64,000 nucleotides of DNA, taken from the NCBI GenBank assembly GCA_003712125.1, contig RHLF01000002.1, forward strand, positions 992,001 through 1,056,000, in the 5' to 3' direction. This DNA is from Allomuricauda sp. Its GTDB lineage: Bacteria; Bacteroidota; Bacteroidia; Flavobacteriales; Flavobacteriaceae. Below, piece after piece: positions 1-64,000 of the stretch. Both the position numbers and the translations under genes were made by a program. Position 1 is the first letter of the stretch. Every line of letters begins with the position of its first letter. The notes under the pieces are model-generated. The model saw only the letters and a list, made by a program, of their open reading frames with translations, searched no databases and was not told where the DNA came from.

Positions 1-1748
1 TTTTCAACGGCCATATCAATCACTTTAAGCATGCGCTCTGGCGAATATTGAATTCGCTCATCAGCAGCGGCATCCACTTGTTTCAACAAATCGACACGCA
101 GCTGAATTTTGTCCACCTCCATAAACTCTGCAAGCTCATCGAAGAAACTTTGTTCGGCAAAGGCCAGGAAATTGGTATAAGGGGCACGCCATGCACCCGT
201 TGTAATATTGCTCTTATAAGCCGCTACGTCAACCTTATAGTTTTCAATAGCGCCTGCAGGAAAGAAATTTGGAATCAGACCATACATATTTGAATTGACT
301 GCAGCTTCTTTCAAATGATAAGCAGTCACCTTTCCATCTTTGATACCGGCCTTGATACGGTACTTCAATGCCATCCGATAAATGCCATCATTCATATCAT
401 CTTCTCTGGTATAGACCACCTTAACCGGTTTTCTGATTTTATCAGAAATTTCAGCCGCCTCCAATACAAAATCGCCATATAAGCGACGGCCAAAACCGCC
501 ACCTTGACGGGTCATTTCCAACTCGATTTCTTCTGGTTTACGATCCAACATGGCCGCAACGGCACCAGCTTTCCAGGCAGGAGTCTGAATGGGACCTACT
601 AGATGCACTTTGGCATCGGTTATATCGGCGTAAAAATTCATGGGTTCCAAACAGTTATGGGGCAGAAATGGTGCCTCGTAGGTACGCTCCAAAACCTTGT
701 CTGCCTCGGCAAAAGCCTTATCCACATTACCGTCTTCACGCATGGTGTTAAATTCTTTCCCATCTAAAAGTGAATTGAGTTCCTGATCATGATCTGCGGT
801 ACTTTCCATGCGTTCATCATCTTCCCATTCTGCTTGGATGGCCTCCTTGGCCTTAAAGGCCTGCCATGTAGACGCTGCGATGACAACCACCTTATCACTG
901 GTTGAAAGAATGCCACCAACATTGGGTTGTGCCTCGATCAATTTTCTTGCTTTTTCACCTATTGTAACCACATCGATAACCCCCGGCATTGTCTTGGCTT
1001 TTGAGGCATCAAATGTTTTTAACTGCTGTCCAAAAGCTGGAGGGCGAACCACTGCGGCATAAACCATACCCTCAGGCTTATAATCCAACCCGAACAAAGG
1101 TTGACCCGTAATGATTTCATCAATATCCACATTAGGCGTCTCCTGTCCTATAATTTTGTAATCCTTCGGTTCTTTCAAGCTTACATCTTCCGGCACCTCA
1201 AGATTTGAGGCTTCGGTAACTACCTCACCATATCCTAGGGTTTCACCTGTTGGACTTGTTATAACCCCTTCACTGACCGTACATTCCGAAGCTTCTACAC
1301 CCCATCTTGCAGCGGCGGCATTCACCAGCATCTGTTTCGCGGTGGCGCCTGTTTGTCGCAGGGCATCCCAACCAAAACGAATGGATTGGCTACCACCGGC
1401 AACTTGACGTTGAAAGTTTTGCTGGTCAAGTTTTCCTTGCACCACATGAACATTTTTCCAGGCCACTTCCAACTCCTCGGCAATGATCATAGGCATTGAG
1501 GTCTTTACCCCTTGCCCGATTTCCGGATTTGGAGAAAAAATCGTGACCACACCATTTTCCGCAATTTTTATAAAGGCATTAAAATCTTTATAATCGAGTT
1601 GGGATAAATCAACTGGCGGTTCTAATGTCACTTTGGGCTTACAGGCTTGAAAAAGGTTAAAGCCAATCAGCATACCGCCACCTGCCAAGCTGGTTGTACG
1701 CATGAAAGCCCTTCTACTGAATTTTATTTTTTGATTTGTTTCCATCAT
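1..1748 (-). CDS. Molybdopterin-binding subunit of xanthine dehydrogenase family (IorB-like), 3' end cut by window edge
   Basis: Large subunit of a molybdenum hydroxylase of the isoquinoline 1-oxidoreductase/aldehyde dehydrogenase type, which hydroxylates an aldehyde or N-heterocycle using water. Reading on the minus strand gives about 582 codons open to the left edge; the family is usually about 700-750 residues, so the C-terminus lies outside. Start is one of two adjacent ATGs (1748 or 1745). The N-terminus has a twin-arginine-like SRRAFM motif followed by a Gly/Ala-rich hydrophobic stretch, as expected for Tat export of a cofactor-loaded enzyme. Visible family blocks include GQGVKTSMPMIIAEEL, GGSQSIRFGWD, ERTYEAPFLPHNCLEPMN and TRQGGGFGRRLYGDF. 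It lies 14-17 bp behind the 2Fe-2S subunit gene, forming the usual iorA-iorB pair. Substrate unknown. Confidence 0.88.
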   Translation of the reverse strand, partial: MMETNQKIKFSRRAFMRTTSLAGGGMLIGFNLFQACKPKVTLEPPVDLSQLDYKDFNAFIKIAENGVVTIFSPNPEIGQGVKTSMPMIIAEELEVAWKNVHVVQGKLDQQNFQRQVAGGSQSIRFGWDALRQTGATAKQMLVNAAAARWGVEASECTVSEGVITSPTGETLGYGEVVTEASNLEVPEDVSLKEPKDYKIIGQETPNVDIDEIITGQPLFGLDYKPEGMVYAAVVRPPAFGQQLKTFDASKAKTMPGVIDVVTIGEKARKLIEAQPNVGGILSTSDKVVVIAASTWQAFKAKEAIQAEWEDDERMESTADHDQELNSLLDGKEFNTMREDGNVDKAFAEADKVLERTYEAPFLPHNCLEPMNFYADITDAKVHLVGPIQTPAWKAGAVAAMLDRKPEEIELEMTRQGGGFGRRLYGDFVLEAAEISDKIRKPVKVVYTREDDMNDGIYRMALKYRIKAGIKDGKVTAYHLKEAAVNSNMYGLIPNFFPAGAIENYKVDVAAYKSNITTGAWRAPYTNFLAFAEQSFFDELAEFMEVDKIQLRVDLLKQVDAAADERIQYSPERMLKVIDMAVE

Positions 1749-1762
1749 ATCAATGTTTTCGG

Positions 1763-2224
1763 TTAGCCCATGTTTTCGGCGGCTTTTTCAACAGCCCTGT
1801 AGATTCGGTTATAGGTGCCACAACGACAGATATTGCCATGCATGGCATTCTTGATTTCATCTTCCGTAGGATTCGGATTGCTTTCCAAAAAGGCCGAAGC
1901 CGTCATGATCTGGCCCGCCTGGCAGTAGCCACATTGTGGCACGTCAACTTCCTTCCAAGCCTGTTGCACAGGGTGTTCACCAAATTCTGATAATCCTTCA
2001 ATTGTGGTAATGGATTTGTCGGCCACCTGACTCACCGTGAGGGAACAACTGCGCATCGCAGTGCCATCAACATGAATGGTACAAGCGCCACATTGTCCAA
2101 TTCCGCAGCCATATTTTGTTCCCACCATGTCTAAGTGATCTCGCAACACCCATAGTACGGGCGTGTCTTCTGAAACATCAACGGTTTTGGAACTACCATT
2201 GACTTTGATTTGATACGTTGGCAT
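1763..2224 (-). CDS. 2Fe-2S ferredoxin-type subunit of molybdenum hydroxylase (IorA-like)
   Basis: Small iron-sulfur subunit (153 aa) that passes electrons from the molybdenum subunit encoded next to it. Residues 1-75 are a plant-type ferredoxin domain with cluster ligands C40, C45, C48 and C60; residues 80-150 are the second [2Fe-2S]-binding helical domain with C98, C101, C133 and C135. All eight expected cysteines are present and length matches the family. It has no signal peptide of its own, consistent with piggy-back Tat export on the large subunit. First gene of a two-gene operon; the upstream 160 bp is shared with the divergent VWA lipoprotein gene, and no clean promoter was seen there. 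Confidence 0.93.
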   Translation of the reverse strand: MPTYQIKVNGSSKTVDVSEDTPVLWVLRDHLDMVGTKYGCGIGQCGACTIHVDGTAMRSCSLTVSQVADKSITTIEGLSEFGEHPVQQAWKEVDVPQCGYCQAGQIMTASAFLESNPNPTEDEIKNAMHGNICRCGTYNRIYRAVEKAAENMG

Positions 2225-2383
2225 TGTTTTGTTTTTAGGTTCGCTGTTTCAAGTTACCAAATTTTGCCCATCATGCTCAGGATTTAACCCAAAACCAATT
2301 TCTTTTAACTTTTCTTTAAAAGGTTTTGTTGACATCGCCGATAATTTCTTCTGCTTTTTTGCGTTCAATTGCTGGAACCATAA

Positions 2384-3484
2384 ATGCACATGAAAATGAA
2401 ATCCTATCTGAACGTATTCAGTATTCTCATACTTTTTGTAATCGTATTGTCCTGCGGAAATGCAGATGACGATGTAAGTTTTGATATCAATCAGGGCGAA
2501 TTGGGACAAGGTGAATTGCCTGACGACTGCTTGGGCTTTGGTGAAAACGATTTGCTACTTTCCATTCAAGAGCAATTCACAACCTTACCAGGTAAGGTGT
2601 CGATTCTATTCAAAGTATCCGATCAACTCGGCAATCCGATTTCAGGGTTGACGGCCAATCAGTTTACCATATATGAGCAAGGCCGCAATGATGATTGTTT
2701 TAACACCATTTCATCATCGGAGTCCTTGGCACGCATTTCACCCAATTCGCAAATATTCAGTAACAACACCCTATTGGTGCTCGACTTGAGCAATTCGGTT
2801 TTGGAAAGCAGTTTGGATGAATTAAAAGCCGCATCAACAAGTTTTGTCAATAATGTCATGCCAAATCCAGCGTCTGAGTCCTTTAAAATGGCCATTTATT
2901 GGTTTGACGGAGAAGACGAATTGCATCTTTTAAATCCCTTATCGTCTTCAATAACCGAATTGACTGCGGCCATTGATGGGATAACCACTGATATCAGCAA
3001 CGACCCTTCAACCGACCTATACGGGGCCGTAATCAAATCCACTGAAATTGCGGAGGACTTGATTCAAGCGAACAACCAAAATGCTATAATTGGCGCTTCA
3101 TCTGTTGTGATTTTCACCGATGGCACCGATCAGGCATCACGTTATACAGAAGAAAGAGCCCTTCGTGAAGTAAACAATGCCAACCGCAACATTTCATTTT
3201 TTACCATTGGATTGGGAGCTGAAATCGACACCCAGGTGCTTACTGAAATTGGTAAAACTGCCAGCGTTGTTGCAAGCAATAAGGAAGAGCTCGAAGCCAC
3301 CTTTAATCAGATATCACAGCGGGTCTCTGAGCAGGCCAATAGTTTTTATTTATTTGAGTACTGCACCCCAAAACGCGATGGAAGTGGTGATAACAACTTG
3401 GTCATTCAATTGACCAACAACGGCCTCCAAGGGGCGGTACAGACCAAATTCAATGCCAATGGATTCACAGGGGGCTGTGAATAG
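2384..3484 (+). CDS. VWA-domain lipoprotein
   Basis: Secreted lipoprotein of 366 aa. The N-terminus is a short basic region, a hydrophobic stretch and a lipobox ending VLSC with the lipidated Cys at residue 24; an in-frame ATG at 2390 or 2396 could equally be the start. A von Willebrand factor A domain begins near residue 127, with the MIDAS metal-binding motif DLSNS at residues 134-138 and a later IFTDGTD strand-turn. Residues 60-110 resemble an Ig-like segment that precedes the VWA domain. It probably displays an adhesion or protein-binding domain on the cell envelope; partner unknown. Divergent from the molybdenum hydroxylase genes. Confidence 0.8.
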   Translation: MHMKMKSYLNVFSILILFVIVLSCGNADDDVSFDINQGELGQGELPDDCLGFGENDLLLSIQEQFTTLPGKVSILFKVSDQLGNPISGLTANQFTIYEQGRNDDCFNTISSSESLARISPNSQIFSNNTLLVLDLSNSVLESSLDELKAASTSFVNNVMPNPASESFKMAIYWFDGEDELHLLNPLSSSITELTAAIDGITTDISNDPSTDLYGAVIKSTEIAEDLIQANNQNAIIGASSVVIFTDGTDQASRYTEERALREVNNANRNISFFTIGLGAEIDTQVLTEIGKTASVVASNKEELEATFNQISQRVSEQANSFYLFEYCTPKRDGSGDNNLVIQLTNNGLQGAVQTKFNANGFTGGCE

Positions 3485-3498
3485 AATTTAGCAACAAA

Positions 3499-3530
3499 TT
3501 TGCCATACTGAAAACAGTAAGGTATCTTTC
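3499..3530 (+). promoter_or_regulatory. Promoter-like TTTG-N20-TATCTTTC
   Basis: TTTG at 3499-3502 and TATCTTTC at 3523-3530, spaced by 20 bases, match the Bacteroidota -33/-7 pattern (TTTG, TAnnTTTG) with one mismatch. It lies just before the DUF1080 gene starting at 3544. Confidence 0.5.
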
Positions 3531-3543
3531 ATGTGGAATAAAA

Positions 3544-4491
3544 ATGCATCCAATGAAACGATTGTCTTACTGTTTTTTAGTTTTCAGTGTTCTACTAACT
3601 TTTTCAGCCCACGCGCAGAAACAACATGCCCTTGAGGGCCGATGGGATCTGACCTTGAAAAATTTCAATGGAAGAGAGGCCCCTTCTTGGTTGGAAGTCA
3701 GGCATTCAGGCCATGCAACCTTTGTGGGTCGATTTGTGTTTGCTTTTGGTAGTGCCCGACCTGTGGCAGAGGTGAACATCTACGGTGACAAGTTCGATTT
3801 TTCCATTCCGCGACAATGGGAACCTGAGGGTAGTGACATGATTGTTCATGGGGAACTTAAGGATGACAGACTGAGTGGAACGCTAATCTTTACCGATGGC
3901 AGTGTTTTGGAATGGACCGGTGTTCGCGCACCTCAATTTCGTCATACCGACGAACCCAAATGGGGCAAACCGATTGATTTGTTCAACGGAAAAGACTTAT
4001 CGGGTTGGCATGCAGACCGATCTTCGAATCAATGGTTGGTTCAAAATGGCATATTGACCAGTCCTAATTCGGGCGCCAACCTGCTCAGTGACGAAAAGTT
4101 TACAGATTTTATGTTGGAAGCTGAATTCCGGTTTCCCAAAAATGGAAATAGTGGCATATACCTTCGTGGACGCTACGAGGTTCAAATTGCCGATAATTAT
4201 GGTTTGGAGCCTTCGGATATTTATTTTGGGGGAATCTACGGGTTTTTGGAACCTAATGAAATGGCAGCCAAACCCGCTGGTGAATGGCAACGGTACGAAA
4301 TCAAGCTAATTGGAAATCGGGTTACCATCGTAGCCAATGATAAGGTTATTATCAAAAACCAAAACATACCCGGAATAACCGGCGGTGCCTTGGACAGCAA
4401 CGAGGGGGAAGCCGGACCTATAATGATACAAGGTGACCATGGCCCGGTCGAGTTTAGAAAATTTGTGATTACCCCGATTCACGCGCAATAA
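3544..4491 (+). CDS. Secreted DUF1080 (3-keto-disaccharide hydrolase fold) protein with N-terminal extra domain
   Basis: 315 aa with a cleavable signal peptide ending SAHAQ (residues about 1-25; ATG at 3553 is an alternative start). Residues 27-130 form a lipocalin-like beta-rich region (GRWDLTLKN, then repeated strands) and residues 143-315 are a DUF1080 concanavalin-like jelly roll opening with PIDLFNGKDLSGW. Family members bind or cleave glycans, some acting on 3-keto-glycosides. A second DUF1080 protein is encoded convergently 5 bp away on the other strand, so the two may act on the same glycan. Exact substrate not deducible. Confidence 0.8.
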   Translation: MHPMKRLSYCFLVFSVLLTFSAHAQKQHALEGRWDLTLKNFNGREAPSWLEVRHSGHATFVGRFVFAFGSARPVAEVNIYGDKFDFSIPRQWEPEGSDMIVHGELKDDRLSGTLIFTDGSVLEWTGVRAPQFRHTDEPKWGKPIDLFNGKDLSGWHADRSSNQWLVQNGILTSPNSGANLLSDEKFTDFMLEAEFRFPKNGNSGIYLRGRYEVQIADNYGLEPSDIYFGGIYGFLEPNEMAAKPAGEWQRYEIKLIGNRVTIVANDKVIIKNQNIPGITGGALDSNEGEAGPIMIQGDHGPVEFRKFVITPIHAQ

Positions 4492-4496
4492 TTCGA

Positions 4497-5108
4497 CTAC
4501 ATTGGGGTAAGAGGTGTCAATTTGATGTTTTTCCAAAGCACCTTAATACCACCACCATCGTGTATTTGTAAGGCTATGGCACCCTTGCCCTCGCCAATTT
4601 TCTCGTCTTCGAACTGTATCATTTCCGTGCCATTTAGCCATGTTTTCACCGCATTTCCTGCTACTCGTATTTTCATGGTATTCCACTCCCCCATTTTTAA
4701 GGCCTTGTCCTTTTCCGGATCTGGTTTGATCAACCATCCGCGTCCGTATGACTCATACACTCCCCCTGTATCTTTCCCGGGTGGTGCCACTTCAACTTGC
4801 CATCCCGTAACTTTGGTACCCTCAAAGGTCGACCTAAAAAATACCCCACTATTGCCATCGGCTTCTTGTTTGAATTCTAAGGTCAGTTCAAAATCATCAT
4901 AATCCGTTGCGGTTGACAAATAGCCATATTCTCCTTTGGGGCCACTTTCACAAACCAACAATCCATTATCGACATACCACAACTCTTCGCCATGGTTGAC
5001 CCAACCGGTCAGGTCTTTTCCATTAAACAAACTGATTTCATCTCCCTTCTGGGCATTGATCGTGGTTATGGCAAAGAACAATGGGAGCACAACTCGTAAA
5101 AACTTCAT
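4497..5108 (-). CDS. Secreted single-domain DUF1080 protein
   Basis: 203 aa with signal peptide (MKFLRV start, cleavage after TTINAQ near residue 20). The mature part is one DUF1080 domain: SLFNGKDLTGW near the N-terminus, NSGVFFRS, GWQVEV and a final IHDGGGIKVLWKNIKL strand. This is the minimal form of the family; the convergent neighbour carries an additional N-terminal domain. Likely periplasmic or secreted glycan-active or glycan-binding protein. Confidence 0.85.
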   Translation of the reverse strand: MKFLRVVLPLFFAITTINAQKGDEISLFNGKDLTGWVNHGEELWYVDNGLLVCESGPKGEYGYLSTATDYDDFELTLEFKQEADGNSGVFFRSTFEGTKVTGWQVEVAPPGKDTGGVYESYGRGWLIKPDPEKDKALKMGEWNTMKIRVAGNAVKTWLNGTEMIQFEDEKIGEGKGAIALQIHDGGGIKVLWKNIKLTPLTPM

Positions 5109-5276
5109 GATATAACTTTAGAATTCGCAATGAAGATAACCAATAAACCAATAGTAATGGTCACGACCTAAAAAACCAGAAGTAGGGTTTTTGGCCCAAT
5201 AATTGTTCTAAGCATAACAACCACAACTACCAACATCCTAAAGACTGAACGAAGTTTAACTTAAAAAACTCGAATT

Positions 5277-5441
5277 ATGGATGTTATTAAAGAAATTATT
5301 CAGAACAGTGCCTTAGGGCCGTATTCAAACTGGTCAAAAGGTGTAGTTATTTCACTTTTTACCTCAATTGTATTCACCTTGGTAAGTATGTTGATCATGT
5401 TGGTCATCACCGCACCCCAAAACATACAATTCGGCTATTAA
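5277..5441 (+). CDS. 54-residue single-span membrane peptide
   Basis: Small ORF starting ATG at 5277 and ending TAA at 5439-5441, encoding 54 residues: a polar N-terminus (about 20 residues), one strongly hydrophobic segment (residues about 22-45, rich in V, I, L, F, S, T) and a short polar tail ending QFGY. Composition and ordering look like a genuine single-span membrane microprotein. It sits alone between two minus-strand genes, with 168 bp of non-coding DNA upstream. Function unknown. No family recognised. Confidence 0.55.
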   Translation: MDVIKEIIQNSALGPYSNWSKGVVISLFTSIVFTLVSMLIMLVITAPQNIQFGY

Positions 5442-5451
5442 GAAAACTACG

Positions 5452-6891
5452 CTAACGGAAAATCAGGGCATTGCCAAATTGCTGTTGATCTAAGGGTTTG
5501 CCTAAATCGAGTAGAAAACCATTGATGATGGCATGGGTCAGCACTCCATTTTTTTCTAAAAAGAAATTGGGATTCTGGCCCGGCTGCAATTGAAAATTGG
5601 GAAGCTTAAAGCTCTTTGGAACCATGTTCAGCATCGCATTGGTATGAAAACCTGTGGCTGGAAGGTCAGAAATACCGAACGCTATACCCTTTTTGAGCTG
5701 CGCATCATTCGCGGCAGGTTTATTACCAATCTTTGGTGGAACAATGGTATACCCTGTGGCATCAAAGGTTTCATACCCATAATAGGTAGATAGATCGCCT
5801 TGGTCAACGAGCAAACTTTTGTAATAAAAGTCTTGGTGCCCCTCCAAATCCACTTCATTGTAATTGATCCCTAAATCGATTTGGAACTTATTACCCTCCA
5901 ATTCGTAGGTGGCATTAACAATCTTCAAATCGAACATCTTTCGGTCGTTGCGCGGTATTTCTTCGTAAGCTTCCAATGAAATTTCTTTGTAACTCTCCAT
6001 AGCCATAGTGTACAATGCCGAAAGAATGGACACATAGTTCAACTTTCGAATCTCCTGTTTTTCCCGGTCATTGGCATACCCCCCAGATTCGATCAAAATG
6101 ACCCCAGTTCCCCATTTGGTTAAATTGTCACCAAAGGCCCTGGGTTCGAAGGTATCGTTATAGCGGCCCACCTGTCCCGGGGCGTATTGCTGGATAATGT
6201 CGTTCATAAAAACGATAACCTTCATGGCATCGCCCCGAATTTCGTTGATCTCCTTTTCGTAGTTATAGGCGGGGGCTAAATACGAAATGGTTGCCGGCTT
6301 TTCGGTCCGCTCTGCATTGTAATACCGACTCTGGTCGTGCAGGTTAAAACCAAACTTTGCCTCAAGACTGTCTCTTACCTTTTTCAAGGTCTGCCCTTCG
6401 GGTGATTGTAACCGTAAGGCATCTCTATTAATGTCAATGCCCAAGGCATTTCTGCGCTGAAATACTTCGGCCCCATCAGGATTGAGCATGGGTAAAAAGT
6501 GTAACGAAAGTTTTGATAAGATGAGCTGTTTCTCTTCCTCAAAGTCCTTGGCATCCAAAAAATTAAAAATATCGAAAAGGGCCTGTGTGGCCGTGGGCTC
6601 ATCCCCATGCATCTGAGACCAAAGAAAAACCTTGGTTGCTCCGCTGCCTATACTTATTAGATTCAAATCACGACCTTCGATAGACTCCCCAACCTTTTTA
6701 ACCTCAAACTTTGAATTGTTGCGTAAGCGATCGATTAGGGGTTGTATTTGGGGGTATTTTATACGGCGTTTTTCAAGCGAAGGTTCTTTAAACTTTTCGT
6801 AGGAGTCATAGAGCTGTGAGGTCAAATCGTTTTGGGCATTGGTGGTTGCAATCATGATAAAAAAAGGAATAATAAACTTCAAGGCATTCAT
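5452..6891 (-). CDS. M14 family zinc carboxypeptidase, secreted
   Basis: 479 aa from the ATG at 6891, chosen because it gives a clear signal peptide (MNALKF... ending TTNAQ at residue 20); a longer frame upstream runs into the amidase gene. The M14 domain shows HGDE (zinc ligands H95 and E98), the substrate-binding GIDINRD block (N155, R156), third zinc ligand H185 and the general-base Glu in VILIESGG (E268). All catalytic residues are present. The C-terminal about 150 residues form a beta-rich accessory domain. It follows an N-acetylmuramoyl amidase by 4 bp, which suggests a role in trimming cell-wall or extracellular peptides. Confidence 0.9.
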   Translation of the reverse strand: MNALKFIIPFFIMIATTNAQNDLTSQLYDSYEKFKEPSLEKRRIKYPQIQPLIDRLRNNSKFEVKKVGESIEGRDLNLISIGSGATKVFLWSQMHGDEPTATQALFDIFNFLDAKDFEEEKQLILSKLSLHFLPMLNPDGAEVFQRRNALGIDINRDALRLQSPEGQTLKKVRDSLEAKFGFNLHDQSRYYNAERTEKPATISYLAPAYNYEKEINEIRGDAMKVIVFMNDIIQQYAPGQVGRYNDTFEPRAFGDNLTKWGTGVILIESGGYANDREKQEIRKLNYVSILSALYTMAMESYKEISLEAYEEIPRNDRKMFDLKIVNATYELEGNKFQIDLGINYNEVDLEGHQDFYYKSLLVDQGDLSTYYGYETFDATGYTIVPPKIGNKPAANDAQLKKGIAFGISDLPATGFHTNAMLNMVPKSFKLPNFQLQPGQNPNFFLEKNGVLTHAIINGFLLDLGKPLDQQQFGNALIFR

Positions 6892-6895
6892 GGTA

Positions 6896-7567
6896 CTAGT
6901 TTTCAGGAAGTGATTTAAAGTTAAATTTTTTAGTGGCCTGGCGCACCTTTTGCATAAATGCATCCCCAGGGTCATCTTTTTTGGTTCGGTAACCGGCATC
7001 AACCTCCAACCACAGTTCATGGCCTTCAAAAAGAGTGTACTCATGATGGCCTATTACATAGTCGATCCCATATTTAGTGGCCAGGTATTTCACCAGTTTG
7101 ATATTAGCTTCCAACTGCTTCTCTGTCAAGGGCAAATCTGGGGTTCCACCAACATTTTCAATACCTATGGCGCAATGATTTAAACCTATCACATGACGGG
7201 CCATGTAGTTTTCTGGCATCAATCGGTAAATTGTGCCGTCACGATCTACCACAAATTGCGAGGAAACATTTAAACCACTTACATTTTCAATCTCGGGCCG
7301 CCAATTGGGTAAGGTAACTGGATCAAAAGCCTCAAAGGTTTCTTGAAATGTTGGTATTACGGTATGATGCAACACTATCATTTTTGGTCTAATGGTGATA
7401 CTATCACCTGTAAGTTCATACCTATTCTGCAAGTATTCCTTGGTCAAGGCAATGCGTTGCGCATCAAAAACAATGGGCTTATCGATGATTTCGATAGGGG
7501 ATTCACAACCGACAAGCATCACCAATGTTATTACGGACAGAAATTTCCTGATAAGGTTGTTATTCAT
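6896..7567 (-). CDS. N-acetylmuramoyl-L-alanine amidase (Amidase_2/PGRP type) lipoprotein
   Basis: 223 aa from ATG 7567, which yields a basic N-terminus, hydrophobic core and lipobox ending LVGC with Cys at 21; the start lies 1 bp after the stop of the pirin gene. The amidase domain has VLHHT (zinc His at 67/68), the GIENVG strand (E137), GHHEY (H174) and DPG at 199-201, i.e. the complete zinc-amidase signature. Predicted to cleave the bond between MurNAc and the stem peptide in peptidoglycan, anchored in a membrane. It is co-transcribed with the downstream M14 carboxypeptidase. Confidence 0.9.
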   Translation of the reverse strand: MNNNLIRKFLSVITLVMLVGCESPIEIIDKPIVFDAQRIALTKEYLQNRYELTGDSITIRPKMIVLHHTVIPTFQETFEAFDPVTLPNWRPEIENVSGLNVSSQFVVDRDGTIYRLMPENYMARHVIGLNHCAIGIENVGGTPDLPLTEKQLEANIKLVKYLATKYGIDYVIGHHEYTLFEGHELWLEVDAGYRTKKDDPGDAFMQKVRQATKKFNFKSLPEN

Positions 7568-7568
7568 T

Positions 7569-8438
7569 TTAGGGTAATGGAACATAGGTGGTATCATTTG
7601 GCATCATAGTAAAGGTCTTTGCCCTCCAGTTCGTTTTGGCTTCTTCAATTTTTTCCTTGCTGGAGGAGACAAAATTCCAGTGGATATAGCGTTCCTCTTC
7701 GAAGGGTTCTCCGCCAAACAACAGCAAGTGCGTATTCGGCTGTAATTGCACCTTGCAGACATCCTCAACCTTTGAAACCAATATGTTTCCTTTTTCGATG
7801 GTCTCACCACACGCTTCGATGGCCCCATCAACAATACAAATGCCAATCTCACCCTGTAATTTTCCGGCGACATTTAATGTAAACGAGTTGGTATTTTCGA
7901 CTTCGACCATAAATAAGGGGGAATGTACAGGCAAGGGTGACCGTTTGCCATAGCCTTCACCTGCCACCAATGTATATGTTGCACCATCTTCAGACCATTT
8001 GGGCAATGCTGCGGCAGGGAAGTGGTGAAATTCAGGTTCCATATCCTCCAGGTGTTTCGGCAATGCCACCCAAATTTGGTAACCATGGGCCACAAACTCC
8101 GTTCCACCACGTAATGCAATGGGCGTCCTTTCGGTATGCGAGACCCCTTTACCTGCCGTCATCCAATTCACCGATCCGGGTTGGATCACTTGTTGGGTTC
8201 CAATACTATCTTCATGCATGATCTCTCCTTCCAACATATAGGTCAAGGTTGAGAGACCTATATGCGGATGTTGGTCCACATCCATATAATTTGTGGGGCC
8301 CAATTTTGTAGGTCCCATATGGTCGATAAAAATAAAAGGGCCTATCATTCGCTTCTTTCGAAAGGGAATTAATCTACCGACCAAAAAATCACCAATATCT
8401 CGACTACGCTCTTCGATGATCAAACCAATATTTGACAT
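7569..8438 (-). CDS. Pirin family protein
   Basis: 289 aa bicupin. The N-terminal cupin contains DQHPHIGLSTLTYMLEG and GSVNWMTAGKGVSHTER, the metal-binding His/Glu set of pirins; the C-terminal half carries a second cupin ending GGEPFEEERYIHWNFVSSS, typical of the pirin C-terminal domain. Pirins are cytosolic iron proteins, some with quercetin 2,3-dioxygenase activity, whose physiological role in most bacteria is not established. First gene of the pirin-amidase-M14 operon; divergent from the serine hydrolase gene 48 bp away. Confidence 0.93.
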   Translation of the reverse strand: MSNIGLIIEERSRDIGDFLVGRLIPFRKKRMIGPFIFIDHMGPTKLGPTNYMDVDQHPHIGLSTLTYMLEGEIMHEDSIGTQQVIQPGSVNWMTAGKGVSHTERTPIALRGGTEFVAHGYQIWVALPKHLEDMEPEFHHFPAAALPKWSEDGATYTLVAGEGYGKRSPLPVHSPLFMVEVENTNSFTLNVAGKLQGEIGICIVDGAIEACGETIEKGNILVSKVEDVCKVQLQPNTHLLLFGGEPFEEERYIHWNFVSSSKEKIEEAKTNWRAKTFTMMPNDTTYVPLP

Positions 8439-8486
8439 GGTATTTGCTTATATTCGTTCTGAAAGTTACAAAACAATACGCCTTTC

Positions 8487-9815
8487 ATGAAGTGGTTAAA
8501 ACGCATCCTCCTTTTGCTCCTGATAATCATCGCTTTGGTTGTCTATTTCAATTATTCGAAATTAAATATCATATCGGGTTACTCCTCAAAATATATGGCT
8601 TCACAGGTATTTATTGCCGAGCGGCAACCAGACGCCGTTGTACAGGAAGATTTAAAATTTCCCTTGATCGAATTGGCTGAAACCAATACCAATTCAGCAA
8701 GCGCCTCGGCAACCGTTTACGGATTAATGGAGCGAAAGGCCATCGATCGACAGGAATTGGGCTGTGTTTTGGTTAATGCTGATTATGTCGAAGGAACACC
8801 TTACCTACAACCGAAGCGAGATCGCACCACTATTCAGCTTCCCTACCCTTATGGGCATTTGCCCGCTAAGGATACGCTTTTCCCCGAAATTGATGCCCAA
8901 AAATTCAACAAGGCCGTTGCCCTTCCCTTTGCAAACAATGACATTCAAAAAACCAGAACATTGTTGGTGCTTTACAAAGGACATTTGGTTCATGAATACT
9001 ATGCGGAAGGTTTTGATAAGGACACGCCCATATTGGGTTGGTCGATGACCAAAAGTGTACTCGCTACTTTATACGGCATATTACAGCATCAAAAAAAGTT
9101 GGATGTGAATTGGCCTGCACCCATTGCGGATTGGAAAGACGATGAACGAAAAGATATCACCTTAAACCATCTGCTTCGCATGCAGAGTGGTCTCGAATGG
9201 GACGAAGATTATGCTTCAATTTCAGATGTAACACGGATGCTATTTCTGGATATGGATATGACTAAAGCCCAAAAAGAGAAAAAGGCCATTGCGAAGCCTA
9301 TCGAAATCTGGAACTACTCTTCAGGAACAACCAATTTGCTTTCAGGAATTTTGCGGCAGCAGTTTCGTACCCATCAGGCGTACCTGGATTTTCCTTATTC
9401 CGCCTTGATTGATAAGATTGGCATGCACAGCATGCTATTGGAGGCTGATTTGGCCGGAAATTTTGTGGGTTCCTCTTACGGTTGGGCCAGCACGCGAGAT
9501 TGGGCCCGTTATGGTCAACTGCACTTGGATAAAGGTTCTTGGAATGGCGAACAGCTGTTCGCTCCCGAATGGATCGAGTACATTACCGAACTTACCCCTG
9601 GATCTAATGGTACCTATGGTGCCCACTTTTGGTTGAATGCCGAAGGCAAATACCCCGATGTACCCAAGGACCTTTTTTCATGTAACGGCTATCAGGGCCA
9701 ATATGTATTTATGATACCTTCCAAAGACTTGGTGGTGGTGCGTACCGGTTTGGGAGAAGAACCCGATTTCAATATCAACGGATTTTTGGGTGCTTTGGTC
9801 GATGCGATAGACTAG
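8487..9815 (+). CDS. Serine hydrolase, beta-lactamase/6-aminohexanoate-dimer hydrolase family
   Basis: 442 aa with an N-terminal membrane anchor (residues 6-21). The catalytic SxxK motif is SMTK (S186, K189) within GWSMTKS, and the second motif is WNYSSGTTN (Y277), as in class C-like and esterase EstB-type hydrolases. The third motif region reads GAHFWLN, a HxW variant in place of KTG, common in the NylB/EstB group. This points to an amide or ester hydrolase in the periplasm rather than a true beta-lactamase. Starts 48 bp from the divergent pirin gene. Confidence 0.88.
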   Translation: MKWLKRILLLLLIIIALVVYFNYSKLNIISGYSSKYMASQVFIAERQPDAVVQEDLKFPLIELAETNTNSASASATVYGLMERKAIDRQELGCVLVNADYVEGTPYLQPKRDRTTIQLPYPYGHLPAKDTLFPEIDAQKFNKAVALPFANNDIQKTRTLLVLYKGHLVHEYYAEGFDKDTPILGWSMTKSVLATLYGILQHQKKLDVNWPAPIADWKDDERKDITLNHLLRMQSGLEWDEDYASISDVTRMLFLDMDMTKAQKEKKAIAKPIEIWNYSSGTTNLLSGILRQQFRTHQAYLDFPYSALIDKIGMHSMLLEADLAGNFVGSSYGWASTRDWARYGQLHLDKGSWNGEQLFAPEWIEYITELTPGSNGTYGAHFWLNAEGKYPDVPKDLFSCNGYQGQYVFMIPSKDLVVVRTGLGEEPDFNINGFLGALVDAID

Positions 9816-9967
9816 GTTTTTCAAGGAAATATCTTAAAATCGGCCCTAAACCACAAAAGAATAGCACTTCACAACAATATTTTCGCCCAATACGGCTTTG
9901 CCCCTACATTTACAGTGTTAATAATTCAGAAAGTAAATTTTTTCATTTTCATATAGTGTTCTCGTAG

Positions 9968-9999
9968 AAGAGTCCTGATCGAAAGACAGGGCTCTTTTT
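9968..9999 (+). terminator. Rho-independent terminator hairpin
   Basis: A 10-bp stem (AAGAGTCCTG at 9968-9977 with CAGGGCTCTT at 9987-9996, one G-T pair), 9-base loop and a T run to 9999. It sits 153 bp after the serine hydrolase stop and 74 bp before the next start, so it could end either that mRNA or an independent short RNA. Confidence 0.75.
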
Positions 10000-10073
10000 A
10001 GTTTACCCCTTTTTTAGGGTTAGCAAATGTGACCTCTTACCCACTTTGGTTTCAAAAAAGTAAACGAGAACCC

Positions 10074-10466
10074 ATGAAAACCCTAGTATTCATCTTTTTA
10101 CTTTTATCAAGTCTTCCCCTCACTGCCCAAACGGTTGAGATAGATTCTGTTTCGGCTGTCAATGATAAAGCAGTGGTAAAATCTATTGCCAAAAAAGAAA
10201 AAGCAGCCAAAAAAGCAAACAGGCAAGCCGAAAAAACAGCTAAGGCACTGAAGCGACAGGCCAAGCTCCAAAAGCAAAAGCTTCAAATCGATAAAAAGAT
10301 TTCAAAAGACGAACGAAGTGTCAAGAAATTGCAGCATAGACTTATCGAACGAAAGGAACAACTATCCGCAGTGGACCAGGAAAAAATGCAATTGAAAATT
10401 GCCAAAGCCAACGCACGAATTCAAAAAAATCAAATGAAGCTCAAAAAACTAAACAAAAAGGGCTAG
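10074..10466 (+). CDS. Small secreted lysine-rich coiled-coil protein
   Basis: 130 aa from ATG 10074, selected because it begins a clean signal peptide (MKTLVF... ending LPLTAQ, about 20 residues); the frame upstream codes for implausible residues. The mature part is almost entirely charged, with Lys/Ala/Gln/Glu heptads from about residue 35 on (AKKEKAAKKANRQAEK-type runs), indicating one long alpha-helical coiled coil. Such proteins are common hypothetical periplasmic proteins in Flavobacteriaceae; function unknown. Its stop codon interlocks with the menB stop on the opposite strand (CTAG at 10463-10466). Confidence 0.75.
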   Translation: MKTLVFIFLLLSSLPLTAQTVEIDSVSAVNDKAVVKSIAKKEKAAKKANRQAEKTAKALKRQAKLQKQKLQIDKKISKDERSVKKLQHRLIERKEQLSAVDQEKMQLKIAKANARIQKNQMKLKKLNKKG

Positions 10467-11305
10467 GGTAACCACTTGTTTTCCCCGAAGTTTGGCTTGC
10501 GCTTCTCTAAAAAAGCATCCCGTCCTTCCTTGGCCTCATCGGTCATATAGGCCAAGCGTGTTGCTTCCCCAGCGAAAACCTGCTGACCAACCATACCATC
10601 ATCTGTCAAGTTCATCGCGAACTTCAACATTTTTATGGAAGTAGGTGATTTTGCCAAAACTTCTTGGGCCCATTCGTAGGCGGTGGCCTCTAAGTCAGCA
10701 TGTGGAACAACAGCATTCACCATCCCCATCTCAAATGCCTCTTGCGCAGAATAATTTCGTCCTAAAAAGAAAATTTCCCGTGCTTTTTTTTGCCCCACCA
10801 TTTTTGCCAAATAAGCCGATCCGTATCCCGCATCAAAACTGGTAACATCTGCATCGGTTTGTTTAAAGATGGCATGTTCTTTACTGGCCAAGGTCATATC
10901 GCAGACCACGTGCAGGCTATGGCCACCACCAACGGCCCAACCGGGTACCACGGCGATCACTACCTTCGGCATAAATCGAATCATTCGCTGTACTTCAAGG
11001 ATATTCAATCGGTGTTGTCCGTCTTGTCCAACATAGCCTTGGTGTCCGCGAGATTTCTGGTCACCTCCGCTACAAAAAGCCCATCCCCCATCTTTGGAAG
11101 AAGGTCCCTCACCAGAAAGCAAAACGACCCCAATGGAGGTGTCCTCCTGGGCATCGTAAAAGGCCTTGATCAATTCACTTGTCGTATGCGGCCTAAAGGC
11201 ATTGCGTACCTCAGGACGATTAAAAGCAATTCGGGCGACACCATTCGACTTTTTATAAGTAATATCTTCAAATTCGATGGCGGTCCGCCAGTTGGGAGTT
11301 GACAT
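10463..11305 (-). CDS. menB: 1,4-dihydroxy-2-naphthoyl-CoA synthase
   Basis: Crotonase-fold enzyme of menaquinone synthesis that closes the ring of O-succinylbenzoyl-CoA. ATG 11305 (MSTPNWRT) gives 280 aa, normal for MenB; a longer frame exists but is not favoured. Diagnostic features: NRPEVRNAFRP, the oxyanion-hole segment GWAFCSGGDQ, SRGHQGYVG, PGWAVGGGHSLHVVCD, the TDADVTSFDAGYGSA loop with catalytic Asp/Tyr, and the C-terminal EKRKPNF. No other men genes are visible here, so menB is apparently detached from the rest of the pathway. A promoter-like element lies 16 bp upstream. Confidence 0.96.
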   Translation of the reverse strand: MSTPNWRTAIEFEDITYKKSNGVARIAFNRPEVRNAFRPHTTSELIKAFYDAQEDTSIGVVLLSGEGPSSKDGGWAFCSGGDQKSRGHQGYVGQDGQHRLNILEVQRMIRFMPKVVIAVVPGWAVGGGHSLHVVCDMTLASKEHAIFKQTDADVTSFDAGYGSAYLAKMVGQKKAREIFFLGRNYSAQEAFEMGMVNAVVPHADLEATAYEWAQEVLAKSPTSIKMLKFAMNLTDDGMVGQQVFAGEATRLAYMTDEAKEGRDAFLEKRKPNFGENKWLP

Positions 11306-11320
11306 AAGAACAAATTTTGG

Positions 11321-11351
11321 CAAAGATAAGTAGATTGCTTGTTGTGAAAAA
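11321..11351 (-). promoter_or_regulatory. Promoter-like element for menB (TTTT-N19-TATCTTTG)
   Basis: On the minus strand TATCTTTG (11328-11321) is a perfect TAnnTTTG -7 box, with TTTT (11351-11348) 19 bases upstream as a 3/4 match to the -33 TTTG. The mRNA leader would be about 10 nt. Confidence 0.6.
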
Positions 11352-11434
11352 TTGATGAAAACCTGAATAGTAAAAAAGTGCCATGAGCATCTCAGTGATA
11401 TGCTTGATTCTTACAATTTTGGTATTTTCACACC

Positions 11435-12595
11435 ATGGTTTATAAAAAACAATTGGAGCGGTTTGCAAATCGCTATCCGCGTATTTCCGATGTGGCTGAA
11501 AAGGCAAAAAGACGCATGCCGCATGTGGCATGGGAATATTTAGATTCTGGAACGGGCGATGAAACCCTTTTGCAACAGAATCGCAGCGCGTTTTCGAACC
11601 TATCCTTTATCCCGCGCTTTTGTCAAGGCGCATTCAACGCTGAAACGACTACCCAATTGTTTGGACGAACCTATTCGGCACCCATTGGCATGGCACCTGT
11701 AGGGCTCACCGGTTTGATGTGGCCCAAAGTTGAACAATATTTGGCCAGCACGGCACAGCGCATGAATATTCCCTTTTGTCTAAGTACGGTAGCCACGGAA
11801 ACACCGGAGACAATCGGAAAACTGGTTGGTGACAAAGGCTGGTTTCAATTGTATCCGCCGAAGGACGGAGAGCTACGTGACTCCCTGTTACAGCGGGCCA
11901 AAGAAGCCGGTTTTCATACACTGATCGTTACCGCCGACGTACCCATGGCAAGCCGACGCGAGCGGAGCAAGAAAGCGGGATTGGCAGTACCGCCGAAAAT
12001 CACACCAAAACTCATTTGGGATGGACTCACGCATCCTGTTTGGGGCATACAAACCCTAAAACGCGGTTTGCCACGACTGCGCACCATTGAACACTACACC
12101 AACACCACCGACATGAAATTTACCAGTGGCTTTGTGGGCAACCGTTTGGGAGGCACCTTGGATTGGGACTATTGTGCCGAAGTCAAGGAAAGCTGGGACG
12201 GACCAGTCGTGCTTAAAGGGGTGTTACATCCTGATGATGCCAAAAAGGCTGTTTCTGTGGGGCTCGATGGCGTGTATGTTTCCAACCATGGTGGCCGGCA
12301 ATTTGATGGTGCTTTACCAGCTATCACGGCCCTACCTGCCATAGCGGATGCTGTTAAGGGACAGGTACCCATACTTTTTGATAGTGGGGTCAGAACCGGA
12401 CTTGATGTGATGAAAGCCCTCTACCTAGGCGCCGATTTTGTTTTGGCAGGTCGACCCTTTGTCTGCGGTGTAGCTGCCTTGGGCAACTATGGTGGTGACC
12501 ATGTAGCCAACATTCTTATCGACGATTTAAAGAACAATATGGTGCAGCTTGGGGTTAAAAATCTGGAAGCGATTCGAGGAGCCTCGGTCTATTAG
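11435..12595 (+). CDS. FMN-dependent alpha-hydroxy-acid oxidizing enzyme (lactate dehydrogenase/oxidase family)
   Basis: 386 aa TIM-barrel flavoenzyme oxidising an L-2-hydroxy acid such as lactate, mandelate or glycolate. Visible motifs: SAPIGMAPVGLTGLMWP (FMN binding), LSTVATETPETI, VTADVPMASRRERSKK, VLKGVLHPDDAKKA, the active-site block SNHGGRQFDG (catalytic His plus Arg) and FDSGVRTGLDVMKALYLGADFVLAGRPF for FMN phosphate. All family residues are intact. Length fits LldD; no partner LldEFG or permease is nearby, so the exact substrate cannot be set. Monocistronic. Confidence 0.92.
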   Translation: MVYKKQLERFANRYPRISDVAEKAKRRMPHVAWEYLDSGTGDETLLQQNRSAFSNLSFIPRFCQGAFNAETTTQLFGRTYSAPIGMAPVGLTGLMWPKVEQYLASTAQRMNIPFCLSTVATETPETIGKLVGDKGWFQLYPPKDGELRDSLLQRAKEAGFHTLIVTADVPMASRRERSKKAGLAVPPKITPKLIWDGLTHPVWGIQTLKRGLPRLRTIEHYTNTTDMKFTSGFVGNRLGGTLDWDYCAEVKESWDGPVVLKGVLHPDDAKKAVSVGLDGVYVSNHGGRQFDGALPAITALPAIADAVKGQVPILFDSGVRTGLDVMKALYLGADFVLAGRPFVCGVAALGNYGGDHVANILIDDLKNNMVQLGVKNLEAIRGASVY

Positions 12596-12685
12596 GGTCG
12601 TTCCGATTCCATCACGACAAAATGATCGTAGCGATAGCCGATTAAACCTTTTCATAGTAAGCTAGTCAAAGGATAAAAAAAGGCT

Positions 12686-13030
12686 ATGAAAAAGTTTGCA
12701 CTTGTTTCCCTATTTGTATGTATGTTCACAACCCTATGCTTTTCTCAAAGTAAAGTCAACACCTATGAACATGCCATTCTTCAGCTTCAACGTATTGGTG
12801 CGAAAAAAAGCGCAATAATGATTTACTACGGCAACGGAAAAATAGAGCAGTACGACGCGTTAAAAAGTAAGCCTATAAATAAGGTGTCACATAAAAATTT
12901 TGACCCTTTGGTTGATGCCTTGAATTATATGGGTATTAAAGGATACGACCTAAAAGATAGTTTTGGCATAAACAGGGACGGGATTGTTGTTTATCAATAT
13001 GTGTTCAGAAAGGAACGTACGAACGAATAG
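12686..13030 (+). CDS. Small secreted protein, possibly DUF4177-like
   Basis: 114 aa with a signal peptide ending LCFSQ (about residue 21). The rest alternates beta strands and one helix: a predicted strand SAIMIYYGNGKIE, a helix FDPLVDALNYMG, then GYDLKDSFG and a terminal VVYQYVFRKE strand. That layout (helix with ALN..G, GY/W L, terminal FR/KR strand) recalls DUF4177, but the match is weak and I do not assign a function. Stands alone, 1 bp from the convergent glycosyltransferase stop. Confidence 0.7.
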   Translation: MKKFALVSLFVCMFTTLCFSQSKVNTYEHAILQLQRIGAKKSAIMIYYGNGKIEQYDALKSKPINKVSHKNFDPLVDALNYMGIKGYDLKDSFGINRDGIVVYQYVFRKERTNE

Positions 13031-13031
13031 G

Positions 13032-14270
13032 TTAATCCCGCTTATTTTTTTCTTCGATCCATTTGCCCATAAATTTGGTAGCAGCCAAGCTTTGATGCTG
13101 CAACAGCCCACCAACAATGTTGTTGTTACGGTGTGTTTCCAGATTTGCGGATAACTTCTCTAGGGTTGTAAAAAGACGACTTTCAATGTTACTTTTTACG
13201 TAGTCCGTATTGATGATTTTAAAGCCTTGATTTTGGGCTTTGGTCCATTCCACCTCATTATTGTATAGTTGTATGGCTGCCTCAGCAAAAGAGTTGGATG
13301 TATTGGCCACCGTACCGGGCCATTGTGCATTGGTAATCATGCCTTCGGTGCCAAGGTCAGTAGTAACACTGGGAGTGCCACATTGCATGGCCAACGTTAG
13401 TTTGCCTTTGATTCCCGCTCCAAATCGCAAGGGTGCCAGCACAACTCGGGCATTTTTTATGGCCGATTCCAAATCATCAATCCACCCATGTACCAAAAAT
13501 CCTTTTTTAGAATCCTGCATTTCGTGTACGCCTTGTGGCAAATATGCGCCATATATATGAAGTTGGGCCTCAGGAACCGCTGTCTTGATCAAAGGCCAAA
13601 TATGCTCCTTTAAAAATTCAATGGAATCCACGTTGGGCGCGTGTTTGCCATTGCCATAGGTTATAAAATCTTTCCGCTCGGCAAACACTGGCCATTGCTT
13701 TTGTTTTGATGCCTCCATGGCATCCAATAGAAAGGGAATATGCAATAAAAAATGGGCCTTGATGCCCACCACGTCCTGTAATAACTGTTTTTCAAAGGTA
13801 GAAACCAAAAGGGACAAATCACTCCTGTAGATGCTGGCCAGCTCGCGCTTGGTCTTATCTTCATTGAGCCAACCTTCAGTCGTAAATGGAACGGGTTTTT
13901 TAATACACTTCCCGCGGAACTCACGCAGCGAATGCAAATCTTCGGTATTTAAGACTCGCAAGGCCCCCGGACATTGCTCGGCCACCCGCCATCCAAATTG
14001 CTCCTCCACCATAAAACGATCAAACACCACGATATGGGGAGCAAGATTGACGATAAATTCGTCAAAGCTATCATGGTTTAGCCGCACGGTGACTTCTTCA
14101 ATGCCCATGTCTTTTAAACCTACCGAATGTTCGGTTCGGGCTGCTGTGCTGGCAAAGGTGACGTGGTAATGACGGGCTTGAAAGCTGCTGATCAATTGCA
14201 TCATATGCTGACCTGCCGCTGTGGTTGAAGGTTCGGGCCAGTGATGACCAATGACCAATACCCTATTCAT
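13032..14270 (-). CDS. Glycosyltransferase family 4-like protein
   Basis: 412 aa GT-B fold enzyme. The N-terminal half starts with RVLVIGHHWPEPSTTAAGQHM, the nucleotide-sugar acceptor domain; the C-terminal half has the donor-binding block VLAPLRFGAGIKGKLTLAMQCGTPSVTTDLGTEGM, the conserved GT1/GT4 signature. Probably transfers a sugar in surface glycan synthesis in the cytosol. Its start follows the upstream helicase stop by 1 bp, so both are translated from one mRNA despite unrelated functions. Confidence 0.85.
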   Translation of the reverse strand: MNRVLVIGHHWPEPSTTAAGQHMMQLISSFQARHYHVTFASTAARTEHSVGLKDMGIEEVTVRLNHDSFDEFIVNLAPHIVVFDRFMVEEQFGWRVAEQCPGALRVLNTEDLHSLREFRGKCIKKPVPFTTEGWLNEDKTKRELASIYRSDLSLLVSTFEKQLLQDVVGIKAHFLLHIPFLLDAMEASKQKQWPVFAERKDFITYGNGKHAPNVDSIEFLKEHIWPLIKTAVPEAQLHIYGAYLPQGVHEMQDSKKGFLVHGWIDDLESAIKNARVVLAPLRFGAGIKGKLTLAMQCGTPSVTTDLGTEGMITNAQWPGTVANTSNSFAEAAIQLYNNEVEWTKAQNQGFKIINTDYVKSNIESRLFTTLEKLSANLETHRNNNIVGGLLQHQSLAATKFMGKWIEEKNKRD

Positions 14271-14271
14271 G

Positions 14272-15783
14272 CTACATCAATTCAGCGAACTTTCGTGAAA
14301 TACTGGAACGTAGTTTCCGTTCATAGTCTTCCTCGAGCCATTCCTTGTAGTTCTTGGTATTGTTCATAATACAATAGGAATACTGCCGAACGCGATAGGC
14401 AATTTCCTCCTTTAGTTCTTTGGCCAAAATACGGGCATCAAAAACATCTTCGCTGTTTTCAACACAAATTTGGGCATGTTGCTCAATGCTTCGTTCCAAT
14501 ACCAATTTTGATTTTAGTCCCTGCGCAAACACTTTTTTGTATTCCTCCTTGATATCAAAATCAATTTGTGTTGATTTTCTAAATTTTTCGCGCAAGGCAT
14601 CTGGCATTTCATACACAAACTCACGCTCTATCTCTTCATCATTCTTGATGTTCTCTAAATAGAAATCCGGAAAATGAAAAATCTCTTGCCAATCTACAGG
14701 TTCGTCCCAGGGGCCGAATCGGGCAATATTGTTCCCCAGATCAATGACATTGAAATCGTTTTTATTGGGTAATACTCGAGAACCTCGACCAATCATCTGA
14801 AAATATAGGGTAAGCGAACGCGTAGCCCGGTTCAATATGATTGATTCTACGGTAGGCTCATCAAAACCCGTGGTCAAAATACTCACCGAAGTCAAAATGG
14901 CATCGGGAGTGGCTGAAAACCATTCCAAAATTTCCTTTCGTTCGGAGGCGTTATTCTTGTTGTCTAAATGTCGTATGGGCAGCCCAGCTTTCTTGAATGT
15001 TTCGTAAACATATAGCGAGGTACTGATACCGTTGTTAAAAATCAGGGTCTTGGTGCCTTTCGCATATTCTTCATACGCCGCCAAAGTCTTGCCCAACATA
15101 CTTTGGTTACCATAAAACTCATCAGACGATTTTACCGTGTAATCCCCATGAATACCCAATTTAAGCGAACGCAGGCTTACATCGTAGTTGTTCAAATTGG
15201 CCTTGGCCAGATACCCCTTTTCAATCAAGGATTTGATCGATTTGCCCACAATCAACTTTTTATAATGATCTTTCATGGGCAATTTGATGTTCGAACTCAA
15301 GGGAGTCGCGGTTACCCCAAGAATTGTTGCATCTTCAAAATACTTGAATAATTTTCGAAACGAATTGTAGTGGGCCTCATCTATGATAACCAACCCAATA
15401 TTGTTGATCTTGATCTTTTCTTCTTGAAGCCTATTATTGAGCGTTTCGACCATGGCCACAAAGCACATGTGCTCATCCTGATCGATCAACTCCTTAACAT
15501 CACTATTAATCACCATATTGGACACGCCAAACCCGTGAAGCATTCGGGCGGTCTGCCGACTGAGTTCGATACGATGCGTAAGAACGACAACCTTTTTTTG
15601 GGTTTCTTGAATGAACCGTCGTGTTATTTCAGAAAAAACCACTGTCTTACCCCCTCCCGTTGGCAATTGGTATAACAAATTACTGCCTTGGGGTAGTGCA
15701 TCTAGCTCATTGAAGATGGTGTTCAAATCTTCAAGCTGATAATCGTAAAGGGTCTTTCGAACTGTCTCGTTTTGTACTTGCAA
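14272..15783 (-). CDS. DEAD/DEAH-box superfamily II helicase
   Basis: 503 aa SF2 helicase. Walker A is PTGGGKT (residues 41-47), motif II is DEAH (135-138), motif III-like VTATPL, and motif VI QMIGRGSR; the C-terminal 120 residues are helical and family-specific. It resembles SSL2/RecQ-like ATP-dependent DNA or RNA helicases of unknown role. The start codon appears to be TTG (15783): the frame is open only a few codons further upstream, no ATG occurs there, and the next internal Met is far past the Walker A motif. Followed directly by a glycosyltransferase. Confidence 0.88.
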   Translation of the reverse strand: MQVQNETVRKTLYDYQLEDLNTIFNELDALPQGSNLLYQLPTGGGKTVVFSEITRRFIQETQKKVVVLTHRIELSRQTARMLHGFGVSNMVINSDVKELIDQDEHMCFVAMVETLNNRLQEEKIKINNIGLVIIDEAHYNSFRKLFKYFEDATILGVTATPLSSNIKLPMKDHYKKLIVGKSIKSLIEKGYLAKANLNNYDVSLRSLKLGIHGDYTVKSSDEFYGNQSMLGKTLAAYEEYAKGTKTLIFNNGISTSLYVYETFKKAGLPIRHLDNKNNASERKEILEWFSATPDAILTSVSILTTGFDEPTVESIILNRATRSLTLYFQMIGRGSRVLPNKNDFNVIDLGNNIARFGPWDEPVDWQEIFHFPDFYLENIKNDEEIEREFVYEMPDALREKFRKSTQIDFDIKEEYKKVFAQGLKSKLVLERSIEQHAQICVENSEDVFDARILAKELKEEIAYRVRQYSYCIMNNTKNYKEWLEEDYERKLRSSISRKFAELM

Positions 15784-15819
15784 GCGGTATGGGCTTAATT
15801 ACTGAACCATCAAACCTTG

Positions 15820-15827
15820 CAAAATTA
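15820..15827 (-). promoter_or_regulatory. Candidate -7 box TAATTTTG upstream of helicase gene
   Basis: Perfect TAnnTTTG on the minus strand followed by CA, about 37 bp ahead of the TTG start at 15783. No convincing TTTG at -33, so support is partial. Confidence 0.35.
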
Positions 15828-16013
15828 TGAGTTTTTTGTGCCATGATTTAGCCCATAGAAGTTAATTATATCAAAAGACTATCAACAATTTTCCAGATTA
15901 TGAATTTCTGGTCATGCTTATAAATTTTTGATAACAATAACGAAACGCATTTGGAAATTCGATTCTAAAAATGTATACTGAGAACTTGTACACTATAAAA
16001 AAACCACGCATAC

Positions 16014-16877
16014 ATGAGGCAGCTTAAAATCATTAAACAAGTAACTAACCGTGAATCCAAATCCCTAGACAAATACCTACAAGACATAAGCAAAATAGAT
16101 TTGATAACTGCCGAGGAAGAAGTTGAGCTGGCCCGAAGAATAAAGGCAGGTGATCAAGTAGCACTGGAAAAATTGACCAATGCCAATCTAAGATTTGTCG
16201 TTTCTGTTGCTAAACAATACCAAAATCAAGGTCTAAAACTTCCTGATTTGATCAATGAAGGAAATGTGGGGTTGGTCAAAGCGGCCAAACGGTTTGATGA
16301 AACCCGGGGTTTTAAATTCATTTCATATGCGGTATGGTGGATCCGGCAATCTATATTACAGGCCTTGGCCGAACAATCTAGGGTTGTGCGGTTGCCCCTA
16401 AATAAGATTGGCTCCATCAATAAAATCAAAAAGACTTTTTCTTATTTGGAACAAGCCCACGAAAGACCACCTTCCGCGGAAGAAATCGCCAAAGAATTGG
16501 ACATGACTGTCAGTGAAGTAAAACAGTCAATGAAAAATTCTGGACGTCATGTATCCATGGATGCACCTTTAAAAGAAGGGGAAACTTCGAATTTATATGA
16601 TGTGATGCGTGCTGGTGAATCACCAAAACCGGATAAAGATTTGATGCACCAATCACTCAATACCGAAATTAATCGGGCCCTGGATACCCTTTCACCAAGG
16701 GAAGCTGATGTGGTACGTTTGTATTACGGTATAGGGGATCAACAATCTATGACGCTAGAAGAAATTGGCAGCACATTTGACCTCACTCGAGAACGTGTGA
16801 GACAAATTCGTGAAAAAGCCATTCGAAAACTCCGGCACAATTCAAAAAGTAAAATCCTTAAGACGTATTTGGGATAA
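16014..16877 (+). CDS. rpoD: Primary RNA polymerase sigma factor (RpoD/SigA, Bacteroidota type)
   Basis: 287 aa housekeeping sigma factor. Region 1.2 ([19 protein letters not shown]), region 2 with [34 protein letters not shown] (2.3/2.4), region 3 and region 4 with the helix-turn-helix [20 protein letters not shown] are all present. It lacks region 1.1, as is normal for the short Bacteroidota RpoD, which recognises TTTG/TAnnTTTG promoters such as those proposed in this window. Monocistronic with a 230-bp upstream region; a weak TTTG (15950) with TATACTGA 20 bp downstream is the only candidate promoter seen. Ends in a strong terminator. Confidence 0.96.
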
Positions 16878-16910
16878 AAAAAAGGGAAGCTTTTGCTTCC
16901 CTTTTTTTTT
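16876..16910 (+). terminator. Strong bidirectional terminator
   Basis: Near-perfect palindrome AAAAAAAAGGGAAGC - TTTT - GCTTCCCTTTTTTTTT. The T run ends the rpoD transcript on the plus strand, and the A run provides the T run for minus-strand transcription, which would end the micropeptide transcript whose last stop is at 16928. Confidence 0.92.
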
Positions 16911-16927
16911 GATAACACTTAAATACT

Positions 16928-17029
16928 TTAAGAGCAATTTAGTTGGTTGATGTTGAAATTCAGCAAAATTTCATTAAGGTCATTAATAAAATTCACGTAT
17001 GCCGTATTTTCAGAATTTTGATTTTCCAT
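16928..17029 (-). CDS. 33-residue micropeptide B (paralogous pair)
   Basis: ATG at 17029, TAA at 16930-16928. The peptide is acidic and Asn-rich and carries YVNFINDLNEIL at residues 11-22, which aligns with YLAFLQELNEIL of the neighbouring micropeptide. Likely an amphipathic helix. It lies 24 bp downstream of the other micropeptide and 18 bp before the bidirectional terminator, so both could be read from one short mRNA. No family recognised; existence as a protein is inferred from the paralogy. Confidence 0.5.
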   Translation of the reverse strand: MENQNSENTAYVNFINDLNEILLNFNINQLNCS

Positions 17030-17053
17030 AACGGTAGGTTTAGGGCAATTAGA

Positions 17054-17152
17054 CTATAAGTAGTCTAACTCTGCCAACTCGTTCACACTTAAAATTTCGT
17101 TTAATTCCTGTAAAAAGGCTAGGTATTCTTCGCCGTAGGTGTCGTATAACAT
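17054..17152 (-). CDS. 32-residue micropeptide A (paralogous pair)
   Basis: ATG at 17152, TAG at 17056-17054. Acidic peptide (Glu/Asp-rich) with YLAFLQELNEIL at residues 10-21, sharing the Y..F...LNEIL pattern with micropeptide B. The remaining C-terminal residues are also helix-forming. No clear ribosome-binding site, as usual in this phylum. An imperfect -7-like TACGGTTTG lies upstream around 17211, with no -33 partner. Unknown function; could be a short secreted or regulatory peptide, or a small toxin-like helix. Confidence 0.5.
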   Translation of the reverse strand: MLYDTYGEEYLAFLQELNEILSVNELAELDYL

Positions 17153-17346
17153 AATAGTAGACTGGTTTAGAAATTTGGGCTTCTACACTACAACGTAAAC
17201 ATAACCCCAAACCGTATGCATAAGCAATAAAATGTGGTGAATGCTACATTTTTTGTTGTAAAACATCTTTAGACTTGGCATTTGTAAAGAAAAAGACACC
17301 AAAAAAACGCTATGCACACCACTAATTATCATAATCTACTGTAGGT

Positions 17347-17373
17347 GAGCATTTTTCACAATAAGAAATGCTC
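17347..17373 (+). other. 8-bp hairpin upstream of the ILEI-GDPD gene
   Basis: GAGCATTT (17347-17354) pairs with AAATGCTC (17366-17373) around an 11-base loop, 33 bp before the start at 17407. It has no T run and so is not a terminator; it may be a leader structure or an operator. Confidence 0.4.
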
Positions 17374-17406
17374 CGAACCGTTTGTTTACTAGGCAAAAAC
17401 AATTCT

Positions 17407-18684
17407 ATGACACATCTTAAACTGGACTCTTTAACTACCCTATTACTAACCCTGTTCTTGGTGGGTTTTGCAGGCCATGCACATCGCAATAGCGCTGCGA
17501 TACAGCTTGATGCCACCGAACTGATTTTAACCAGTCACAGTTTTAATGCCAAAAAACGAAGTTATTTTTCAGTGGGGGGATCCAAAGAACAGGTACAAAG
17601 GGGTCTCACCATTGTCCATTTTAATAGTCAGATTCTTTTCGAACATCGAACTTTTGATACCTATGGTAGTGCTAAGGCTTTAGAGGAAGCCGTTGACGTG
17701 CTCAATTCGATGCTCAAAAATGAAGCTGTTTTTGCCATTTTAGCCCATGATTCTGCGGCCGGGAGTTTTTTCAACAAAATCATCCAGTCACGTACATTGG
17801 AACTGCCCAAATTGAAAAATTTGAAGGGAAGACAGGCTTATATCATGCACAATATCGAAGGGGTGCCTTTTGAAAACGTTGATGATATTTCAGCCACCCA
17901 AACGGTGAAGCTGCCACAAGATTTGGATGACCAAACCATTTACTTTCCTAAAGTCACCTACGATTTCGAGCCAAGCAATGACCGCTATATAGCCCATGCC
18001 GGCGGTGAGGTCAATGGTGTAAAATCAACCAATTCGCTTGAAGCACTGAATGAAAATTACAAAAAAGGGTTCCGACTATTTGAATTGGACATCATTGAAA
18101 CAGCTGACAAAAAATTGGTAGCCGCCCATGACTGGAAAATGTGGGCTCGATTTACGGATTATGAAGGAAGCTTGCCGCCTACACACAAAGAATTCATGTC
18201 ACGTAAAATTTATGGGGATTACACCACTTTAGATATGGATGGAATCAACGCCTGGTTTAAGGCGCACCCCGATGCCACCTTGATTACCGATAAGTTTGGT
18301 GACCCAAAAGTAATGGCCAAGCAATTTTTTAATCCCAACAAACTGATAATGGAACTGTTTAGTACCATGGCTATAGAACAGGCCTTGGCGTTGGGAATTA
18401 CCCCAATGATATCCCAAGATCCCCTTATGGGCATCAAAGGTGACCCGCTCAACTACCTTAAAGTAAATAACATTGGGTTTGCAGCGGTTTCACGGAGAAT
18501 AATTGCGAACAAAACCGATTTTTTACTACAACTTCGTGATCAAGGAATCAAGGTATATGTCTATAATGTCAACTTCGATGCCGGAAAGGATGAAGCCTAC
18601 GTAAATGAAAATGAAATTGGTTTGGTTTACGGTATGTATGCCGATAAATGGGTGTTCGATGAAGTAAAACCCAAAACCGACTAG
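17407..18684 (+). CDS. Secreted ILEI-domain / glycerophosphodiester phosphodiesterase-like fusion
   Basis: 425 aa from ATG 17407, which gives a hydrophobic signal segment (residues 9-24); an earlier in-frame start lacks one. Residues 45-160 match the interleukin-like EMT inducer (ILEI/PANDER) fold: RGLTIVHFN, then FDTYGS and AILAHDSAA. Residues 193-425 are a GDPD-like barrel: first catalytic-type His H197 in YIAHAGG, N209/E212 region, FELDI (E226, D228) and AAHDW (H241). GDPDs hydrolyse glycerophosphodiesters. It faces the polymer operon, and its stop interlocks with the YaiO-like stop (CTAG 18681-18684). It may trim phosphoglycerol groups added by the LtaS-like enzyme of that operon; this is inference. 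Confidence 0.8.
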   Translation: MTHLKLDSLTTLLLTLFLVGFAGHAHRNSAAIQLDATELILTSHSFNAKKRSYFSVGGSKEQVQRGLTIVHFNSQILFEHRTFDTYGSAKALEEAVDVLNSMLKNEAVFAILAHDSAAGSFFNKIIQSRTLELPKLKNLKGRQAYIMHNIEGVPFENVDDISATQTVKLPQDLDDQTIYFPKVTYDFEPSNDRYIAHAGGEVNGVKSTNSLEALNENYKKGFRLFELDIIETADKKLVAAHDWKMWARFTDYEGSLPPTHKEFMSRKIYGDYTTLDMDGINAWFKAHPDATLITDKFGDPKVMAKQFFNPNKLIMELFSTMAIEQALALGITPMISQDPLMGIKGDPLNYLKVNNIGFAAVSRRIIANKTDFLLQLRDQGIKVYVYNVNFDAGKDEAYVNENEIGLVYGMYADKWVFDEVKPKTD

Positions 18685-19964
18685 AATTTTACTTCATAAG
18701 TAAGGCCGGCAGAAATCCCCCAAAAGAATTGCCCAGACTCTGAAACCAATTCTTGTCGAACGGCTCCAATATTCGCACGATAGATATTGGGTGTTTTTTT
18801 ACCTGTAAACTGATATTCAAAACGCAATCGCTGCGACTCAATGAACAAAAGGGTTTCAGCCAATAGCTGGTTGCCCGCAACGATTTGTTGCAATTCAGGA
18901 GAGATTCCCATGCCCACATTTACACCCATGAAATTTTCAGCGTCCTTGGTGTATTTACGAACCAAAAGATTGCCCGACACACGTGTCAATCCATCAGGAC
19001 GGGGTGTTATGAACGAACGAAGCGAAAAATAGTAGTTGCCCCTATAATGTCCCAATGAACCTGTGATCGCCTTTACATCTTGGGTTTGGGTGACAATGTA
19101 TCGTCCTCCCGCAGACACCTCAATAGCTCCAGGTAAATTGGCATAAATGTCACCGCCAAATTTGTGTCTGGGATATATTTGGGCATTCGAGTAGCCATAA
19201 TTCAGGTAGGCATAAAAGCGTTTTAAGAAACGGGGATAAAAATCGATGTCATATTGAATGCCATGTTGGCCCAGTCTGTTGCTATAGTTGATTTTGGGGA
19301 TAATGTTGCCCACTTTGGTTTCATGGCGCCAGCGTATGCTTGAATATACCATGGGATCATAACGGTCGGTAAAAACGGTGAAGGAATTGTTTATCCCAAT
19401 TCGATTTTTGGAACTCTCATTCTTGGATTCCTGCTTTTCAGTATTGGAAACTTCCTTCTTCGCTTCCTTTTTTTGCTTTCTTCTGGTTTTCTTGTCGGCC
19501 ACACCATCGTCTTGATTATGCCATCCTTGATTTGGGTATTTTTTAGTATTGATCCGTTGCAAGGCAAGTTCACGCAAGCGCAACATCTCATCATCGTTTT
19601 TTAAACTTATGAGTGCTTTATTGGCCAAGCCCAGTGCGATGGCGTCTGCCTTGGCATAGAGTTCATTTTTTATGGCCAAGGTCCAGGCCTGTTTGTTCAT
19701 CTTATCTTGCGACGTAATTTTATTAAACTCTTCCCTAGCCTTTTTATAGCGGCCCTCCCAACTGTAGGAACTTGCAAGAAGCAATCGAGACTCCATATCA
19801 TGGGGAGATGCGACCAATTCTTTCTCAAGTAACGTGACGGCCATAGCATGTTTCCCCTGAAAGGCTAACTGATAGGCTTCTTGGTAGGAACTGGAATCTT
19901 GAGACCAGCTTAACAAACTGGTACAAAGAACAGTGATTACTATGTACAGCGATTTAATCTTCAT
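18681..19964 (-). CDS. YaiO-like outer-membrane beta-barrel protein with TPR N-terminus
   Basis: 427 aa. Signal peptide ending LSWSQ (residue 21), TPR repeats at about 25-125 (YQEAYQLAFQGKHAMAVTLLE..., LLLASSYSWEGRYKKAREEF), a charged linker of Lys/Glu (150-185), then a C-terminal about 240-residue barrel with alternating strands (RWRHETKVGNIIPKINYS, LNYGYSNAQIYP, ending in a terminal aromatic strand YEVKF). This is the YaiO/PgaA-like arrangement of TPR plus barrel used to export polysaccharides. Start overlaps the end of the LtaS-like gene by 11 bp: last gene of the polymer operon. Confidence 0.82.
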   Translation of the reverse strand: MKIKSLYIVITVLCTSLLSWSQDSSSYQEAYQLAFQGKHAMAVTLLEKELVASPHDMESRLLLASSYSWEGRYKKAREEFNKITSQDKMNKQAWTLAIKNELYAKADAIALGLANKALISLKNDDEMLRLRELALQRINTKKYPNQGWHNQDDGVADKKTRRKQKKEAKKEVSNTEKQESKNESSKNRIGINNSFTVFTDRYDPMVYSSIRWRHETKVGNIIPKINYSNRLGQHGIQYDIDFYPRFLKRFYAYLNYGYSNAQIYPRHKFGGDIYANLPGAIEVSAGGRYIVTQTQDVKAITGSLGHYRGNYYFSLRSFITPRPDGLTRVSGNLLVRKYTKDAENFMGVNVGMGISPELQQIVAGNQLLAETLLFIESQRLRFEYQFTGKKTPNIYRANIGAVRQELVSESGQFFWGISAGLTYEVKF

Positions 19965-22344
19965 AAACTTCCCCTAAATCAGCAACTGTTTTATTTACTT
20001 TCTCTTTTGGTTCTATTGTCAACGCCACCCCTGCTTTTCTGGCTTCCCTCCTAGCCCTTGCAATTTTATCGGCCACCAAATCAACACTGGAACTATTTTT
20101 TTGAACCGATTCGATGAGCTGCAGGGCCTCACGGTGCCTGCTATCCCAGAAATAAACATCAAAAAGGGCAGCGTACGAATCAATGTAATTGGGGTTCTGC
20201 TTGATACATTCTTTAAATATATCAATGGCAACTTGGCGCTCACCATTCCAAGCATTGATCCTACCTGAAAGTACTTTGGTATCCATATGGCTGGGTCTTT
20301 CCGAGAGAATATAACGGCATAATAATAATGCCTTGTCATATTCATCATCAAAAGCCAATTTGCGGGCGATTTTGAAATAGGTATCGGAATTGAAGCCATT
20401 GTAAAGGCTACTGATCCACACCATTTCACTATCTGTGAATTTTTCCTTCTTGATGGTGAAAATGGCCAAGCTATCGGGAATGATCTTATCATTTGAAGTT
20501 ACGTAGGCATTCATCGATTTAAATGCCTGTAACTTCGCTTCGATATTTCCGCCGCCCATTGCGGTTCCTAAATCCATATTCCGATCTATGGAATAAACCG
20601 ACCCATCAGAATACAACTTATCTCCGCTTATGTATTCTTTCAACTCATTTTTATTTCGCATAAGGGGAATATCCTTTATCGAGCGAAAGTTTTTGTTCAT
20701 ATCCAAGGCACTTCCCATCCATGCAACTTTTTTAGGCATTTTAAGCTCGTACTTCGATTGCAGCAATGCCAATAAAGTGGGCGTGACATCAAAATGAGAA
20801 GAAACTGCACTCATTTTTCTAGTTTTCTTCAAGAGTGGACTGTAAATAATCAAAGGCACATGAAACCTACTCAAATTGTTGCGCTGTGGAATGGGTATTA
20901 GTCTGTGGTCACCCGTGACGACAAAAATGGTGTTGTCAAAACCAGGCTTTTTGGCGTAGGCATCAAAGGCAAACTTTAGGGCATCATCCATGTACAAGAT
21001 TGTAGCAAAGACATTGTCGTTCTTCTTGATGACCTTTTTCGTCTTACTGGAGTATGATCTTTTGTTTAAGATCTGTTTGACCTTGCCTTCATAAAAGTCT
21101 TGTCTTGGTGGAATAAAAGGCTCATGGTTACTGATGGTCATATATGCTTCCATTCTTGGCTTACCGGCTTCTCGAGGCAGACTAAGGCTTTTTTTGAACA
21201 ACTCCTCATCAGGATATCCCCAAGATGAACCGGCGGCGTCCTCGGCCTGCATTTTATATTCATTACCAAACCCCGCCTTATCCAAAACGAAATCAACATT
21301 TTCGCTATTTAAAAAACGATCGACGCCATCAAAAGAACTATTGGTTCCTTGATAAAAAGCCGTGTGATACCCGTTGTTCTTCAAAATACTGAACAGGGTC
21401 AGCTTATTCGGATATTTTTCCAGCTCCATAAAGCCACTTTTACCAAAGGGAAGTGAGCCCAATAAAGACGGAACCACGCCGAATGTTCTACCCGTAGTAC
21501 TCAAACAATTCTCCCAATACAACGACTTTGTAGTCAACGAATCTAGAAACGGGGTGAATCCTTCAAATTCAGCACCTTCACCTACAAAATCACGACCTAG
21601 TCCTTCGACCATTATAAATACAATGTTTGGCTTTTCTTCCTTAAGATCAAAATACTCACCCAATACATTTTCGATATGGGTTTCCTTGATCAAGGGATAT
21701 TCAACATTGGCTTTATAAGTGGTATCTTCTGTACTGGAATCGTATAGGTTAAGCGCCAGATACTGCGTTTTGTTTTGATTGATTGGCTTTCCTTCAAGGA
21801 AAAGTGTTGAAATAAAAAGACTAAAAAGAACAATGGTAAAGGGATACATTCTACCGATATAATGGTAGTACTTTGAGGTTACTTTATAAAGTCCCAGAAA
21901 AATGGCCACAATTAAGACAACTGCCAAAATCGGGAGGAAGGACACTCCTCCAGAATTGGAGATTGTTTCCTTTATATCAGCCAAACTATAGCCCAACAAA
22001 TCTGATCCCAAGGGCACCAATGCTGTGCAGTAATATCCGATGAGCATCGCTTCTACAATCAACAATAACGAAAGCAATACAAAGACCAAATTGAAGCCAT
22101 ATTTTGGTCTCAGGTTCTCCCAAAAATTAAACCCAAAAACACAAAATACCCCAACAATACTGGCAAACCCCAGTTGATGGGCAATGGCAATAAATAAACT
22201 TGAACTCACGATACTATCGACCACCCCTTTGAAATAAAGTATCACGTACTGACCGATGGTCAATAAGAGAAGTCCACAAAAGAAAGAAATAATCAATCTT
22301 GTGTACTGCTTCAAAGAATATCTGTCTAGTTTGCTTGTATTCAT
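19954..22344 (-). CDS. LtaS-like sulfatase-fold phosphoglycerol transferase with C-terminal TPR
   Basis: 796 aa membrane enzyme. Five transmembrane helices (about 16-38, 45-71, 84-104, 134-152, 168-183) precede an extracytoplasmic alkaline-phosphatase-fold domain (about 238-560): metal-binding NIVFIMVEGLG (E247), nucleophile Thr in TTGRTFGV (T287), and the C-terminal metal sites VTGDHR and SRFHVPLIIY. This topology and motif set is that of lipoteichoic acid synthase and OpgB-type phosphoglycerol transferases. Residues about 650-780 add TPR-like helices. As Bacteroidota have no lipoteichoic acid, it probably decorates the polymer made by the adjacent GT2 synthase with phosphoglycerol or a similar phospho-group (inference). 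Confidence 0.85.
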   Translation of the reverse strand: MNTSKLDRYSLKQYTRLIISFFCGLLLLTIGQYVILYFKGVVDSIVSSSLFIAIAHQLGFASIVGVFCVFGFNFWENLRPKYGFNLVFVLLSLLLIVEAMLIGYYCTALVPLGSDLLGYSLADIKETISNSGGVSFLPILAVVLIVAIFLGLYKVTSKYYHYIGRMYPFTIVLFSLFISTLFLEGKPINQNKTQYLALNLYDSSTEDTTYKANVEYPLIKETHIENVLGEYFDLKEEKPNIVFIMVEGLGRDFVGEGAEFEGFTPFLDSLTTKSLYWENCLSTTGRTFGVVPSLLGSLPFGKSGFMELEKYPNKLTLFSILKNNGYHTAFYQGTNSSFDGVDRFLNSENVDFVLDKAGFGNEYKMQAEDAAGSSWGYPDEELFKKSLSLPREAGKPRMEAYMTISNHEPFIPPRQDFYEGKVKQILNKRSYSSKTKKVIKKNDNVFATILYMDDALKFAFDAYAKKPGFDNTIFVVTGDHRLIPIPQRNNLSRFHVPLIIYSPLLKKTRKMSAVSSHFDVTPTLLALLQSKYELKMPKKVAWMGSALDMNKNFRSIKDIPLMRNKNELKEYISGDKLYSDGSVYSIDRNMDLGTAMGGGNIEAKLQAFKSMNAYVTSNDKIIPDSLAIFTIKKEKFTDSEMVWISSLYNGFNSDTYFKIARKLAFDDEYDKALLLCRYILSERPSHMDTKVLSGRINAWNGERQVAIDIFKECIKQNPNYIDSYAALFDVYFWDSRHREALQLIESVQKNSSSVDLVADKIARARREARKAGVALTIEPKEKVNKTVADLGEVYED

Positions 22345-22353
22345 TTTTAAATC

Positions 22354-23784
22354 TTATGAAGCACTGGCCAAACCGCGTCTTACCTGAACGCCCCAGCCGA
22401 CTTTTTTTCTAAATAGTTTGGTCATATTGCCTCGAACCGCTGCACAAACCACCAAGGGATGAAAAACAAAAGGTTCAATTATAGCACAGCCCATCAAGGT
22501 CAAAATGTCTTTACTCTTGTTGTAATTGTTATACGTGGTCACATCCCAAAGAATGGCATAAAACGAAAACATAATGGAAAACATGTACACGGTGGCCGTT
22601 AGTGCGAAGAAGAAATCCCAGTTGATTATTCCCAGATACCAAAACAGGATTATGGTGAAAAAGCCAAAGAACTCCAGAAGTGGAGCCAACCATTCATAAA
22701 AGAACCAGTAGGGATAACTTATCAAGCCCAACCTACCGAACCTTGAGTTAAAAAACATATCCTTATGCTTGTACAAGGTCTCCAAATTACCTCGCGCCCA
22801 TCGGTCACGTTGATTTAGAAGTATATCCACCGTTTCAGGAACCTCTGTCCAACAGAGTGGATCAGGAATGTACTCGATGGTATAAGGTTCTCGCCTTTCG
22901 TGCATATACCGTCTTATCTTAAAGATAATTTCCATGTCTTCACCTACGGTATTTGTATCATAGCCACCTACGGCCAAGGCAATTTCACGGTCAAAAAAAC
23001 CGAAGGCCCCTGAAATGATCAAAAGACTATCGATACGGCCCCAGGCCATTCTTCCCAGTATAAATGATCGTGTATATTCCAATAGTTGAAAACGTGCCAG
23101 CCAATTTTTGGGCAATCGGATTTCTTCCAGAGTTCCTCCAGAGATACGGCATGAATTTGCCACACGTACGACCCCGCCAACCGCAACTACCCGTTTTTTA
23201 GAGCGTTGGAACAAGGCCTTGACCACATGCAAAAGCGAATCTGGGAGTAAAAGGCAATCAACATCAATACAACCCACAAATTGATTTTGTGATAATTGGA
23301 TACCTGCATTGAGTGCGTCTGATTTACCGCCATTTTCTTTGTCAACAACAACAAGCTTTGAATAAGAAAGCTGCCTTGATTTATAGATCCCGCGAATGGG
23401 CTTTGATTTGATATTTGGGTCGATTGGATAGGCTACCATTTCGAGGTCGTAGGCCTCAATCAGTTTTTGCATCGTCTCATCCTTACTGCCATCATTGACC
23501 ACCATGACTTCATAATTCACATATTTCAGTGAAAGCAGTGACCTAACATTTTCTACAATGTTAAGTCCTTCATTGTAGGCAGGAGCAATGATTGTTATTC
23601 CCGGGGCGAGTGGGGAAGCCATGATCTTTGAAAGATCAACAAAACTGTTTTTATTTTTATAGTGGAGGGAATTTCGGGTAGAAAAATAGCCCATAAAGGT
23701 AAACATGATAAACAGCATCACCGAGAATGTCATAAAGATGACATCGATATACTCTAACCAAATATTTGGGATACTGACTTCCAT
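22354..23784 (-). CDS. Processive GT2 polysaccharide synthase (PgaC/HasA-like)
   Basis: 476 aa inner-membrane glycosyltransferase family 2. A TM helix at about 13-34 precedes the catalytic domain with VNDGS (D98), DVD (174-176), GEDME (E282/D283) and QRDRW (325-329), the D,D,D,QxxRW set of processive synthases such as PgaC, hyaluronan or cellulose synthases; then three to four C-terminal TM helices (about 365-440). It polymerises a sugar nucleotide and moves the chain across the membrane. The sugar cannot be deduced. No PilZ, GGDEF or PgaD-like gene is adjacent; a HEAT-repeat membrane protein is encoded 3 bp upstream. Confidence 0.9.
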   Translation of the reverse strand: MEVSIPNIWLEYIDVIFMTFSVMLFIMFTFMGYFSTRNSLHYKNKNSFVDLSKIMASPLAPGITIIAPAYNEGLNIVENVRSLLSLKYVNYEVMVVNDGSKDETMQKLIEAYDLEMVAYPIDPNIKSKPIRGIYKSRQLSYSKLVVVDKENGGKSDALNAGIQLSQNQFVGCIDVDCLLLPDSLLHVVKALFQRSKKRVVAVGGVVRVANSCRISGGTLEEIRLPKNWLARFQLLEYTRSFILGRMAWGRIDSLLIISGAFGFFDREIALAVGGYDTNTVGEDMEIIFKIRRYMHERREPYTIEYIPDPLCWTEVPETVDILLNQRDRWARGNLETLYKHKDMFFNSRFGRLGLISYPYWFFYEWLAPLLEFFGFFTIILFWYLGIINWDFFFALTATVYMFSIMFSFYAILWDVTTYNNYNKSKDILTLMGCAIIEPFVFHPLVVCAAVRGNMTKLFRKKVGWGVQVRRGLASAS

Positions 23785-23787
23785 GAG

Positions 23788-25815
23788 CTATTCACCTAGG
23801 GATATTCGCTTTTCTTGTTCTTCATAGAACTCTTCTGTAAGTTCAAATGCTATTTCCGGTTCGCTTTTGCGCTCAACACCAATGCCGATTTCCTCCAAAA
23901 AACAAAGCTCCAAAGGCAAACGATTTTCACTCGGATCAGTTTCTTGATCAACGATGGGCTCTTCAAAGTTTTCAGAAACTTCCTCAACAGCTGTGTTGTC
24001 AGTGGTAACCTTGGGACTGTTAACTTCATAAAGTCGTTCGATTAGGGCCTCTTTGGATTTTTTCGCCTGTTGCCTAACCATCGGGTTGGCATCGTTCTCC
24101 AACAACTCCAAAAGCGGAAATTCCTTTTCATCCCCTACTTCGCTAATTTCCCTGAGCAGTATAAGTTTTGAATCCAGGTCTGAGGCATATTCAAAAAGGC
24201 TATGAAAAACACTATCGATCGCAGTAGTTTCGGTTTCAATATTTTCAGAACCGCTTTCCTTGTTTTGAATCGCTCTTAGTATGTTGAATAGGCGGTAACG
24301 TATTTCAGAGTCCTCCTCCTTTTGCATGACTTCTTCAAGAAGACCAATTTCCTTCTCGGTAGCTGATTCTTCCAAGAGGGCAATAAAGGTCAATCGTTCT
24401 TCAGGGCTCAAATCAAAATAATGTGCAGCTTCTGGGAGATCTTCATGGGGAAGCATGTCAACATCAGCCTCCACATTGTTTAGGAGACCTATTTGCGCAT
24501 TTATTGAAGAATCCAACGCCTTGTCCAGTACGCCGATTTCAAAAGAGGGTTCGTTCTTTTCTTCATTTTCAAATGGTGTCTTGGGTTCAGGATCTTCGTC
24601 TACTTCAATAGTGTCTAGGTCTATTTGAAACACTTCTATATCCTCTTGCTCTTGTATGGGCTCCTCAACGGATAAAACCTCCAATTCCTGATTCATTTCT
24701 GGAACGGATTCTGGAGCTATTGCGGTTGTTTTGCTTTCCGCAGCAATTTTGCCAATCTCTTCGGTGATAAAGTGTTCATGCTGCTCCTGTGCCAGCTCCG
24801 ATGCCTCTAACTCTTTCTGGCTTAATATGCCTTTTGAAGGAATGAAGGTCTCAGGCGCAATGTCATTTATGGCCATCTGTGCTTTATTCTTCACCAAAAA
24901 CGATGACGAGCTTTGCTCCACCTTTTTGAGAAACTCTAAATCTTCCTCATTGCCCAGTGTGGCAATGGTGTCTAGAATTTCAATCTTCGTTGCCTGTCCA
25001 GTCTTCGGAAAAACAGCTTTCAGGGTGTCAAGCGCAGTAATGAGACAGAATTCTTTAATACATAAAATCGCTTCCAGTTTTATCCGTTCGTTTTTATGTT
25101 TGACCAATTCGATAATCGATGCAGCCGCATCATTCTGATTGTAGTGACGTATGAGCCTCAGTGCAAATAGAACAACGTCACGGTTGCCGGATACCAACCA
25201 CGTTTTGAAGGAAGGTGGTCGAAAATGTTCCATGACGCGAAGCACCTCCATTAATTTTAATTGCTGCCATTCTGAAATACTGAATTTTGTGGTATCCAAA
25301 AAGTAGCTAATTCCTTCGGGTTTAAGGGAAACGGTAGCTATTTCAGCCTGTTTTCTAATAATTCCCCTGCGATCATTGATGAATTTGGTAATAAAATTAA
25401 ACGAGTCGACGACCTGCATTTGGGTCAATTCGATAATACCTTGTGACACAACATACCACCTCCAATCATTGAGCTTTTTATAGGCATCATGGTGCAGGTC
25501 AAGTTGGCGATACAGTTCATTCAGTTTTTTTCTGGTATCACCGGCCACGTCTTTTTGAAGGTCCAATAAAATTTGGGTGAGTACCTTTCTAAAAGAGGCA
25601 TCTTTAAGGGCGTCCCTAATCTCAATCTTTAACTTTACGTAGTCTTTTTTTTCAGGAACTGAATTGTCTTCGTCATGAAACAAAAAATTACTGATTATGG
25701 GCGCTAGTTCTTTCTTCTTAGAGCGGTTTTTCTTTGAATGTATCCGAAACCTATTTCGAATTAGAAAAATGAATAGAAAATAGGCCAAGCCGAGTACTGA
25801 AAACAGTAGCGTCAA
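23788..25815 (-). CDS. Membrane-anchored HEAT-repeat protein with acidic linker
   Basis: 675 aa. One N-terminal TM helix (residues 3-20) followed by basic residues, then helical HEAT-type repeats at about 90-340 (for example LRVMEHFRPPSFKTWLVSGNRDVV..., ALRLIRHYNQNDAAASIIEL), a highly acidic Glu/Asp-rich linker (about 340-480), further repeats at about 490-600, and a second acidic tail. The start appears to be a TTG (25815): no ATG precedes the TM helix in frame. HEAT scaffolds mediate protein assembly; position next to the synthase suggests it positions or regulates it in the cytoplasm. Confidence 0.75.
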   Translation of the reverse strand: MTLLFSVLGLAYFLFIFLIRNRFRIHSKKNRSKKKELAPIISNFLFHDEDNSVPEKKDYVKLKIEIRDALKDASFRKVLTQILLDLQKDVAGDTRKKLNELYRQLDLHHDAYKKLNDWRWYVVSQGIIELTQMQVVDSFNFITKFINDRRGIIRKQAEIATVSLKPEGISYFLDTTKFSISEWQQLKLMEVLRVMEHFRPPSFKTWLVSGNRDVVLFALRLIRHYNQNDAAASIIELVKHKNERIKLEAILCIKEFCLITALDTLKAVFPKTGQATKIEILDTIATLGNEEDLEFLKKVEQSSSSFLVKNKAQMAINDIAPETFIPSKGILSQKELEASELAQEQHEHFITEEIGKIAAESKTTAIAPESVPEMNQELEVLSVEEPIQEQEDIEVFQIDLDTIEVDEDPEPKTPFENEEKNEPSFEIGVLDKALDSSINAQIGLLNNVEADVDMLPHEDLPEAAHYFDLSPEERLTFIALLEESATEKEIGLLEEVMQKEEDSEIRYRLFNILRAIQNKESGSENIETETTAIDSVFHSLFEYASDLDSKLILLREISEVGDEKEFPLLELLENDANPMVRQQAKKSKEALIERLYEVNSPKVTTDNTAVEEVSENFEEPIVDQETDPSENRLPLELCFLEEIGIGVERKSEPEIAFELTEEFYEEQEKRISLGE

Positions 25816-25876
25816 ATCCCAAAGTAGGTTGGTATGTAGGGTGGAGTTTTCTATAGTAGGTCGTTTTGGAACTTTG

Positions 25877-26266
25877 TTATGGGGCCTTTACTGCATTTAT
25901 GATGCGTGACACCCTGACCAATAATTCTGGCGGACTAATGGGTTTCGACAAAAAATCATTGGCTCCCAATTCGAAAGCGTTCAGTATGTTTTCGTCATTT
26001 GACGCTGCAGAAATCAGAATTATGGGGAGCTGGGACTTCAACTCTTTACGAACGTGTTCAACAATTTCTATACCCGTGAAATAAGGAATCATTACATCCG
26101 ATATCAGCAAATCTGGCATATTGTCTTTTAAATATTCTTTTACTTGCAGGCCATTGGTCGCTTGAATAACCTCATAACCCGATTTTTCAAGCCAATGCGT
26201 GATCAATGATGCGAGCATTTCATCATCTTCAGCTAAGAGAATATTTTTAATGGGGGACTCTGGCAT
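25877..26266 (-). CDS. Single-domain response regulator (CheY-like)
   Basis: 129 aa receiver domain only: acidic pocket AEDDE (residues 12-16), phospho-acceptor D57 in LLISDVMIP, Thr/Ser switch region ILISAAS and the conserved Lys in FLSKPISPPEL. No output domain. Encoded between an HPt gene (3 bp upstream) and the HEAT-repeat membrane protein, so it is likely a stand-alone switch acting by protein contact on the polymer machinery. No histidine kinase gene occurs in the window. Confidence 0.95.
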   Translation of the reverse strand: MPESPIKNILLAEDDEMLASLITHWLEKSGYEVIQATNGLQVKEYLKDNMPDLLISDVMIPYFTGIEIVEHVRKELKSQLPIILISAASNDENILNAFELGANDFLSKPISPPELLVRVSRIINAVKAP

Positions 26267-26269
26267 GTT

Positions 26270-26677
26270 TTATAGTTTGGATAGTTCAGTGTCAAGGGCT
26301 GCCTCAATCGCGGGATATTCATCAACAAATTGATTGTACAGAAAATTGATGTATTTCAAATCTTTATCGCCTTTACAAACGGTTTCTATCTGAATTGCGA
26401 TCTGCAACAAACTATCGATGTTCATCATGCGAAGGCTTGATTTTATTTTGTGGCTTGCAAATCCTATTTTTTCAACATCCTCGTTTTCAATATTGACTCT
26501 TACATTGCCAATAAATTCGAGCATGTTCTTTTTGAACAATCGAATGAGCTCGGTCAATAAATCAACCTGCCCCATACATTCTTTCAAAATCTCATGAAGC
26601 TGCAAACCTAGTTGCTCGCGCTGCTCGTCGATTGTGTTCGATACCAAATCACTCTCAATTTTTAACTCTGTGTTCAT
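26270..26677 (-). CDS. HPt (histidine phosphotransfer) domain protein
   Basis: 135 aa helical protein. The phospho-acceptor motif is ASHKIKSSLRMM with H76, followed by the small-residue pattern of HPt domains, at the right place in a four-helix bundle (helices about 15-55, 60-90, 95-130). It would shuttle phosphate between a kinase encoded elsewhere and the response regulator gene 3 bp downstream. Overlaps the upstream gene by 4 bp (ATGA-type). Confidence 0.85.
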   Translation of the reverse strand: MNTELKIESDLVSNTIDEQREQLGLQLHEILKECMGQVDLLTELIRLFKKNMLEFIGNVRVNIENEDVEKIGFASHKIKSSLRMMNIDSLLQIAIQIETVCKGDKDLKYINFLYNQFVDEYPAIEAALDTELSKL

Positions 26678-27057
26678 ATTGCATTATTATGTTGTTCTTT
26701 CAGTATACGCATGGACAATTCCAACAATATCAAGGTGTTGATTTCCAAACTATTGAAAATCTCTTCTTGATGATTCGGAACTTCATTTTTTTTGAGCGTT
26801 TTTAGGAATTCTAAATTCTGTAGCGCGTTGTGAAATACCCTTTTTGGAAAAAGCGGTGCTTGAACTGGCTTCTTGCCAACGGCTGAGCCATTCATTTTGG
26901 TAGGCTCATTGAAGATTTTACCGTTGAGATCCGTTTTAAAATCTTGAAATTTTTGTTTCAGGTTGACCGCTTCATTTGATTTTAGTTCGCAATAGGCGAA
27001 GTCTGTAAGCGATTTTTCGAATTGATCAAGCCTAGTCAAAAGAGTTTTTACTTCCAA
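26674..27057 (-). CDS. Hypothetical helical protein, first gene of the polymer operon
   Basis: 127 aa with no recognised domain. Predicted mostly helical: residues 1-55 rich in Leu/Lys/Glu heptads, a disordered Lys/Pro/Gly segment at about 58-75, then helices 76-125. The start is uncertain: the first codon used is TTG at 27057, and no ATG is in frame ahead of it (an ATG 8 bp upstream is out of frame). The 4-bp overlap with the HPt gene supports translation. It may be an accessory of the phosphorelay. Confidence 0.6.
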   Translation of the reverse strand: MEVKTLLTRLDQFEKSLTDFAYCELKSNEAVNLKQKFQDFKTDLNGKIFNEPTKMNGSAVGKKPVQAPLFPKRVFHNALQNLEFLKTLKKNEVPNHQEEIFNSLEINTLILLELSMRILKEQHNNAI

Positions 27058-27476
27058 GGTGCATTTGAATTTTAATTCCAGCTTGTCCCCTCTTGGATAT
27101 TTGAAAAACCTAGAAGGCTAAAACACTGGGTGTAATGACCTTAAAACTCCTTATTTAGTGCAGGATGCACAATTAAATGTTACCTAGAGCAGGTATTCTG
27201 TTGTCAAATTGATTTATTTGTAGGTATAAGGGTTTGCATTCTACCGTAAACGGGACATACAGATTAAGGCAAAGGCATGGATATAGCTGAACGCTTCGCA
27301 TGATTTGTTGCATTGGTTAGGGCCATCGTAATGGCCTCAAGCACAACCCATTCAACACTCCAATCTTACCTTTTGGAAAGGCCCAAAAACCCTTTAGTCA
27401 AAGGAAATTTTTTTTAATCTATTTGTATAAGTTAATTAATCTATATGATTGTATATTAGATATATAGATATATTTT
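27058..27476. other. 419-bp intergenic region, no gene seen
   Basis: The upstream region of the polymer operon. The largest in-frame run beginning ATG (27331, plus strand) is only 28 codons and has no family features. A small hairpin GGCCAT/ATGGCC lies at 27321-27336, and a 5-bp stem CCTTT/AAAGG at 27391-27404 followed by a short T run on the minus strand may terminate the thioesterase transcript. A weak promoter-like TTTG...TAACATTTA occurs near 27170-27210 on the minus strand. The last 70 bp are very A+T rich. Confidence 0.6.
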
Positions 27477-27866
27477 TTAGTTTGCAAGTCTGTCTTTTAC
27501 ATATTCCACCTTGGTTTTACCATGGGGAGAAGCTTTGCCATTTTCGTCAAGGTTGACCATAATTATATTATCAACCGTAACAATAGTGTCATGGGTCATC
27601 TTATTTCGCACTTCGCAATTTAAGGTTAGTGATGTTTTTCCAAAACGAACCACTTCGATACCTATCTCAACGATGTCCCCTTGTTTAGCAGTGCTCATAA
27701 AATTGATTTCGGATATGTATTTGGTAACTACTTTTTTGTTTTCAAGCTGTATGATACTGTACAAGGCACATTCTTCATCTATCCAAGCCAACAGCGTGCC
27801 TCCGAACAGGGTCTCATTGGCATTTAGGTCTTCAGGTTTAACCCATTTTCTTGTATGAAATCGCAT
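27477..27866 (-). CDS. Acyl-CoA thioesterase, hot-dog fold (YciA/BACH type)
   Basis: 129 aa hot-dog thioesterase. N-terminal VKPEDLNANETLFGGTLLAWIDEECALYS carries the conserved Asn/Gly/Asp of the family's active site, and KYISEINFMSTAKQGDIVEIGIEVVRFGKTSL is the long central helix/strand block with RFGKTS typical of YciA and brain acyl-CoA hydrolase domains. Single domain, so it acts as a dimer or hexamer. It probably hydrolyses medium- to long-chain acyl-CoA. Monocistronic, with a promoter-like element immediately ahead. Confidence 0.9.
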   Translation of the reverse strand: MRFHTRKWVKPEDLNANETLFGGTLLAWIDEECALYSIIQLENKKVVTKYISEINFMSTAKQGDIVEIGIEVVRFGKTSLTLNCEVRNKMTHDTIVTVDNIIMVNLDENGKASPHGKTKVEYVKDRLAN

Positions 27867-27879
27867 AAAAATTTTTATG

Positions 27880-27909
27880 CAAAATTACCGAATAATTCTC
27901 CTGCACAGA
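27880..27909 (-). promoter_or_regulatory. Promoter-like element for thioesterase gene (TCTG-N18-TAATTTTG)
   Basis: Minus-strand TAATTTTG at 27887-27880 is a perfect -7 box; TCTG (27909-27906) lies 18 bases upstream as a 3/4 match to TTTG. Predicted leader is only about 10 nt. Confidence 0.45.
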
Positions 27910-28045
27910 TTTGTAGTTAATCCTTCTTCTGCGGTTTTGCCGAATTATAAAGTTTGTTAATCATAAAATAAACTTTTCTTAATTAGGTGGCATTGGTTCT
28001 GCCAAAAGAATAAATTCAAGACATCAAACCACAACCCATCAACAA

Positions 28046-28903
28046 ATGAACGCATCAGTCAATAGTGATTTTTATTCCGATCCGACCTTTAAGGTCTTCA
28101 AAGTGCCAAAATGGCGCGCTTATTTTTACAGTTTTCTTTCCGTAAAATTATGGGGCAACATCCCCAGTGATGTACAACGGAAAATCTCATCGCTATATGC
28201 TTCCCTGTATAACAAGCCTATATCGAAACATATTATCCCCATATATCTATCATTAAATTACACGGATAAGAATTACTTGCAAAAGTTTAAACCGCCCCAC
28301 GGCAAAAGCGATTTTAAGACCTTCCAAGACTTTTTTATCAGACAGTTTAGGTTGGCGCCAAGTAACCCGAGTCCATGGGTATGGCCGTGCGAAGGGCTGC
28401 TCTGTGATTCCGATAAAATTGAAAATCTAAATACGGTTGCCGTCAAATGTGATACCCGTTCGGTTGATACCGTTTTTGGGACAGAAGAAAACCCCATCCC
28501 CAGCAACTATTCATTTACCAATGTTTTTCTGCACAATAAAAACTATCATAGAATTCATGCTCCCATCAGCGGTGAGATAACACGAATCCAGCATATTCCT
28601 GGAGATCTGGTGGTATTACGACCATGGATTTACAAGCAAAATCCTTCCTTACCGGCGTTTCGAAATGAACGTTACAACATTGATATCAGCGATGAAATCG
28701 GACGAACCTGGTACCTCAGTATTGTAGGAGGACCGGCCGTGGGCACCATCGCGTTGCCCGATGCGGTCAAGGTGGGTGCGAAAATTGAAAAATTGAACGA
28801 GATTGCCCTTTTTTACTTGGGATCTACCTGTTGTATGGCCTCACCTATTGTTCCAAGATTCCATCATAAAAATACCTTTGTGGAGGTAGGCGCAAGCTAT
28901 TAA
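28046..28903 (+). CDS. psd: Phosphatidylserine decarboxylase family protein
   Basis: 285 aa. Converts phosphatidylserine to phosphatidylethanolamine, or acts on a related phospholipid head group. The self-processing site LGST is at residues 258-261, giving a pyruvoyl group on the new alpha chain after cleavage at G-S (S260). The block NKNYHRIHAPISGEI (165-177) and IVGGPAVGTI are diagnostic of the family. Length is that of a larger psd form with an N-terminal extension. No pssA is adjacent. The Cys-Cys after LGST is unusual but the site itself is intact. Confidence 0.9.
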   Translation: MNASVNSDFYSDPTFKVFKVPKWRAYFYSFLSVKLWGNIPSDVQRKISSLYASLYNKPISKHIIPIYLSLNYTDKNYLQKFKPPHGKSDFKTFQDFFIRQFRLAPSNPSPWVWPCEGLLCDSDKIENLNTVAVKCDTRSVDTVFGTEENPIPSNYSFTNVFLHNKNYHRIHAPISGEITRIQHIPGDLVVLRPWIYKQNPSLPAFRNERYNIDISDEIGRTWYLSIVGGPAVGTIALPDAVKVGAKIEKLNEIALFYLGSTCCMASPIVPRFHHKNTFVEVGASY

Positions 28904-29113
28904 ACAACAGATTTCTTCCCCCATCGATGCAAAAGTCAAACTGCGGTCTTGTACTGGTTTGTAGTGTCGTAACAGTAATGCCTTCAGGATATCCAACCCT
29001 TTCAAAGGCCATGGTTTGGTTTTTAAAAATTCAAGGATTCAAAATTTGTGAATATCTTGTAACAAAAGGTGCCATTGCACTACAAACGATTAATAACTCA
29101 AAAAACGATAAAC

Positions 29114-29872
29114 ATGAAACCATTAAAATTTCTATGGGCGTTGGCAATTCTTGCCATCTCAACATCAGCTGCAATCGCGCAAGATGCTGAGCAAATCATT
29201 GACAACTATTTGGAAACCATCGGCGGGGTCGATAATTGGAACAAATTAACGGGAATAAAATTCATTGGTAAGGGCATTCAGCAAGGACAGGAATTCCCGG
29301 GATACATGATCATGCTAAAAGATGGCAGACAAATTCAAGCCTATGATATTCAGGGAAAAACGATGAAAGACAATGTCTTTGATGGCAATACACTGTGGAG
29401 CACCAATTTTCAGAATTTAAAGGCGGAAAAAGCCAGTTCAGAACAAACCAATAACTTTAAATTGGATGCCAATGATTTTCCAGACCCTTTTTTAAACTAT
29501 AAGGAAAAAGGTTATACACTGGAATTGTTGGGTTCAGAAACTATTGATGGTGTTGAAACCCACAAGATTAAATTAACAAAAGAGCCGCATACCGTTGATG
29601 GCCAAAAGGTAGATGATGTGGTTTTCTATTACTTTGATACAGACAGCAATGTACCGATTGCCATGGAGGTGGAACTTAAATCAGGTCCCGCTAAAGGTCA
29701 GATGTACCGCACCACGATGAGCGATTACCAAGAGGTTGAGGGACTCTACTTTGCTTTTACTACAACAGAATCCATTGGACAACAAGAAATTATTACAATT
29801 GCACTGGATGCCGTAGAACTCAATCCTACCGTTGAAGATGCTTTATTCACCTTTCCCGAAAACGAGGAATAA
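29114..29872 (+). CDS. Outer-membrane lipoprotein-sorting (LolA-like) protein, copy 1
   Basis: 252 aa from ATG 29114, giving a signal peptide ending AAIAQ (residue 22); an upstream frame exists without a signal sequence. The mature domain has the half-open beta-barrel pattern with repeated strands: NYLETIGGVDNWNKLTGIKFIGKGIQQGQEFPGYMIMLKDGRQIQ, then KMKGETLWS-like and KLTKEPHTVDG-type blocks. Paralogue of the next gene, about half identical. Probably a periplasmic lipid or lipoprotein carrier, but LolA function is not proved. Confidence 0.75.
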   Translation: MKPLKFLWALAILAISTSAAIAQDAEQIIDNYLETIGGVDNWNKLTGIKFIGKGIQQGQEFPGYMIMLKDGRQIQAYDIQGKTMKDNVFDGNTLWSTNFQNLKAEKASSEQTNNFKLDANDFPDPFLNYKEKGYTLELLGSETIDGVETHKIKLTKEPHTVDGQKVDDVVFYYFDTDSNVPIAMEVELKSGPAKGQMYRTTMSDYQEVEGLYFAFTTTESIGQQEIITIALDAVELNPTVEDALFTFPENEE

Positions 29873-30005
29873 GTCAACAAAATATTAGGATAATTTTAAC
29901 CAGTAAACGACTATCTCAAATGTTTTTTTCTGTTTTTAGTCCTTAAATTGTAACACGATAGCTAGAAATAAGTCTAATAGACAATTCAAATTAAAACCCT
30001 TTATA

Positions 30006-30773
30006 ATGAAAACTTTGAAAACACTAATTGGAGCATTGCTTTTTTGTATTGCCATACCCCTTCAGGCACAGACGGCTGATGAAATTTTGAACAACTACTT
30101 TGAGAACACAGGAGGCCTCGAAAATTGGAAAAATCTAAAAGGCATTAAGATGGCTGCAAAAGTGAATCAACAAGGCATGGAAATACCTATTGAAATGTTT
30201 CAGATGAAAGATGGACGTCAAATGACCAAAATCACTTTTCAAGGCAAGGAAATTTTTCAAGGCGTTTATGACGGTGAAACCTTATGGAGCCATAATTTTA
30301 TGACCATGAAGGCGGAAAAGTCTGATGCGGAGCAAACAGCGAATTTCAAATTGAACGCCAATGATTTTCCTGATTCTTTTATGGACTATAAAGAAAAAGG
30401 ATATACGGTTGAGCTAATGGGCAAAGAAACCATTGATGGTGCCGAAACTTTTAAGATAAAGTTGGTAAAAGAGCCTATAACAGTTGACGGTAATCAAGAA
30501 GATGACATTTCTTTTTACTTTTTTGACGTCGACAATTTTGTACCTATTGCCGTACAATCTGAAATAAAGACAGGACCCGCCAAAGGTCAAATGTCAGAAT
30601 CAAAAATGAGCGACTACCAAGAGGTGGATGGCTTGTATTTTCCATTTTCAATGACACAAGGACTTAAAGGCGGTCAATCGCAACCCATTACCATTGAGTC
30701 CATAGAGCTGAATCCTGAAGTAGATGAAACTGCTTTTGCTTTCCCAGAGGATACAGAAAACAAAGAAGAATAA
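30006..30773 (+). CDS. Outer-membrane lipoprotein-sorting (LolA-like) protein, copy 2
   Basis: 255 aa with a signal peptide ending PLQAQ. It aligns across its whole length with the gene 133 bp upstream: shared blocks include NNYFENTGGLENWKNLKGIK, FKLNANDFPDSFMDYKEKGYT, KLVKEPITVDGNQEDD and GPAKGQMSESKMSDYQEVDGLY (written piecewise). Tandem duplication. Both upstream regions contain TTGTAACA about 57 bp before the start. Followed by a terminator and the BNR-repeat gene. Confidence 0.75.
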   Translation: MKTLKTLIGALLFCIAIPLQAQTADEILNNYFENTGGLENWKNLKGIKMAAKVNQQGMEIPIEMFQMKDGRQMTKITFQGKEIFQGVYDGETLWSHNFMTMKAEKSDAEQTANFKLNANDFPDSFMDYKEKGYTVELMGKETIDGAETFKIKLVKEPITVDGNQEDDISFYFFDVDNFVPIAVQSEIKTGPAKGQMSESKMSDYQEVDGLYFPFSMTQGLKGGQSQPITIESIELNPEVDETAFAFPEDTENKEE

Positions 30774-30782
30774 GCAACATAT

Positions 30783-30808
30783 GGGCCCCATCATGGGGTC
30801 TTTTTTTT
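30783..30808 (+). terminator. Rho-independent terminator
   Basis: GGGCCCCA (30783-30790) pairs with TGGGGTCT (30794-30801) around a 3-base loop, followed by eight T. It ends the LolA-like tandem just before the next start at 30821. Confidence 0.75.
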
Positions 30809-30820
30809 AAAACAACAACA

Positions 30821-33800
30821 ATGAAAAAACTACTTTTTTCCTTTTTGATTGGTGCGTTGGCATTCCCCTTTTTTGGCGGTGCCCAACAAACCCTTGAAAC
30901 CATTTCCGGCAAACAGCTGTTCGGAGATATAAAAGCCAGACATATCGGGCCAGCCCTAATGAGTGGGCGTATTAACGATATGGAGGTTCATCCTACCAAT
31001 GGCAGGGTAATTTATGCCGGTACTGCCGGAGGAGGTGTCTGGAAATCCAATGATGCTGGGGCCACCTTCAATCCTATTTTTGATGAATATTGCCAATCTA
31101 TAGGTGCTGTTGAACTAGACCCTAACGATCCTGATAAGGTAATTTATGTTGGTACCGGTGAAACGTGGCCACGAAACAGTGTTTCGGTAGGTGATGGATT
31201 ATACAAATCTGTTGACGGTGGAGCCAACTGGACTAAAATTGGTTTGGAGAAATCGGAACGTATTGCCAATATCATTGTCAATCCACAAAATTCCGATGAA
31301 ATATATGTAGGCGTACTGGGGGCCCTTTGGGGTGATAGTGAAGAGCGCGGTGTATATAAATCATCCGATGGTGGAGCAACATGGGAAAAGCTTTTGTATA
31401 TCAACGCAAAAACGGGTTGTGCCGATTTGACCATGGACCCTTCAAACCCCAATGTGCTTTACGCCTCAATGTGGGAATTCAGAAGAACAGGATGGTCTTT
31501 TGAGTCTGGTGGAGCCAATAGTGCATTGTACAAGTCTACCGATGGTGGCAAAACTTGGAATAAAATTCACAATGGTTTCCCGGAGGGTAAGCTGGGTCGA
31601 TTGGCAATTGCCGTAGCCCCTTCAAACCCCAATGTACTATATACCGTGATCGAAGCGGAAAAAGATGAACGCAAAGGCTTGTACCGCAGTGATGACGCCG
31701 GTGCCAGCTGGGAGCAGTTAAACAACGATTTTGGTATTACCGTAAGACCCTTTTACTTTTCACGAATTGTTGTGGACCCTAAAAACGAAGACGTTGTGGT
31801 CAAAGGAGGCCTTAGTGGATCCATTTCAAGAGATGGCGGAAAGACCTTCAAGTCCCTGGGGAATATGCACTCTGATATTCACGACATTGCCTTCAGTATT
31901 GTAAATTCAGATATCATGTATGTGGGTACCGATGGTGGTGTTTATCGCTCTTGGGACGGTGGCACGACCATGGAAATTGTGGAGAACCTACCCTTATCGC
32001 AATTTTATCATATAAGCGTAGATGATGCCGAACCCTATAATGTGTATGGCGGCTTACAAGACAACGGATCCTGGTGGGGTCCTTCTTCGGCTCCGGGTGG
32101 AGTTCAAGCCAGAGATTGGAATTCTGTTGGCGCAGGTGATGGATTTAGAGTGCTAAAACATCCCACCAAAAAAATCATTTATTCTGAAATGCAAGGAGCC
32201 GAAAACGTTTGGCGTTATGATGTTGCCAACAACTTGACCAAAACCATTCAGCCTTTGCCTTCTTCCGAAGATCAAAAATTACGTTGGAATTGGAATGCAC
32301 CAATGGCGGTCAGTGCGCATCAACCCGATCGCTTTTATATGGGCAGCCAGTTTTTGCATAAATCAGAAGATATGGGAGATACCTGGACGATCATCTCACC
32401 TGATTTAACAACCAATGATCCTGCGAAGCAAAATCAAGAGGATTCAGGTGGACTGTCAAAAGACAATTCAGGTGCCGAAAACCACACTACCATATTCACG
32501 ATTGTCGAATCACCTCTAGATCAAAATGTTATTTGGGTGGGCACTGATGATGGTAATGTTCAGGTTACCCAAGATGGAGGTAAAACTTGGACCAATACCG
32601 TTGGAAATATTTCGGGTCTACCTGCAAACACTTGGTGTTACCATATTGAAGCCAGCAGCTTTGACAAGGGAACGGCATATGCCGTATTCGATGGTCATAC
32701 CATGAACGATATGAACCCATACGCCTATAAGACCACAGATTATGGTAAGACTTGGACAAATATCATATCTGATGATGTTGTGGGCTTTACAAGAAGCATC
32801 CAAGAAGATTATGAAAATCCTGATCTTTTGTTTTTGGGAACTGAGTTTGGGCTTTACATAACGCTAAATGGAGGCAAGAACTGGAAAAAGTTTACCAACA
32901 ATATGCCTTCCGTTGCGGTTCACCATATTGAAATGCAAAAGAAAACCAACGATTTGGTTATGGGCACGCATGGACGTGGTGTTATCATTATTGATGATAT
33001 TTCACCCCTTCGGGAAATCAACGAAGAAGTATTGAACAAAACCGTACATTTCTTTGAAATGCCTGCAACCGTAATTAATGAAACCAGCGGTTTCTCTGGC
33101 AGTTTCGGGGGTGAGACACAATTCGTTGGTTCCAATAAAACCAAGCAAGCCCAGATTAAATATTTCTTGAAAAAACGCCACACCTTTGGTAAAATGGCCA
33201 TGGAAATCCAAGACAATGAAGGTAATGTAGTCGCCGAACTTGGTCCGGGTAAGTCAAAGGGAATAAATGTGGTAAACTGGAATTACACTCGTAAGCAACC
33301 GAAGGTGGCCAAAGGGAAAACGTTTAGTTTTGGTGGTTTCACCTCACCTCAAGTCCCTGCAGGTACCTACAAAGTTGTACTGACCAAGGGAAAGGAAACT
33401 TTTGAGCATTCCTTCGATTTGGTCTATTCTGACGCTTCTCCTTTAAATGCGCAAGATCGAGAACTTAAGAACAGTACAACCATGCAATTGTATGACATGA
33501 CCCAAGAATTGGCCTATTTGGTATATGAAGTGGACGAAATTCTTGAAAGCGCCGGTGAAAAAGGCGACTCGAAAACAGTTTCCAAGCTAAATGCACTTAA
33601 GGAAACATTGGTGATTACCACAGGTGACAACTACGTAGGTTCGGCTGAACCCCAATTACGGGAGAAAATGGCCGACTTGTACAGCAAGGTAGCGTCAAGT
33701 TATGACAAACCTTCTCCTGACGAGTTAAGAAACCTGAAGGTTATTGCAGGAAGATTTGCCAATGCCAAAGATGCTTTTGCAAAAATCAAGACCAAGTATA

Positions 33801-33856
33801 TCAAGAAGAATCCTGTTGAACTGAAACCGTTCGACGAGTTCTTAGGAAGTAAATAA
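30821..33856 (+). CDS. Large secreted BNR/VPS10-type beta-propeller protein
   Basis: 1011 aa with signal peptide (residues about 1-22, ending FGGAQ). Residues about 45-740 are two beta-propeller units made of repeated BNR Asp-box motifs: many copies of S.DGG.TW (for example SNDAGATF, SVDGGANW, SSDGGATW, STDGGKTW, TQDGGKTW), the sortilin VPS10-like glycosyl-hydrolase-like family widespread in Bacteroidota. The C-terminal 270 residues include a beta domain and a helical tail ending FDEFLGSK. No type IX secretion C-terminal domain is evident. Role unknown; such proteins are often linked to extracellular degradation or peptidase complexes. Confidence 0.85.
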   Translation: MKKLLFSFLIGALAFPFFGGAQQTLETISGKQLFGDIKARHIGPALMSGRINDMEVHPTNGRVIYAGTAGGGVWKSNDAGATFNPIFDEYCQSIGAVELDPNDPDKVIYVGTGETWPRNSVSVGDGLYKSVDGGANWTKIGLEKSERIANIIVNPQNSDEIYVGVLGALWGDSEERGVYKSSDGGATWEKLLYINAKTGCADLTMDPSNPNVLYASMWEFRRTGWSFESGGANSALYKSTDGGKTWNKIHNGFPEGKLGRLAIAVAPSNPNVLYTVIEAEKDERKGLYRSDDAGASWEQLNNDFGITVRPFYFSRIVVDPKNEDVVVKGGLSGSISRDGGKTFKSLGNMHSDIHDIAFSIVNSDIMYVGTDGGVYRSWDGGTTMEIVENLPLSQFYHISVDDAEPYNVYGGLQDNGSWWGPSSAPGGVQARDWNSVGAGDGFRVLKHPTKKIIYSEMQGAENVWRYDVANNLTKTIQPLPSSEDQKLRWNWNAPMAVSAHQPDRFYMGSQFLHKSEDMGDTWTIISPDLTTNDPAKQNQEDSGGLSKDNSGAENHTTIFTIVESPLDQNVIWVGTDDGNVQVTQDGGKTWTNTVGNISGLPANTWCYHIEASSFDKGTAYAVFDGHTMNDMNPYAYKTTDYGKTWTNIISDDVVGFTRSIQEDYENPDLLFLGTEFGLYITLNGGKNWKKFTNNMPSVAVHHIEMQKKTNDLVMGTHGRGVIIIDDISPLREINEEVLNKTVHFFEMPATVINETSGFSGSFGGETQFVGSNKTKQAQIKYFLKKRHTFGKMAMEIQDNEGNVVAELGPGKSKGINVVNWNYTRKQPKVAKGKTFSFGGFTSPQVPAGTYKVVLTKGKETFEHSFDLVYSDASPLNAQDRELKNSTTMQLYDMTQELAYLVYEVDEILESAGEKGDSKTVSKLNALKETLVITTGDNYVGSAEPQLREKMADLYSKVASSYDKPSPDELRNLKVIAGRFANAKDAFAKIKTKYIKKNPVELKPFDEFLGSK

Positions 33857-33873
33857 TCTGATATTCCCGATTT

Positions 33874-33905
33874 AAAAACCCGTTGTTCAACCAACGGGTT
33901 TTTTT
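33874..33905 (+). terminator. Rho-independent terminator
   Basis: AAAAACCCGTTG (33874-33885) pairs with CAACGGGTTTTT (33892-33903), 6-base loop, T run. Lies 15 bp after the BNR gene stop. Confidence 0.9.
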
Positions 33906-33988
33906 GTTTATAATCCCGTTGAAAACTTAACATTGCGACGGTCATCTCCTCCAAGGTTATCGGTAATTTTACATAAACTATCTTACCT

Positions 33989-34396
33989 ATGGATGATAGA
34001 ACCTCGAAAATTCTGGCTATCCGGCCCGAAATTCCTTCTGCACGATTTGATGAAAATACCAGTGATGATGAACGCTTTCAGAATGAAACCTTGCGGCCCG
34101 TCATTAAATTTCAGAACCATCTGTTTATTGAGGCCTTCAAAAACTATATCGGAAAACATAAAAATGCCTTCTTCGAACTTTCCATAGAAAAGCGGCTTAC
34201 GTATATCGAGCACGCCATTCAGAAAGACATCAAATTTCGTAATTCCCTTAAAGGAATGATTATCGGCCAATTTAGCATTGAAGAGTACCAAACCTATATC
34301 AAAAATTCCTCGGCACTAAACAAACGAATGATGGCTATGGTCATCGAACGTCTCAAAGACCAAGTGCAAGCAATGGAACAACCGGTGCTATTCTAA
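33989..34396 (+). CDS. Conserved flavobacterial hypothetical protein
   Basis: 135 aa, soluble, no signal peptide. Mainly helical, with the block RDIKFRNSLKGMIIGQFSIEEYQTYIKNSSALNKRMM split across predicted helices; an N-terminal RPEIPSARFDENTSDDERFQNETLRP segment is probably flexible. I believe this is a small conserved family in Flavobacteriaceae (sometimes labelled glyoxalase without support); no catalytic motif is visible. Its stop interlocks with the convergent gene (CTAA at 34393-34396). Confidence 0.7.
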   Translation: MDDRTSKILAIRPEIPSARFDENTSDDERFQNETLRPVIKFQNHLFIEAFKNYIGKHKNAFFELSIEKRLTYIEHAIQKDIKFRNSLKGMIIGQFSIEEYQTYIKNSSALNKRMMAMVIERLKDQVQAMEQPVLF

Positions 34397-35064
34397 ACCA
34401 ATCGTTCACCGTTCAAATTGGTAGTCAGCACATCGCTCATTAAATCAAAAAAGGGCCGAATAGCGCGAAAGCTTTTGTCAATTTCATTTAAAAAGGTTTC
34501 CGACAGCACCTCGTTATCTGAAAAGTTACGAACAAAAATAAACTGCTTTTTCCGTATCAGATCGATTTCCGGATGTTCCCTATCAAATCCTTTTGGAGCA
34601 GTCTTGACACCATCACCTTGTAGCTCCCCCCAAATGGATTTAAAAGTTGGATCATTCAAAATGGTTTTCAGTTCCGTGGCATCCATTTCCCACTCTTTTC
34701 TAATTCGAAACAAGTCATCTTTGTTGGGTTCCCAAAAACCCGTTGCCAAAAAAGTCTCACCAGGTTTTATGCGCAGGTAATAGCCCCCGCGCAATTCAGC
34801 GCCCATTCTTGAAAAAGAACCTGCAAAATGAGGTTTGTATGGAGTTTTGTCCTTTGAAAACCGTACGTCGCGATAAATACGGAACATTTTAAGCTTCTCT
34901 ATTTTGTCATGCTTTTCCAACAACTCCTTGACCGCTTCGTAAAAGCCTTTTACATCTGATTCAACCCCTTTGAACCAGGGCTTGTTTTCGGTAAACCATT
35001 CGCGATTGTTGTTTTTGTTCAGCGTTTTTAAAAAGGTAAAAGTCTCTTTGGTAATTTGATGCAT
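34393..35064 (-). CDS. DUF2461 domain protein
   Basis: 223 aa from ATG 35064, after rejecting a longer frame with no homologous features. Carries TFTFLKTLNKNNNREWF at the N-terminus, FRIYRDVRFSKDKTPYKPHFAGSFSR and GGYYLRIKPGETFLATGFWEP, the defining blocks of the DUF2461/TIGR02453 family. The biochemical function of the family is not established. Transcribed convergently with the upstream hypothetical gene. Confidence 0.9.
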   Translation of the reverse strand: MHQITKETFTFLKTLNKNNNREWFTENKPWFKGVESDVKGFYEAVKELLEKHDKIEKLKMFRIYRDVRFSKDKTPYKPHFAGSFSRMGAELRGGYYLRIKPGETFLATGFWEPNKDDLFRIRKEWEMDATELKTILNDPTFKSIWGELQGDGVKTAPKGFDREHPEIDLIRKKQFIFVRNFSDNEVLSETFLNEIDKSFRAIRPFFDLMSDVLTTNLNGERLV

Positions 35065-35158
35065 TATAGTTGCTTTTAGGTGAATCTGTTTGCCATCATC
35101 ATAATGACGAACATAAGGTATAAAAAAGGACAATTAACGTTTCTGAATTAGAAATCAT

Positions 35159-35998
35159 CTAAGGGGCTGTTTTCTTTGCCAATAACAAGTTATCGAGTTC
35201 TTTATGGAAGGTGTTAAACTCAACCAAGTTGTTGTGTGCGCCACCCCGAATAGTTATGAATTGATGGTTGTCGTCCTCCAATGCGTCATATAGCTTTTTG
35301 GCAGAATCATAAGGCACCACCTGATCTTCTGTTCCCTGAAAAATTGTGATGCGGCAGCGAACAGCCGCTATATTCTTATTGTTCTCAAACTTATAATTCA
35401 ACATTGATTCTGTCGGAAGAAATGGAAATCGCTGCTTGGCAATATCGTAAAGATTGTAAAAGGGTGTTTCCAAGATGAGTTGGGAGGGGTTATTTTGACC
35501 AGCAACCTTGGTGGCCATGGCGCACCCCAGCGACCTTCCGTAAACGATGATTTTATCTTCTGATTGGATTGTTTTAGCATAATCGTAAAACAATTGGGCA
35601 TCAGAATACAATGCAGCCTCTGAAAGCTCTCCCGTACTTTTACCATAAGTGCGATAGTCCATTACTAGAACGTCCCAGTTTCTGGCCACGACATCTTGAA
35701 CAATATCTCCCCAACGTGAAAGATCACCGGCATTGCCATGAAAATAGATCACCAAGCCCTGAGGGGCCTCGGTTTGAAAATGGAGTGCATTGAGTTGGGC
35801 ACCATCAGCAGCATTTAAAAAAAGTTCATCATAGTTTTGGCGGAATTCATATTGGTAATCAAGGTCGAGGTCGGTGGGGAGGAAAATGAATTTTTCTTGT
35901 AAGAGTTGCAGCAGTCCCATGGGCAATAATACTACTGTAAAGATGCCAAGTAAAATCCATTTAAGCCTTGACTTTCCTTTTTTTCTTTGCATAGTCAT
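35159..35998 (-). CDS. Alpha/beta hydrolase, membrane-anchored (tandem copy 2)
   Basis: 279 aa from ATG 35998 or 35992. N-terminal TM helix (about 13-30) then alpha/beta fold: oxyanion region LVIYFHGNAGD, nucleophile elbow YGRSLG, acid in GTEDQVVPY and His in RGGAHNNL. The start overlaps the end of the upstream paralogue by about 32-38 bp. Likely esterase/lipase or peptidase of the DUF/FAM108-like group, bound to the inner membrane; substrate unknown. Confidence 0.85.
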   Translation of the reverse strand: MTMQRKKGKSRLKWILLGIFTVVLLPMGLLQLLQEKFIFLPTDLDLDYQYEFRQNYDELFLNAADGAQLNALHFQTEAPQGLVIYFHGNAGDLSRWGDIVQDVVARNWDVLVMDYRTYGKSTGELSEAALYSDAQLFYDYAKTIQSEDKIIVYGRSLGCAMATKVAGQNNPSQLILETPFYNLYDIAKQRFPFLPTESMLNYKFENNKNIAAVRCRITIFQGTEDQVVPYDSAKKLYDALEDDNHQFITIRGGAHNNLVEFNTFHKELDNLLLAKKTAP

Positions 35999-36836
35999 AT
36001 TCAATACTAGATCCTTCAAGGTCGACCTTGTCTTGTTTTGAAGCAAGAATCTGGGTCAACATCTTATGGTAAGATTCAAACCGATTTAAATCTTTATGCC
36101 CCCCTCCTATTACGGAATACAAGGTGGTTTTTTCCGGATTGATCCTTGATAATTTTAAACTGCTTTTAAAGGGAATAAGTCTGTCATCGGTACCATGAAT
36201 GATATGAATGGGACAGTTCACGTATTTCATCCATTTGTATGTGGGAATTGGGAATTTTACAATCAAGGAAATGGGCATAAATGGAATGAACTTCTTGGCA
36301 ACCTTGCTAAGGCTATAATACGGAGCGTCAAGCACAAGCATTCTTGGGTTGTTCATGGAGGCCAATTTGGTAGCAAAGCCAGATCCCAGGGAACGCCCAT
36401 ATAGAATGATATATTTTTCGGCTACCTTTTCCTTTATGCGGTTGTAAACAACTTGCATATCCCTTTTAATGGCCTTTTGTGTTCTTTTGCCTGTACTCTT
36501 GCCGAATCCTCTGTAATCAACCATTATCACATCATAATTATGGCGGGTAAAATCAACAGCAAACTTTCCCCAACCTTTGATGCTTTTTGAATTGCCTTTA
36601 AGGTAAAATACCACCCCTTTGGGATTTTCAGACTTAAAATGCAAGCCGTTTATGGTGGCCCCATCGCGCGTTTCAATGTTATATTCTTCCGTAATTTGAT
36701 TGTCATAATGAAATTGAAAATCTTTAGGGAGTTTTTCAGGCTTAAAGAACATATAGTCCTGAATGAAGTACAGAATCAGGCTGACCAATATATACACTCC
36801 CAAAAGGAACAATACGATATAAAGCCACTGCTGCAC
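35961..36836 (-). CDS. Alpha/beta hydrolase, membrane-anchored (tandem copy 1)
   Basis: 291 aa. N-terminal TM helix (about 4-24), then YLKGNSKSIKGWGKFAVDF, nucleophile elbow YGRSLGS, acid GTDDRLIPF and His GGGHKDL. Same layout and blocks as the next gene: tandem duplication within one operon. Basic C-terminal tail (KKKRKVKA). Paralogue with complete catalytic set. Confidence 0.87.
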   Translation of the reverse strand: MQQWLYIVLFLLGVYILVSLILYFIQDYMFFKPEKLPKDFQFHYDNQITEEYNIETRDGATINGLHFKSENPKGVVFYLKGNSKSIKGWGKFAVDFTRHNYDVIMVDYRGFGKSTGKRTQKAIKRDMQVVYNRIKEKVAEKYIILYGRSLGSGFATKLASMNNPRMLVLDAPYYSLSKVAKKFIPFMPISLIVKFPIPTYKWMKYVNCPIHIIHGTDDRLIPFKSSLKLSRINPEKTTLYSVIGGGHKDLNRFESYHKMLTQILASKQDKVDLEGSSIEYDYAKKKRKVKA

Positions 36837-36964
36837 CTGAAAAAGTTTTCTTCAAAATACAAAAATTCGAGGTATCAAAAATTACCGCCCTAAAATGACC
36901 GTGGCCTGTAACATCTTCTTTATTTTGTTGTCTAATTAATAATCAATCAAAAAACAAACGCATC

Positions 36965-38194
36965 ATGTCCAATCCAACCAGCGCCGCTACCCAATTTCAG
37001 CGCATTAATATTATCGACGCCCTTCGGGGATTTGCCTTAGCGGGTATTGTCTTCACGCACATGCTTGAAAACTTTATCGCCGCCCCGGTTACTCCTGAGG
37101 TGGCCGAAGCCATGAACCCTGGTATGTTCGATCAAATAATCTCAGGGCTCACCGATTTTCTATTTCGCGGAAAATTCTTTGCGCTGTTCTCATTTCTTTT
37201 CGGATTGAGTTTTTATATCCAGATGGACAATGGTGAAAAACGCGGCTCCTATTTTGGCGGGCGATTTCTTTGGCGACTTGTTATACTCTTCGCCATTGGC
37301 TTTATTCACAGTATGTTTTACCGTGGTGATATACTCACCTTATACGCTTTGGTCGGCATCTTTTTAATACCCTTTTTCAAAGTCAATTCAAAATGGATTT
37401 TGGCGTTTGCAGCTCTTATTTTTCTTGGACTGGGCAGATATATAGTCTTCTACCTGACCGGAGGGGACCCCCTATTTATGGCAGCGGAGCTTACGCCCGA
37501 AAACCCTGCAATCGCTGAATATATTCATGTGCTGCAAACCGGTACTTTTGCTGAAGTAGCTGAATCGAATGCCCTTCAAGGTAATTTGTGGAAAGCTGAA
37601 TTCCAGTTCGGCGTTTTCAATAGAGGGTATTTGACCCTGGGATTCTTTTTGCTCGGACTATTGGTTGGACGAATGGAATATTTCAAAAATTATTTGACCG
37701 AAAAGTCATTCACCAAGTGGTTGTGGATCGGAGGGTTATTATTGATGCTGGTTTCTTTTGTAGGTATGGCGGCCATTTTTGCAAGTTTAGGCCCCAATGT
37801 AAATTTCAAAAGTTGGGCACCCATGTTTGGGTTGACATTTTATGACTTGATGAATCTAGGAATGACGGCAATAATTGTTTCCGTTTTTGTCATTCTGTAT
37901 AAAAAGAAAGGGGCCGGAAGCTTTTTAGAAAAATTCATCCCCTATGGTAAAATGGCCTTGACCAATTATGTATTTCAAAGTATCGTAGGCACCTTTATTT
38001 TCTTTGGTTGGGGATTGGGCTATATTACGAAAATACCCAGCAGTATTGCATTCGTTATCGCGATTGCTGTAATACTCGCCCAAATGTGGCTTAGTAAAAT
38101 TTGGTTGAATTATTTTAACTATGGGCCGCTAGAATGGGTATGGCGCAGTGCTACTTTCTTTAAGTGGTATCCCCTGAAGAAGCGCAAAGGGTAA
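36965..38194 (+). CDS. DUF418 (YeiB-type) polytopic membrane protein
   Basis: 409 aa inner-membrane protein. N-terminal RINIIDALRGFALAGIVFTHMLENF is the family signature, followed by about 8-10 TM helices and the C-terminal DUF418 domain with GKMALTNYVFQS and WLNYFNYGPLEWVWR. Related to acyltransferase-3-like membrane proteins of unknown activity. It is monocistronic. Confidence 0.9.
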   Translation: MSNPTSAATQFQRINIIDALRGFALAGIVFTHMLENFIAAPVTPEVAEAMNPGMFDQIISGLTDFLFRGKFFALFSFLFGLSFYIQMDNGEKRGSYFGGRFLWRLVILFAIGFIHSMFYRGDILTLYALVGIFLIPFFKVNSKWILAFAALIFLGLGRYIVFYLTGGDPLFMAAELTPENPAIAEYIHVLQTGTFAEVAESNALQGNLWKAEFQFGVFNRGYLTLGFFLLGLLVGRMEYFKNYLTEKSFTKWLWIGGLLLMLVSFVGMAAIFASLGPNVNFKSWAPMFGLTFYDLMNLGMTAIIVSVFVILYKKKGAGSFLEKFIPYGKMALTNYVFQSIVGTFIFFGWGLGYITKIPSSIAFVIAIAVILAQMWLSKIWLNYFNYGPLEWVWRSATFFKWYPLKKRKG

Positions 38195-38314
38195 GCAACG
38201 GGTAACAAGGTCCAGCACTTGCCCAGAATCCCTACCGGTTTGTCGATTTGTTTTCAATAAAACAAATTAAATTTCCGTTACTTGCAATAAATTCTACCCC
38301 AAATCCTAGGATTT

Positions 38315-38800
38315 ATGAGGCATATCTATAAAATTTTGCCCTGGAAACGCGCTATTTATGCAAGTGTTGCCGTTCTTTTATGCTTGATCCTCTTCAATTT
38401 TTACGGCCTATATACCAACAAATTCTATTTTTTAAAACCAGACAACTACGTCTTTCCCATTGTTGCGATTGTACATTTCTTATACCTGTATGTAGTGTGG
38501 TTTAAGATTACAGAAAAAGAATTGCCAGACCCTAAAATGCGGAACATCGAATATGTACTTTATGCGGTAATGGCCGTTTATGTGTACAAGATTGTAGACA
38601 CACTCTTGATTCTTCTAAGTTACTCCGATTATGATGACCATGTCATACCGAGTACCTTTATCCCTCTCGGTATTCTGATTCTATTCCTCCATTTGCTGTT
38701 ACCACTCTTGGCACTGCTTTGTATTAAATACAGGCAAATTCATATTGGGAAATACAACTTTGAGAATTTCAATGACAATATGAATTATTGGAACAATTAG
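38315..38800 (+). CDS. Four-helix membrane protein, hypothetical
   Basis: 161 aa with four hydrophobic helices (about 13-31, 46-62, 82-100, 115-138), short loops and a polar C-terminus. No family recognised. Its TAG stop interlocks with the TAA of the convergent MoxR gene (TTAG 38797-38800). Confidence 0.65.
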   Translation: MRHIYKILPWKRAIYASVAVLLCLILFNFYGLYTNKFYFLKPDNYVFPIVAIVHFLYLYVVWFKITEKELPDPKMRNIEYVLYAVMAVYVYKIVDTLLILLSYSDYDDHVIPSTFIPLGILILFLHLLLPLLALLCIKYRQIHIGKYNFENFNDNMNYWNN

Positions 38801-40260
38801 AGACCGCTGATGTAGCTGCCATAAAGATCTTTGAACCGTACTCCTTTTTGAAACCGATGTTTGCTTAATTTTTTATGGGCAACCAACCCCCACAACAGCA
38901 ATTCCTTAAAGAAATACCGATCCGATTTCCCAATATTTTCACCGTACTCTTCCGCCAAGGCGTTTAGCGGATGTATAGATTCCAGTTTTTGGCGGTATTC
39001 GGTATCCGAATCCTCATCTAGCAGTTCAAAGCCCTCTTGATCAAAGAACCACGCAATTAATGCATCATACGGGGTCACATCATCTTTCTTTTCAAGCTTA
39101 CTGATTTTGGGGAAAAAGACGGGAAATATACTTTTAATAGCCTCTTCTATAAGGGTTTCCGCAACAAAAGCGGCACCTTCTTGCTCCCCTTCATAAACGA
39201 GCTCTATCTTTCCCGTAATGGAAGGTACAACGCCCAAAAAATCACTTAACCGAACGCTTGTTTTGTCCTCACCAGACTTTAAGATTCGCCGTTCAGCTGC
39301 ACTCAGCAAATTTTCGAATGCCGTTATGCCCATTCGGGCGCTAACACCGCTCTTGGCATCGACGTATTCGCTATCCCGCGCTTCAAAGCCTATTTGTTCA
39401 AGAACATCCATGGCCAATTCTGGCACATGAATATTGTCGCTTTGTCTTACATCCAATTGGGCCTCTTGTTTTGTTATGGTTTTTGCCGTTTCCAGATCTT
39501 CTGGGTAGTGGGTCAATATCTGTGAGCCGATTCGATCCTTCAAAGGGGTAACTATACTGCCCCTATTGGTATAATCTTCAGGATTTGCCGTAAATACGAA
39601 TTGAACATCCAAAGGCAATCGTAATTTAAACCCGCGGATCTGAATATCTCCTTCTTGAAGAATATTGAACAATGCCACTTGTATGCGCGCTTGTAGGTCA
39701 GGCAATTCATTGATAACAAAGATGCATCGATTTGCCCTGGGAATCATACCGAAATGAATTACACGGTCATCAGCATAACTCAATTTTAGATTTGCCGCTT
39801 TAATGGGGTCGACATCACCTATCAAATCAGCAACAGTGACATCAGGCGTGGCCAATTTTTCATAAAAACGATCCTCACGATGCAGCCATGAAATTGGGGT
39901 CGCATCTCCTTTTTCTTGAATCAATTCCTTGGCAAATCGAGACATGGGCTGAAAAGGGTCGTCATGAATTTCGGAACCTTCTATAAAGGGGATGTATTCG
40001 TCCAAAAGATTCACCATAAGACGCGCCAAACGCGTTTTGGCCTGCCCGCGAAGTCCGAGCAAATTGATATTATGTCGTGAAAGAATGGCACGTTCAAGCT
40101 CGGGGATAACCGAGTCCTCATAACCCCAAATACCCACGAATACGTTTTCACCTTTTTTGATTTTTTCGCGTAGGTTATCTCGAAGTTCATCTTTGATACT
40201 TTTCGAATGATAGCCTGCTTTTTTTAGCGCTCCTACTGTTTTTATAGTCTCTATTTTCAT
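38797..40260 (-). CDS. MoxR/ChlI-like AAA+ ATPase
   Basis: 487 aa from ATG 40260. Walker A GLRGQAKTR (residues 69-77), Walker B region CIFVINELPDL with NE in place of DE, ILQEGDIQIRGFKLRLPLD and FTANPEDYTNRGSIVTPLKDRIGSQI (sensor 1/arginine finger), i.e. the magnesium-chelatase/MoxR clade, plus a helical C-terminal extension (about 330-487). These ATPases pair with VWA proteins to insert metals or remodel complexes. The VWA partner gene lies 70 bp upstream. Confidence 0.9.
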   Translation of the reverse strand: MKIETIKTVGALKKAGYHSKSIKDELRDNLREKIKKGENVFVGIWGYEDSVIPELERAILSRHNINLLGLRGQAKTRLARLMVNLLDEYIPFIEGSEIHDDPFQPMSRFAKELIQEKGDATPISWLHREDRFYEKLATPDVTVADLIGDVDPIKAANLKLSYADDRVIHFGMIPRANRCIFVINELPDLQARIQVALFNILQEGDIQIRGFKLRLPLDVQFVFTANPEDYTNRGSIVTPLKDRIGSQILTHYPEDLETAKTITKQEAQLDVRQSDNIHVPELAMDVLEQIGFEARDSEYVDAKSGVSARMGITAFENLLSAAERRILKSGEDKTSVRLSDFLGVVPSITGKIELVYEGEQEGAAFVAETLIEEAIKSIFPVFFPKISKLEKKDDVTPYDALIAWFFDQEGFELLDEDSDTEYRQKLESIHPLNALAEEYGENIGKSDRYFFKELLLWGLVAHKKLSKHRFQKGVRFKDLYGSYISGL

Positions 40261-40330
40261 AATGCTGTCATTCCGCCTCAAGGGCAGAAGTTAGTTTGAT
40301 TCCTTCCTATTTCGTGAGGAAGGGCACCAA

Positions 40331-41497
40331 TTAGTTAATTCTTTTTTTTCTATTGTTTTCGTAATCTTCAAATATCATTTCGCCCAATCCTTTGAGACCG
40401 GTATAAAAAGCCTTACCCCTATTTGCCTGCGTAAACTCACGAACGAATTGCATTAGATAGGAGTCTTGTGCAATCATAAAGGTGGTAATCGGAATATGAA
40501 GCTTTCGCGCCTGCGAGGCCATATTGTAGCATTTCTCCACGATGTAATCATCCAAGCCCACACTGTTTTTATAATAATCTCCATTGGGAAGACGCAAACA
40601 ACTCGGCTTCCCATCAGTAATCATAAAAATTTGCTTGTTGGTATTTCGCTTGCGGCGCAACATATCCATGGCCAATTGCAATCCGGCAACCGTATTGGTG
40701 TGATAGGGACCCACTTTCAAATAGGGCAATTCCTTTATTGAAATTGGCCATGCGTCATTACCAAACACCAAAATATCCAAGGTGTCCTTCGGATATCGTG
40801 TAGTAATCAACTCTGCCAGGGCCATGGCCACCTTCTTTGCTGGGGTAATACGATCTTCGCCATACAAAATCATGCTATGGCTAATGTCAATCATTAAAAC
40901 CGTACTCATTTGTGCCTTAAATTCGGTATCCTCTACAACCAAATCAGACTCATCCAGTGAAAAATTACCCATGCCATGGTTTATCTGGGCGTTTTTTAAA
41001 CTTTCTGTCATTGAGATTCGGTCGAGTGCATCCCCAAAACGATATTCCCTGAATTCGCCAGAATGCTCATCTCCTTGCCCTAATTTTCCTGTTTTATGAT
41101 TGCCTGAACCACTGCGTTTCAGCTTTCCAAAAATTTGGTCCAAGGCCCGTTTTCGCAACATTTGCTCGAGTTTCGCCGTAATGCTCACTTTGCCACCACG
41201 GCCTTCCCCACCTTCGCCATCTTCACCGGCTTGTCCCATTTCACCTCCTCCATCTTCAAACTCTTCCCGAATATAGCCCTTGGCCTTGAGGTCTTCGATA
41301 AAATCATCGATGGTATATTCATCATCGGTTAGCTCATATTCCTTATCCAACTGGCGCAACCAATCAATGGCCTCATCAAAGTCACCTGAAGTGTGCGTAA
41401 TTAATTCTTGAAAAATCTCGAAAAGTTTTTCAAAAGGAGAACGGTTGGGTGCTTCGTAGGTAGTAAAACGAAAACCTTTTTTCAATTCCATAGCCAT
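40331..41497 (-). CDS. VWA-domain partner of MoxR ATPase
   Basis: 388 aa cytosolic protein (second ATG at 41491). The N-terminal third is helical, followed by a low-complexity Gly/Glu segment (about 85-110), then a VWA domain from about 200 with MIDAS MIDISHSM and a later MITDGKPS. Matches the CoxE/YehP-like VWA proteins that work with MoxR ATPases as in chelatases. Transcribed with the MoxR gene downstream. Metal or client unknown. Confidence 0.85.
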   Translation of the reverse strand: MAMELKKGFRFTTYEAPNRSPFEKLFEIFQELITHTSGDFDEAIDWLRQLDKEYELTDDEYTIDDFIEDLKAKGYIREEFEDGGGEMGQAGEDGEGGEGRGGKVSITAKLEQMLRKRALDQIFGKLKRSGSGNHKTGKLGQGDEHSGEFREYRFGDALDRISMTESLKNAQINHGMGNFSLDESDLVVEDTEFKAQMSTVLMIDISHSMILYGEDRITPAKKVAMALAELITTRYPKDTLDILVFGNDAWPISIKELPYLKVGPYHTNTVAGLQLAMDMLRRKRNTNKQIFMITDGKPSCLRLPNGDYYKNSVGLDDYIVEKCYNMASQARKLHIPITTFMIAQDSYLMQFVREFTQANRGKAFYTGLKGLGEMIFEDYENNRKKRIN

Positions 41498-41569
41498 CTG
41501 TTAAAAATACAGCATAATCAGGAGTCAAAAAATCTTTTAAGAAAAGTTAACGTTGCTTCCAAAGGAAGG

Positions 41570-41602
41570 TTGGAAATTCGTTCAACAGGGGCGGTACTTT
41601 TA
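41570..41602 (+). promoter_or_regulatory. Promoter-like TTGG-N21-TACTTTTA
   Basis: TACTTTTA at 41595-41602 (7/8 of TAnnTTTG with last base changed) and TTGG at 41570-41573. It precedes the GTG-started DUF1853 gene by about 22 bp and diverges from the VWA gene. Confidence 0.4.
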
Positions 41603-41624
41603 GACAAATCAATATTTTTATAAG

Positions 41625-42425
41625 GTGCAAAAACTAATAGAAGGCTTTGGCAACACCCCACCCTTATGGAAAAACGAGCAATTTGGATTGCAGCAGTTTC
41701 AACAGCCGGTTTATCATGGATTCACCTATGTCCCTTTTGACATTCCTGCCCGACTTCGGTTAGGGCATCAAATGGAATATGTCTTCAAACAGCTACTCGT
41801 TCTGTCTCAGCAATACGAACTGCATGGCTCCAACTTATTGATTGAAGAAGGAAAAACAAGAATCGGCGAGTTGGATTTTATTGTAAAGGAACTCAGTTCT
41901 AACCGTTACGTTCATGTGGAGCTGGCCTACAAATTCTATATCATTGACCCTGAGATATCGGAGCCCATTTATCGGTTGGTCGGGCCCAACAGGCGCGATA
42001 TGTTCTTTACCAAACTCGACAAACTTAAAACCAAACATTTACCCCTTCTCTACCATGAAAGCCTCAATGATTTCTGGGCAAATCTCAAAATTGACCCTGT
42101 TGAAATACAGCAAGAGTGCTGTTTTAAAGCACAATTGTTTGCCCCTTACGATTCGATTCCCTCGATACGGCCCCTGAACACGGCTTGTCTCATTGGGAAA
42201 TGGATCCGTTTTGATGAATTCAATAACCTGGGGTTTCAAAAAGCCCACTTCTATCTACCGAAAAAACAAGAATGGGTAATTGAACCGCACCCCAAGGTAA
42301 AATGGTTGACGCATTTTGAAACCCTAATGGAGGTCAACCTTCAGATGGTCAAAGAAAATGCCCCTATGCTCTGGATGCAAAAGCCATCAGGGGAAATTGA
42401 GAAACTTTTTGTGGTCTGGTGGTGA
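41625..42425 (+). CDS. DUF1853 family protein
   Basis: 266 aa, start codon GTG at 41625 (no ATG fits). Carries IEEGKTRIGELDFIVKE, a nuclease-like ExD...ELK-style beta strand with E/D residues, then HVELAYKFYI and the DUF1853 blocks GPNRRDMFFTKLDKLKTKHLPLL and the terminal FVVWW. The pattern resembles a PD-(D/E)XK restriction-endonuclease fold; function not known. Divergent from the MoxR-VWA operon. Confidence 0.85.
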   Translation: MQKLIEGFGNTPPLWKNEQFGLQQFQQPVYHGFTYVPFDIPARLRLGHQMEYVFKQLLVLSQQYELHGSNLLIEEGKTRIGELDFIVKELSSNRYVHVELAYKFYIIDPEISEPIYRLVGPNRRDMFFTKLDKLKTKHLPLLYHESLNDFWANLKIDPVEIQQECCFKAQLFAPYDSIPSIRPLNTACLIGKWIRFDEFNNLGFQKAHFYLPKKQEWVIEPHPKVKWLTHFETLMEVNLQMVKENAPMLWMQKPSGEIEKLFVVWW

Positions 42426-42545
42426 TGTAGCTTGGTTTCAAAAACTTTAACTTGACATTTGAGTTTTTAGGGCCATTATTATCAAAAACGGTAATTTGGA
42501 TTCCATTAACAGGAATCTGGATAAGTGCATGCTACTGATTGTCAA

Positions 42546-42553
42546 TAGTTTTG
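42546..42553 (+). promoter_or_regulatory. Candidate -7 box TAGTTTTG
   Basis: Perfect TAnnTTTG 26 bp ahead of the gene at 42579, but no TTTG at the expected -33 distance. Confidence 0.35.
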
Positions 42554-42578
42554 AGGTATCAATTTTAAAACTATCACC

Positions 42579-43454
42579 ATGTTTGGAAAACAGATTTCTG
42601 ATTTAATGATCAAACCAGGGAAATCCCCTGTTTTTGAAACCCCAGAGAAATACAACTTAGAATACGAAGATGTAACCTTTAAAACAACTGATGGTATAAC
42701 GCTGTCTGGATGGTTGGTTAAAGGCGGTACTAGCAAAGTAATAATTCAATCCCATTTTGGAGTGCAATGCTCGAGATGCGGATTTACCCAAGAGGGAAAG
42801 GGAATGATGAAGAACGCGCTTTGGACAAGCGACATTCATTTTCTGAATCATGCCAAATATTTGACTGAAGCTGGCTTTTCGGTGCTCATGTACGATATGC
42901 GCAACCATGGAAATAGTGAACAAACGGGCTGGGTATCATGGGGCAAAGACGAACGTAAAGATGTGTTGGCCGCTGTGAACTTCATTTCTAGTCATCAAGA
43001 CTATTCCCATGCCAATATTGGATTACTTTCCATCTGCATGGGTCAAGGAGCCAGTACCTTCGCCTTTGGTCTTGAAGATATGAAACAATTTAAAAACCTA
43101 AAGACGATGATTTCCGTACAGCCATTGACCTATGACTATTTTGTCAAGGCTATGGGATTACCCAATTTTCTGGTCAATTCAGGGAACAAATACAATAAAG
43201 AAAAGAGAAATACAGATTTAACGGGAGATGCTTTCCTACCCTACGTTAAAAATATTCATGTACCAACGTTGGTTATCCAAAATTCCAATGATCCAATGAC
43301 CAATATTGATATGGTAAAACAGTATTTTGACGCGCTCGACGTGGAGAAGGAAATGCTTTGGCTCGATTTAGAGAAGAAAAGAGGAGCTGCTTATTCTTGG
43401 CTTGGAGAAAACTCTGAGCCCATTCTTAACTGGTTTGAAAAATATCTAAAATGA
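42579..43454 (+). CDS. Alpha/beta hydrolase-like protein with Cys nucleophile elbow and no evident catalytic His
   Basis: 291 aa. Core strands SHFGVQCSRCGF and VLMYDMRNHGNSEQ (oxyanion loop) fit the alpha/beta hydrolase fold. The nucleophile elbow reads SICMG, with Cys at 153 as in dienelactone hydrolase, and an Asp region NSNDPMTNID is present near 245. The last 40 residues (MLWLDLEKKRGAAYSWLGEN...) contain no His where the catalytic one is normally found. It may be a pseudoenzyme or use another residue. First gene of an operon with a SRPBCC protein and an AraC regulator; ends in a 4-bp overlap with the next. Confidence 0.75.
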   Translation: MFGKQISDLMIKPGKSPVFETPEKYNLEYEDVTFKTTDGITLSGWLVKGGTSKVIIQSHFGVQCSRCGFTQEGKGMMKNALWTSDIHFLNHAKYLTEAGFSVLMYDMRNHGNSEQTGWVSWGKDERKDVLAAVNFISSHQDYSHANIGLLSICMGQGASTFAFGLEDMKQFKNLKTMISVQPLTYDYFVKAMGLPNFLVNSGNKYNKEKRNTDLTGDAFLPYVKNIHVPTLVIQNSNDPMTNIDMVKQYFDALDVEKEMLWLDLEKKRGAAYSWLGENSEPILNWFEKYLK

Positions 43455-43933
43455 AAAAGACAATGTATCTAATAGTAAGCATAATGGCACTTTTGGTAAT
43501 TTTAATACTTACAGGAAAAAAATCTGTTCATAGTGAAATCACCATTAATGCAAATTCGGAAAAGGTATGGGAAGTCCTTACCGACATGAAGACTTACCCC
43601 GAATGGAACCCTACTATGCAGCTTATTGAGGGTGATGTAAAGGAAGGTGGAAAGGTAACCTATCAATTTACACAAGATGCCAACACAGTAAGTAACATTG
43701 GGGCCAAAGTGCTTGAAATAATCCCAAATCAATTACTGAATCAAAAAGGGGGTATTCCTGCTGTACTGACTTTCAATCACAAATATATTCTTGAACCAGC
43801 CGGAGCAACGACAGTAGTTACAATTCATGAAGATTATAAGGGGATAGGGGTTCATTTTTGGAATCCTGAGCCTGTGGAAAAAGCCTACCAAAGACTAAAT
43901 AAAGCCTTAAAAACTAGGGTTGAAGCAAAATAA
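43451..43933 (+). CDS. SRPBCC (START-like) domain protein, membrane-anchored
   Basis: 160 aa. Short hydrophobic N-terminal helix (residues 5-20), then the SRPBCC fold: SEITINANSEKVWEVLTDMKTYPEWNPTMQLIEGDVKEGG, and the C-terminal long helix with VEKAYQRLNKALKTR. These domains bind hydrophobic ligands; ligand unknown. ATG of this gene overlaps the stop of the upstream hydrolase-like gene (ATGA, 43451). Confidence 0.85.
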   Translation: MKKTMYLIVSIMALLVILILTGKKSVHSEITINANSEKVWEVLTDMKTYPEWNPTMQLIEGDVKEGGKVTYQFTQDANTVSNIGAKVLEIIPNQLLNQKGGIPAVLTFNHKYILEPAGATTVVTIHEDYKGIGVHFWNPEPVEKAYQRLNKALKTRVEAK

Positions 43934-43944
43934 ATAGGAAGACA

Positions 43945-44853
43945 ATGGCAGATTTAGTACGAATAAAATCAATAAGTGAAGTACATCACATCTTTGGTTT
44001 GAATAAGCCCTTTCATCCTCTGGTGTCCCTTATCCCAATTGATGACCGTATGACCAATTTTGAATACGGGGATACCAAATACGTTTTTGACTTCTACCAA
44101 GTAAACCTAAAAAAAGGTTTTGCAGGTGCCATAAGCTATGGCAGAAATTCGTATGACTTTGAAGACGGCACCTTGATCTTCATAAAACCCAATCAGACCA
44201 TTCAAATCGAAAACCAAGAAGAAATTCATGGCAGCTCGGGTTGGACCCTACTGTTCCACCCCGATTTGATTCGGAAGTCCGAACTAGGGAAAACAATTGA
44301 TGATTATTCTTTTTTTGATTATGGGCTCAATGAAGCCCTCCACCTATCCAAAAAAGAAATAAATGCCCTAACAGAAATAGTTCAAAAAATTCAAGATGAG
44401 TACAATCAAAATATCGACAAGCACAGTCAAGATTTGATAATAGCTAACATTGAGCTCCTATTAAAGTATAGCAAGCGCTTTTACGACAGGCAATTCTTTA
44501 CAAGAACAAACCTGAATAAAGACATATTGACCCAATTCGATACCGTCATTAAAAATTATTACCAATCTGAACAACCTCTTGTTTCTGGGGTACTAACAGT
44601 AAGGGCATGTGCGGAAAAATTGAACTTATCAGTGAATTACTTCGGAGACTTGATTAAATCAGAAACCGGACAAAGTGCGAAGGAACATATTCAAGATTAT
44701 GTAGTTGAAAGAGCAAAAAGCAGTCTTCTTAGTAGCAACGAGCGTATCAGTGAAATTGCGTATAGTTTAGGCTTTGAGTATCCTCAGGGTTTCAATAAAC
44801 TCTTCAAAGCAAAAACTGGACTGAGTCCGGGACAGTATAGAAGTCTAAATTAA
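43945..44853 (+). CDS. AraC family transcriptional regulator
   Basis: 302 aa. The N-terminal 190 residues form a cupin-like sensor domain; residues about 210-300 hold two helix-turn-helices: RACAEKLNLSVNYFGDLIKSETG and ISEIAYSLGFEYPQGFNKLFKAKTGLSPGQYR, the diagnostic AraC C-terminus. Third gene of the operon that starts at 42579, so it probably controls that operon or responds to its ligand. Confidence 0.93.
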   Translation: MADLVRIKSISEVHHIFGLNKPFHPLVSLIPIDDRMTNFEYGDTKYVFDFYQVNLKKGFAGAISYGRNSYDFEDGTLIFIKPNQTIQIENQEEIHGSSGWTLLFHPDLIRKSELGKTIDDYSFFDYGLNEALHLSKKEINALTEIVQKIQDEYNQNIDKHSQDLIIANIELLLKYSKRFYDRQFFTRTNLNKDILTQFDTVIKNYYQSEQPLVSGVLTVRACAEKLNLSVNYFGDLIKSETGQSAKEHIQDYVVERAKSSLLSSNERISEIAYSLGFEYPQGFNKLFKAKTGLSPGQYRSLN

Positions 44854-44876
44854 CTCGATACAATTCGGGTAAATAA

Positions 44877-45749
44877 CTACCACTCCGCTTTGGCAACTTC
44901 CAAATCTTTCTGAAACTTAGGGTTATTCCACATGGCGCCAAGCATACGGTGCGCCAACACCCGGGCGGCTTCTTCATCACTTGGGTAATGAATTCCCATT
45001 ACTTCGCGAGACTCACCTATTTCATAAGCCAAGTCTAAAAATTGTTGCCTCTTGTCTGGGCGCAACTCGCTCCAGGTAAAAGCATGAATATAAGCCCATA
45101 AAGTATGGCCACTGGCAAAGGAAGGTGAACCCATAATGGCCAGAGGTTGTAGTTTGGGCTCCAGCACATAGGGTCGGGCACGCAAGAGATGATATTTGAC
45201 GGTAAACTCCATAATACGCATGTCTTTGGTCACCCCTTGCAATAATTTAAAGGTGGCTGGGTAATTCGCTGCTGTAACCTGTTCGCCCAAAATCTCCCTA
45301 CCTTCAAAAAGAAGGTGTTTCACATTTTCTTGGTAGCGTGGGTGGTCGGGTTGTACCTCAACATGGGGCCAATAACCAATGGGTGCCAACACCTTTGAGG
45401 TGCGATGTATCTGTTCTGGAGTCCGCTTTTCTTGCCATTGCAATAAAAAGTCAAGCTCCGCTCTAGTCTGGTCTGAACTATTGGCCGGAAAGTTCACAGT
45501 CGTCTTTAAATACGCCACCTGTTCCGATTTCAAATAGGCTGGGGTCATTAAGGTATAGGACAGGGCCACCGAATTGTATTGATCCGGTGTAAAAGAAAGG
45601 TCGTCAAGGGCGGCTCGATCGGGATTGATTCCTGGGTTGAGTTTTTGAAGTTCGGCGTAATGCTTTTGCACGGGTTCTAGAGAATGTAACGTTTGGGCAT
45701 TGCCAAAACCCACAATAAAGAACACCAAGAGAAGGAGTAGTTGTTTCAT
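44877..45749 (-). CDS. Secreted PAP2-type acid phosphatase
   Basis: 290 aa from ATG 45749, giving a signal peptide ending GFGNAQ (residue 19). The three class A acid phosphatase motifs are intact: K185-x6-R192-P193, SGH at 213-215 within GSPSFASGHT, and S247-R248-x5-H254-x3-D258. Expected to dephosphorylate phosphomonoesters or lipid phosphates in the periplasm. Its upstream region holds a perfect 8-4-8 inverted repeat (45772-45791), and the preceding gene encodes an ArsR-type repressor. Confidence 0.92.
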   Translation of the reverse strand: MKQLLLLLVFFIVGFGNAQTLHSLEPVQKHYAELQKLNPGINPDRAALDDLSFTPDQYNSVALSYTLMTPAYLKSEQVAYLKTTVNFPANSSDQTRAELDFLLQWQEKRTPEQIHRTSKVLAPIGYWPHVEVQPDHPRYQENVKHLLFEGREILGEQVTAANYPATFKLLQGVTKDMRIMEFTVKYHLLRARPYVLEPKLQPLAIMGSPSFASGHTLWAYIHAFTWSELRPDKRQQFLDLAYEIGESREVMGIHYPSDEEAARVLAHRMLGAMWNNPKFQKDLEVAKAEW

Positions 45750-45771
45750 AAGTGAAAGAGATTTATATGTC

Positions 45772-45791
45772 ATATCGTTTATTAACGATAT
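45772..45791. promoter_or_regulatory. Operator-like inverted repeat ATATCGTT-N4-AACGATAT
   Basis: Perfect 8-bp arms separated by TATT, 23 bp before the phosphatase start. The half-sites (ATCGTT/AACGAT) recur around the -7 box of the neighbouring arsR promoter, which makes the ArsR protein the likely binder. Confidence 0.65.
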
Positions 45792-45838
45792 ACGAATTTA
45801 AATCATTTGAATCAATCTAATTGCACGTTATGAAATAA

Positions 45839-46174
45839 TTAGGAACCTTTCAGTGCATCCAAGGTGTCGAGAAACTTCTTCAACAACCCATAATTCAGTT
45901 CATAATGGGTGAACTTTTCATATTGCTCTGTATGGAAAAGCCCTGCCTCCTTCAAAATTTTAACATGCTGGGAGATGGTAGACTGGGAATAATCGAACAT
46001 TTCTACCAAATCTTTATTGCAGGTTACATTATCAACTCCTTCGCCCCTATTCTTTTCGGCAAGATAACGTACCAAGGCTACCCGCACTGGATGCGCTAAA
46101 GCATTGGCAATGCGAGCGACCTCATGATCGGTGTCATTAATATATTTATTTGAAACAGCGGAACGTATGCGCAT
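45839..46174 (-). CDS. ArsR/HTH_20 family transcriptional regulator
   Basis: 111 aa winged helix protein. VARIANALAHPVRVALVRYLAEKNRG, then VEMFDYSQSTISQHVKILKEAGLFHTEQYEKFTHYELN, i.e. the recognition helix STISQHVKIL and wing of ArsR. A Cys-containing loop (NVTCNKDL) is present, but the metal-ligand ELCVCDL motif is absent, so it may sense something other than arsenite or act as a non-metal ArsR. It lies upstream of the phosphatase and probably represses it and itself via the ATCGTT sites. Confidence 0.9.
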   Translation of the reverse strand: MRIRSAVSNKYINDTDHEVARIANALAHPVRVALVRYLAEKNRGEGVDNVTCNKDLVEMFDYSQSTISQHVKILKEAGLFHTEQYEKFTHYELNYGLLKKFLDTLDALKGS

Positions 46175-46190
46175 TACAAATCGTTTAATG

Positions 46191-46221
46191 CAAATGTACG
46201 ATAAGATAGGTCGTTGCCAGA
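46191..46221 (-). promoter_or_regulatory. arsR promoter (TCTG-N19-TACATTTG) flanked by inverted half-sites
   Basis: Minus-strand TACATTTG (46198-46191) is a perfect -7 box and TCTG (46221-46218) a 3/4 -33 box, at 19 bp spacing. Half-sites ATCGTT (46180-46185) and ACGAT (46198-46202) sit on both sides of the -7 box, so a dimer bound there would occlude RNA polymerase: a plausible autoregulation site. Confidence 0.65.
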
Positions 46222-46228
46222 ATACTTT

Positions 46229-46828
46229 TTATTCATGGCGAGATTCAAGCACCTTCACTACATCGCCTAATGCAAATCCTTTGGCCTTAAGAAGAATTAA
46301 TAGATGGAATAAAAGGTCGGCACTTTCGTTGAGAAACAATTCTTCATTTGTGTCTTTGGCCTCGATCACGGTTTCCACAGCTTCCTCGCCCACCTTTTGT
46401 GCGATTTTATTTATTCCCTTTCTGAAAAGCGAGGCCACATAACTATTTTCATCTTCCTGATTGGCTTTGCGCGAATCAATAATATGTTCCAATTCACTCA
46501 AGAAACCAAAAGTCTGTGCGTTACTTTCACCCCAACAGGTAGCGGTTCCTGTATGGCAGGTAGGTCCCTTGGGGTTTGCCAAGACCAATAAGGAATCATT
46601 GTCACAGTCAACCTTTATATCAACGAGTTGCAAAAAATTTCCACTTTCCTCACCCTTGGTCCATAAGCGTTGCTTACTGCGACTGAAAAAGGTGACTTTT
46701 TTGGTTTCTTGTGTTTTTTTAAAGGCCTCTTCATTCATATAGCCCAACATCAAAACGTTCTTCGTTCGAGCATCTTGAATGATTGCCGGAACTAAACCGT
46801 TCCTCTCTTTTTGAAAATCTATTGTCAT
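46229..46828 (-). CDS. hisIE: Bifunctional phosphoribosyl-AMP cyclohydrolase / phosphoribosyl-ATP pyrophosphatase
   Basis: 199 aa. HisI half (residues 1-105): [19 protein letters not shown] and the zinc-binding DCDNDSLL...[12 protein letters not shown] cysteines. HisE half (about 110-199): [29 protein letters not shown] and [14 protein letters not shown] helices. Fused enzyme performs steps 2 and 3 of His synthesis. Last gene of the operon, overlapping hisF by 4 bp. Confidence 0.97.
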
Positions 46829-47580
46829 AACCGAATGGGAATTCCTTCTGAATTTAACTGTTGTTTTAATTTCTTTATTTCAATTTCCTTAAAGTGAAAA
46901 ACACTGGCGGCCAGCGCTGCATCAGCATTACCCTTCAGAAACGTATCGATAAAATGGGGGATTTCTCCCGCACCGCCCGAAGCAATTACTGGTATATTCA
47001 ACTCTTCAGACAAGCGAGCCAAGGCTGTATTGGCAAAGCCATTTTTAGTGCCATCATGATCCATACTGGTAAAGAGAATCTCGCCTGCGCCTCTTCGCTC
47101 CACTTCTTTGGCCCAATCAAACAGGTCTAATGCTGTGGCTACCTTTCCTCCCACCAAATGTACGCGCCATTGTCCGTCGATCTGTTTGGCATCGATTGCC
47201 ACCACAATACACTGTGACCCAAATTTTGCTACCAACTCATCAATAAGGGCAGGATTACGAACGGCCGCAGAGTTAATGGAAACCTTATCGGCCCCGTTTT
47301 TCAGCATAATATCCACATCTTCCACAGCGGCAATGCCCCCGCCAACCGTAAAGGGAATACTTAACTTTTCGGCCACTCGATAGACGAGGTCAGCCAAGGT
47401 TTTTCGCTTTTGTTCTGTGGCTGAAATATCTAGAAACACCAATTCGTCAGCACCTTCAACCTCGTACCGTTGCGCAAGTTCAACGGGGTCGCCGGCATCG
47501 CGCAAGGCAACAAAATTAACACCCTTAACGGTTCGTCCATCTTTAATATCAAGACAAGGAATAATTCGCTTGGTCAACAT
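46825..47580 (-). CDS. hisF: Imidazole glycerol phosphate synthase, cyclase subunit
   Basis: 251 aa TIM barrel from ATG 47580 (a TTG one codon earlier is not needed; the ATG overlaps the stop of the preceding gene). [23 protein letters not shown] is the classic start with catalytic Asp (D11), AIDAKQID the second Asp site (D~130), and [13 protein letters not shown] the phosphate-binding end. Works with HisH, which is encoded in the same operon. Confidence 0.98.
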
Positions 47581-48098
47581 CAATCTTGGTTTTTTGTATT
47601 TAAATCATGGCCGTCATAAAAGCCCAATTGTTCATTTTTTAAAAGCTTGACCCAAAAGGCAATTTGCCCCGTATGGTACGAGAAATGCTCGACCACATGA
47701 ATAATGTTACCAATACCTGAAAACTCAAACCCTTGAACTTGTTTTACTTGGGTCAAACGTTCGAAAGAAACACCCTGAAACGCTTTTTTCACCTCATGAA
47801 CTGTTGATTTTAATTGTTCTAAAAGTTCTAGTTTGGTAAATCCCCCATGGGTCGAAAATTCCAAATCGCGCTGACGCGTGTCCTCAATTTCGTTCAATGA
47901 GGCAATTCCATATTGAGTCATATTCCCACATAGATGTATAACCAGGTTTCCAATACTGTTGAGGGAGGCATTGGGTTTTTGCCATAGCTGTTCTTCTGAG
48001 ACCTTATCTAATGAAACCGAAATCATACGAAGGCTCTCATCCATTCGATAACAGCTATTTTTTATGAATTCGGTCTGAAATGTGCTATTGTCATTCAT
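47580..48098 (-). CDS. DinB/DUF1572 family protein inside the his operon
   Basis: 172 aa four-helix bundle. Metal-binding His residues at H55 (IHLCGN), H138 and H142 ([14 protein letters not shown]) fit the DinB/YfiT metal site. The function is unknown; many members are thiol-dependent S-transferases. It sits between hisA (8-bp overlap) and hisF (1-bp overlap), so it is translated as part of the His operon although it has no recognised role in the pathway. Confidence 0.88.
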
Positions 48099-48870
48099 GT
48101 TCCAATATATAGTGTTCCAGTTGTTTCAAACTGATTCTGTTCTCATAAATAGCCTTTCCAATAATGACTCCTTCGCAACCCAACTGCTTTAATTTAGGTA
48201 ACTCTGCGAACTCAGAAACGCCGCCACTGGCAATTAACTTAATTCCTATTTCTTCACTATCTAGAACTCCGCTACCGCCTATTTCGGTGCGAAGGATCTT
48301 GGTTTTGTTCAAAAGCTTAGAATAAAGTTCAAAAGATGGACCCTCGAGCATTCCGTCTTTCGAAATATCGGTGCAAATCACATACTCAACACCAATTTTT
48401 TGGTAGGCCTGAACAAAAGGAATCAATTCTTGATCTGAATCTTCTTGCCAGCCTGAGACAGCTACTTTTTCATTGTTGGCATCTGCTCCAAGTATAATTT
48501 TTTTGGTGCCATAGGCGTTTAGCCATCGCAAAAAAGTCGGCCTGTCTTTTACGGCAACACTGCCACCGGTAATTTGATTGGCGCCACTTTCAAAAGCAAT
48601 ATGTAAATCTTCATCTGTTTTTAAACCACCGCCAAAGTCAATCGTCAATTTGGTTTTTGTAGCAATTTGTTCTAAGACTTTATGATTGACAATATGGCTG
48701 GACTTTGCCCCATCCAAATCCACTAAATGCAAATAGGAAATACCATGCGCCTCAAAAGCCTTGGCAACCTCTAATGGGTTTTCGTTGTACACCTTTTTGG
48801 TGTCATAGTCCCCTTTTGAAAGTCGGACACATTTTCCATCAATGATATCAATAGCCGGAATTACGCGCAT
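48091..48870 (-). CDS. hisA: ProFAR isomerase
   Basis: 259 aa TIM barrel. [22 protein letters not shown] starts with the catalytic Asp (D8), followed by [45 protein letters not shown] (catalytic Asp in D~175) and [15 protein letters not shown]. Isomerises the ProFAR intermediate. Overlaps the DinB gene by 8 bp; the preceding gene ends 1 bp away. Confidence 0.98.
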
Positions 48871-48871
48871 C

Positions 48872-49294
48872 TTAATCTAGTTTAGCATTATCTATGGTCA
48901 TCCAAAGCACCGAATCTCCAATAGCAGTAAAACCATAGCGTTCATAGAAGGAATGGGCGTCCTTGGTTTTCAGACCTATGGTCAATACATTTTGGAATTT
49001 AGGGTCAGCCATAATATGGTCCATCAATTTTTTTCCAATTCCTCGGCCCTTATGGTTCCCAAAAATGATGACATCCATAATATGGGCATAAACCACTTCA
49101 TCGGTCAATACTCGCGCAAAACCAATTTGTTCATTTGCCTGATACACCCCATAACAGATAGAATTATCGATGGTCTTTTGGGTTAATGCCTTCGAGCGAT
49201 AACCACCCCAATACGAACTTTTGATCTCGAGATGAATCTTCTCAACATCTAAAAGCGATTTATCTGTGGATATGAGAATTTCAGAATTTGTCAT
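48872..49294 (-). CDS. GNAT family acetyltransferase inside the his operon
   Basis: 140 aa from ATG 49294, with 4-bp overlap on hisH. GNAT core: [42 protein letters not shown], motif A with GRGIGKKL for acetyl-CoA pyrophosphate, and [16 protein letters not shown] as motif B. Substrate unknown. Inserted between hisH and hisA in an otherwise continuous his operon. Confidence 0.9.
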
Positions 49295-49869
49295 AACTCC
49301 AAAAAGTTTTGCAGAATTTGATTGCCGCATTTCCCTGATTTTTCAGGATGGAACTGTACTCCGTAAAAATTATCTTTTTTCAAGGCAGCACTGTATTCCA
49401 ATCCATAAGTGCTTGTCGCTATCGTTTCCTTGGCGATGGGAGCGTAATAACTATGCACCAAATAAATGTAATCACTTTGCAAGTTGTTGAACAAATTAGA
49501 GGATAAGTTTTCAATTTTATTCCATCCGATCTGAGGCACCTTGACACTTGAATTGAATTTAACCACATCGGTATCAAAAATTCCAAGGCCTTGGGTTTTT
49601 CCCTCTTCGGAGGAATTGCACATCAACTGCATGCCAAGACAAATACCCAATACAGGTTGCTTTAAGTTAGGTGTCATTTCACCTAGACCACTTTCCCGAA
49701 GTTTTTTCATGGCGCTACTGGCTTCACCCACCCCTGGAAAAATAATCTTATCCGCTGCCCTAATGGTTTCCTTTTCATTGCTCAGAACAGCTTCGACTCC
49801 CAAACGCTGAAAAGCAAATTTGATGCTCTGCACATTGCCCACACCGTAATCTATCATTACCAATTTCAT
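49291..49869 (-). CDS. hisH: Imidazole glycerol phosphate synthase, glutamine amidotransferase subunit
   Basis: 192 aa class I amidotransferase. Catalytic triad C77 in GICLGMQ, H174 and E176 in VQFHPEKSG. Start [15 protein letters not shown]. Forms the HisFH complex that makes IGP and AICAR. ATG overlaps the end of hisB by 4 bp. Confidence 0.98.
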
Positions 49870-50999
49870 AACATGCCTTTTGTAGAGGGTAGTACCATTT
49901 TCTCTGCATCACGCTTGACCGCCATTTTAATCGCCTTCGCAAAAGCTTTAAAAATTGCTTCTATTTTATGATGCTCATTGGTGCCTTCAGCTTTTATGTT
50001 CAGGTTCGCCTTGGCCCCATCACTGAAAGATTTAAAGAAGTGATGAAACATTTCGGTCGGCATGTCTCCAATTTTTTCACGCTTAAAATCAGCTTCCCAA
50101 ACCAACCAACTACGTCCCCCAAAATCGAGGGCCACTTGTGCCAAACAATCATCCATTGGCAAACTAAACCCATAGCGTTCGATACCCAGTTTGTTGCCCA
50201 ATGCCTTGTAAAAGGCCTCTCCAAGGGCAATACCGGTATCTTCAATAGTGTGGTGTTCGTCCACCTCCAAATCACCCACCACCTTGATAGACAAATCCAT
50301 TTGACCATGCCTTGCCAGTTGATCCAACATATGATCAAAGAATTTAAGTCCCGTATCCATATTCGCGTTTCCAGTTCCATCTAAATCCAAGGAAATTTTG
50401 ATATCTGTTTCCCGCGTCTTTCTGGTAATGGAGCCTGTTCTTTTGTCGAGTTTTAAGAACTCGTATATGTGCTTCCAACTATTGGTTTCCAATACTATAT
50501 GAGAAGAAAGATCTGACTCGGCCACCGTAATTTCATCAGTCCCCAAATGTGTTTGATCATTGATATAAATTCCTTTTGCTCCTAAGTTTTTGGCAAGTTC
50601 CATATCGGTAAGCCGATCACCAATCACAACAGATGCGTTCATATCGTACTGACCAAATATGTATTGTTCCAGCATTGCCGTTCCTGGTTTTCGAGTCGGT
50701 GCCTTGTCTCGGGGAAACGTGCGGTCGATGCAGATTTCTGAAAATTCGATGCCCTCGCTTTGTAAGGTTTGAATAATGAAATTCTGGACTGGCCAAAAGG
50801 TATCTTCAGGAAAGGCCTCTGTACCCAATCCATCTTGATTGGTAACCATAACCAATTCAAAATCAAGTTCTTTAGCAATTCTTGCCAAGTAAGAGAACAT
50901 TTGGGGGTAAAAGATCAATTTTTCAAAAGAATCCAACTGTTCGTCTCCAGGCTCTAGGGTCAAAGTGCCATCACGGTCAATAAATAATACTTTTTTCAT
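49866..50999 (-). CDS. hisB: Bifunctional histidinol-phosphatase / imidazoleglycerol-phosphate dehydratase
   Basis: 377 aa fusion. Residues 1-165: HAD phosphatase with DRDGT (D8, D10) and VTNQDGLGT. Residues about 185-377: dehydratase with [29 protein letters not shown] (metal-binding His/Glu) and [15 protein letters not shown]. The same bifunctional layout as in enterobacteria. The hisC stop is 35 bp upstream, the only gap above 30 bp within the operon. Confidence 0.98.
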
Positions 51000-51033
51000 T
51001 CCTTTTTTTTCTGAGTCCCAAACAAAATTCAGG

Positions 51034-52086
51034 CTACATTAATTCGTTTAAAGCTTTTACTACTTTCTTATTTTCTTCCAGTGTTCCGATGGTAAATCTT
51101 AGGGTATTCTGACAAAGGGGTTGCGAACTTCTATTTCGTACCACAATTCCTTTTTGTATCAATTCTTCGTAACGCCTATTCGCATCATCTACTTCCACCA
51201 AAATAAAATTTGCATCGGAAGGGTAGATGCGTTTAACGAAATCAATCTGTTTGAGTTGTAGCTCCAGGTTTTGGCGACTCTCTAAAATTTCATTGATTTC
51301 ACGGTGCAAGGTTTCTGTATCCACAACCCGTTCAATTGCCTGCTGTTGGGTCAATGCATTGACATTATAGGGCGGTTTGATTTTGTTTAATACACCGATT
51401 ATAGCTTCCGAGGCATAGCAAATTCCCAAACGTATTCCCGCCATGCCATAAGCTTTTGAAAGGGTTTGGGTTACAATCAAATTAGGAAATTCTTCCAATC
51501 GATCAACCCATGACCTTGTTTCTGCGAAATCTATATAGGCCTCATCAATGACAACAAGTCCTTCAAAATTTGACAATAGCGATACGATTTTGTCTTGATC
51601 AAAAAGGTTGGCTGTGGGATTATTGGGAGAGCATAAAAAAATAAGTTTGGTTTGCCCGTCCACATTTTGAATTACCTGTTCCACCTGAGGTTGAAAATTA
51701 TTGGAAAGCAATATTTCTCGGTTCTCAATGGCGTTGGTGGCCGCCAATACCTTGTACATGCCATAGGTCGGCGGTAATGTCACAATATTGTCTTTATTTG
51801 GTTCGCAAAATGCCCTAAAAATCAAGTCCAATACTTCGTCACTACCATTGCCCAACAAAATCTCGGAGGCTTCAACCCCTTTCTGTTTGGCCAGAATTTC
51901 CTTGAGACTTAATTGTTGTGGGTCAGGATATCGGTTTATACCATTTTCAAAAGGGTTCTCATTGGCGTCCAAAAAAACCATATCAGCATTGAACTCCTTA
52001 AACTCATCCCTAGCCGAAGCATAGGGATGTAAGGATTTCACATTCTCCCTTACCAAATTTTGTAGATTGAATTTCTTCATTTTCAT
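51034..52086 (-). CDS. hisC: Histidinol-phosphate aminotransferase
   Basis: 350 aa PLP fold-type I enzyme; second ATG at 52080 is possible. [44 protein letters not shown] and the PLP lysine in [12 protein letters not shown] are all present. Reversibly transaminates imidazole acetol phosphate with glutamate. Located between hisD and hisB as in other Bacteroidota. Confidence 0.97.
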
Positions 52087-52108
52087 TCTTCAAGGTTAGA
52101 GACCCGCA

Positions 52109-53398
52109 CTAGGCTTCATCCAATTGTTTTAATCGCAAGCTAACCGCATTTTTATGCGCCTGCAAACCTTCCGCATCTGCCATTAACTCAACACTAGGTC
52201 CAATATTTTGGATGCCGGTACTGCTCAATTTTTGAAAGGTCATACTTTTCATAAAACTATCAAGATTGACCCCACTGTACTGCTTTGCATAACCATTGGT
52301 TGGCAAGGTGTGGTTGGTTCCTGAGGCATAGTCACCGACACTTTCAGGTGTATAATCACCGATGAAAACCGATCCTGCATTTACAATATTATCTATGAAA
52401 AACGCCTCATTTTTGACGCAGACAATAAAATGTTCAGGGCCATATTCATTAATTAGCGCTAACGCCACCTCATTGTTTTCGACCAAAATAAATCGACTGT
52501 TTGCAATGGCTTTGGTAGCAATTTCCCTTCGCGGAAGTGCTTTCAATTGTTGGTTAATTTCGTCTTTTACCTTTGCAATTATCGCTTCTGAAGTAGCAAC
52601 CAATATCACCTGACTATCTACTCCGTGCTCTGCCTGACTCAACAAATCTGAAGCCACAAAAGCGGCATTGGCATGTTGGTCGGCAACCACCAATAATTCA
52701 CTGGGACCTGCCGGCATATCTATGGCGACCCCATATTTAGTGGCCCATTGTTTGGCCACGGTCACGTATTGATTGCCGGGCCCAAAAATTTTATACACCT
52801 TGGGTATCGATTCGGTACCTAGGGTCATGGCTGCAACGGCCTGGATACCTCCTATTTTGAATATTTTGGTAACGCCACATAATTGGGCGGTGTACAAAAT
52901 TTCATTTGCCAATTTACCGTTCTTATCGGGTGGGCTGCACAATACAATTTCATCACAACCGGCTTGTTTTGCCGGTATGGCTAACATCAAAATTGTTGAA
53001 AACAGAGGTGCTGTTCCCCCTGGTATATACAAACCTACCTTTTGAATGGGTCGTTTTTCTTGCCAGCACTGTACCCCTTCCATCGTTTCTACTTCTACCC
53101 TAGCAGTTTTTTGGGCAGAATGAAATTTTTCAATGTTGGTTTTTGCCAACTTGATTGCTGATTTAAGGGCAATTGGAACAGCTTTTTCAGCCTGGGCCAA
53201 TTCTTGTTGCGAAACCTGAAACACACTTAGATCAGCACCATCGTATGTTTTGGTGTATCCTTTAATGGCTTCATCACCCAATTCACCAACCTTTTCGAAT
53301 ATTTCGGCAACCAAAGGAGACAAGTCATCTACCGATTGTGTAGGTCGCGCTAAAATTGTTGGCCAATCGGCCTTATTTGGGTATAGAAAAGTTTCCAT
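52109..53398 (-). CDS. hisD: Histidinol dehydrogenase
   Basis: 429 aa zinc enzyme catalysing the last two steps of His synthesis. Contains GGTAPLFSTILMLAIPAKQAGC, DMPAGPSELLVVADQHANAAFVASDLLSQAEHG (catalytic Glu/His) and GDYTPESVGDYASGTNHTLPTNG, the standard blocks. Its ATG overlaps the hisG stop by 1 bp (TAATG). Confidence 0.98.
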   Translation of the reverse strand: METFLYPNKADWPTILARPTQSVDDLSPLVAEIFEKVGELGDEAIKGYTKTYDGADLSVFQVSQQELAQAEKAVPIALKSAIKLAKTNIEKFHSAQKTARVEVETMEGVQCWQEKRPIQKVGLYIPGGTAPLFSTILMLAIPAKQAGCDEIVLCSPPDKNGKLANEILYTAQLCGVTKIFKIGGIQAVAAMTLGTESIPKVYKIFGPGNQYVTVAKQWATKYGVAIDMPAGPSELLVVADQHANAAFVASDLLSQAEHGVDSQVILVATSEAIIAKVKDEINQQLKALPRREIATKAIANSRFILVENNEVALALINEYGPEHFIVCVKNEAFFIDNIVNAGSVFIGDYTPESVGDYASGTNHTLPTNGYAKQYSGVNLDSFMKSMTFQKLSSTGIQNIGPSVELMADAEGLQAHKNAVSLRLKQLDEA

Positions 53399-54255
53399 TA
53401 CAACACCATTTTTTCAATAGGGCATACCAGAATTCCTTCGGCACCGGCTTCCTTGAGTTCATCGATTACTTCCCAAAACACATCCTTGTTGATGACCGTA
53501 TGAACAGAACTCCAACCTTCCTCAGCCAATGGAAGTATAGTTGGACTCCGCATTCCGGGGAGGATTACAACTATCTCATCAAGTTTGTCATTCGGAACAT
53601 TCATCAACACATATTTGTTCTTGCGTGCTTTTAAAACAGAGCGCATTCTGAAAAGTAAGGTGTTTAGAACCTCCCTGCGGTCTTGATCGATTTGAGGGGA
53701 AACGGCTAAAACAGCTTCACTGCCCAATAACACCTCAACTTCTTTCAAATTGTTTTTGAACAAGGTACTCCCACTTGAAACAATGTCACAAATTGCATCT
53801 GCAAGACCAATATTTGGAGCAATTTCAACAGAACCCGCAATTAAATGCAGGTCTGCTTTAATGCCATGTTCATCCAAAAATCGTTGTAATGTAACCGGAT
53901 AAGAGGTGGCAATTCGTTTGCCATTGAAATATGTAATACCCTGATAATCCTCTGATTTTGGTATTGCCAGGGATACCTTGCATTTTGAAAATCCCAATTG
54001 TTCAGCAATTTCAATTCCGCCACCTTTTTCAATCAAAATGTTTTCCCCGATTACGGCAATATCCACTACCCCATCTTTTAAATACTTCGGAATGTCACCA
54101 TTTCTCAAGTAGAATACCTCCATAGGGAAATTTTTGGCTTCAGCTTTGAGCTGCTCCTTTCCATTATCGATGGCTATTCCACAGTCTTTCAAAATCTTTA
54201 AGGAATCGTCTAAAAGACGACCACTTTTTTGAATTGCAATTCTAATCTTTTTCAT
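53398..54255 (-). CDS. hisG: ATP phosphoribosyltransferase, long form
   Basis: 285 aa. First enzyme of His synthesis, feedback inhibited by His through its C-terminal ACT-like domain. N-terminal IRIAIQKSGRL, GDIPKYLKDGVVDIAVIGENIL, and DAICDIVSSGSTLFKNNL (PRPP binding) are present; residues about 215-285 form the regulatory domain with GMRSPTILPLAEEGW, making this the long HisG type that needs no HisZ. First structural gene after the attenuator. Confidence 0.98.
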   Translation of the reverse strand: MKKIRIAIQKSGRLLDDSLKILKDCGIAIDNGKEQLKAEAKNFPMEVFYLRNGDIPKYLKDGVVDIAVIGENILIEKGGGIEIAEQLGFSKCKVSLAIPKSEDYQGITYFNGKRIATSYPVTLQRFLDEHGIKADLHLIAGSVEIAPNIGLADAICDIVSSGSTLFKNNLKEVEVLLGSEAVLAVSPQIDQDRREVLNTLLFRMRSVLKARKNKYVLMNVPNDKLDEIVVILPGMRSPTILPLAEEGWSSVHTVINKDVFWEVIDELKEAGAEGILVCPIEKMVL

Positions 54256-54271
54256 ATCTCGTTTTCAACAA

Positions 54272-54305
54272 TTAAAAAACCCGTTTGATTGCTCAAACGG
54301 GTTTT
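54272..54305 (-). terminator. his attenuator terminator
   Basis: On the minus strand AAAACCCGTTTGA pairs with TCAAACGGGTTTT (13 bp, tetraloop) and is followed by a T run, 17 bp ahead of hisG. The 3' T run and strong stem mark a rho-independent terminator within the leader, i.e. an attenuator. Confidence 0.93.
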
Positions 54306-54316
54306 ACTTATTTTGG

Positions 54317-54374
54317 AATACACAAAATATCGTCACCTCGCCTGAGCGGTGCTTACGATATGATGATGTGTATT
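54317..54374 (-). promoter_or_regulatory. his leader pause hairpin covering the His codons
   Basis: Minus-strand arms ATATCGT (54361-54355) and ACGATAT (54333-54327) pair around a CACCGC/GCGAGGTG inner stem. Outer arms AATACAC (54374-54368) and GTGTATT (54323-54317) also pair, embracing the three His codons. GCTCA in the leader (54347-54343) can alternatively pair with TGAGC in the terminator 5' arm (54295-54291), a possible anti-terminator. Confidence 0.7.
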
Positions 54375-54386
54375 TAGATTTCTCAT
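54333..54386 (-). CDS. hisL: his operon leader peptide
   Basis: 17-codon ORF, peptide MRNLNTHHHIVSTAQAR, with three consecutive His codons (CAT CAT CAT) and the stop TGA inside the pause hairpin. Ribosome stalling at these codons when charged tRNA-His is scarce would expose the alternative pairing and prevent the downstream terminator from forming. The standard logic of his attenuation. Starts about 10 nt after the -7 box, so the mRNA leader is very short. Confidence 0.9.
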   Translation of the reverse strand: MRNLNTHHHIVSTAQAR

Positions 54387-54393
54387 TAGGCCG

Positions 54394-54424
54394 TAAAAGT
54401 AGAATCTATTTTTTAATCTTCAAA
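54394..54424 (-). promoter_or_regulatory. his operon promoter TTTG-N19-TACTTTTA
   Basis: Minus-strand TTTG (54424-54421) and TACTTTTA (54401-54394), exactly 19 bp apart, with one mismatch in the -7 box. The leader-peptide ATG begins at 54386, 7 bp after the box. Confidence 0.7.
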
Positions 54425-54465
54425 ATCTAAGCTTAAAAATTAAGCTGCATTTTTAAAATGCCCTG

Positions 54466-55281
54466 TTAATTATTACCTAGAATTAAAGGAAGTCCGTCGT
54501 CACCAGAGCCTACAACAACCACCTTGGCATTCGGTGATTGTGCTAACTGCAAGGTAGCTTCAATACCTTTGTCCTGTAAAATTTTATCCGTCAAGGAGGC
54601 ACTTAAAATTCTATTTGCGTCGGCTTTACCCTGCGCCTCAATTCGTTGTCTTTGCGCTTCCTTTTCTGCACGTTCCAATCGGAATTCATACTCCAATGAA
54701 GATTGTTCTTCCTTAAGTTTTCGTTCGATGGCTTCTTTGATTGTCGTTGGCAAGGTCACATCACGCACAAGAATTTCATTCAGTTGGATGTATTGGTCGT
54801 CAACAATATTTTTGGTTTCTTCAAAAATCTCGTTTTGAATTGCATCCCTTTTACTGGAATAGAGTTGTTCTGGCGTGTACCTTCCCACCACACTTCGTGC
54901 AGCGGATCTGATAGCTGGCAACAATACACGATCCTTGTACATCTCACTTTTTTCTTGGTGCAGTTTTCCTAAATCGCTATAGTTTGGTTGAAACCAAGCC
55001 GAAGCATCGATTTGTATTTCCAAGCCGTTGGATGAAAGCACTTTCATTTTTTCAAATACTTCTTGCTGTCTCACCTCATATACGTATACCTTGTTCCAAG
55101 GGGCCACCAGGTGAAACCCTTCTCCCAAAGGCGGCTTATCTGTTACGACACCACCACCAAAGGTGCGGTAAAGTACTCCGGCCTCTCCAGAGCCTATTGT
55201 CACAGCTGATTTTGATATCAATATAACCAGCAAAATAATAATGAAAACTGCTGGTAAAGCAATTTTTGGTAATCTATCCAT
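54466..55281 (-). CDS. SPFH/prohibitin family membrane protein
   Basis: 271 aa. N-terminal TM helix (about 8-26), then the SPFH/Band 7 domain (ITIGSGEAGVLYRTFGG..., LPAIRSAARSVVGRYTPEQLYS, LNEILVRDVTLPTTIKEAIERKLKEEQ) and a coiled-coil C-terminus rich in Glu/Gln/Arg. Band 7 proteins oligomerise into membrane cages, often shielding FtsH-type proteases. Encoded 12 bp after a VWA membrane protein in the same operon. Confidence 0.93.
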   Translation of the reverse strand: MDRLPKIALPAVFIIILLVILISKSAVTIGSGEAGVLYRTFGGGVVTDKPPLGEGFHLVAPWNKVYVYEVRQQEVFEKMKVLSSNGLEIQIDASAWFQPNYSDLGKLHQEKSEMYKDRVLLPAIRSAARSVVGRYTPEQLYSSKRDAIQNEIFEETKNIVDDQYIQLNEILVRDVTLPTTIKEAIERKLKEEQSSLEYEFRLERAEKEAQRQRIEAQGKADANRILSASLTDKILQDKGIEATLQLAQSPNAKVVVVGSGDDGLPLILGNN

Positions 55282-55293
55282 AGTAGTTTCTAT

Positions 55294-57330
55294 TTATAAT
55301 AATCCGTTATATTTTCTAATGAACCATTCAGCAGAAAGTGTTAGGGCCAATAGGCCTAATAACAAGCGAAAATCTATTAAAGGTACTATTTTTTGATTGT
55401 TCTTTTGAAGGGGTGCAAATTGATTGTCTTGTGTAAGCTTATCAATGAAATCATCAAGTTGATCTTGGTAAAAAATTTCCCCTTTTGTCTTCGTTGCCAA
55501 ACGTGCTAATTTACCGTGATTTGATGTGAAAATCTGATTTTCTGCGTCAAAATCAAGAATCTTGAACGCCCCTTGCCTTGAGATATTTTCATTGTTTTCA
55601 TTTACGGTGAATTCATATTCACCTGGCTGTAAATCAGTTAAATCAACCTCAAAATAATTTCCCTTGAGCAGCATGGGTAAGCTACGGGAAAGTGAGGTGT
55701 TTTTGTCCCGTAATTGCAGGATTAGGTCGGCCTGGTTATCCTGTACAAAGGTTCTGTCGTAAAAATTGGCACGTATTTTTAATTCCTGACTACCATCGTA
55801 AACCTTTTGATAATCGACTTCTAGTCGGTTCCGCTTCCCAGATTTTGAGAGGTAGACCATTATTTTTGAAAAAAGATTGTCAAATTGTTCGAAATTTCCA
55901 TGCGTTCTATAATCATGAAGACGCCACTTCCAAATATCGGACCCAAATAAGAACACATTTTTGATATTTGCATCAGAAAGTACCGTCAACAAAGGACTTT
56001 CCATTTTAATGCCCTTAATGGTCATATCTAAAATCACCTCTTGTGGTGCTAAAATTGAAACTGACCCTGCCCTGGTTGATAAAGGAGGATATCCTTCAAA
56101 ATCAAATACTGAACTGTCAAAATACGCAAAGCCAGTGTTGATTTCTCCAAATACTTCTTGGGTGGGATAGCCCAACTCGATTTCTGCAAGATTACCATAG
56201 TTGGTGTTAAACCATGCTAAATCTGCCTGGTCACCTACAACAGTAAAAATCGGTATCCGACGGGATTTGGCAAAATCGTAGGCCTTTTGATAATTGGCCT
56301 GCGGTTGGTAGACGAGGAGCACATCGGCATCCGCATGTTCATTAAATTCAATATCGGGATCTACAAGTTCTACAACACGTTGGTCGTTCGATTCTATTGC
56401 TTTTTTAAGTGCACCGATATCTGGATGTATCAGTTGGGAGACCAACAACACCTTGGTTTTTTCATCGATAACATCAACGGCAACTTCCTTTTTGTTGTTG
56501 GTGGTATTCCTTTCACCAGTGAGCGTACTTATACGCACCTCTACCGACTTGATTCCGATGCTGGTTGCCCTTAAAAGCGTTGTCAGGGTCTTGCTTTTCT
56601 CGCCCTGTTGAAATTGAAGTTGTTCGCGATGTACATTTCTGCCGTCGAAGAAAACTTGAAGTTGCGCACGAATCGCTTCCTGCCCCTCATAAGTGACCAC
56701 GGTTTCAATCGGAAATTGATTGTCCAAAAAGGCATAACGGTTCAAATTTACCTGTGACACCGCCAAATCTTTGTAGGTAACCGTATCACCCACAACAATG
56801 GGCCATACAGTATTGGTTTGGGGTAGATTCGAAAACTCATAATCTTTCCCCATCGTCTGATTGCCATCCGTAAACAGCACTACCGAAGTGTTTGGTGAAG
56901 CAAACAAGCTTGACGACTTCTCCAAGGCCAAGCCAATATTAGATACCCCTTCTTCAAAAGTTATGCTATCGGCTACCGAAATATCAGATCCAAACCTATA
57001 GGAGTTCAATTCAAAACGGTCTCGAATGTTAGGATCGTTCTGCAATTTTTCAAGCTTGTACTTCAGGGAATCTGATGTATTATGTTGTACCATCGACCTA
57101 GAATTATCGATGAGCAAAATCAATCTTGTTTTTTCAATGGAGCGTTCGTTCTTCGTGAACTTCGGATTGATAAGCAACAAAAACGTACAGAGAAACGAAA
57201 AAAACCTTAGAAAAGACAACCAAAATCGGTATGGCTTTCTGTCTTTTTGTTTATAGTAATATTGAAAAAATACAAGCCCTAATGATGCTACAACAGCGGC
57301 AAGAACCCATAAAAAAACTGTTGTTTGCAT
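55294..57330 (-). CDS. Double-anchored VWA membrane protein (BatA-like)
   Basis: 678 aa. Two N-terminal TM helices (about 4-23, 38-54) precede a periplasmic domain with the MIDAS DNSRS (residues 75-79) and LFTDGNQTMG; a C-terminal TM helix (about 651-668) ends the protein. Long beta-rich central region (about 200-600) without recognised domain. Resembles the BatA/aerotolerance-type VWA membrane proteins of Bacteroidota. Upstream gene fabG is 33 bp away. Confidence 0.85.
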   Translation of the reverse strand: MQTTVFLWVLAAVVASLGLVFFQYYYKQKDRKPYRFWLSFLRFFSFLCTFLLLINPKFTKNERSIEKTRLILLIDNSRSMVQHNTSDSLKYKLEKLQNDPNIRDRFELNSYRFGSDISVADSITFEEGVSNIGLALEKSSSLFASPNTSVVLFTDGNQTMGKDYEFSNLPQTNTVWPIVVGDTVTYKDLAVSQVNLNRYAFLDNQFPIETVVTYEGQEAIRAQLQVFFDGRNVHREQLQFQQGEKSKTLTTLLRATSIGIKSVEVRISTLTGERNTTNNKKEVAVDVIDEKTKVLLVSQLIHPDIGALKKAIESNDQRVVELVDPDIEFNEHADADVLLVYQPQANYQKAYDFAKSRRIPIFTVVGDQADLAWFNTNYGNLAEIELGYPTQEVFGEINTGFAYFDSSVFDFEGYPPLSTRAGSVSILAPQEVILDMTIKGIKMESPLLTVLSDANIKNVFLFGSDIWKWRLHDYRTHGNFEQFDNLFSKIMVYLSKSGKRNRLEVDYQKVYDGSQELKIRANFYDRTFVQDNQADLILQLRDKNTSLSRSLPMLLKGNYFEVDLTDLQPGEYEFTVNENNENISRQGAFKILDFDAENQIFTSNHGKLARLATKTKGEIFYQDQLDDFIDKLTQDNQFAPLQKNNQKIVPLIDFRLLLGLLALTLSAEWFIRKYNGLL

Positions 57331-57363
57331 TGAAATCCAAGCTGGTGGTAAAATTAAAAAGGC

Positions 57364-58110
57364 CTAGGTGAGCATACCGCCATCAACGTTCAAAACTTGT
57401 CCGGTTACATAACCAGAGAGGTCAGAAGCCAAAAATAAGCAGGCATTGGCAACGTCTTCAGGAGCACCACCCCGTTTTAAGGGAATGGCATCTCGCCAAC
57501 CTTGAACGGTTTTCTCATCGAGCTTATCTGTCATTTCCGTTTCGATAAAACCAGGTGCTATGGCATTGCAGCGAATGTTTCGTGAACCGAGTTCTAAAGC
57601 CACTGATTTAGTGAAACCTATCATACCCGCTTTTGAGGCCGCGTAATTTGCTTGCCCGGCATTGCCCTTCACTCCTACCACACTGCTCATGTTGATTATT
57701 GACCCTTTTCGTTGTTTGAGCATAGTACGTTGCACTGCTTTGGTCATGTTGAAAACCGACTTCAGATTAATTTCTATAACCGCATCGAAGTCTTCTTCTC
57801 CCATGCGCATCAGTAAATTATCTTTCGTAATGCCTGCATTATTAATCAAAACATCAATCCCTTCAAAATCTTCCAAAACAGCGGCAACTAATTTTTCAGA
57901 TTCTTCATAGCTCGCAGCATTACTTTTATAAGCTTTTGCCTTGACGCCTTTGGCACGGAGTTCTTTTTCAAGATCTAAGGCGGGTCCTTCACTAGAACTG
58001 TAGGTAAAGGCCACATTGGCACCGTGATCGGCAAAAACTTGGGCTATTCCTTTCCCAATTCCCCTACTTGCCCCGGTGATGATTACGTTTTTATTTTCTA
58101 AGAGTTTCAT
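57364..58110 (-). CDS. fabG: 3-oxoacyl-[acyl-carrier-protein] reductase
   Basis: 248 aa short-chain dehydrogenase of fatty-acid elongation. NADP site TGASRGIG (12-19), LINNAGIT, active-site Ser near 140 in NMSSVVG and Y-x3-K in YAASK, C-terminal GQVLNVDGGM. A perfect -7 box lies upstream. FabG fits context because the next genes upstream make lipid A. Confidence 0.95.
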   Translation of the reverse strand: MKLLENKNVIITGASRGIGKGIAQVFADHGANVAFTYSSSEGPALDLEKELRAKGVKAKAYKSNAASYEESEKLVAAVLEDFEGIDVLINNAGITKDNLLMRMGEEDFDAVIEINLKSVFNMTKAVQRTMLKQRKGSIINMSSVVGVKGNAGQANYAASKAGMIGFTKSVALELGSRNIRCNAIAPGFIETEMTDKLDEKTVQGWRDAIPLKRGGAPEDVANACLFLASDLSGYVTGQVLNVDGGMLT

Positions 58111-58137
58111 TTTTGACTAATTAAATCGGCATGCATT

Positions 58138-58168
58138 CAAATATACGTGAAGTAAACCTTAGCGCATA
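58138..58168 (-). promoter_or_regulatory. fabG promoter TATG-N19-TATATTTG
   Basis: Minus strand: TATATTTG (58145-58138) is a perfect -7 box; TATG (58168-58165) a 3/4 -33 match at 19 bp. It lies between the sucD terminator and the fabG start. Confidence 0.6.
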
Positions 58169-58195
58169 AAAAAATCCTGCACAAGTACAGGATTT
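58168..58195 (-). terminator. sucD terminator
   Basis: Minus strand AAATCCTG (58195-58188) pairs with CAGGATTT (58179-58172) around 8 bases, followed by a T run of about 7. It lies 20 bp after the sucD stop. Confidence 0.85.
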
Positions 58196-58214
58196 ATAAG
58201 AGTTTTAACGCCGG

Positions 58215-59087
58215 TTATGAAATGACTTCCTTGACTTTCAATCCAATTTCAGCAGGAGAGTCCACCACATGGATACCACACTCACGCATGATTCTCTTTT
58301 TGGCTTGGGCGGTATCATCACTGCCGCCAACAATCGCACCTGCGTGTCCCATAGTTCTGCCAGCTGGAGCTGTCTCACCAGCAATGAAACCAACAATAGG
58401 CTTTTTGCTGCCACTTTCCTTATACCATTTCGCAGCATCAGCTTCCAACTGACCACCAATTTCGCCGATCATTACAACACTATCGGTTTCGGGATCGTTA
58501 ATAAGCATTTCAACCGCTTGCTTGGTCGTTGTTCCGATAATGGGATCTCCACCAATTCCAATGGCTGTAGAAATACCCAATCCTTGACGAACGACTTGAT
58601 CTGACGCCTCATAAGTCAAGGTTCCCGATTTGGATACAATACCTACTTTTCCTTTTTTGAAAACAAAACCGGGCATAATGCCCACTTTGGCTTCACCGGG
58701 GGTAATGACTCCAGGACAATTGGGGCCTACCAAAACACAGTCTTTATCCTTGATGTAATCATTGGCTTTTACCATATCCGCTACGGGAATCCCCTCGGTT
58801 ATGGTAATGATTACTTTTATGCCAGCATTGGCAGCTTCCATAATGGCATCAGCAGCAAAAGCGGGTGGTACAAAGATGATGGTGGTGTCGGCACCAACTT
58901 TTTGCACGGCTTCCTTAACCGTATTGAATACCGGTTTGCCCAAGTGTTCTTGTCCACCTTTTCCGGGAGTAACACCGCCAACCACATTGGTTCCATATTC
59001 AATCATTTGTTCGGAATGAAACGTTCCTTCACTTCCTGTAAAGCCTTGAACAATAATTTTTGAATCTTTATTGACTAAAACACTCAT
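58215..59087 (-). CDS. sucD: Succinyl-CoA synthetase alpha subunit
   Basis: 290 aa from ATG 59087 (a longer frame gives a non-homologous extension). CoA-binding [46 protein letters not shown], and the phosphohistidine H248 in GHAGAIVGG. Catalyses the substrate-level phosphorylation step of the TCA cycle with SucC, which is not in the window. Separated from fabG by a terminator; 60 bp after the lpxD-like gene. Confidence 0.97.
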
Positions 59088-59107
59088 CTTGCTGTTGTAA
59101 TTTTTCA

Positions 59108-59115
59108 CAAAAATA
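59108..59115 (-). promoter_or_regulatory. Candidate -7 box TATTTTTG before sucD
   Basis: Perfect TAnnTTTG on the minus strand 21 bp before the sucD start, but no TTTG at -33; sucD could instead be read through from the lpx operon. Confidence 0.35.
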
Positions 59116-59146
59116 TGGCTTGCCCACGAATTTGAGGCTACCTATT

Positions 59147-60082
59147 TCAATTCTTTTTTAACTTTTCCATAATTGAGGGAATCTGTTTGATTCCAGCCAA
59201 TTGTTTCATCTTTTTTCGCGCTTCTTCGGCCGGACTGCCGAAATACGTTTTCCCGCCAGGCAAAGAGCCTGCAACCCCAGATTGTGCTAAGACAACAGCT
59301 TCTTTTCCTATGGTAATTCCGCTAATCACACCTACTTGACCCCATAGGGTGACCTCGTCTTCTATGACCACACAGCCAGCAATTCCACACTGCGAAGCAA
59401 TCAAACATTTTCTTCCGATTACCGTATCATGACCTACCTGAATTTGATTGTCAAGTTTGGTACCTTCGCCAATAGTGGTATCACCAGTAACTCCCCTGTC
59501 GATGGTGCATCCTGGTCCGATATCCACATTGTTCTCAATGATAACCCTACCACCAGAAACCAATTTATCATAACCCGCTGGCCGTTTTTTATAATAAAAA
59601 GCATCACCACCTAAAACGGTTCCGGAATGTATGGTGACATTGTCACCAATAACACAATCATCATAGATCGATACATTGGCATGTATCAGACAGTTCTTTC
59701 CGATGCGTACATTATTGCCAAGAAAAACGTTGGGCTGAATTACCGTACCTGCTCCTACCTCAGCTGTTTTAGCAATAGCGCCATCGGCTTTCGAAAAAGG
59801 ATTAAAATGTAAGGTCAGTTTATTAAAATCAGCAAAGGGATCTTCAGATATCAACAGTGCTTTTCCCTCAGGACAGTCGACCTTTTTATTGATCAAGACC
59901 ACAGATGCTTTCGATTCCAAGGCCTTATCATAGTATTTGGGGTGATCCACAAATACGATATCACCATGTTGGACCACATGAATTTCATTCATTCCCAGAA
60001 CTGGGAAATCTGAACTCCCAACATATTCAATGTTAAGCAATTCAGCAATTTCACCTAATGCATAGGTTTTAGGAAATTTCAT
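59147..60082 (-). CDS. Second LpxD-like UDP-sugar N-acyltransferase
   Basis: 311 aa. N-terminal uridine-binding-type domain (1-100) and left-handed beta-helix of hexapeptide repeats (105-280) like LpxD, with the catalytic His conserved (H218 in QVGHDTVIG). However, the loop usually reading GADGFGF is here GGDAFYYKKRPAG, so acyl or substrate pocket contacts differ. Encodes an LpxD paralogue at the end of the lpx cluster, 2 bp after efp. It may have a different acyl-chain specificity or another UDP-sugar substrate. Confidence 0.88.
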   Translation of the reverse strand: MKFPKTYALGEIAELLNIEYVGSSDFPVLGMNEIHVVQHGDIVFVDHPKYYDKALESKASVVLINKKVDCPEGKALLISEDPFADFNKLTLHFNPFSKADGAIAKTAEVGAGTVIQPNVFLGNNVRIGKNCLIHANVSIYDDCVIGDNVTIHSGTVLGGDAFYYKKRPAGYDKLVSGGRVIIENNVDIGPGCTIDRGVTGDTTIGEGTKLDNQIQVGHDTVIGRKCLIASQCGIAGCVVIEDEVTLWGQVGVISGITIGKEAVVLAQSGVAGSLPGGKTYFGSPAEEARKKMKQLAGIKQIPSIMEKLKKN

Positions 60083-60084
60083 GA

Positions 60085-60651
60085 TTATTCTTTTGCCCGT
60101 TCTTGGTAAGAACTACTTGCTGTGTCAATTTTTATCTTATCACCCTCGTTAATAAACAACGGAACATTGATACGGGCGCCTGTTTCTACCGTGGCAGGTT
60201 TGGTGGCATTCGTTGCTGTATTGCCCTTTACTCCGGGTTCGGTATGGGTCACCTCCAATATTACACTTGCCGGCATGTCAACAGAAAGTGGCATCTGATC
60301 TTCCGCATTGAAAATAATGGTAACTATTTCACCTTCCTTTAAAAGCTCAGGGGTGTCAAGCGCATCTTTTTGTAAGGCAATTTGATTATAATCATCAGTA
60401 TTCATAAAATGAAAGGTGTCACCATCGGGATATAAGAACTGGTAAGATCTCGTCTCTACCCGTACATCCTCAATTTTGTGACCTGCAGAAAATGTATTGT
60501 CGATTACTTTTCCCGTGGTTACGCTTTTCAGTTTGGTTCTCACAAAGGCGGGTCCTTTACCCGGTTTTACATGTAAAAATTCAACAATTTTATAGATATC
60601 GTTGTTGTATCTAATACAAAGTCCTTTTCTAATATCTGAAGTACTGGCCAT
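60085..60651 (-). CDS. efp: Translation elongation factor P
   Basis: 188 aa, the three-domain length of EF-P. Domain I has the conserved loop HVKPGKGPAFVRTKL with K32 at the tip, the residue that is modified in some bacteria; the OB-type C-terminal domains follow. Rescues ribosomes stalled at polyproline. Embedded in the lpx cluster between lpxA and the lpxD-like gene, a layout common in Bacteroidota. Confidence 0.97.
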   Translation of the reverse strand: MASTSDIRKGLCIRYNNDIYKIVEFLHVKPGKGPAFVRTKLKSVTTGKVIDNTFSAGHKIEDVRVETRSYQFLYPDGDTFHFMNTDDYNQIALQKDALDTPELLKEGEIVTIIFNAEDQMPLSVDMPASVILEVTHTEPGVKGNTATNATKPATVETGARINVPLFINEGDKIKIDTASSSYQERAKE

Positions 60652-60655
60652 AATT

Positions 60656-61441
60656 TTAATTTGTGCTGAAATATCCTTTCATAATACCACGCTGCGAATC
60701 TCTTATAAACTGTAAGATCTCATCCCGTTCTGGGGTGGCTTCCATCTCGGCCTCAATAATTTGGGCCGCCTGAGAATTGTTATAATGCTTTTGGTATAAG
60801 ATTCGGTAAATATTTTGAACCTCCCTAATTTTCTCTGCCGTAAAGCCTCTTCGTCGCAGCCCTATAGAATTGATACCAACATAAGAAAGTGGCTCTCGGG
60901 CAGCCTTCACATAGGGTGGAACGTCTTTTCTCACCAAGGAACCTCCGGTAACAAAGGCATGGTTGCCGATAGAAACAAATTGATGCACGGCCACCATTCC
61001 CGCCAATACCACATTGTTGCCTATGGTCACATGCCCGGCAAGGGTTGAATTGTTGGAAAAGATACACCCGTCGCCAATAAAGCAATCGTGTGCCACGTGA
61101 CAGTACGCCATGATCAGGCAATTTTTGCCAATTACGGTTTTCATCCGATCATTGGTTCCCTTATTGATTGTTGCACATTCACGTATGGTGGTGTTGTCTC
61201 CGATATGCACGGTCGTATCTTCCCCTTCATATTTAAGGTCTTGTGGAATTGCAGAGATGATAGATCCAGGAAAAATATTACAATTCTTACCGATACGGGC
61301 TCCCTCCATAATCGTCACGTTGGAGCCAATCCAGGTTCCTTCTCCGATGGTCACATTATTGTGGATTGTGGTAAAAGGCTCAATAACCACGTTTTTTGCA
61401 ATTTTTGCGCCCGGATGAACATAGGCTAAGGGTTGGTTCAT
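60656..61441 (-). CDS. lpxA: UDP-N-acetylglucosamine acyltransferase
   Basis: 261 aa. Left-handed beta-helix with hexapeptide repeats; catalytic His in MAYCHVAHDCFIGDG; C-terminal helical domain (INSIGLRRRGFTAEKIREVQN). First acylation of lipid A synthesis. Follows lpxC-fabZ by 5 bp and precedes efp by 4 bp. Confidence 0.98.
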   Translation of the reverse strand: MNQPLAYVHPGAKIAKNVVIEPFTTIHNNVTIGEGTWIGSNVTIMEGARIGKNCNIFPGSIISAIPQDLKYEGEDTTVHIGDNTTIRECATINKGTNDRMKTVIGKNCLIMAYCHVAHDCFIGDGCIFSNNSTLAGHVTIGNNVVLAGMVAVHQFVSIGNHAFVTGGSLVRKDVPPYVKAAREPLSYVGINSIGLRRRGFTAEKIREVQNIYRILYQKHYNNSQAAQIIEAEMEATPERDEILQFIRDSQRGIMKGYFSTN

Positions 61442-61446
61442 AATAT

Positions 61447-62856
61447 TTAGTTGCCTTTAACTTTAGTTATTTGCGCCATAATTTCTGCTTGGGAAACCAA
61501 TCGGCCATTTGCATAGGCATGCGCCTGCATTTCACAGATGCCCCTGCGTATTGGTGATATTAAATCTAATTTAAAGATTAGGGTATCACCAGGAACTACT
61601 TGGTGTTTGTATCGTACATTATCGATCTTCAATAAATAAGTCAGGTAATTTTCCGGGTCTGGCACCGTACTCAATACGAGAATACCTCCCGTCTGCGCCA
61701 TAGCTTCAATCTGTAACACACCGGGCATAACCGGCGCCCCTGGAAAATGTCCCACAAAAAAAGGTTCGTTCATCGTGACATTTTTCATCCCGATAACGTG
61801 TTGATCAGAAAGCTCCAATATTTTATCTACCAGCAAAAAAGGTGGGCGATGCGGAAGCATCTCCATGATTTGGTTGATATCCTTAACAGGTGTAGCATGC
61901 AAATCAACCTCTGGCACGTAGTTGCGACGCTCTTGCTTTATAATCTTGTGTAATTTTTTCGCAAACTGCGTGTTGACAAAATGACCGGGTTTATTGGCAA
62001 TCACCTTGCCTCGAATTCGCGTTCCTATTAATGCCAAATCACCGATTACATCCAAGAGCTTGTGGCGTGCCGCCTCGTTCGGTTGATGCAAGGTCAAGTT
62101 GTCGAGAATACCATTGGGTTTTACCGATAACTTCTTCTTGTTGAAAGCTTTCTCAAGCTTTTTCATGGTAGGTTCGGAAATCTCCTTATCCACATAAACA
62201 ATGGCATTGTTCAAATCACCGCCCTTGATAAGGCCATGTTCGAGCAACATTTCCAGCTCATGCAGAAAACTGAATGTACGTGCATTCGCTATTTCAGAAG
62301 AGAAATCCGTAATATTTTCAAGAGTAGCATTTTGGGTGCCGAGCACCTTGGTACCAAAATCGACCATGGTCGTCACTTGATACGACTCTGATGGAATAAC
62401 CGTAATCTCGCTACCCGTGGCTTCATCTTTATAGGAAATCACATCTTTCACCACATACTCTTCCCTATTGGCATTCTGTTCTTCGATACCAACTTCTTGT
62501 AGGGCTTCTACGAAGAATTTTGAAGAGCCGTCCATGATGGGAGGTTCCGGTGCGTCAAGCTCTATCATCACATTGTCCACTTCCATGCCCACCAATGCTG
62601 CCAAGACATGCTCAGAGGTTTGAATTTTGACCCCATTCTTCTCTAGATTGGTACCTCGTTGTGTGTTGACCACATAATTGGCATCCGCTTCGATAACGGG
62701 CTCACCTTCAAGATCGATACGCTTAAAGGCATAGCCGTGGTTGACATCAGCGGGAACAAAGGTCATGGTCACATTCTCGCCAGTGTGCAATCCAACGCCT
62801 TTAAGAGTAATTGATTTTTTAATGGTTTTCTGCTTCACCTCAATCTTTTTCACCAT
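61447..62856 (-). CDS. lpxC/fabZ: LpxC-FabZ fusion: UDP-3-O-acyl-GlcNAc deacetylase / 3-hydroxyacyl-ACP dehydratase
   Basis: 469 aa bifunctional enzyme. Residues 1-310 are LpxC with zinc ligands H83 (SEHVLAAL), H265 and D269 (AARHKLLDVIGD) and H292 in KPGHFVNT. Residues about 325-469 are FabZ with LPHRPPF (334-340), GHFPGAPVMPG with H370 and E384 in the second helix. Couples deacetylation of lipid A precursor with hydroxyacyl dehydration, i.e. branching between lipid A and fatty acids. Overlaps the lpxD end by 17 bp. Confidence 0.97.
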   Translation of the reverse strand: MVKKIEVKQKTIKKSITLKGVGLHTGENVTMTFVPADVNHGYAFKRIDLEGEPVIEADANYVVNTQRGTNLEKNGVKIQTSEHVLAALVGMEVDNVMIELDAPEPPIMDGSSKFFVEALQEVGIEEQNANREEYVVKDVISYKDEATGSEITVIPSESYQVTTMVDFGTKVLGTQNATLENITDFSSEIANARTFSFLHELEMLLEHGLIKGGDLNNAIVYVDKEISEPTMKKLEKAFNKKKLSVKPNGILDNLTLHQPNEAARHKLLDVIGDLALIGTRIRGKVIANKPGHFVNTQFAKKLHKIIKQERRNYVPEVDLHATPVKDINQIMEMLPHRPPFLLVDKILELSDQHVIGMKNVTMNEPFFVGHFPGAPVMPGVLQIEAMAQTGGILVLSTVPDPENYLTYLLKIDNVRYKHQVVPGDTLIFKLDLISPIRRGICEMQAHAYANGRLVSQAEIMAQITKVKGN

Positions 62857-63871
62857 CTATCTTTTTTTCTATTGCAGCTACTTGATTTACCAATTTTGGT
62901 AAGTTTTTAAAATGCACGTAGGATTTGTTGTAATCCCCATAATTTAGGGCTGGGGAGCCCTGAAGCACCTCATCATCTTTTACATTGCGTCCAATACCAG
63001 ATTGTGCTTGTATTTTCACTCGGTCACCAATGGTAATATGGCCAACGATACCCACTTGACCCCCAATTAAACAATGCTTTCCGATTTTTGTTGATCCTGC
63101 AACACCGGTTTGGGCAGCTATGGCTGTATGCTCGCCAATCTCAACATTATGGGCAATTTGAATTTGGTTGTCTAGTTTGACCCCTTTCCTTAAGATTGTA
63201 GATCCCAAGGTGGCGCGATCAATCGTGGTTCCGGCCCCAACGTCTACATTATCTTCAAGAATGACATTGCCGGTTTGGGGTACTTTGGCGTATTCCCCTT
63301 TTTCATTTGGCGTGAAACCAAAGCCATCGGCACCAATAATGGCACCACTATGAATCACACAACCATTACCGATTATGGATTCTGAATAAATTTTAGCCCC
63401 CGCATAGATCAGCACATCATTTCCTATAACTACATTATCACCGATATACACATTGGGAAATACCTTAACATTATTGCCTATTTTAACGTTGTTCCCAAGA
63501 TAGGAGAACGCACCCAAGTAAAATCCTTCGCCGTAGGTCGCAGATTCAGAAATATGGGAAGGGCTTTCTATACCGATCTTATTGTTCTTTACCTGGTTGT
63601 AGTATTCCAAAAGTTTCGAAAACGACTTGTAGGCATCGTCTACCTTTATGAGCGTTGTTGAAAGCGCTTGCTCAGGAACAAAATCCTTATTCACAATGGT
63701 GATCGAGGCTTTTGTTGAATAGATATAGGAGGTGTATTTTGGATTTGCCAAAAAGGTCAGGGAACCGATTTCCCCCTCTTCAATTTTTGACAGTTTATGT
63801 ACGGCTGTCTCAGGGTTGCCATCAACCTCTCCCTCTAATATTCCTGCTATCTGGGTAGCCGTAAATTTCAT
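62840..63871 (-). CDS. lpxD: UDP-3-O-(3-hydroxyacyl)glucosamine N-acyltransferase
   Basis: 343 aa from ATG 63871. N-terminal uridine-binding domain (about 1-100), beta-helix with hexapeptide repeats (105-300), GADGFGF (180-186) for substrate binding, catalytic H241 in QIAHNVEIG, and a C-terminal helix. Acylates the 2-amino group in lipid A synthesis. First of the lpx genes in transcription order; the catalytic set differs from that of the second paralogue only in the GADGFGF loop. Confidence 0.97.
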   Translation of the reverse strand: MKFTATQIAGILEGEVDGNPETAVHKLSKIEEGEIGSLTFLANPKYTSYIYSTKASITIVNKDFVPEQALSTTLIKVDDAYKSFSKLLEYYNQVKNNKIGIESPSHISESATYGEGFYLGAFSYLGNNVKIGNNVKVFPNVYIGDNVVIGNDVLIYAGAKIYSESIIGNGCVIHSGAIIGADGFGFTPNEKGEYAKVPQTGNVILEDNVDVGAGTTIDRATLGSTILRKGVKLDNQIQIAHNVEIGEHTAIAAQTGVAGSTKIGKHCLIGGQVGIVGHITIGDRVKIQAQSGIGRNVKDDEVLQGSPALNYGDYNKSYVHFKNLPKLVNQVAAIEKKIDGEKD

Positions 63872-63876
63872 CGCTG

Positions 63877-63884
63877 CAAAAGTA
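63877..63884 (-). promoter_or_regulatory. Candidate -7 box TACTTTTG before lpxD
   Basis: Perfect TAnnTTTG on the minus strand only 6 bp before the lpxD ATG; a transcript starting there would have almost no leader. A -33 TTTG was not found at the right distance. Confidence 0.45.
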
Positions 63885-63894
63885 AGAAAATTTG

Positions 63895-64000
63895 TTAAAC
63901 GCTTGTCTTCGGATAGCAAGCATAGTATTTGGTAACTGTTTTGGATAAGGCCTGAAGGCCCAAATCATCTGATGCCTTGGCAACATCCGTTAATTTGCCA
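63895..64000 (-). CDS. C-terminal end of an open frame entering from the right edge
   Basis: Minus-strand frame of about 34 codons without stop from the window edge to TAA at 63897-63895, ending KYYACYPKTSV. The other two minus-strand frames contain stops here. Codon choice is normal for the window, but the fragment is too short to identify; the gene lies upstream of lpxD with 23 bp between. Confidence 0.45.
   Translation of the reverse strand, partial: GKLTDVAKASDDLGLQALSKTVTKYYACYPKTSV

Follow-up and report, generated by a model that had tools for sequence, protein, structure and literature searches.

A compact operon facing a phosphodiesterase gene

The window analysed here, a stretch of 64,000 nucleotides from Allomuricauda sp., carries a tight operon at 18681–27057 on the minus strand, which encodes, in this order, a kinase remnant, an Hpt protein, a response regulator (RR), a HEAT-repeat protein, a GT2 synthase, an LtaS-like transferase and a YaiO protein. 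A preliminary description of this DNA had placed synthase, exporter and transferase in one operon, with an ILEI-GDPD gene converging on it. All four genes are present as described, the three operon genes being tightly spaced; the span to 27057 likewise holds for the operon, while the HEAT protein, the RR, the Hpt protein and the kinase leader were missing from that text.

The first gene (26674–27057; like the six that follow, on the minus strand) encodes a remnant of 127 amino acids that is homologous to the N-terminal leader of a hybrid histidine kinase (best match to residues 16–122 of a 587-aa frame, E 5.5e-10) and lacks the kinase core. It overlaps by 4 bp the gene of a stand-alone Hpt phosphotransfer protein (26270–26677; PF01627, 40.8 bits). 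In most relatives a hybrid kinase occupies the position of leader and Hpt, and its C-terminal portion is the counterpart of the Hpt protein. The single-domain RR (25877–26266), 3 bp further on, is REC only: PF00072 (95 bits) was the sole Pfam family matched, and no output domain was found. After a gap of 61 bp follows the membrane-anchored HEAT-repeat protein (23788–25815; PF13646, 45.9 bits), which shows one N-terminal hydrophobic segment and then a basic stretch; its repeat domain is predicted to be cytosolic.

Only 3 bp separate this gene from that of the 476-aa GT2 synthase (22354–23784; PF00535/PF13641), whose translation displays QRDRW and DVD motifs, which we take to mark a processive-type enzyme. 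Its best NCBIfam match was PgaC/IcaA (TIGR03937) with 147.4 bits, under the cut-off of 422.3, compared with 35.5 bits for CelA in the profile search. The LtaS/OpgB-family transferase (19954–22344; 796 aa) begins 9 bp downstream and combines five hydrophobic segments between residues 17 and 184 with a periplasmic sulfatase-fold domain (PF00884 at 239–529, 115 bits, cut-off 25) and weak C-terminal TPR matches that had escaped the preliminary description. Its gene overlaps by 11 bp that of the putative exporter (18681–19964), which has an N-terminal TPR region and a YaiO outer-membrane beta-barrel (PF19413, 207 bits; TIGR04390, 176.6 bits, above the cut-off of 32).

The GDPD gene (17407–18684, plus strand, in a frame open from 17368) meets the YaiO gene tail to tail with an overlap of 4 bp. 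Its product has an N-terminal hydrophobic segment, matches PF03009 (35.3 bits, cut-off 23.6) and, in structure comparison, the fold of GDPDs; H197, E226, D228 and H241, presumably the active-site residues, are invariant in 28 orthologs. The ILEI domain PF15711 is marginal in the window's protein (16.6 bits, cut-off 27; E 0.011) and was detected, with an E limit of 1, in 23 of the 28 orthologs, the strongest match having E 3.2e-7. Beyond the GDPD gene and outside the system lies a gene of sigma-70 type, named by eye (16014–16877, plus strand), which marks a conserved genomic site and adjoins the locus both with and without GDPD. A scan for promoters and terminators stayed at chance level (31 vs 26.2 expected and 9 vs 9.3 expected, respectively).

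Conservation of the gene set in relatives

Next, we compared the locus across relatives. Among 65 named loci with an LtaS-like gene, the GT2 gene was in view in 63, the contigs of the other two ending first; YaiO was found in 62, HEAT in 60 and RR and Hpt in 57 each, with gaps at contig ends. The order of neighbouring genes is conserved, and gene strand showed no exceptions; these counts speak against a chance arrangement. In 8 of 64 loci (60 found through GT2 and 4 through the LtaS-like gene), GT2 and LtaS-like protein are fused in one frame; 6 of these fusions belong to the 60 GT2-found loci. These 60 were the stretch centres taken from 77 GT2 places besides the window's, the remainder being already in the set, close kin or omitted, and each stretch covered up to 20 kb, six being shortened by contig ends. 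An LtaS-like gene occurred within 19 of them: six fused, six directly downstream, six nearby on the opposite strand and one about 6 kb off. The LtaS-like gene thus belongs with the synthase, and no full-length ortholog was found tied to other loci instead.

Shorter LtaS-like proteins of relatives (about 640–700 aa) were considered as the same gene and rejected. They form a separate set with 26–30% identity, no recognisable GT2, YaiO or HEAT gene of this kind was present in the eight of their neighbourhoods that were read (L049–L056), and they were therefore excluded from the ortholog counts. Some loci in the set repeat named ones (L038 = L057, L040 = L067, L041 = L117, L042 = L079, L255 = L103, L260 = L075); the first four repeats were removed from the GT2 and LtaS-like trees and the last two kept. 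LtaS or GDPD matches with in-frame stops (G134, G001, G036, G194) were taken unchanged.

The GDPD gene has a far narrower distribution. Close orthologs were present in 19 of 299 family genomes, and in five of these 19 the gene is unlinked to the operon. Across the 57 named loci picked for having both the sigma-70 gene and YaiO in view, 41 carry GDPD and 16 lack it, one of the latter (L079) belonging to a genome, G021, that has the gene elsewhere. GDPD was accordingly rejected as a general marker of the operon, being confined to one lineage, and it does not belong to a universal set. One unlinked copy sits, as judged by eye, among nucleotide-sugar-like genes.

It is possible, although we place it below even odds, that GDPD is functionally unconnected to the operon and is a neighbour kept beside the sigma-70 gene by shared ancestry. 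The 16 loci without it, the five unlinked copies, including the one with nucleotide-sugar-like neighbours, and a short, unfused member of the same subfamily in G036 (272-aa frame), a genome in which no LtaS-like gene was detected at E 1e-60, are all in keeping with this explanation. However, even the five unlinked copies sit in genomes that have the LtaS-like gene; a closely related one (67% or more) accompanies the close GDPD ortholog in all 19 genomes. Furthermore, all 13 long frames of the GDPD subfamily are fusions to another LtaS-superfamily (sulfatase-fold) domain, which is itself only 19–22% identical to the sulfatase-fold domain of the window's LtaS-like protein. GDPDs of this subfamily are thus genuinely linked to enzymes of the LtaS superfamily.

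Active site, fold and possible head group of the LtaS-like protein

E247, T287, H407, D479, H480 and H495 of the window's protein align with catalytic residues of LtaS and OpgB and are all present; we take the aligned positions to be catalytic in LtaS. The best NCBIfam score was reached with LtaS (NF053595, 58.7 bits, far under the cut-off of 970), followed by phosphoglycerol transferase I (NF009027, 54.4 of 572 bits) and OpgB (NF003000, 47.2 of 574 bits), both likewise far below cut-off. The predicted fold gave a similar picture, with LtaP, 3lxq and LtaS as best matches (Z 25.8–24.5) at a modest margin over the next row, a sulfatase (23.6), and with LtaS chains as best Foldseek matches. Phosphoethanolamine transferases were absent from the best 50 fold-match rows, which leaves room for a match of that family further down, and their models (EptA, OpgE and BcsG types) gave no match in Pfam or NCBIfam at E up to 0.01.

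We defined an active site as degenerate when E247, T/S287, D479 or H480 was lost, T287S alone counting as intact. By this definition, 88 of 107 rows, window included, keep all four sites, and 19 rows are degenerate, all lacking H407 and D479; they represent 18 genomes, because the repeats L255 = L103 and L260 = L075 were kept. The degenerate proteins remain 768–814 aa long and sit in intact operons. The active site changed at least three times on the LtaS-like tree and six on the GT2 tree; one change on the former defines a clade of 16 rows that is fully supported by SH-aLRT. The two trees, from which rows gapped at a catalytic site were excluded, were built quickly and contain flagged long branches; they disagree, and the LtaS-like gene may have been swapped in some cases. 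In these 18 relatives the modification must be dispensable and the LtaS-like protein must have another role, because its active site is degenerate. Because the protein persists where its active site has repeatedly decayed, its structural and catalytic roles can be told apart.

These losses, the retained length and the intact operons would fit a protein that is mainly a structural TPR scaffold between GT2 and YaiO, with catalysis optional or fading. We consider this improbable, as the large majority of rows keeps the four sites and the most distant group keeps them in each of its 27 rows, some of which lack the TPR.

GDPD adjoins none of the 19 degenerate rows, and all 47 GDPD-bearing rows with six readable sites are intact (duplicates counted). 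This correlation is confounded by ancestry: with unlinked GDPD copies coded as absent, only three supported independent pairs were available, of which one or two agree and none disagrees (p 0.5–1). These pairs are too few to support a tie between degenerate sites and loss of GDPD beyond shared descent.

As to the donor lipid, the window's genome has one CDP-alcohol phosphatidyltransferase (PF01066), which is PssA-like (87.9 bits for pssA, below the cut-off of 107, vs 30.3 for pgsA). Profile searches of this genome found no match to cardiolipin synthase (TIGR04265) and no PgsA-type enzyme; phosphatidylglycerol could still arise through an unrecognised pathway or a diverged enzyme. None of 60 other LtaS-bearing genomes reached the pgsA cut-off (three of 63, the partial or broken G170, G210 and G257, were excluded), an absence that is weak alone because only 6 of 14 control genomes reach it. 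In 18 of the 60, a PgsA-like protein matched the greater part of the model (38–50 bits); 13 of 18 GDPD-bearing genomes lack even this. Phosphoglycerol as the decoration, which the preliminary description had proposed, is thus not established, given the missing PgsA-type and cardiolipin synthase matches and the 18 relatives with a degenerate site; what stands of that interpretation is the association of LtaS-like protein, GT2 and YaiO, together with the tie of the GDPD subfamily to the LtaS superfamily.

The enzyme may instead be a phosphoethanolamine transferase using phosphatidylethanolamine (PE), the lipid that is certain for the genus, with GDPD as a lipid-scavenging neighbour. The operon would then be a functional counterpart of phosphoethanolamine-cellulose with another synthase, because the LtaS-like protein would use PE. 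Speaking for this are the PssA-like enzyme as the only one found, the precedent of BcsG next to BcsA in the accessible text of PMC11379886, and descriptions of Muricauda and Flagellimonas that name PE as polar lipid, two of which, in their accessible parts, do not mention phosphatidylglycerol. However, the same descriptions record in several strains an unidentified phospholipid that could be anything, profiles and fold point to LtaS/OpgB with no phosphoethanolamine transferase model among the matches, and OpgB and OpgE are described in the available part of PMC3818809 as lacking sequence similarity. The GDPD fusions would also be left unaccounted for, and we regard this alternative as less likely than not. 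Gram-negative bacteria are known to decorate glycans with phosphoglycerol or phosphoethanolamine through OpgB, OpgE and BcsG, as far as the accessible text goes (PMC11379886, PMC3818809), and what could be consulted of a review of marine carbohydrate antigens makes no mention of glycerol phosphate in polymers from flavobacteria. Overall, we put phosphoglycerol at about 50%, phosphoethanolamine at about 35% and another or no head group at about 15%. The LtaS-like and GDPD genes pose a testable alternative: either these bacteria make a phosphoglycerol lipid although no PgsA is recognisable in them, or their enzyme of LtaS/OpgB type uses another head group.

Proposed pathway and regulation, and known systems

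Surface polysaccharides shape the biofilms and the algal association of marine flavobacteria. With a probability of roughly two in three, we read the locus as a synthase-dependent exopolysaccharide system in which a tailoring enzyme adds a phospho-alcohol and a phosphorelay may act as the gate. The conserved genes would probably serve to build a sugar polymer, modify it chemically and deliver it to the cell surface, and a phosphate relay may switch them in place of the usual small signalling molecule. The reading draws on gene content, tight spacing and order, both types of fusion, the catalytic residues and the lack of a GGDEF match. GT2 would polymerise a glycan and extrude it through the inner membrane, and on the periplasmic side the LtaS-like enzyme would take the phospho-alcohol head group of a membrane phospholipid and attach it to the emerging chain, as BcsG does on cellulose. 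Export could then follow through the YaiO barrel, to which the TPRs of the LtaS-like and YaiO proteins would guide the chain, and GDPD, where present, might hydrolyse or trim the phosphodiester substituent.

Four known systems share parts of this design. The Pga system for PNAG (PgaABCD) likewise combines the GT2 synthase PgaC with a TPR-barrel exporter. In contrast, the PgaC cut-off is not reached by the window's GT2, its exporter is of YaiO type, its operon has no deacetylase match, and the GGDEF cyclase that the c-di-GMP control of PNAG needs has no match in its genome. The E. coli Bcs system, according to the accessible text of PMC11379886, comprises the GT2 synthase BcsA, the five-TM transferase BcsG with a periplasmic catalytic domain and BcsC with TPR and barrel, so that GT2, adjacent five-TM periplasmic transferase and TPR-barrel exporter are alike. 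Unlike in Bcs, the window's GT2 is nearer to PgaC than to CelA, its transferase is LtaS/OpgB-like and carries TPRs or, in relatives, is fused to GT2, and neither a BcsB-type match in the operon nor a GGDEF match in the genome was found. OpgB (MdoB), described in the available part of PMC3818809 as a membrane transferase decorating periplasmic glucan with phosphoglycerol, is 22% identical to the LtaS-like protein in the catalytic domain. It differs in that the window's operon has an exporter in place of any OpgG/OpgH-like gene and a transferase with TPRs, and in its phosphatidylglycerol donor, for which the genome has no PgsA-type match. LtaS and LtaP are closest in fold and NCBIfam score, whereas the window's protein stays far under the LtaS cut-off, comes from a Gram-negative host and is linked to a polysaccharide synthase. 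Neither an RR-HEAT-GT2 nor a GT2-LtaS-YaiO system was found described in the open-access literature, including the accessible text of PMC12419801 and PMC7112194, a scope that takes in few of the subscription journals.

No GGDEF match was found in the window's genome, the only one that this result covers (the control responds in 8 of 14), and the RR-HEAT-GT2 trio is a direct, testable candidate for how marine flavobacteria control a processive synthase independently of c-di-GMP. The phosphorelay from Hpt to RR likely switches synthesis, possibly via the HEAT protein on GT2, and would thereby replace c-di-GMP. The pairing of HEAT and GT2 is common to our phylum sample, with a HEAT_2 match in 55 of 59 genes upstream of GT2. 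Somewhat tentatively, the locus may exemplify a phylum-wide Bacteroidota synthase class that is gated post-translationally by an RR docking on a HEAT adaptor, a counterpart of the c-di-GMP control of BcsA and PgaCD in cells without GGDEF (as tested for the window's genome). Tailoring modules would plug in around the RR-HEAT-GT2 core, be it an active LtaS-like protein, a pseudo-LtaS, an LtaS fused to GT2 or none. In the same sample, an RR of this family stands upstream of GT2 in 43 of 60 loci, and none was detected there in the other 17; in L205, L207 and L216, the RR lies downstream instead.

Operon organization and linkage of the LtaS-like gene

The source genome (Flavobacteriaceae, 3.1 Mb in five contigs, 99.3% complete) carries seven tightly packed genes on the minus strand of the window, running from 27057 to 18681 and encoding, in 5' to 3' order, a 127-aa protein, an Hpt protein, a single-domain response regulator (RR), a membrane-anchored HEAT-repeat protein, a processive-type family 2 glycosyltransferase (GT2), an LtaS/OpgB-family membrane transferase (LtaS-like, 19954-22344) and a YaiO-type barrel as putative exporter. 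An ILEI-GDPD phosphodiesterase gene (GDPD; 17407-18684, plus strand) converges on the operon and overlaps the YaiO gene tail-to-tail by 4 bp. The GT2, exporter, LtaS-like and converging GDPD genes were found as given in the preliminary description, from which the C-terminal TPRs of the LtaS-like protein and the regulatory genes in the upstream half of the operon were absent. Further along (29069-33856), a tandem pair of similar proteins (267 and 255 aa) is followed by a 1011-aa repeat-propeller-like protein (labels assigned by eye).

A scan of named genomes yielded 66 loci, and 65 of them (L057-L121) contain an ortholog of the LtaS-like gene; L122 was rejected, as only three unrelated sulfatase-like frames were found there. 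GT2 occurs in 63 and YaiO in 62 of the 65 loci, HEAT in 60, RR and Hpt in 57 each, with no strand exception among the operon genes; genes not in view in some of these loci lie beyond contig ends. More distant relatives have GT2 joined to the LtaS-like part in one frame of 1134-1270 aa (8 of 64 loci analyzed, four of the 64 having been located via the LtaS-like gene). Among 60 stretches located phylum-wide via GT2, 19 contain an LtaS-like gene, which is fused to GT2 in six, directly downstream in six, nearby on the opposite strand in six and about 6 kb away in one. Linkage and fusion counts strongly support the view that synthase and LtaS-like enzyme would act jointly. In L186, a locus of genome G455, a second HEAT-GT2-YaiO module lies directly behind the RR-HEAT-GT2-LtaS-YaiO operon.

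The regulatory half and the core of the operon

Of the 60 phylum-wide GT2 loci, 59 have GT2 immediately preceded by a codirectional gene, which matches HEAT_2 in 55 of the 59 cases. An upstream RR was detected in 43/60 loci by a profile of the window RR's family, the only RR profile with which the other 17 were scored; in three loci (L205, L207, L216), the RR is located downstream instead. Since 41 of the 60 stretches contain no LtaS-like gene, HEAT-GT2, usually with RR, represents the core. From its neighbourhood, its lack of an output domain and the lack of GGDEF proteins in the window genome, we infer an action of the RR on HEAT and GT2; the GGDEF model, which matched in 8/14 control genomes, found no match in the window genome.

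The Hpt gene of most near relatives is a longer frame (569-604 aa); the one scanned (locus L059) comprises HisKA, HATPase, REC and Hpt domains. The corresponding window region (26270-27057) encodes a leader (127 aa) and an Hpt protein (135 aa), which correspond to the two ends of a hybrid histidine kinase; with the kinase core missing, another kinase should feed the relay here. Counting duplicates, an Hpt-type frame is present in 64 loci, and in 19 of them it measures 134-332 aa, too short for a kinase core.

Active site, head group and known systems

The predicted LtaS-like structure (mean pLDDT 70.5) showed its best fold matches to LtaP, 3lxq and LtaS (Z 24.5-25.8), by a modest margin over the next match, a sulfatase (Z 23.6), and its best Foldseek matches are LtaS chains. 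The window copy keeps E247, T287, H407, D479, H480 and H495. H407 and D479 are lost in 19 of 107 rows with readable sites (18 genomes), some of which also lack E247, T287 or H480. Nevertheless, the degenerate proteins (L043, L044, L103/L255, L109, L181, L241-L250, L254, L256 and L257) still measure 768-814 aa within intact operons, and are, as judged from their residues, natural pseudoenzymes. Active-site loss requires at least three changes on the LtaS-like tree (a clade of 16 rows, fully supported by SH-aLRT; Cellulophaga sp. 20_2_10; and Kriegella) and at least six on the GT2 tree. This pseudoenzyme series and the RR-HEAT-GT2 core appear most worth pursuing.

Regarding the head-group donor, the single PF01066 protein of the window genome matches pssA best (87.9 bits, cut-off 107; pgsA 30.3), and no match to cardiolipin synthase TIGR04265 was found in this genome (matches in 10/14 control genomes). 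None of the 60 other genomes bearing the LtaS-like gene reached the pgsA cut-off, which is strict, as only 6/14 control genomes reach it; in 18 of the 60, a pgsA match that covers most of the model scores 38-50 bits, the frame measuring 197-220 aa in 17 of them, and a further genome scores 23 bits. Among the 60 are also 18 genomes with a close GDPD ortholog, of which 13 have no such match covering most of the model, and the single-contig genome G002 combines LtaS-like and GDPD genes with only one PF01066 protein. Two descriptions of Muricauda and Flagellimonas species name PE and leave phosphatidylglycerol unmentioned, but list unidentified lipids and, in several strains, an unidentified phospholipid (PMC10301316, PMC12688033); for Bacteroides, PG is reported in small amounts (PMC5167729). 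PE itself may be the donor for the LtaS-like enzyme, a reading that we consider less likely than a phosphoglycerol donor: the family affinity of the window enzyme is to LtaS/OpgB, and OpgB and OpgE reportedly share no sequence similarity (PMC3818809). The preliminary interpretation, a polysaccharide decorated with phosphoglycerol and trimmed by the GDPD, is thus partly supported: the synthase and the LtaS-like enzyme acting together is retained, while phosphoglycerol as head group and trimming of a polymer substituent by the GDPD are unproven.

By curated cut-offs, the operon proteins fall outside the LtaS, OpgB and PgaC families. The E. coli pEtN-cellulose machine (PMC11379886) is most similar to the window system in its predicted working; it has BcsA and BcsC where the window has a GT2 resembling PgaC and an exporter of the YaiO type. 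No published description of such a system was found in the open-access literature searched.

Distribution of the GDPD and its fusions

Within a family sample of 299 genomes, the window's own included, the LtaS-like gene was detected in 64 (E 1e-60) and the GDPD in 31 (E 1e-30). The proposed co-occurrence of all four families holds in part: close stand-alone GDPD orthologs (E < 1e-140; 19 of the 31 genomes) all occur among the 64 LtaS-like genomes, but only 41 of 57 named loci with sigma-70 gene and YaiO both in view contain the GDPD. These orthologs adjoin the LtaS-like gene in 14/19 genomes and lie elsewhere in five (G021, G236, G240, G256, G272). Four residues (H197, E226, D228, H241) do not vary among 28 orthologs, and the predicted GDPD structure (mean pLDDT 80) matches GDPD structures including B. 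subtilis GlpQ.

All 47 GDPD-bearing rows with the six sites readable have an intact LtaS-like active site; no GDPD adjoins a degenerate row, and none of the 17 degenerate-row genomes within the family sample is among the GDPD-positive ones. A tree-aware test of this association was too weak for significance.

The other 12 GDPD genomes, with G247 and G272 each contributing a second copy, account for 13 long frames (~745-1020 aa) and a short one in G036 (L177:9498-10316, 272 aa), which is unfused, in a genome with no LtaS-like gene at E 1e-60, and is an exception to the pairing. All 13 long frames (L175:9481-12408, L176:9972-12227, L261-L271; mostly without a window-type operon) fuse a membrane sulfatase-fold domain to a GDPD of the same subfamily, with the ILEI part between the two domains in the longer frames. 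Their sulfatase-fold domain forms a separate branch (19-22% identity to the window LtaS-like protein), and this Flavobacteriaceae family is possibly a bifunctional phospho-alcohol transferase/hydrolase. The unlinked GDPD of G021 (L174:9751-11019) is located near genes that, by eye, resemble nucleotide-sugar and polysaccharide-export genes.
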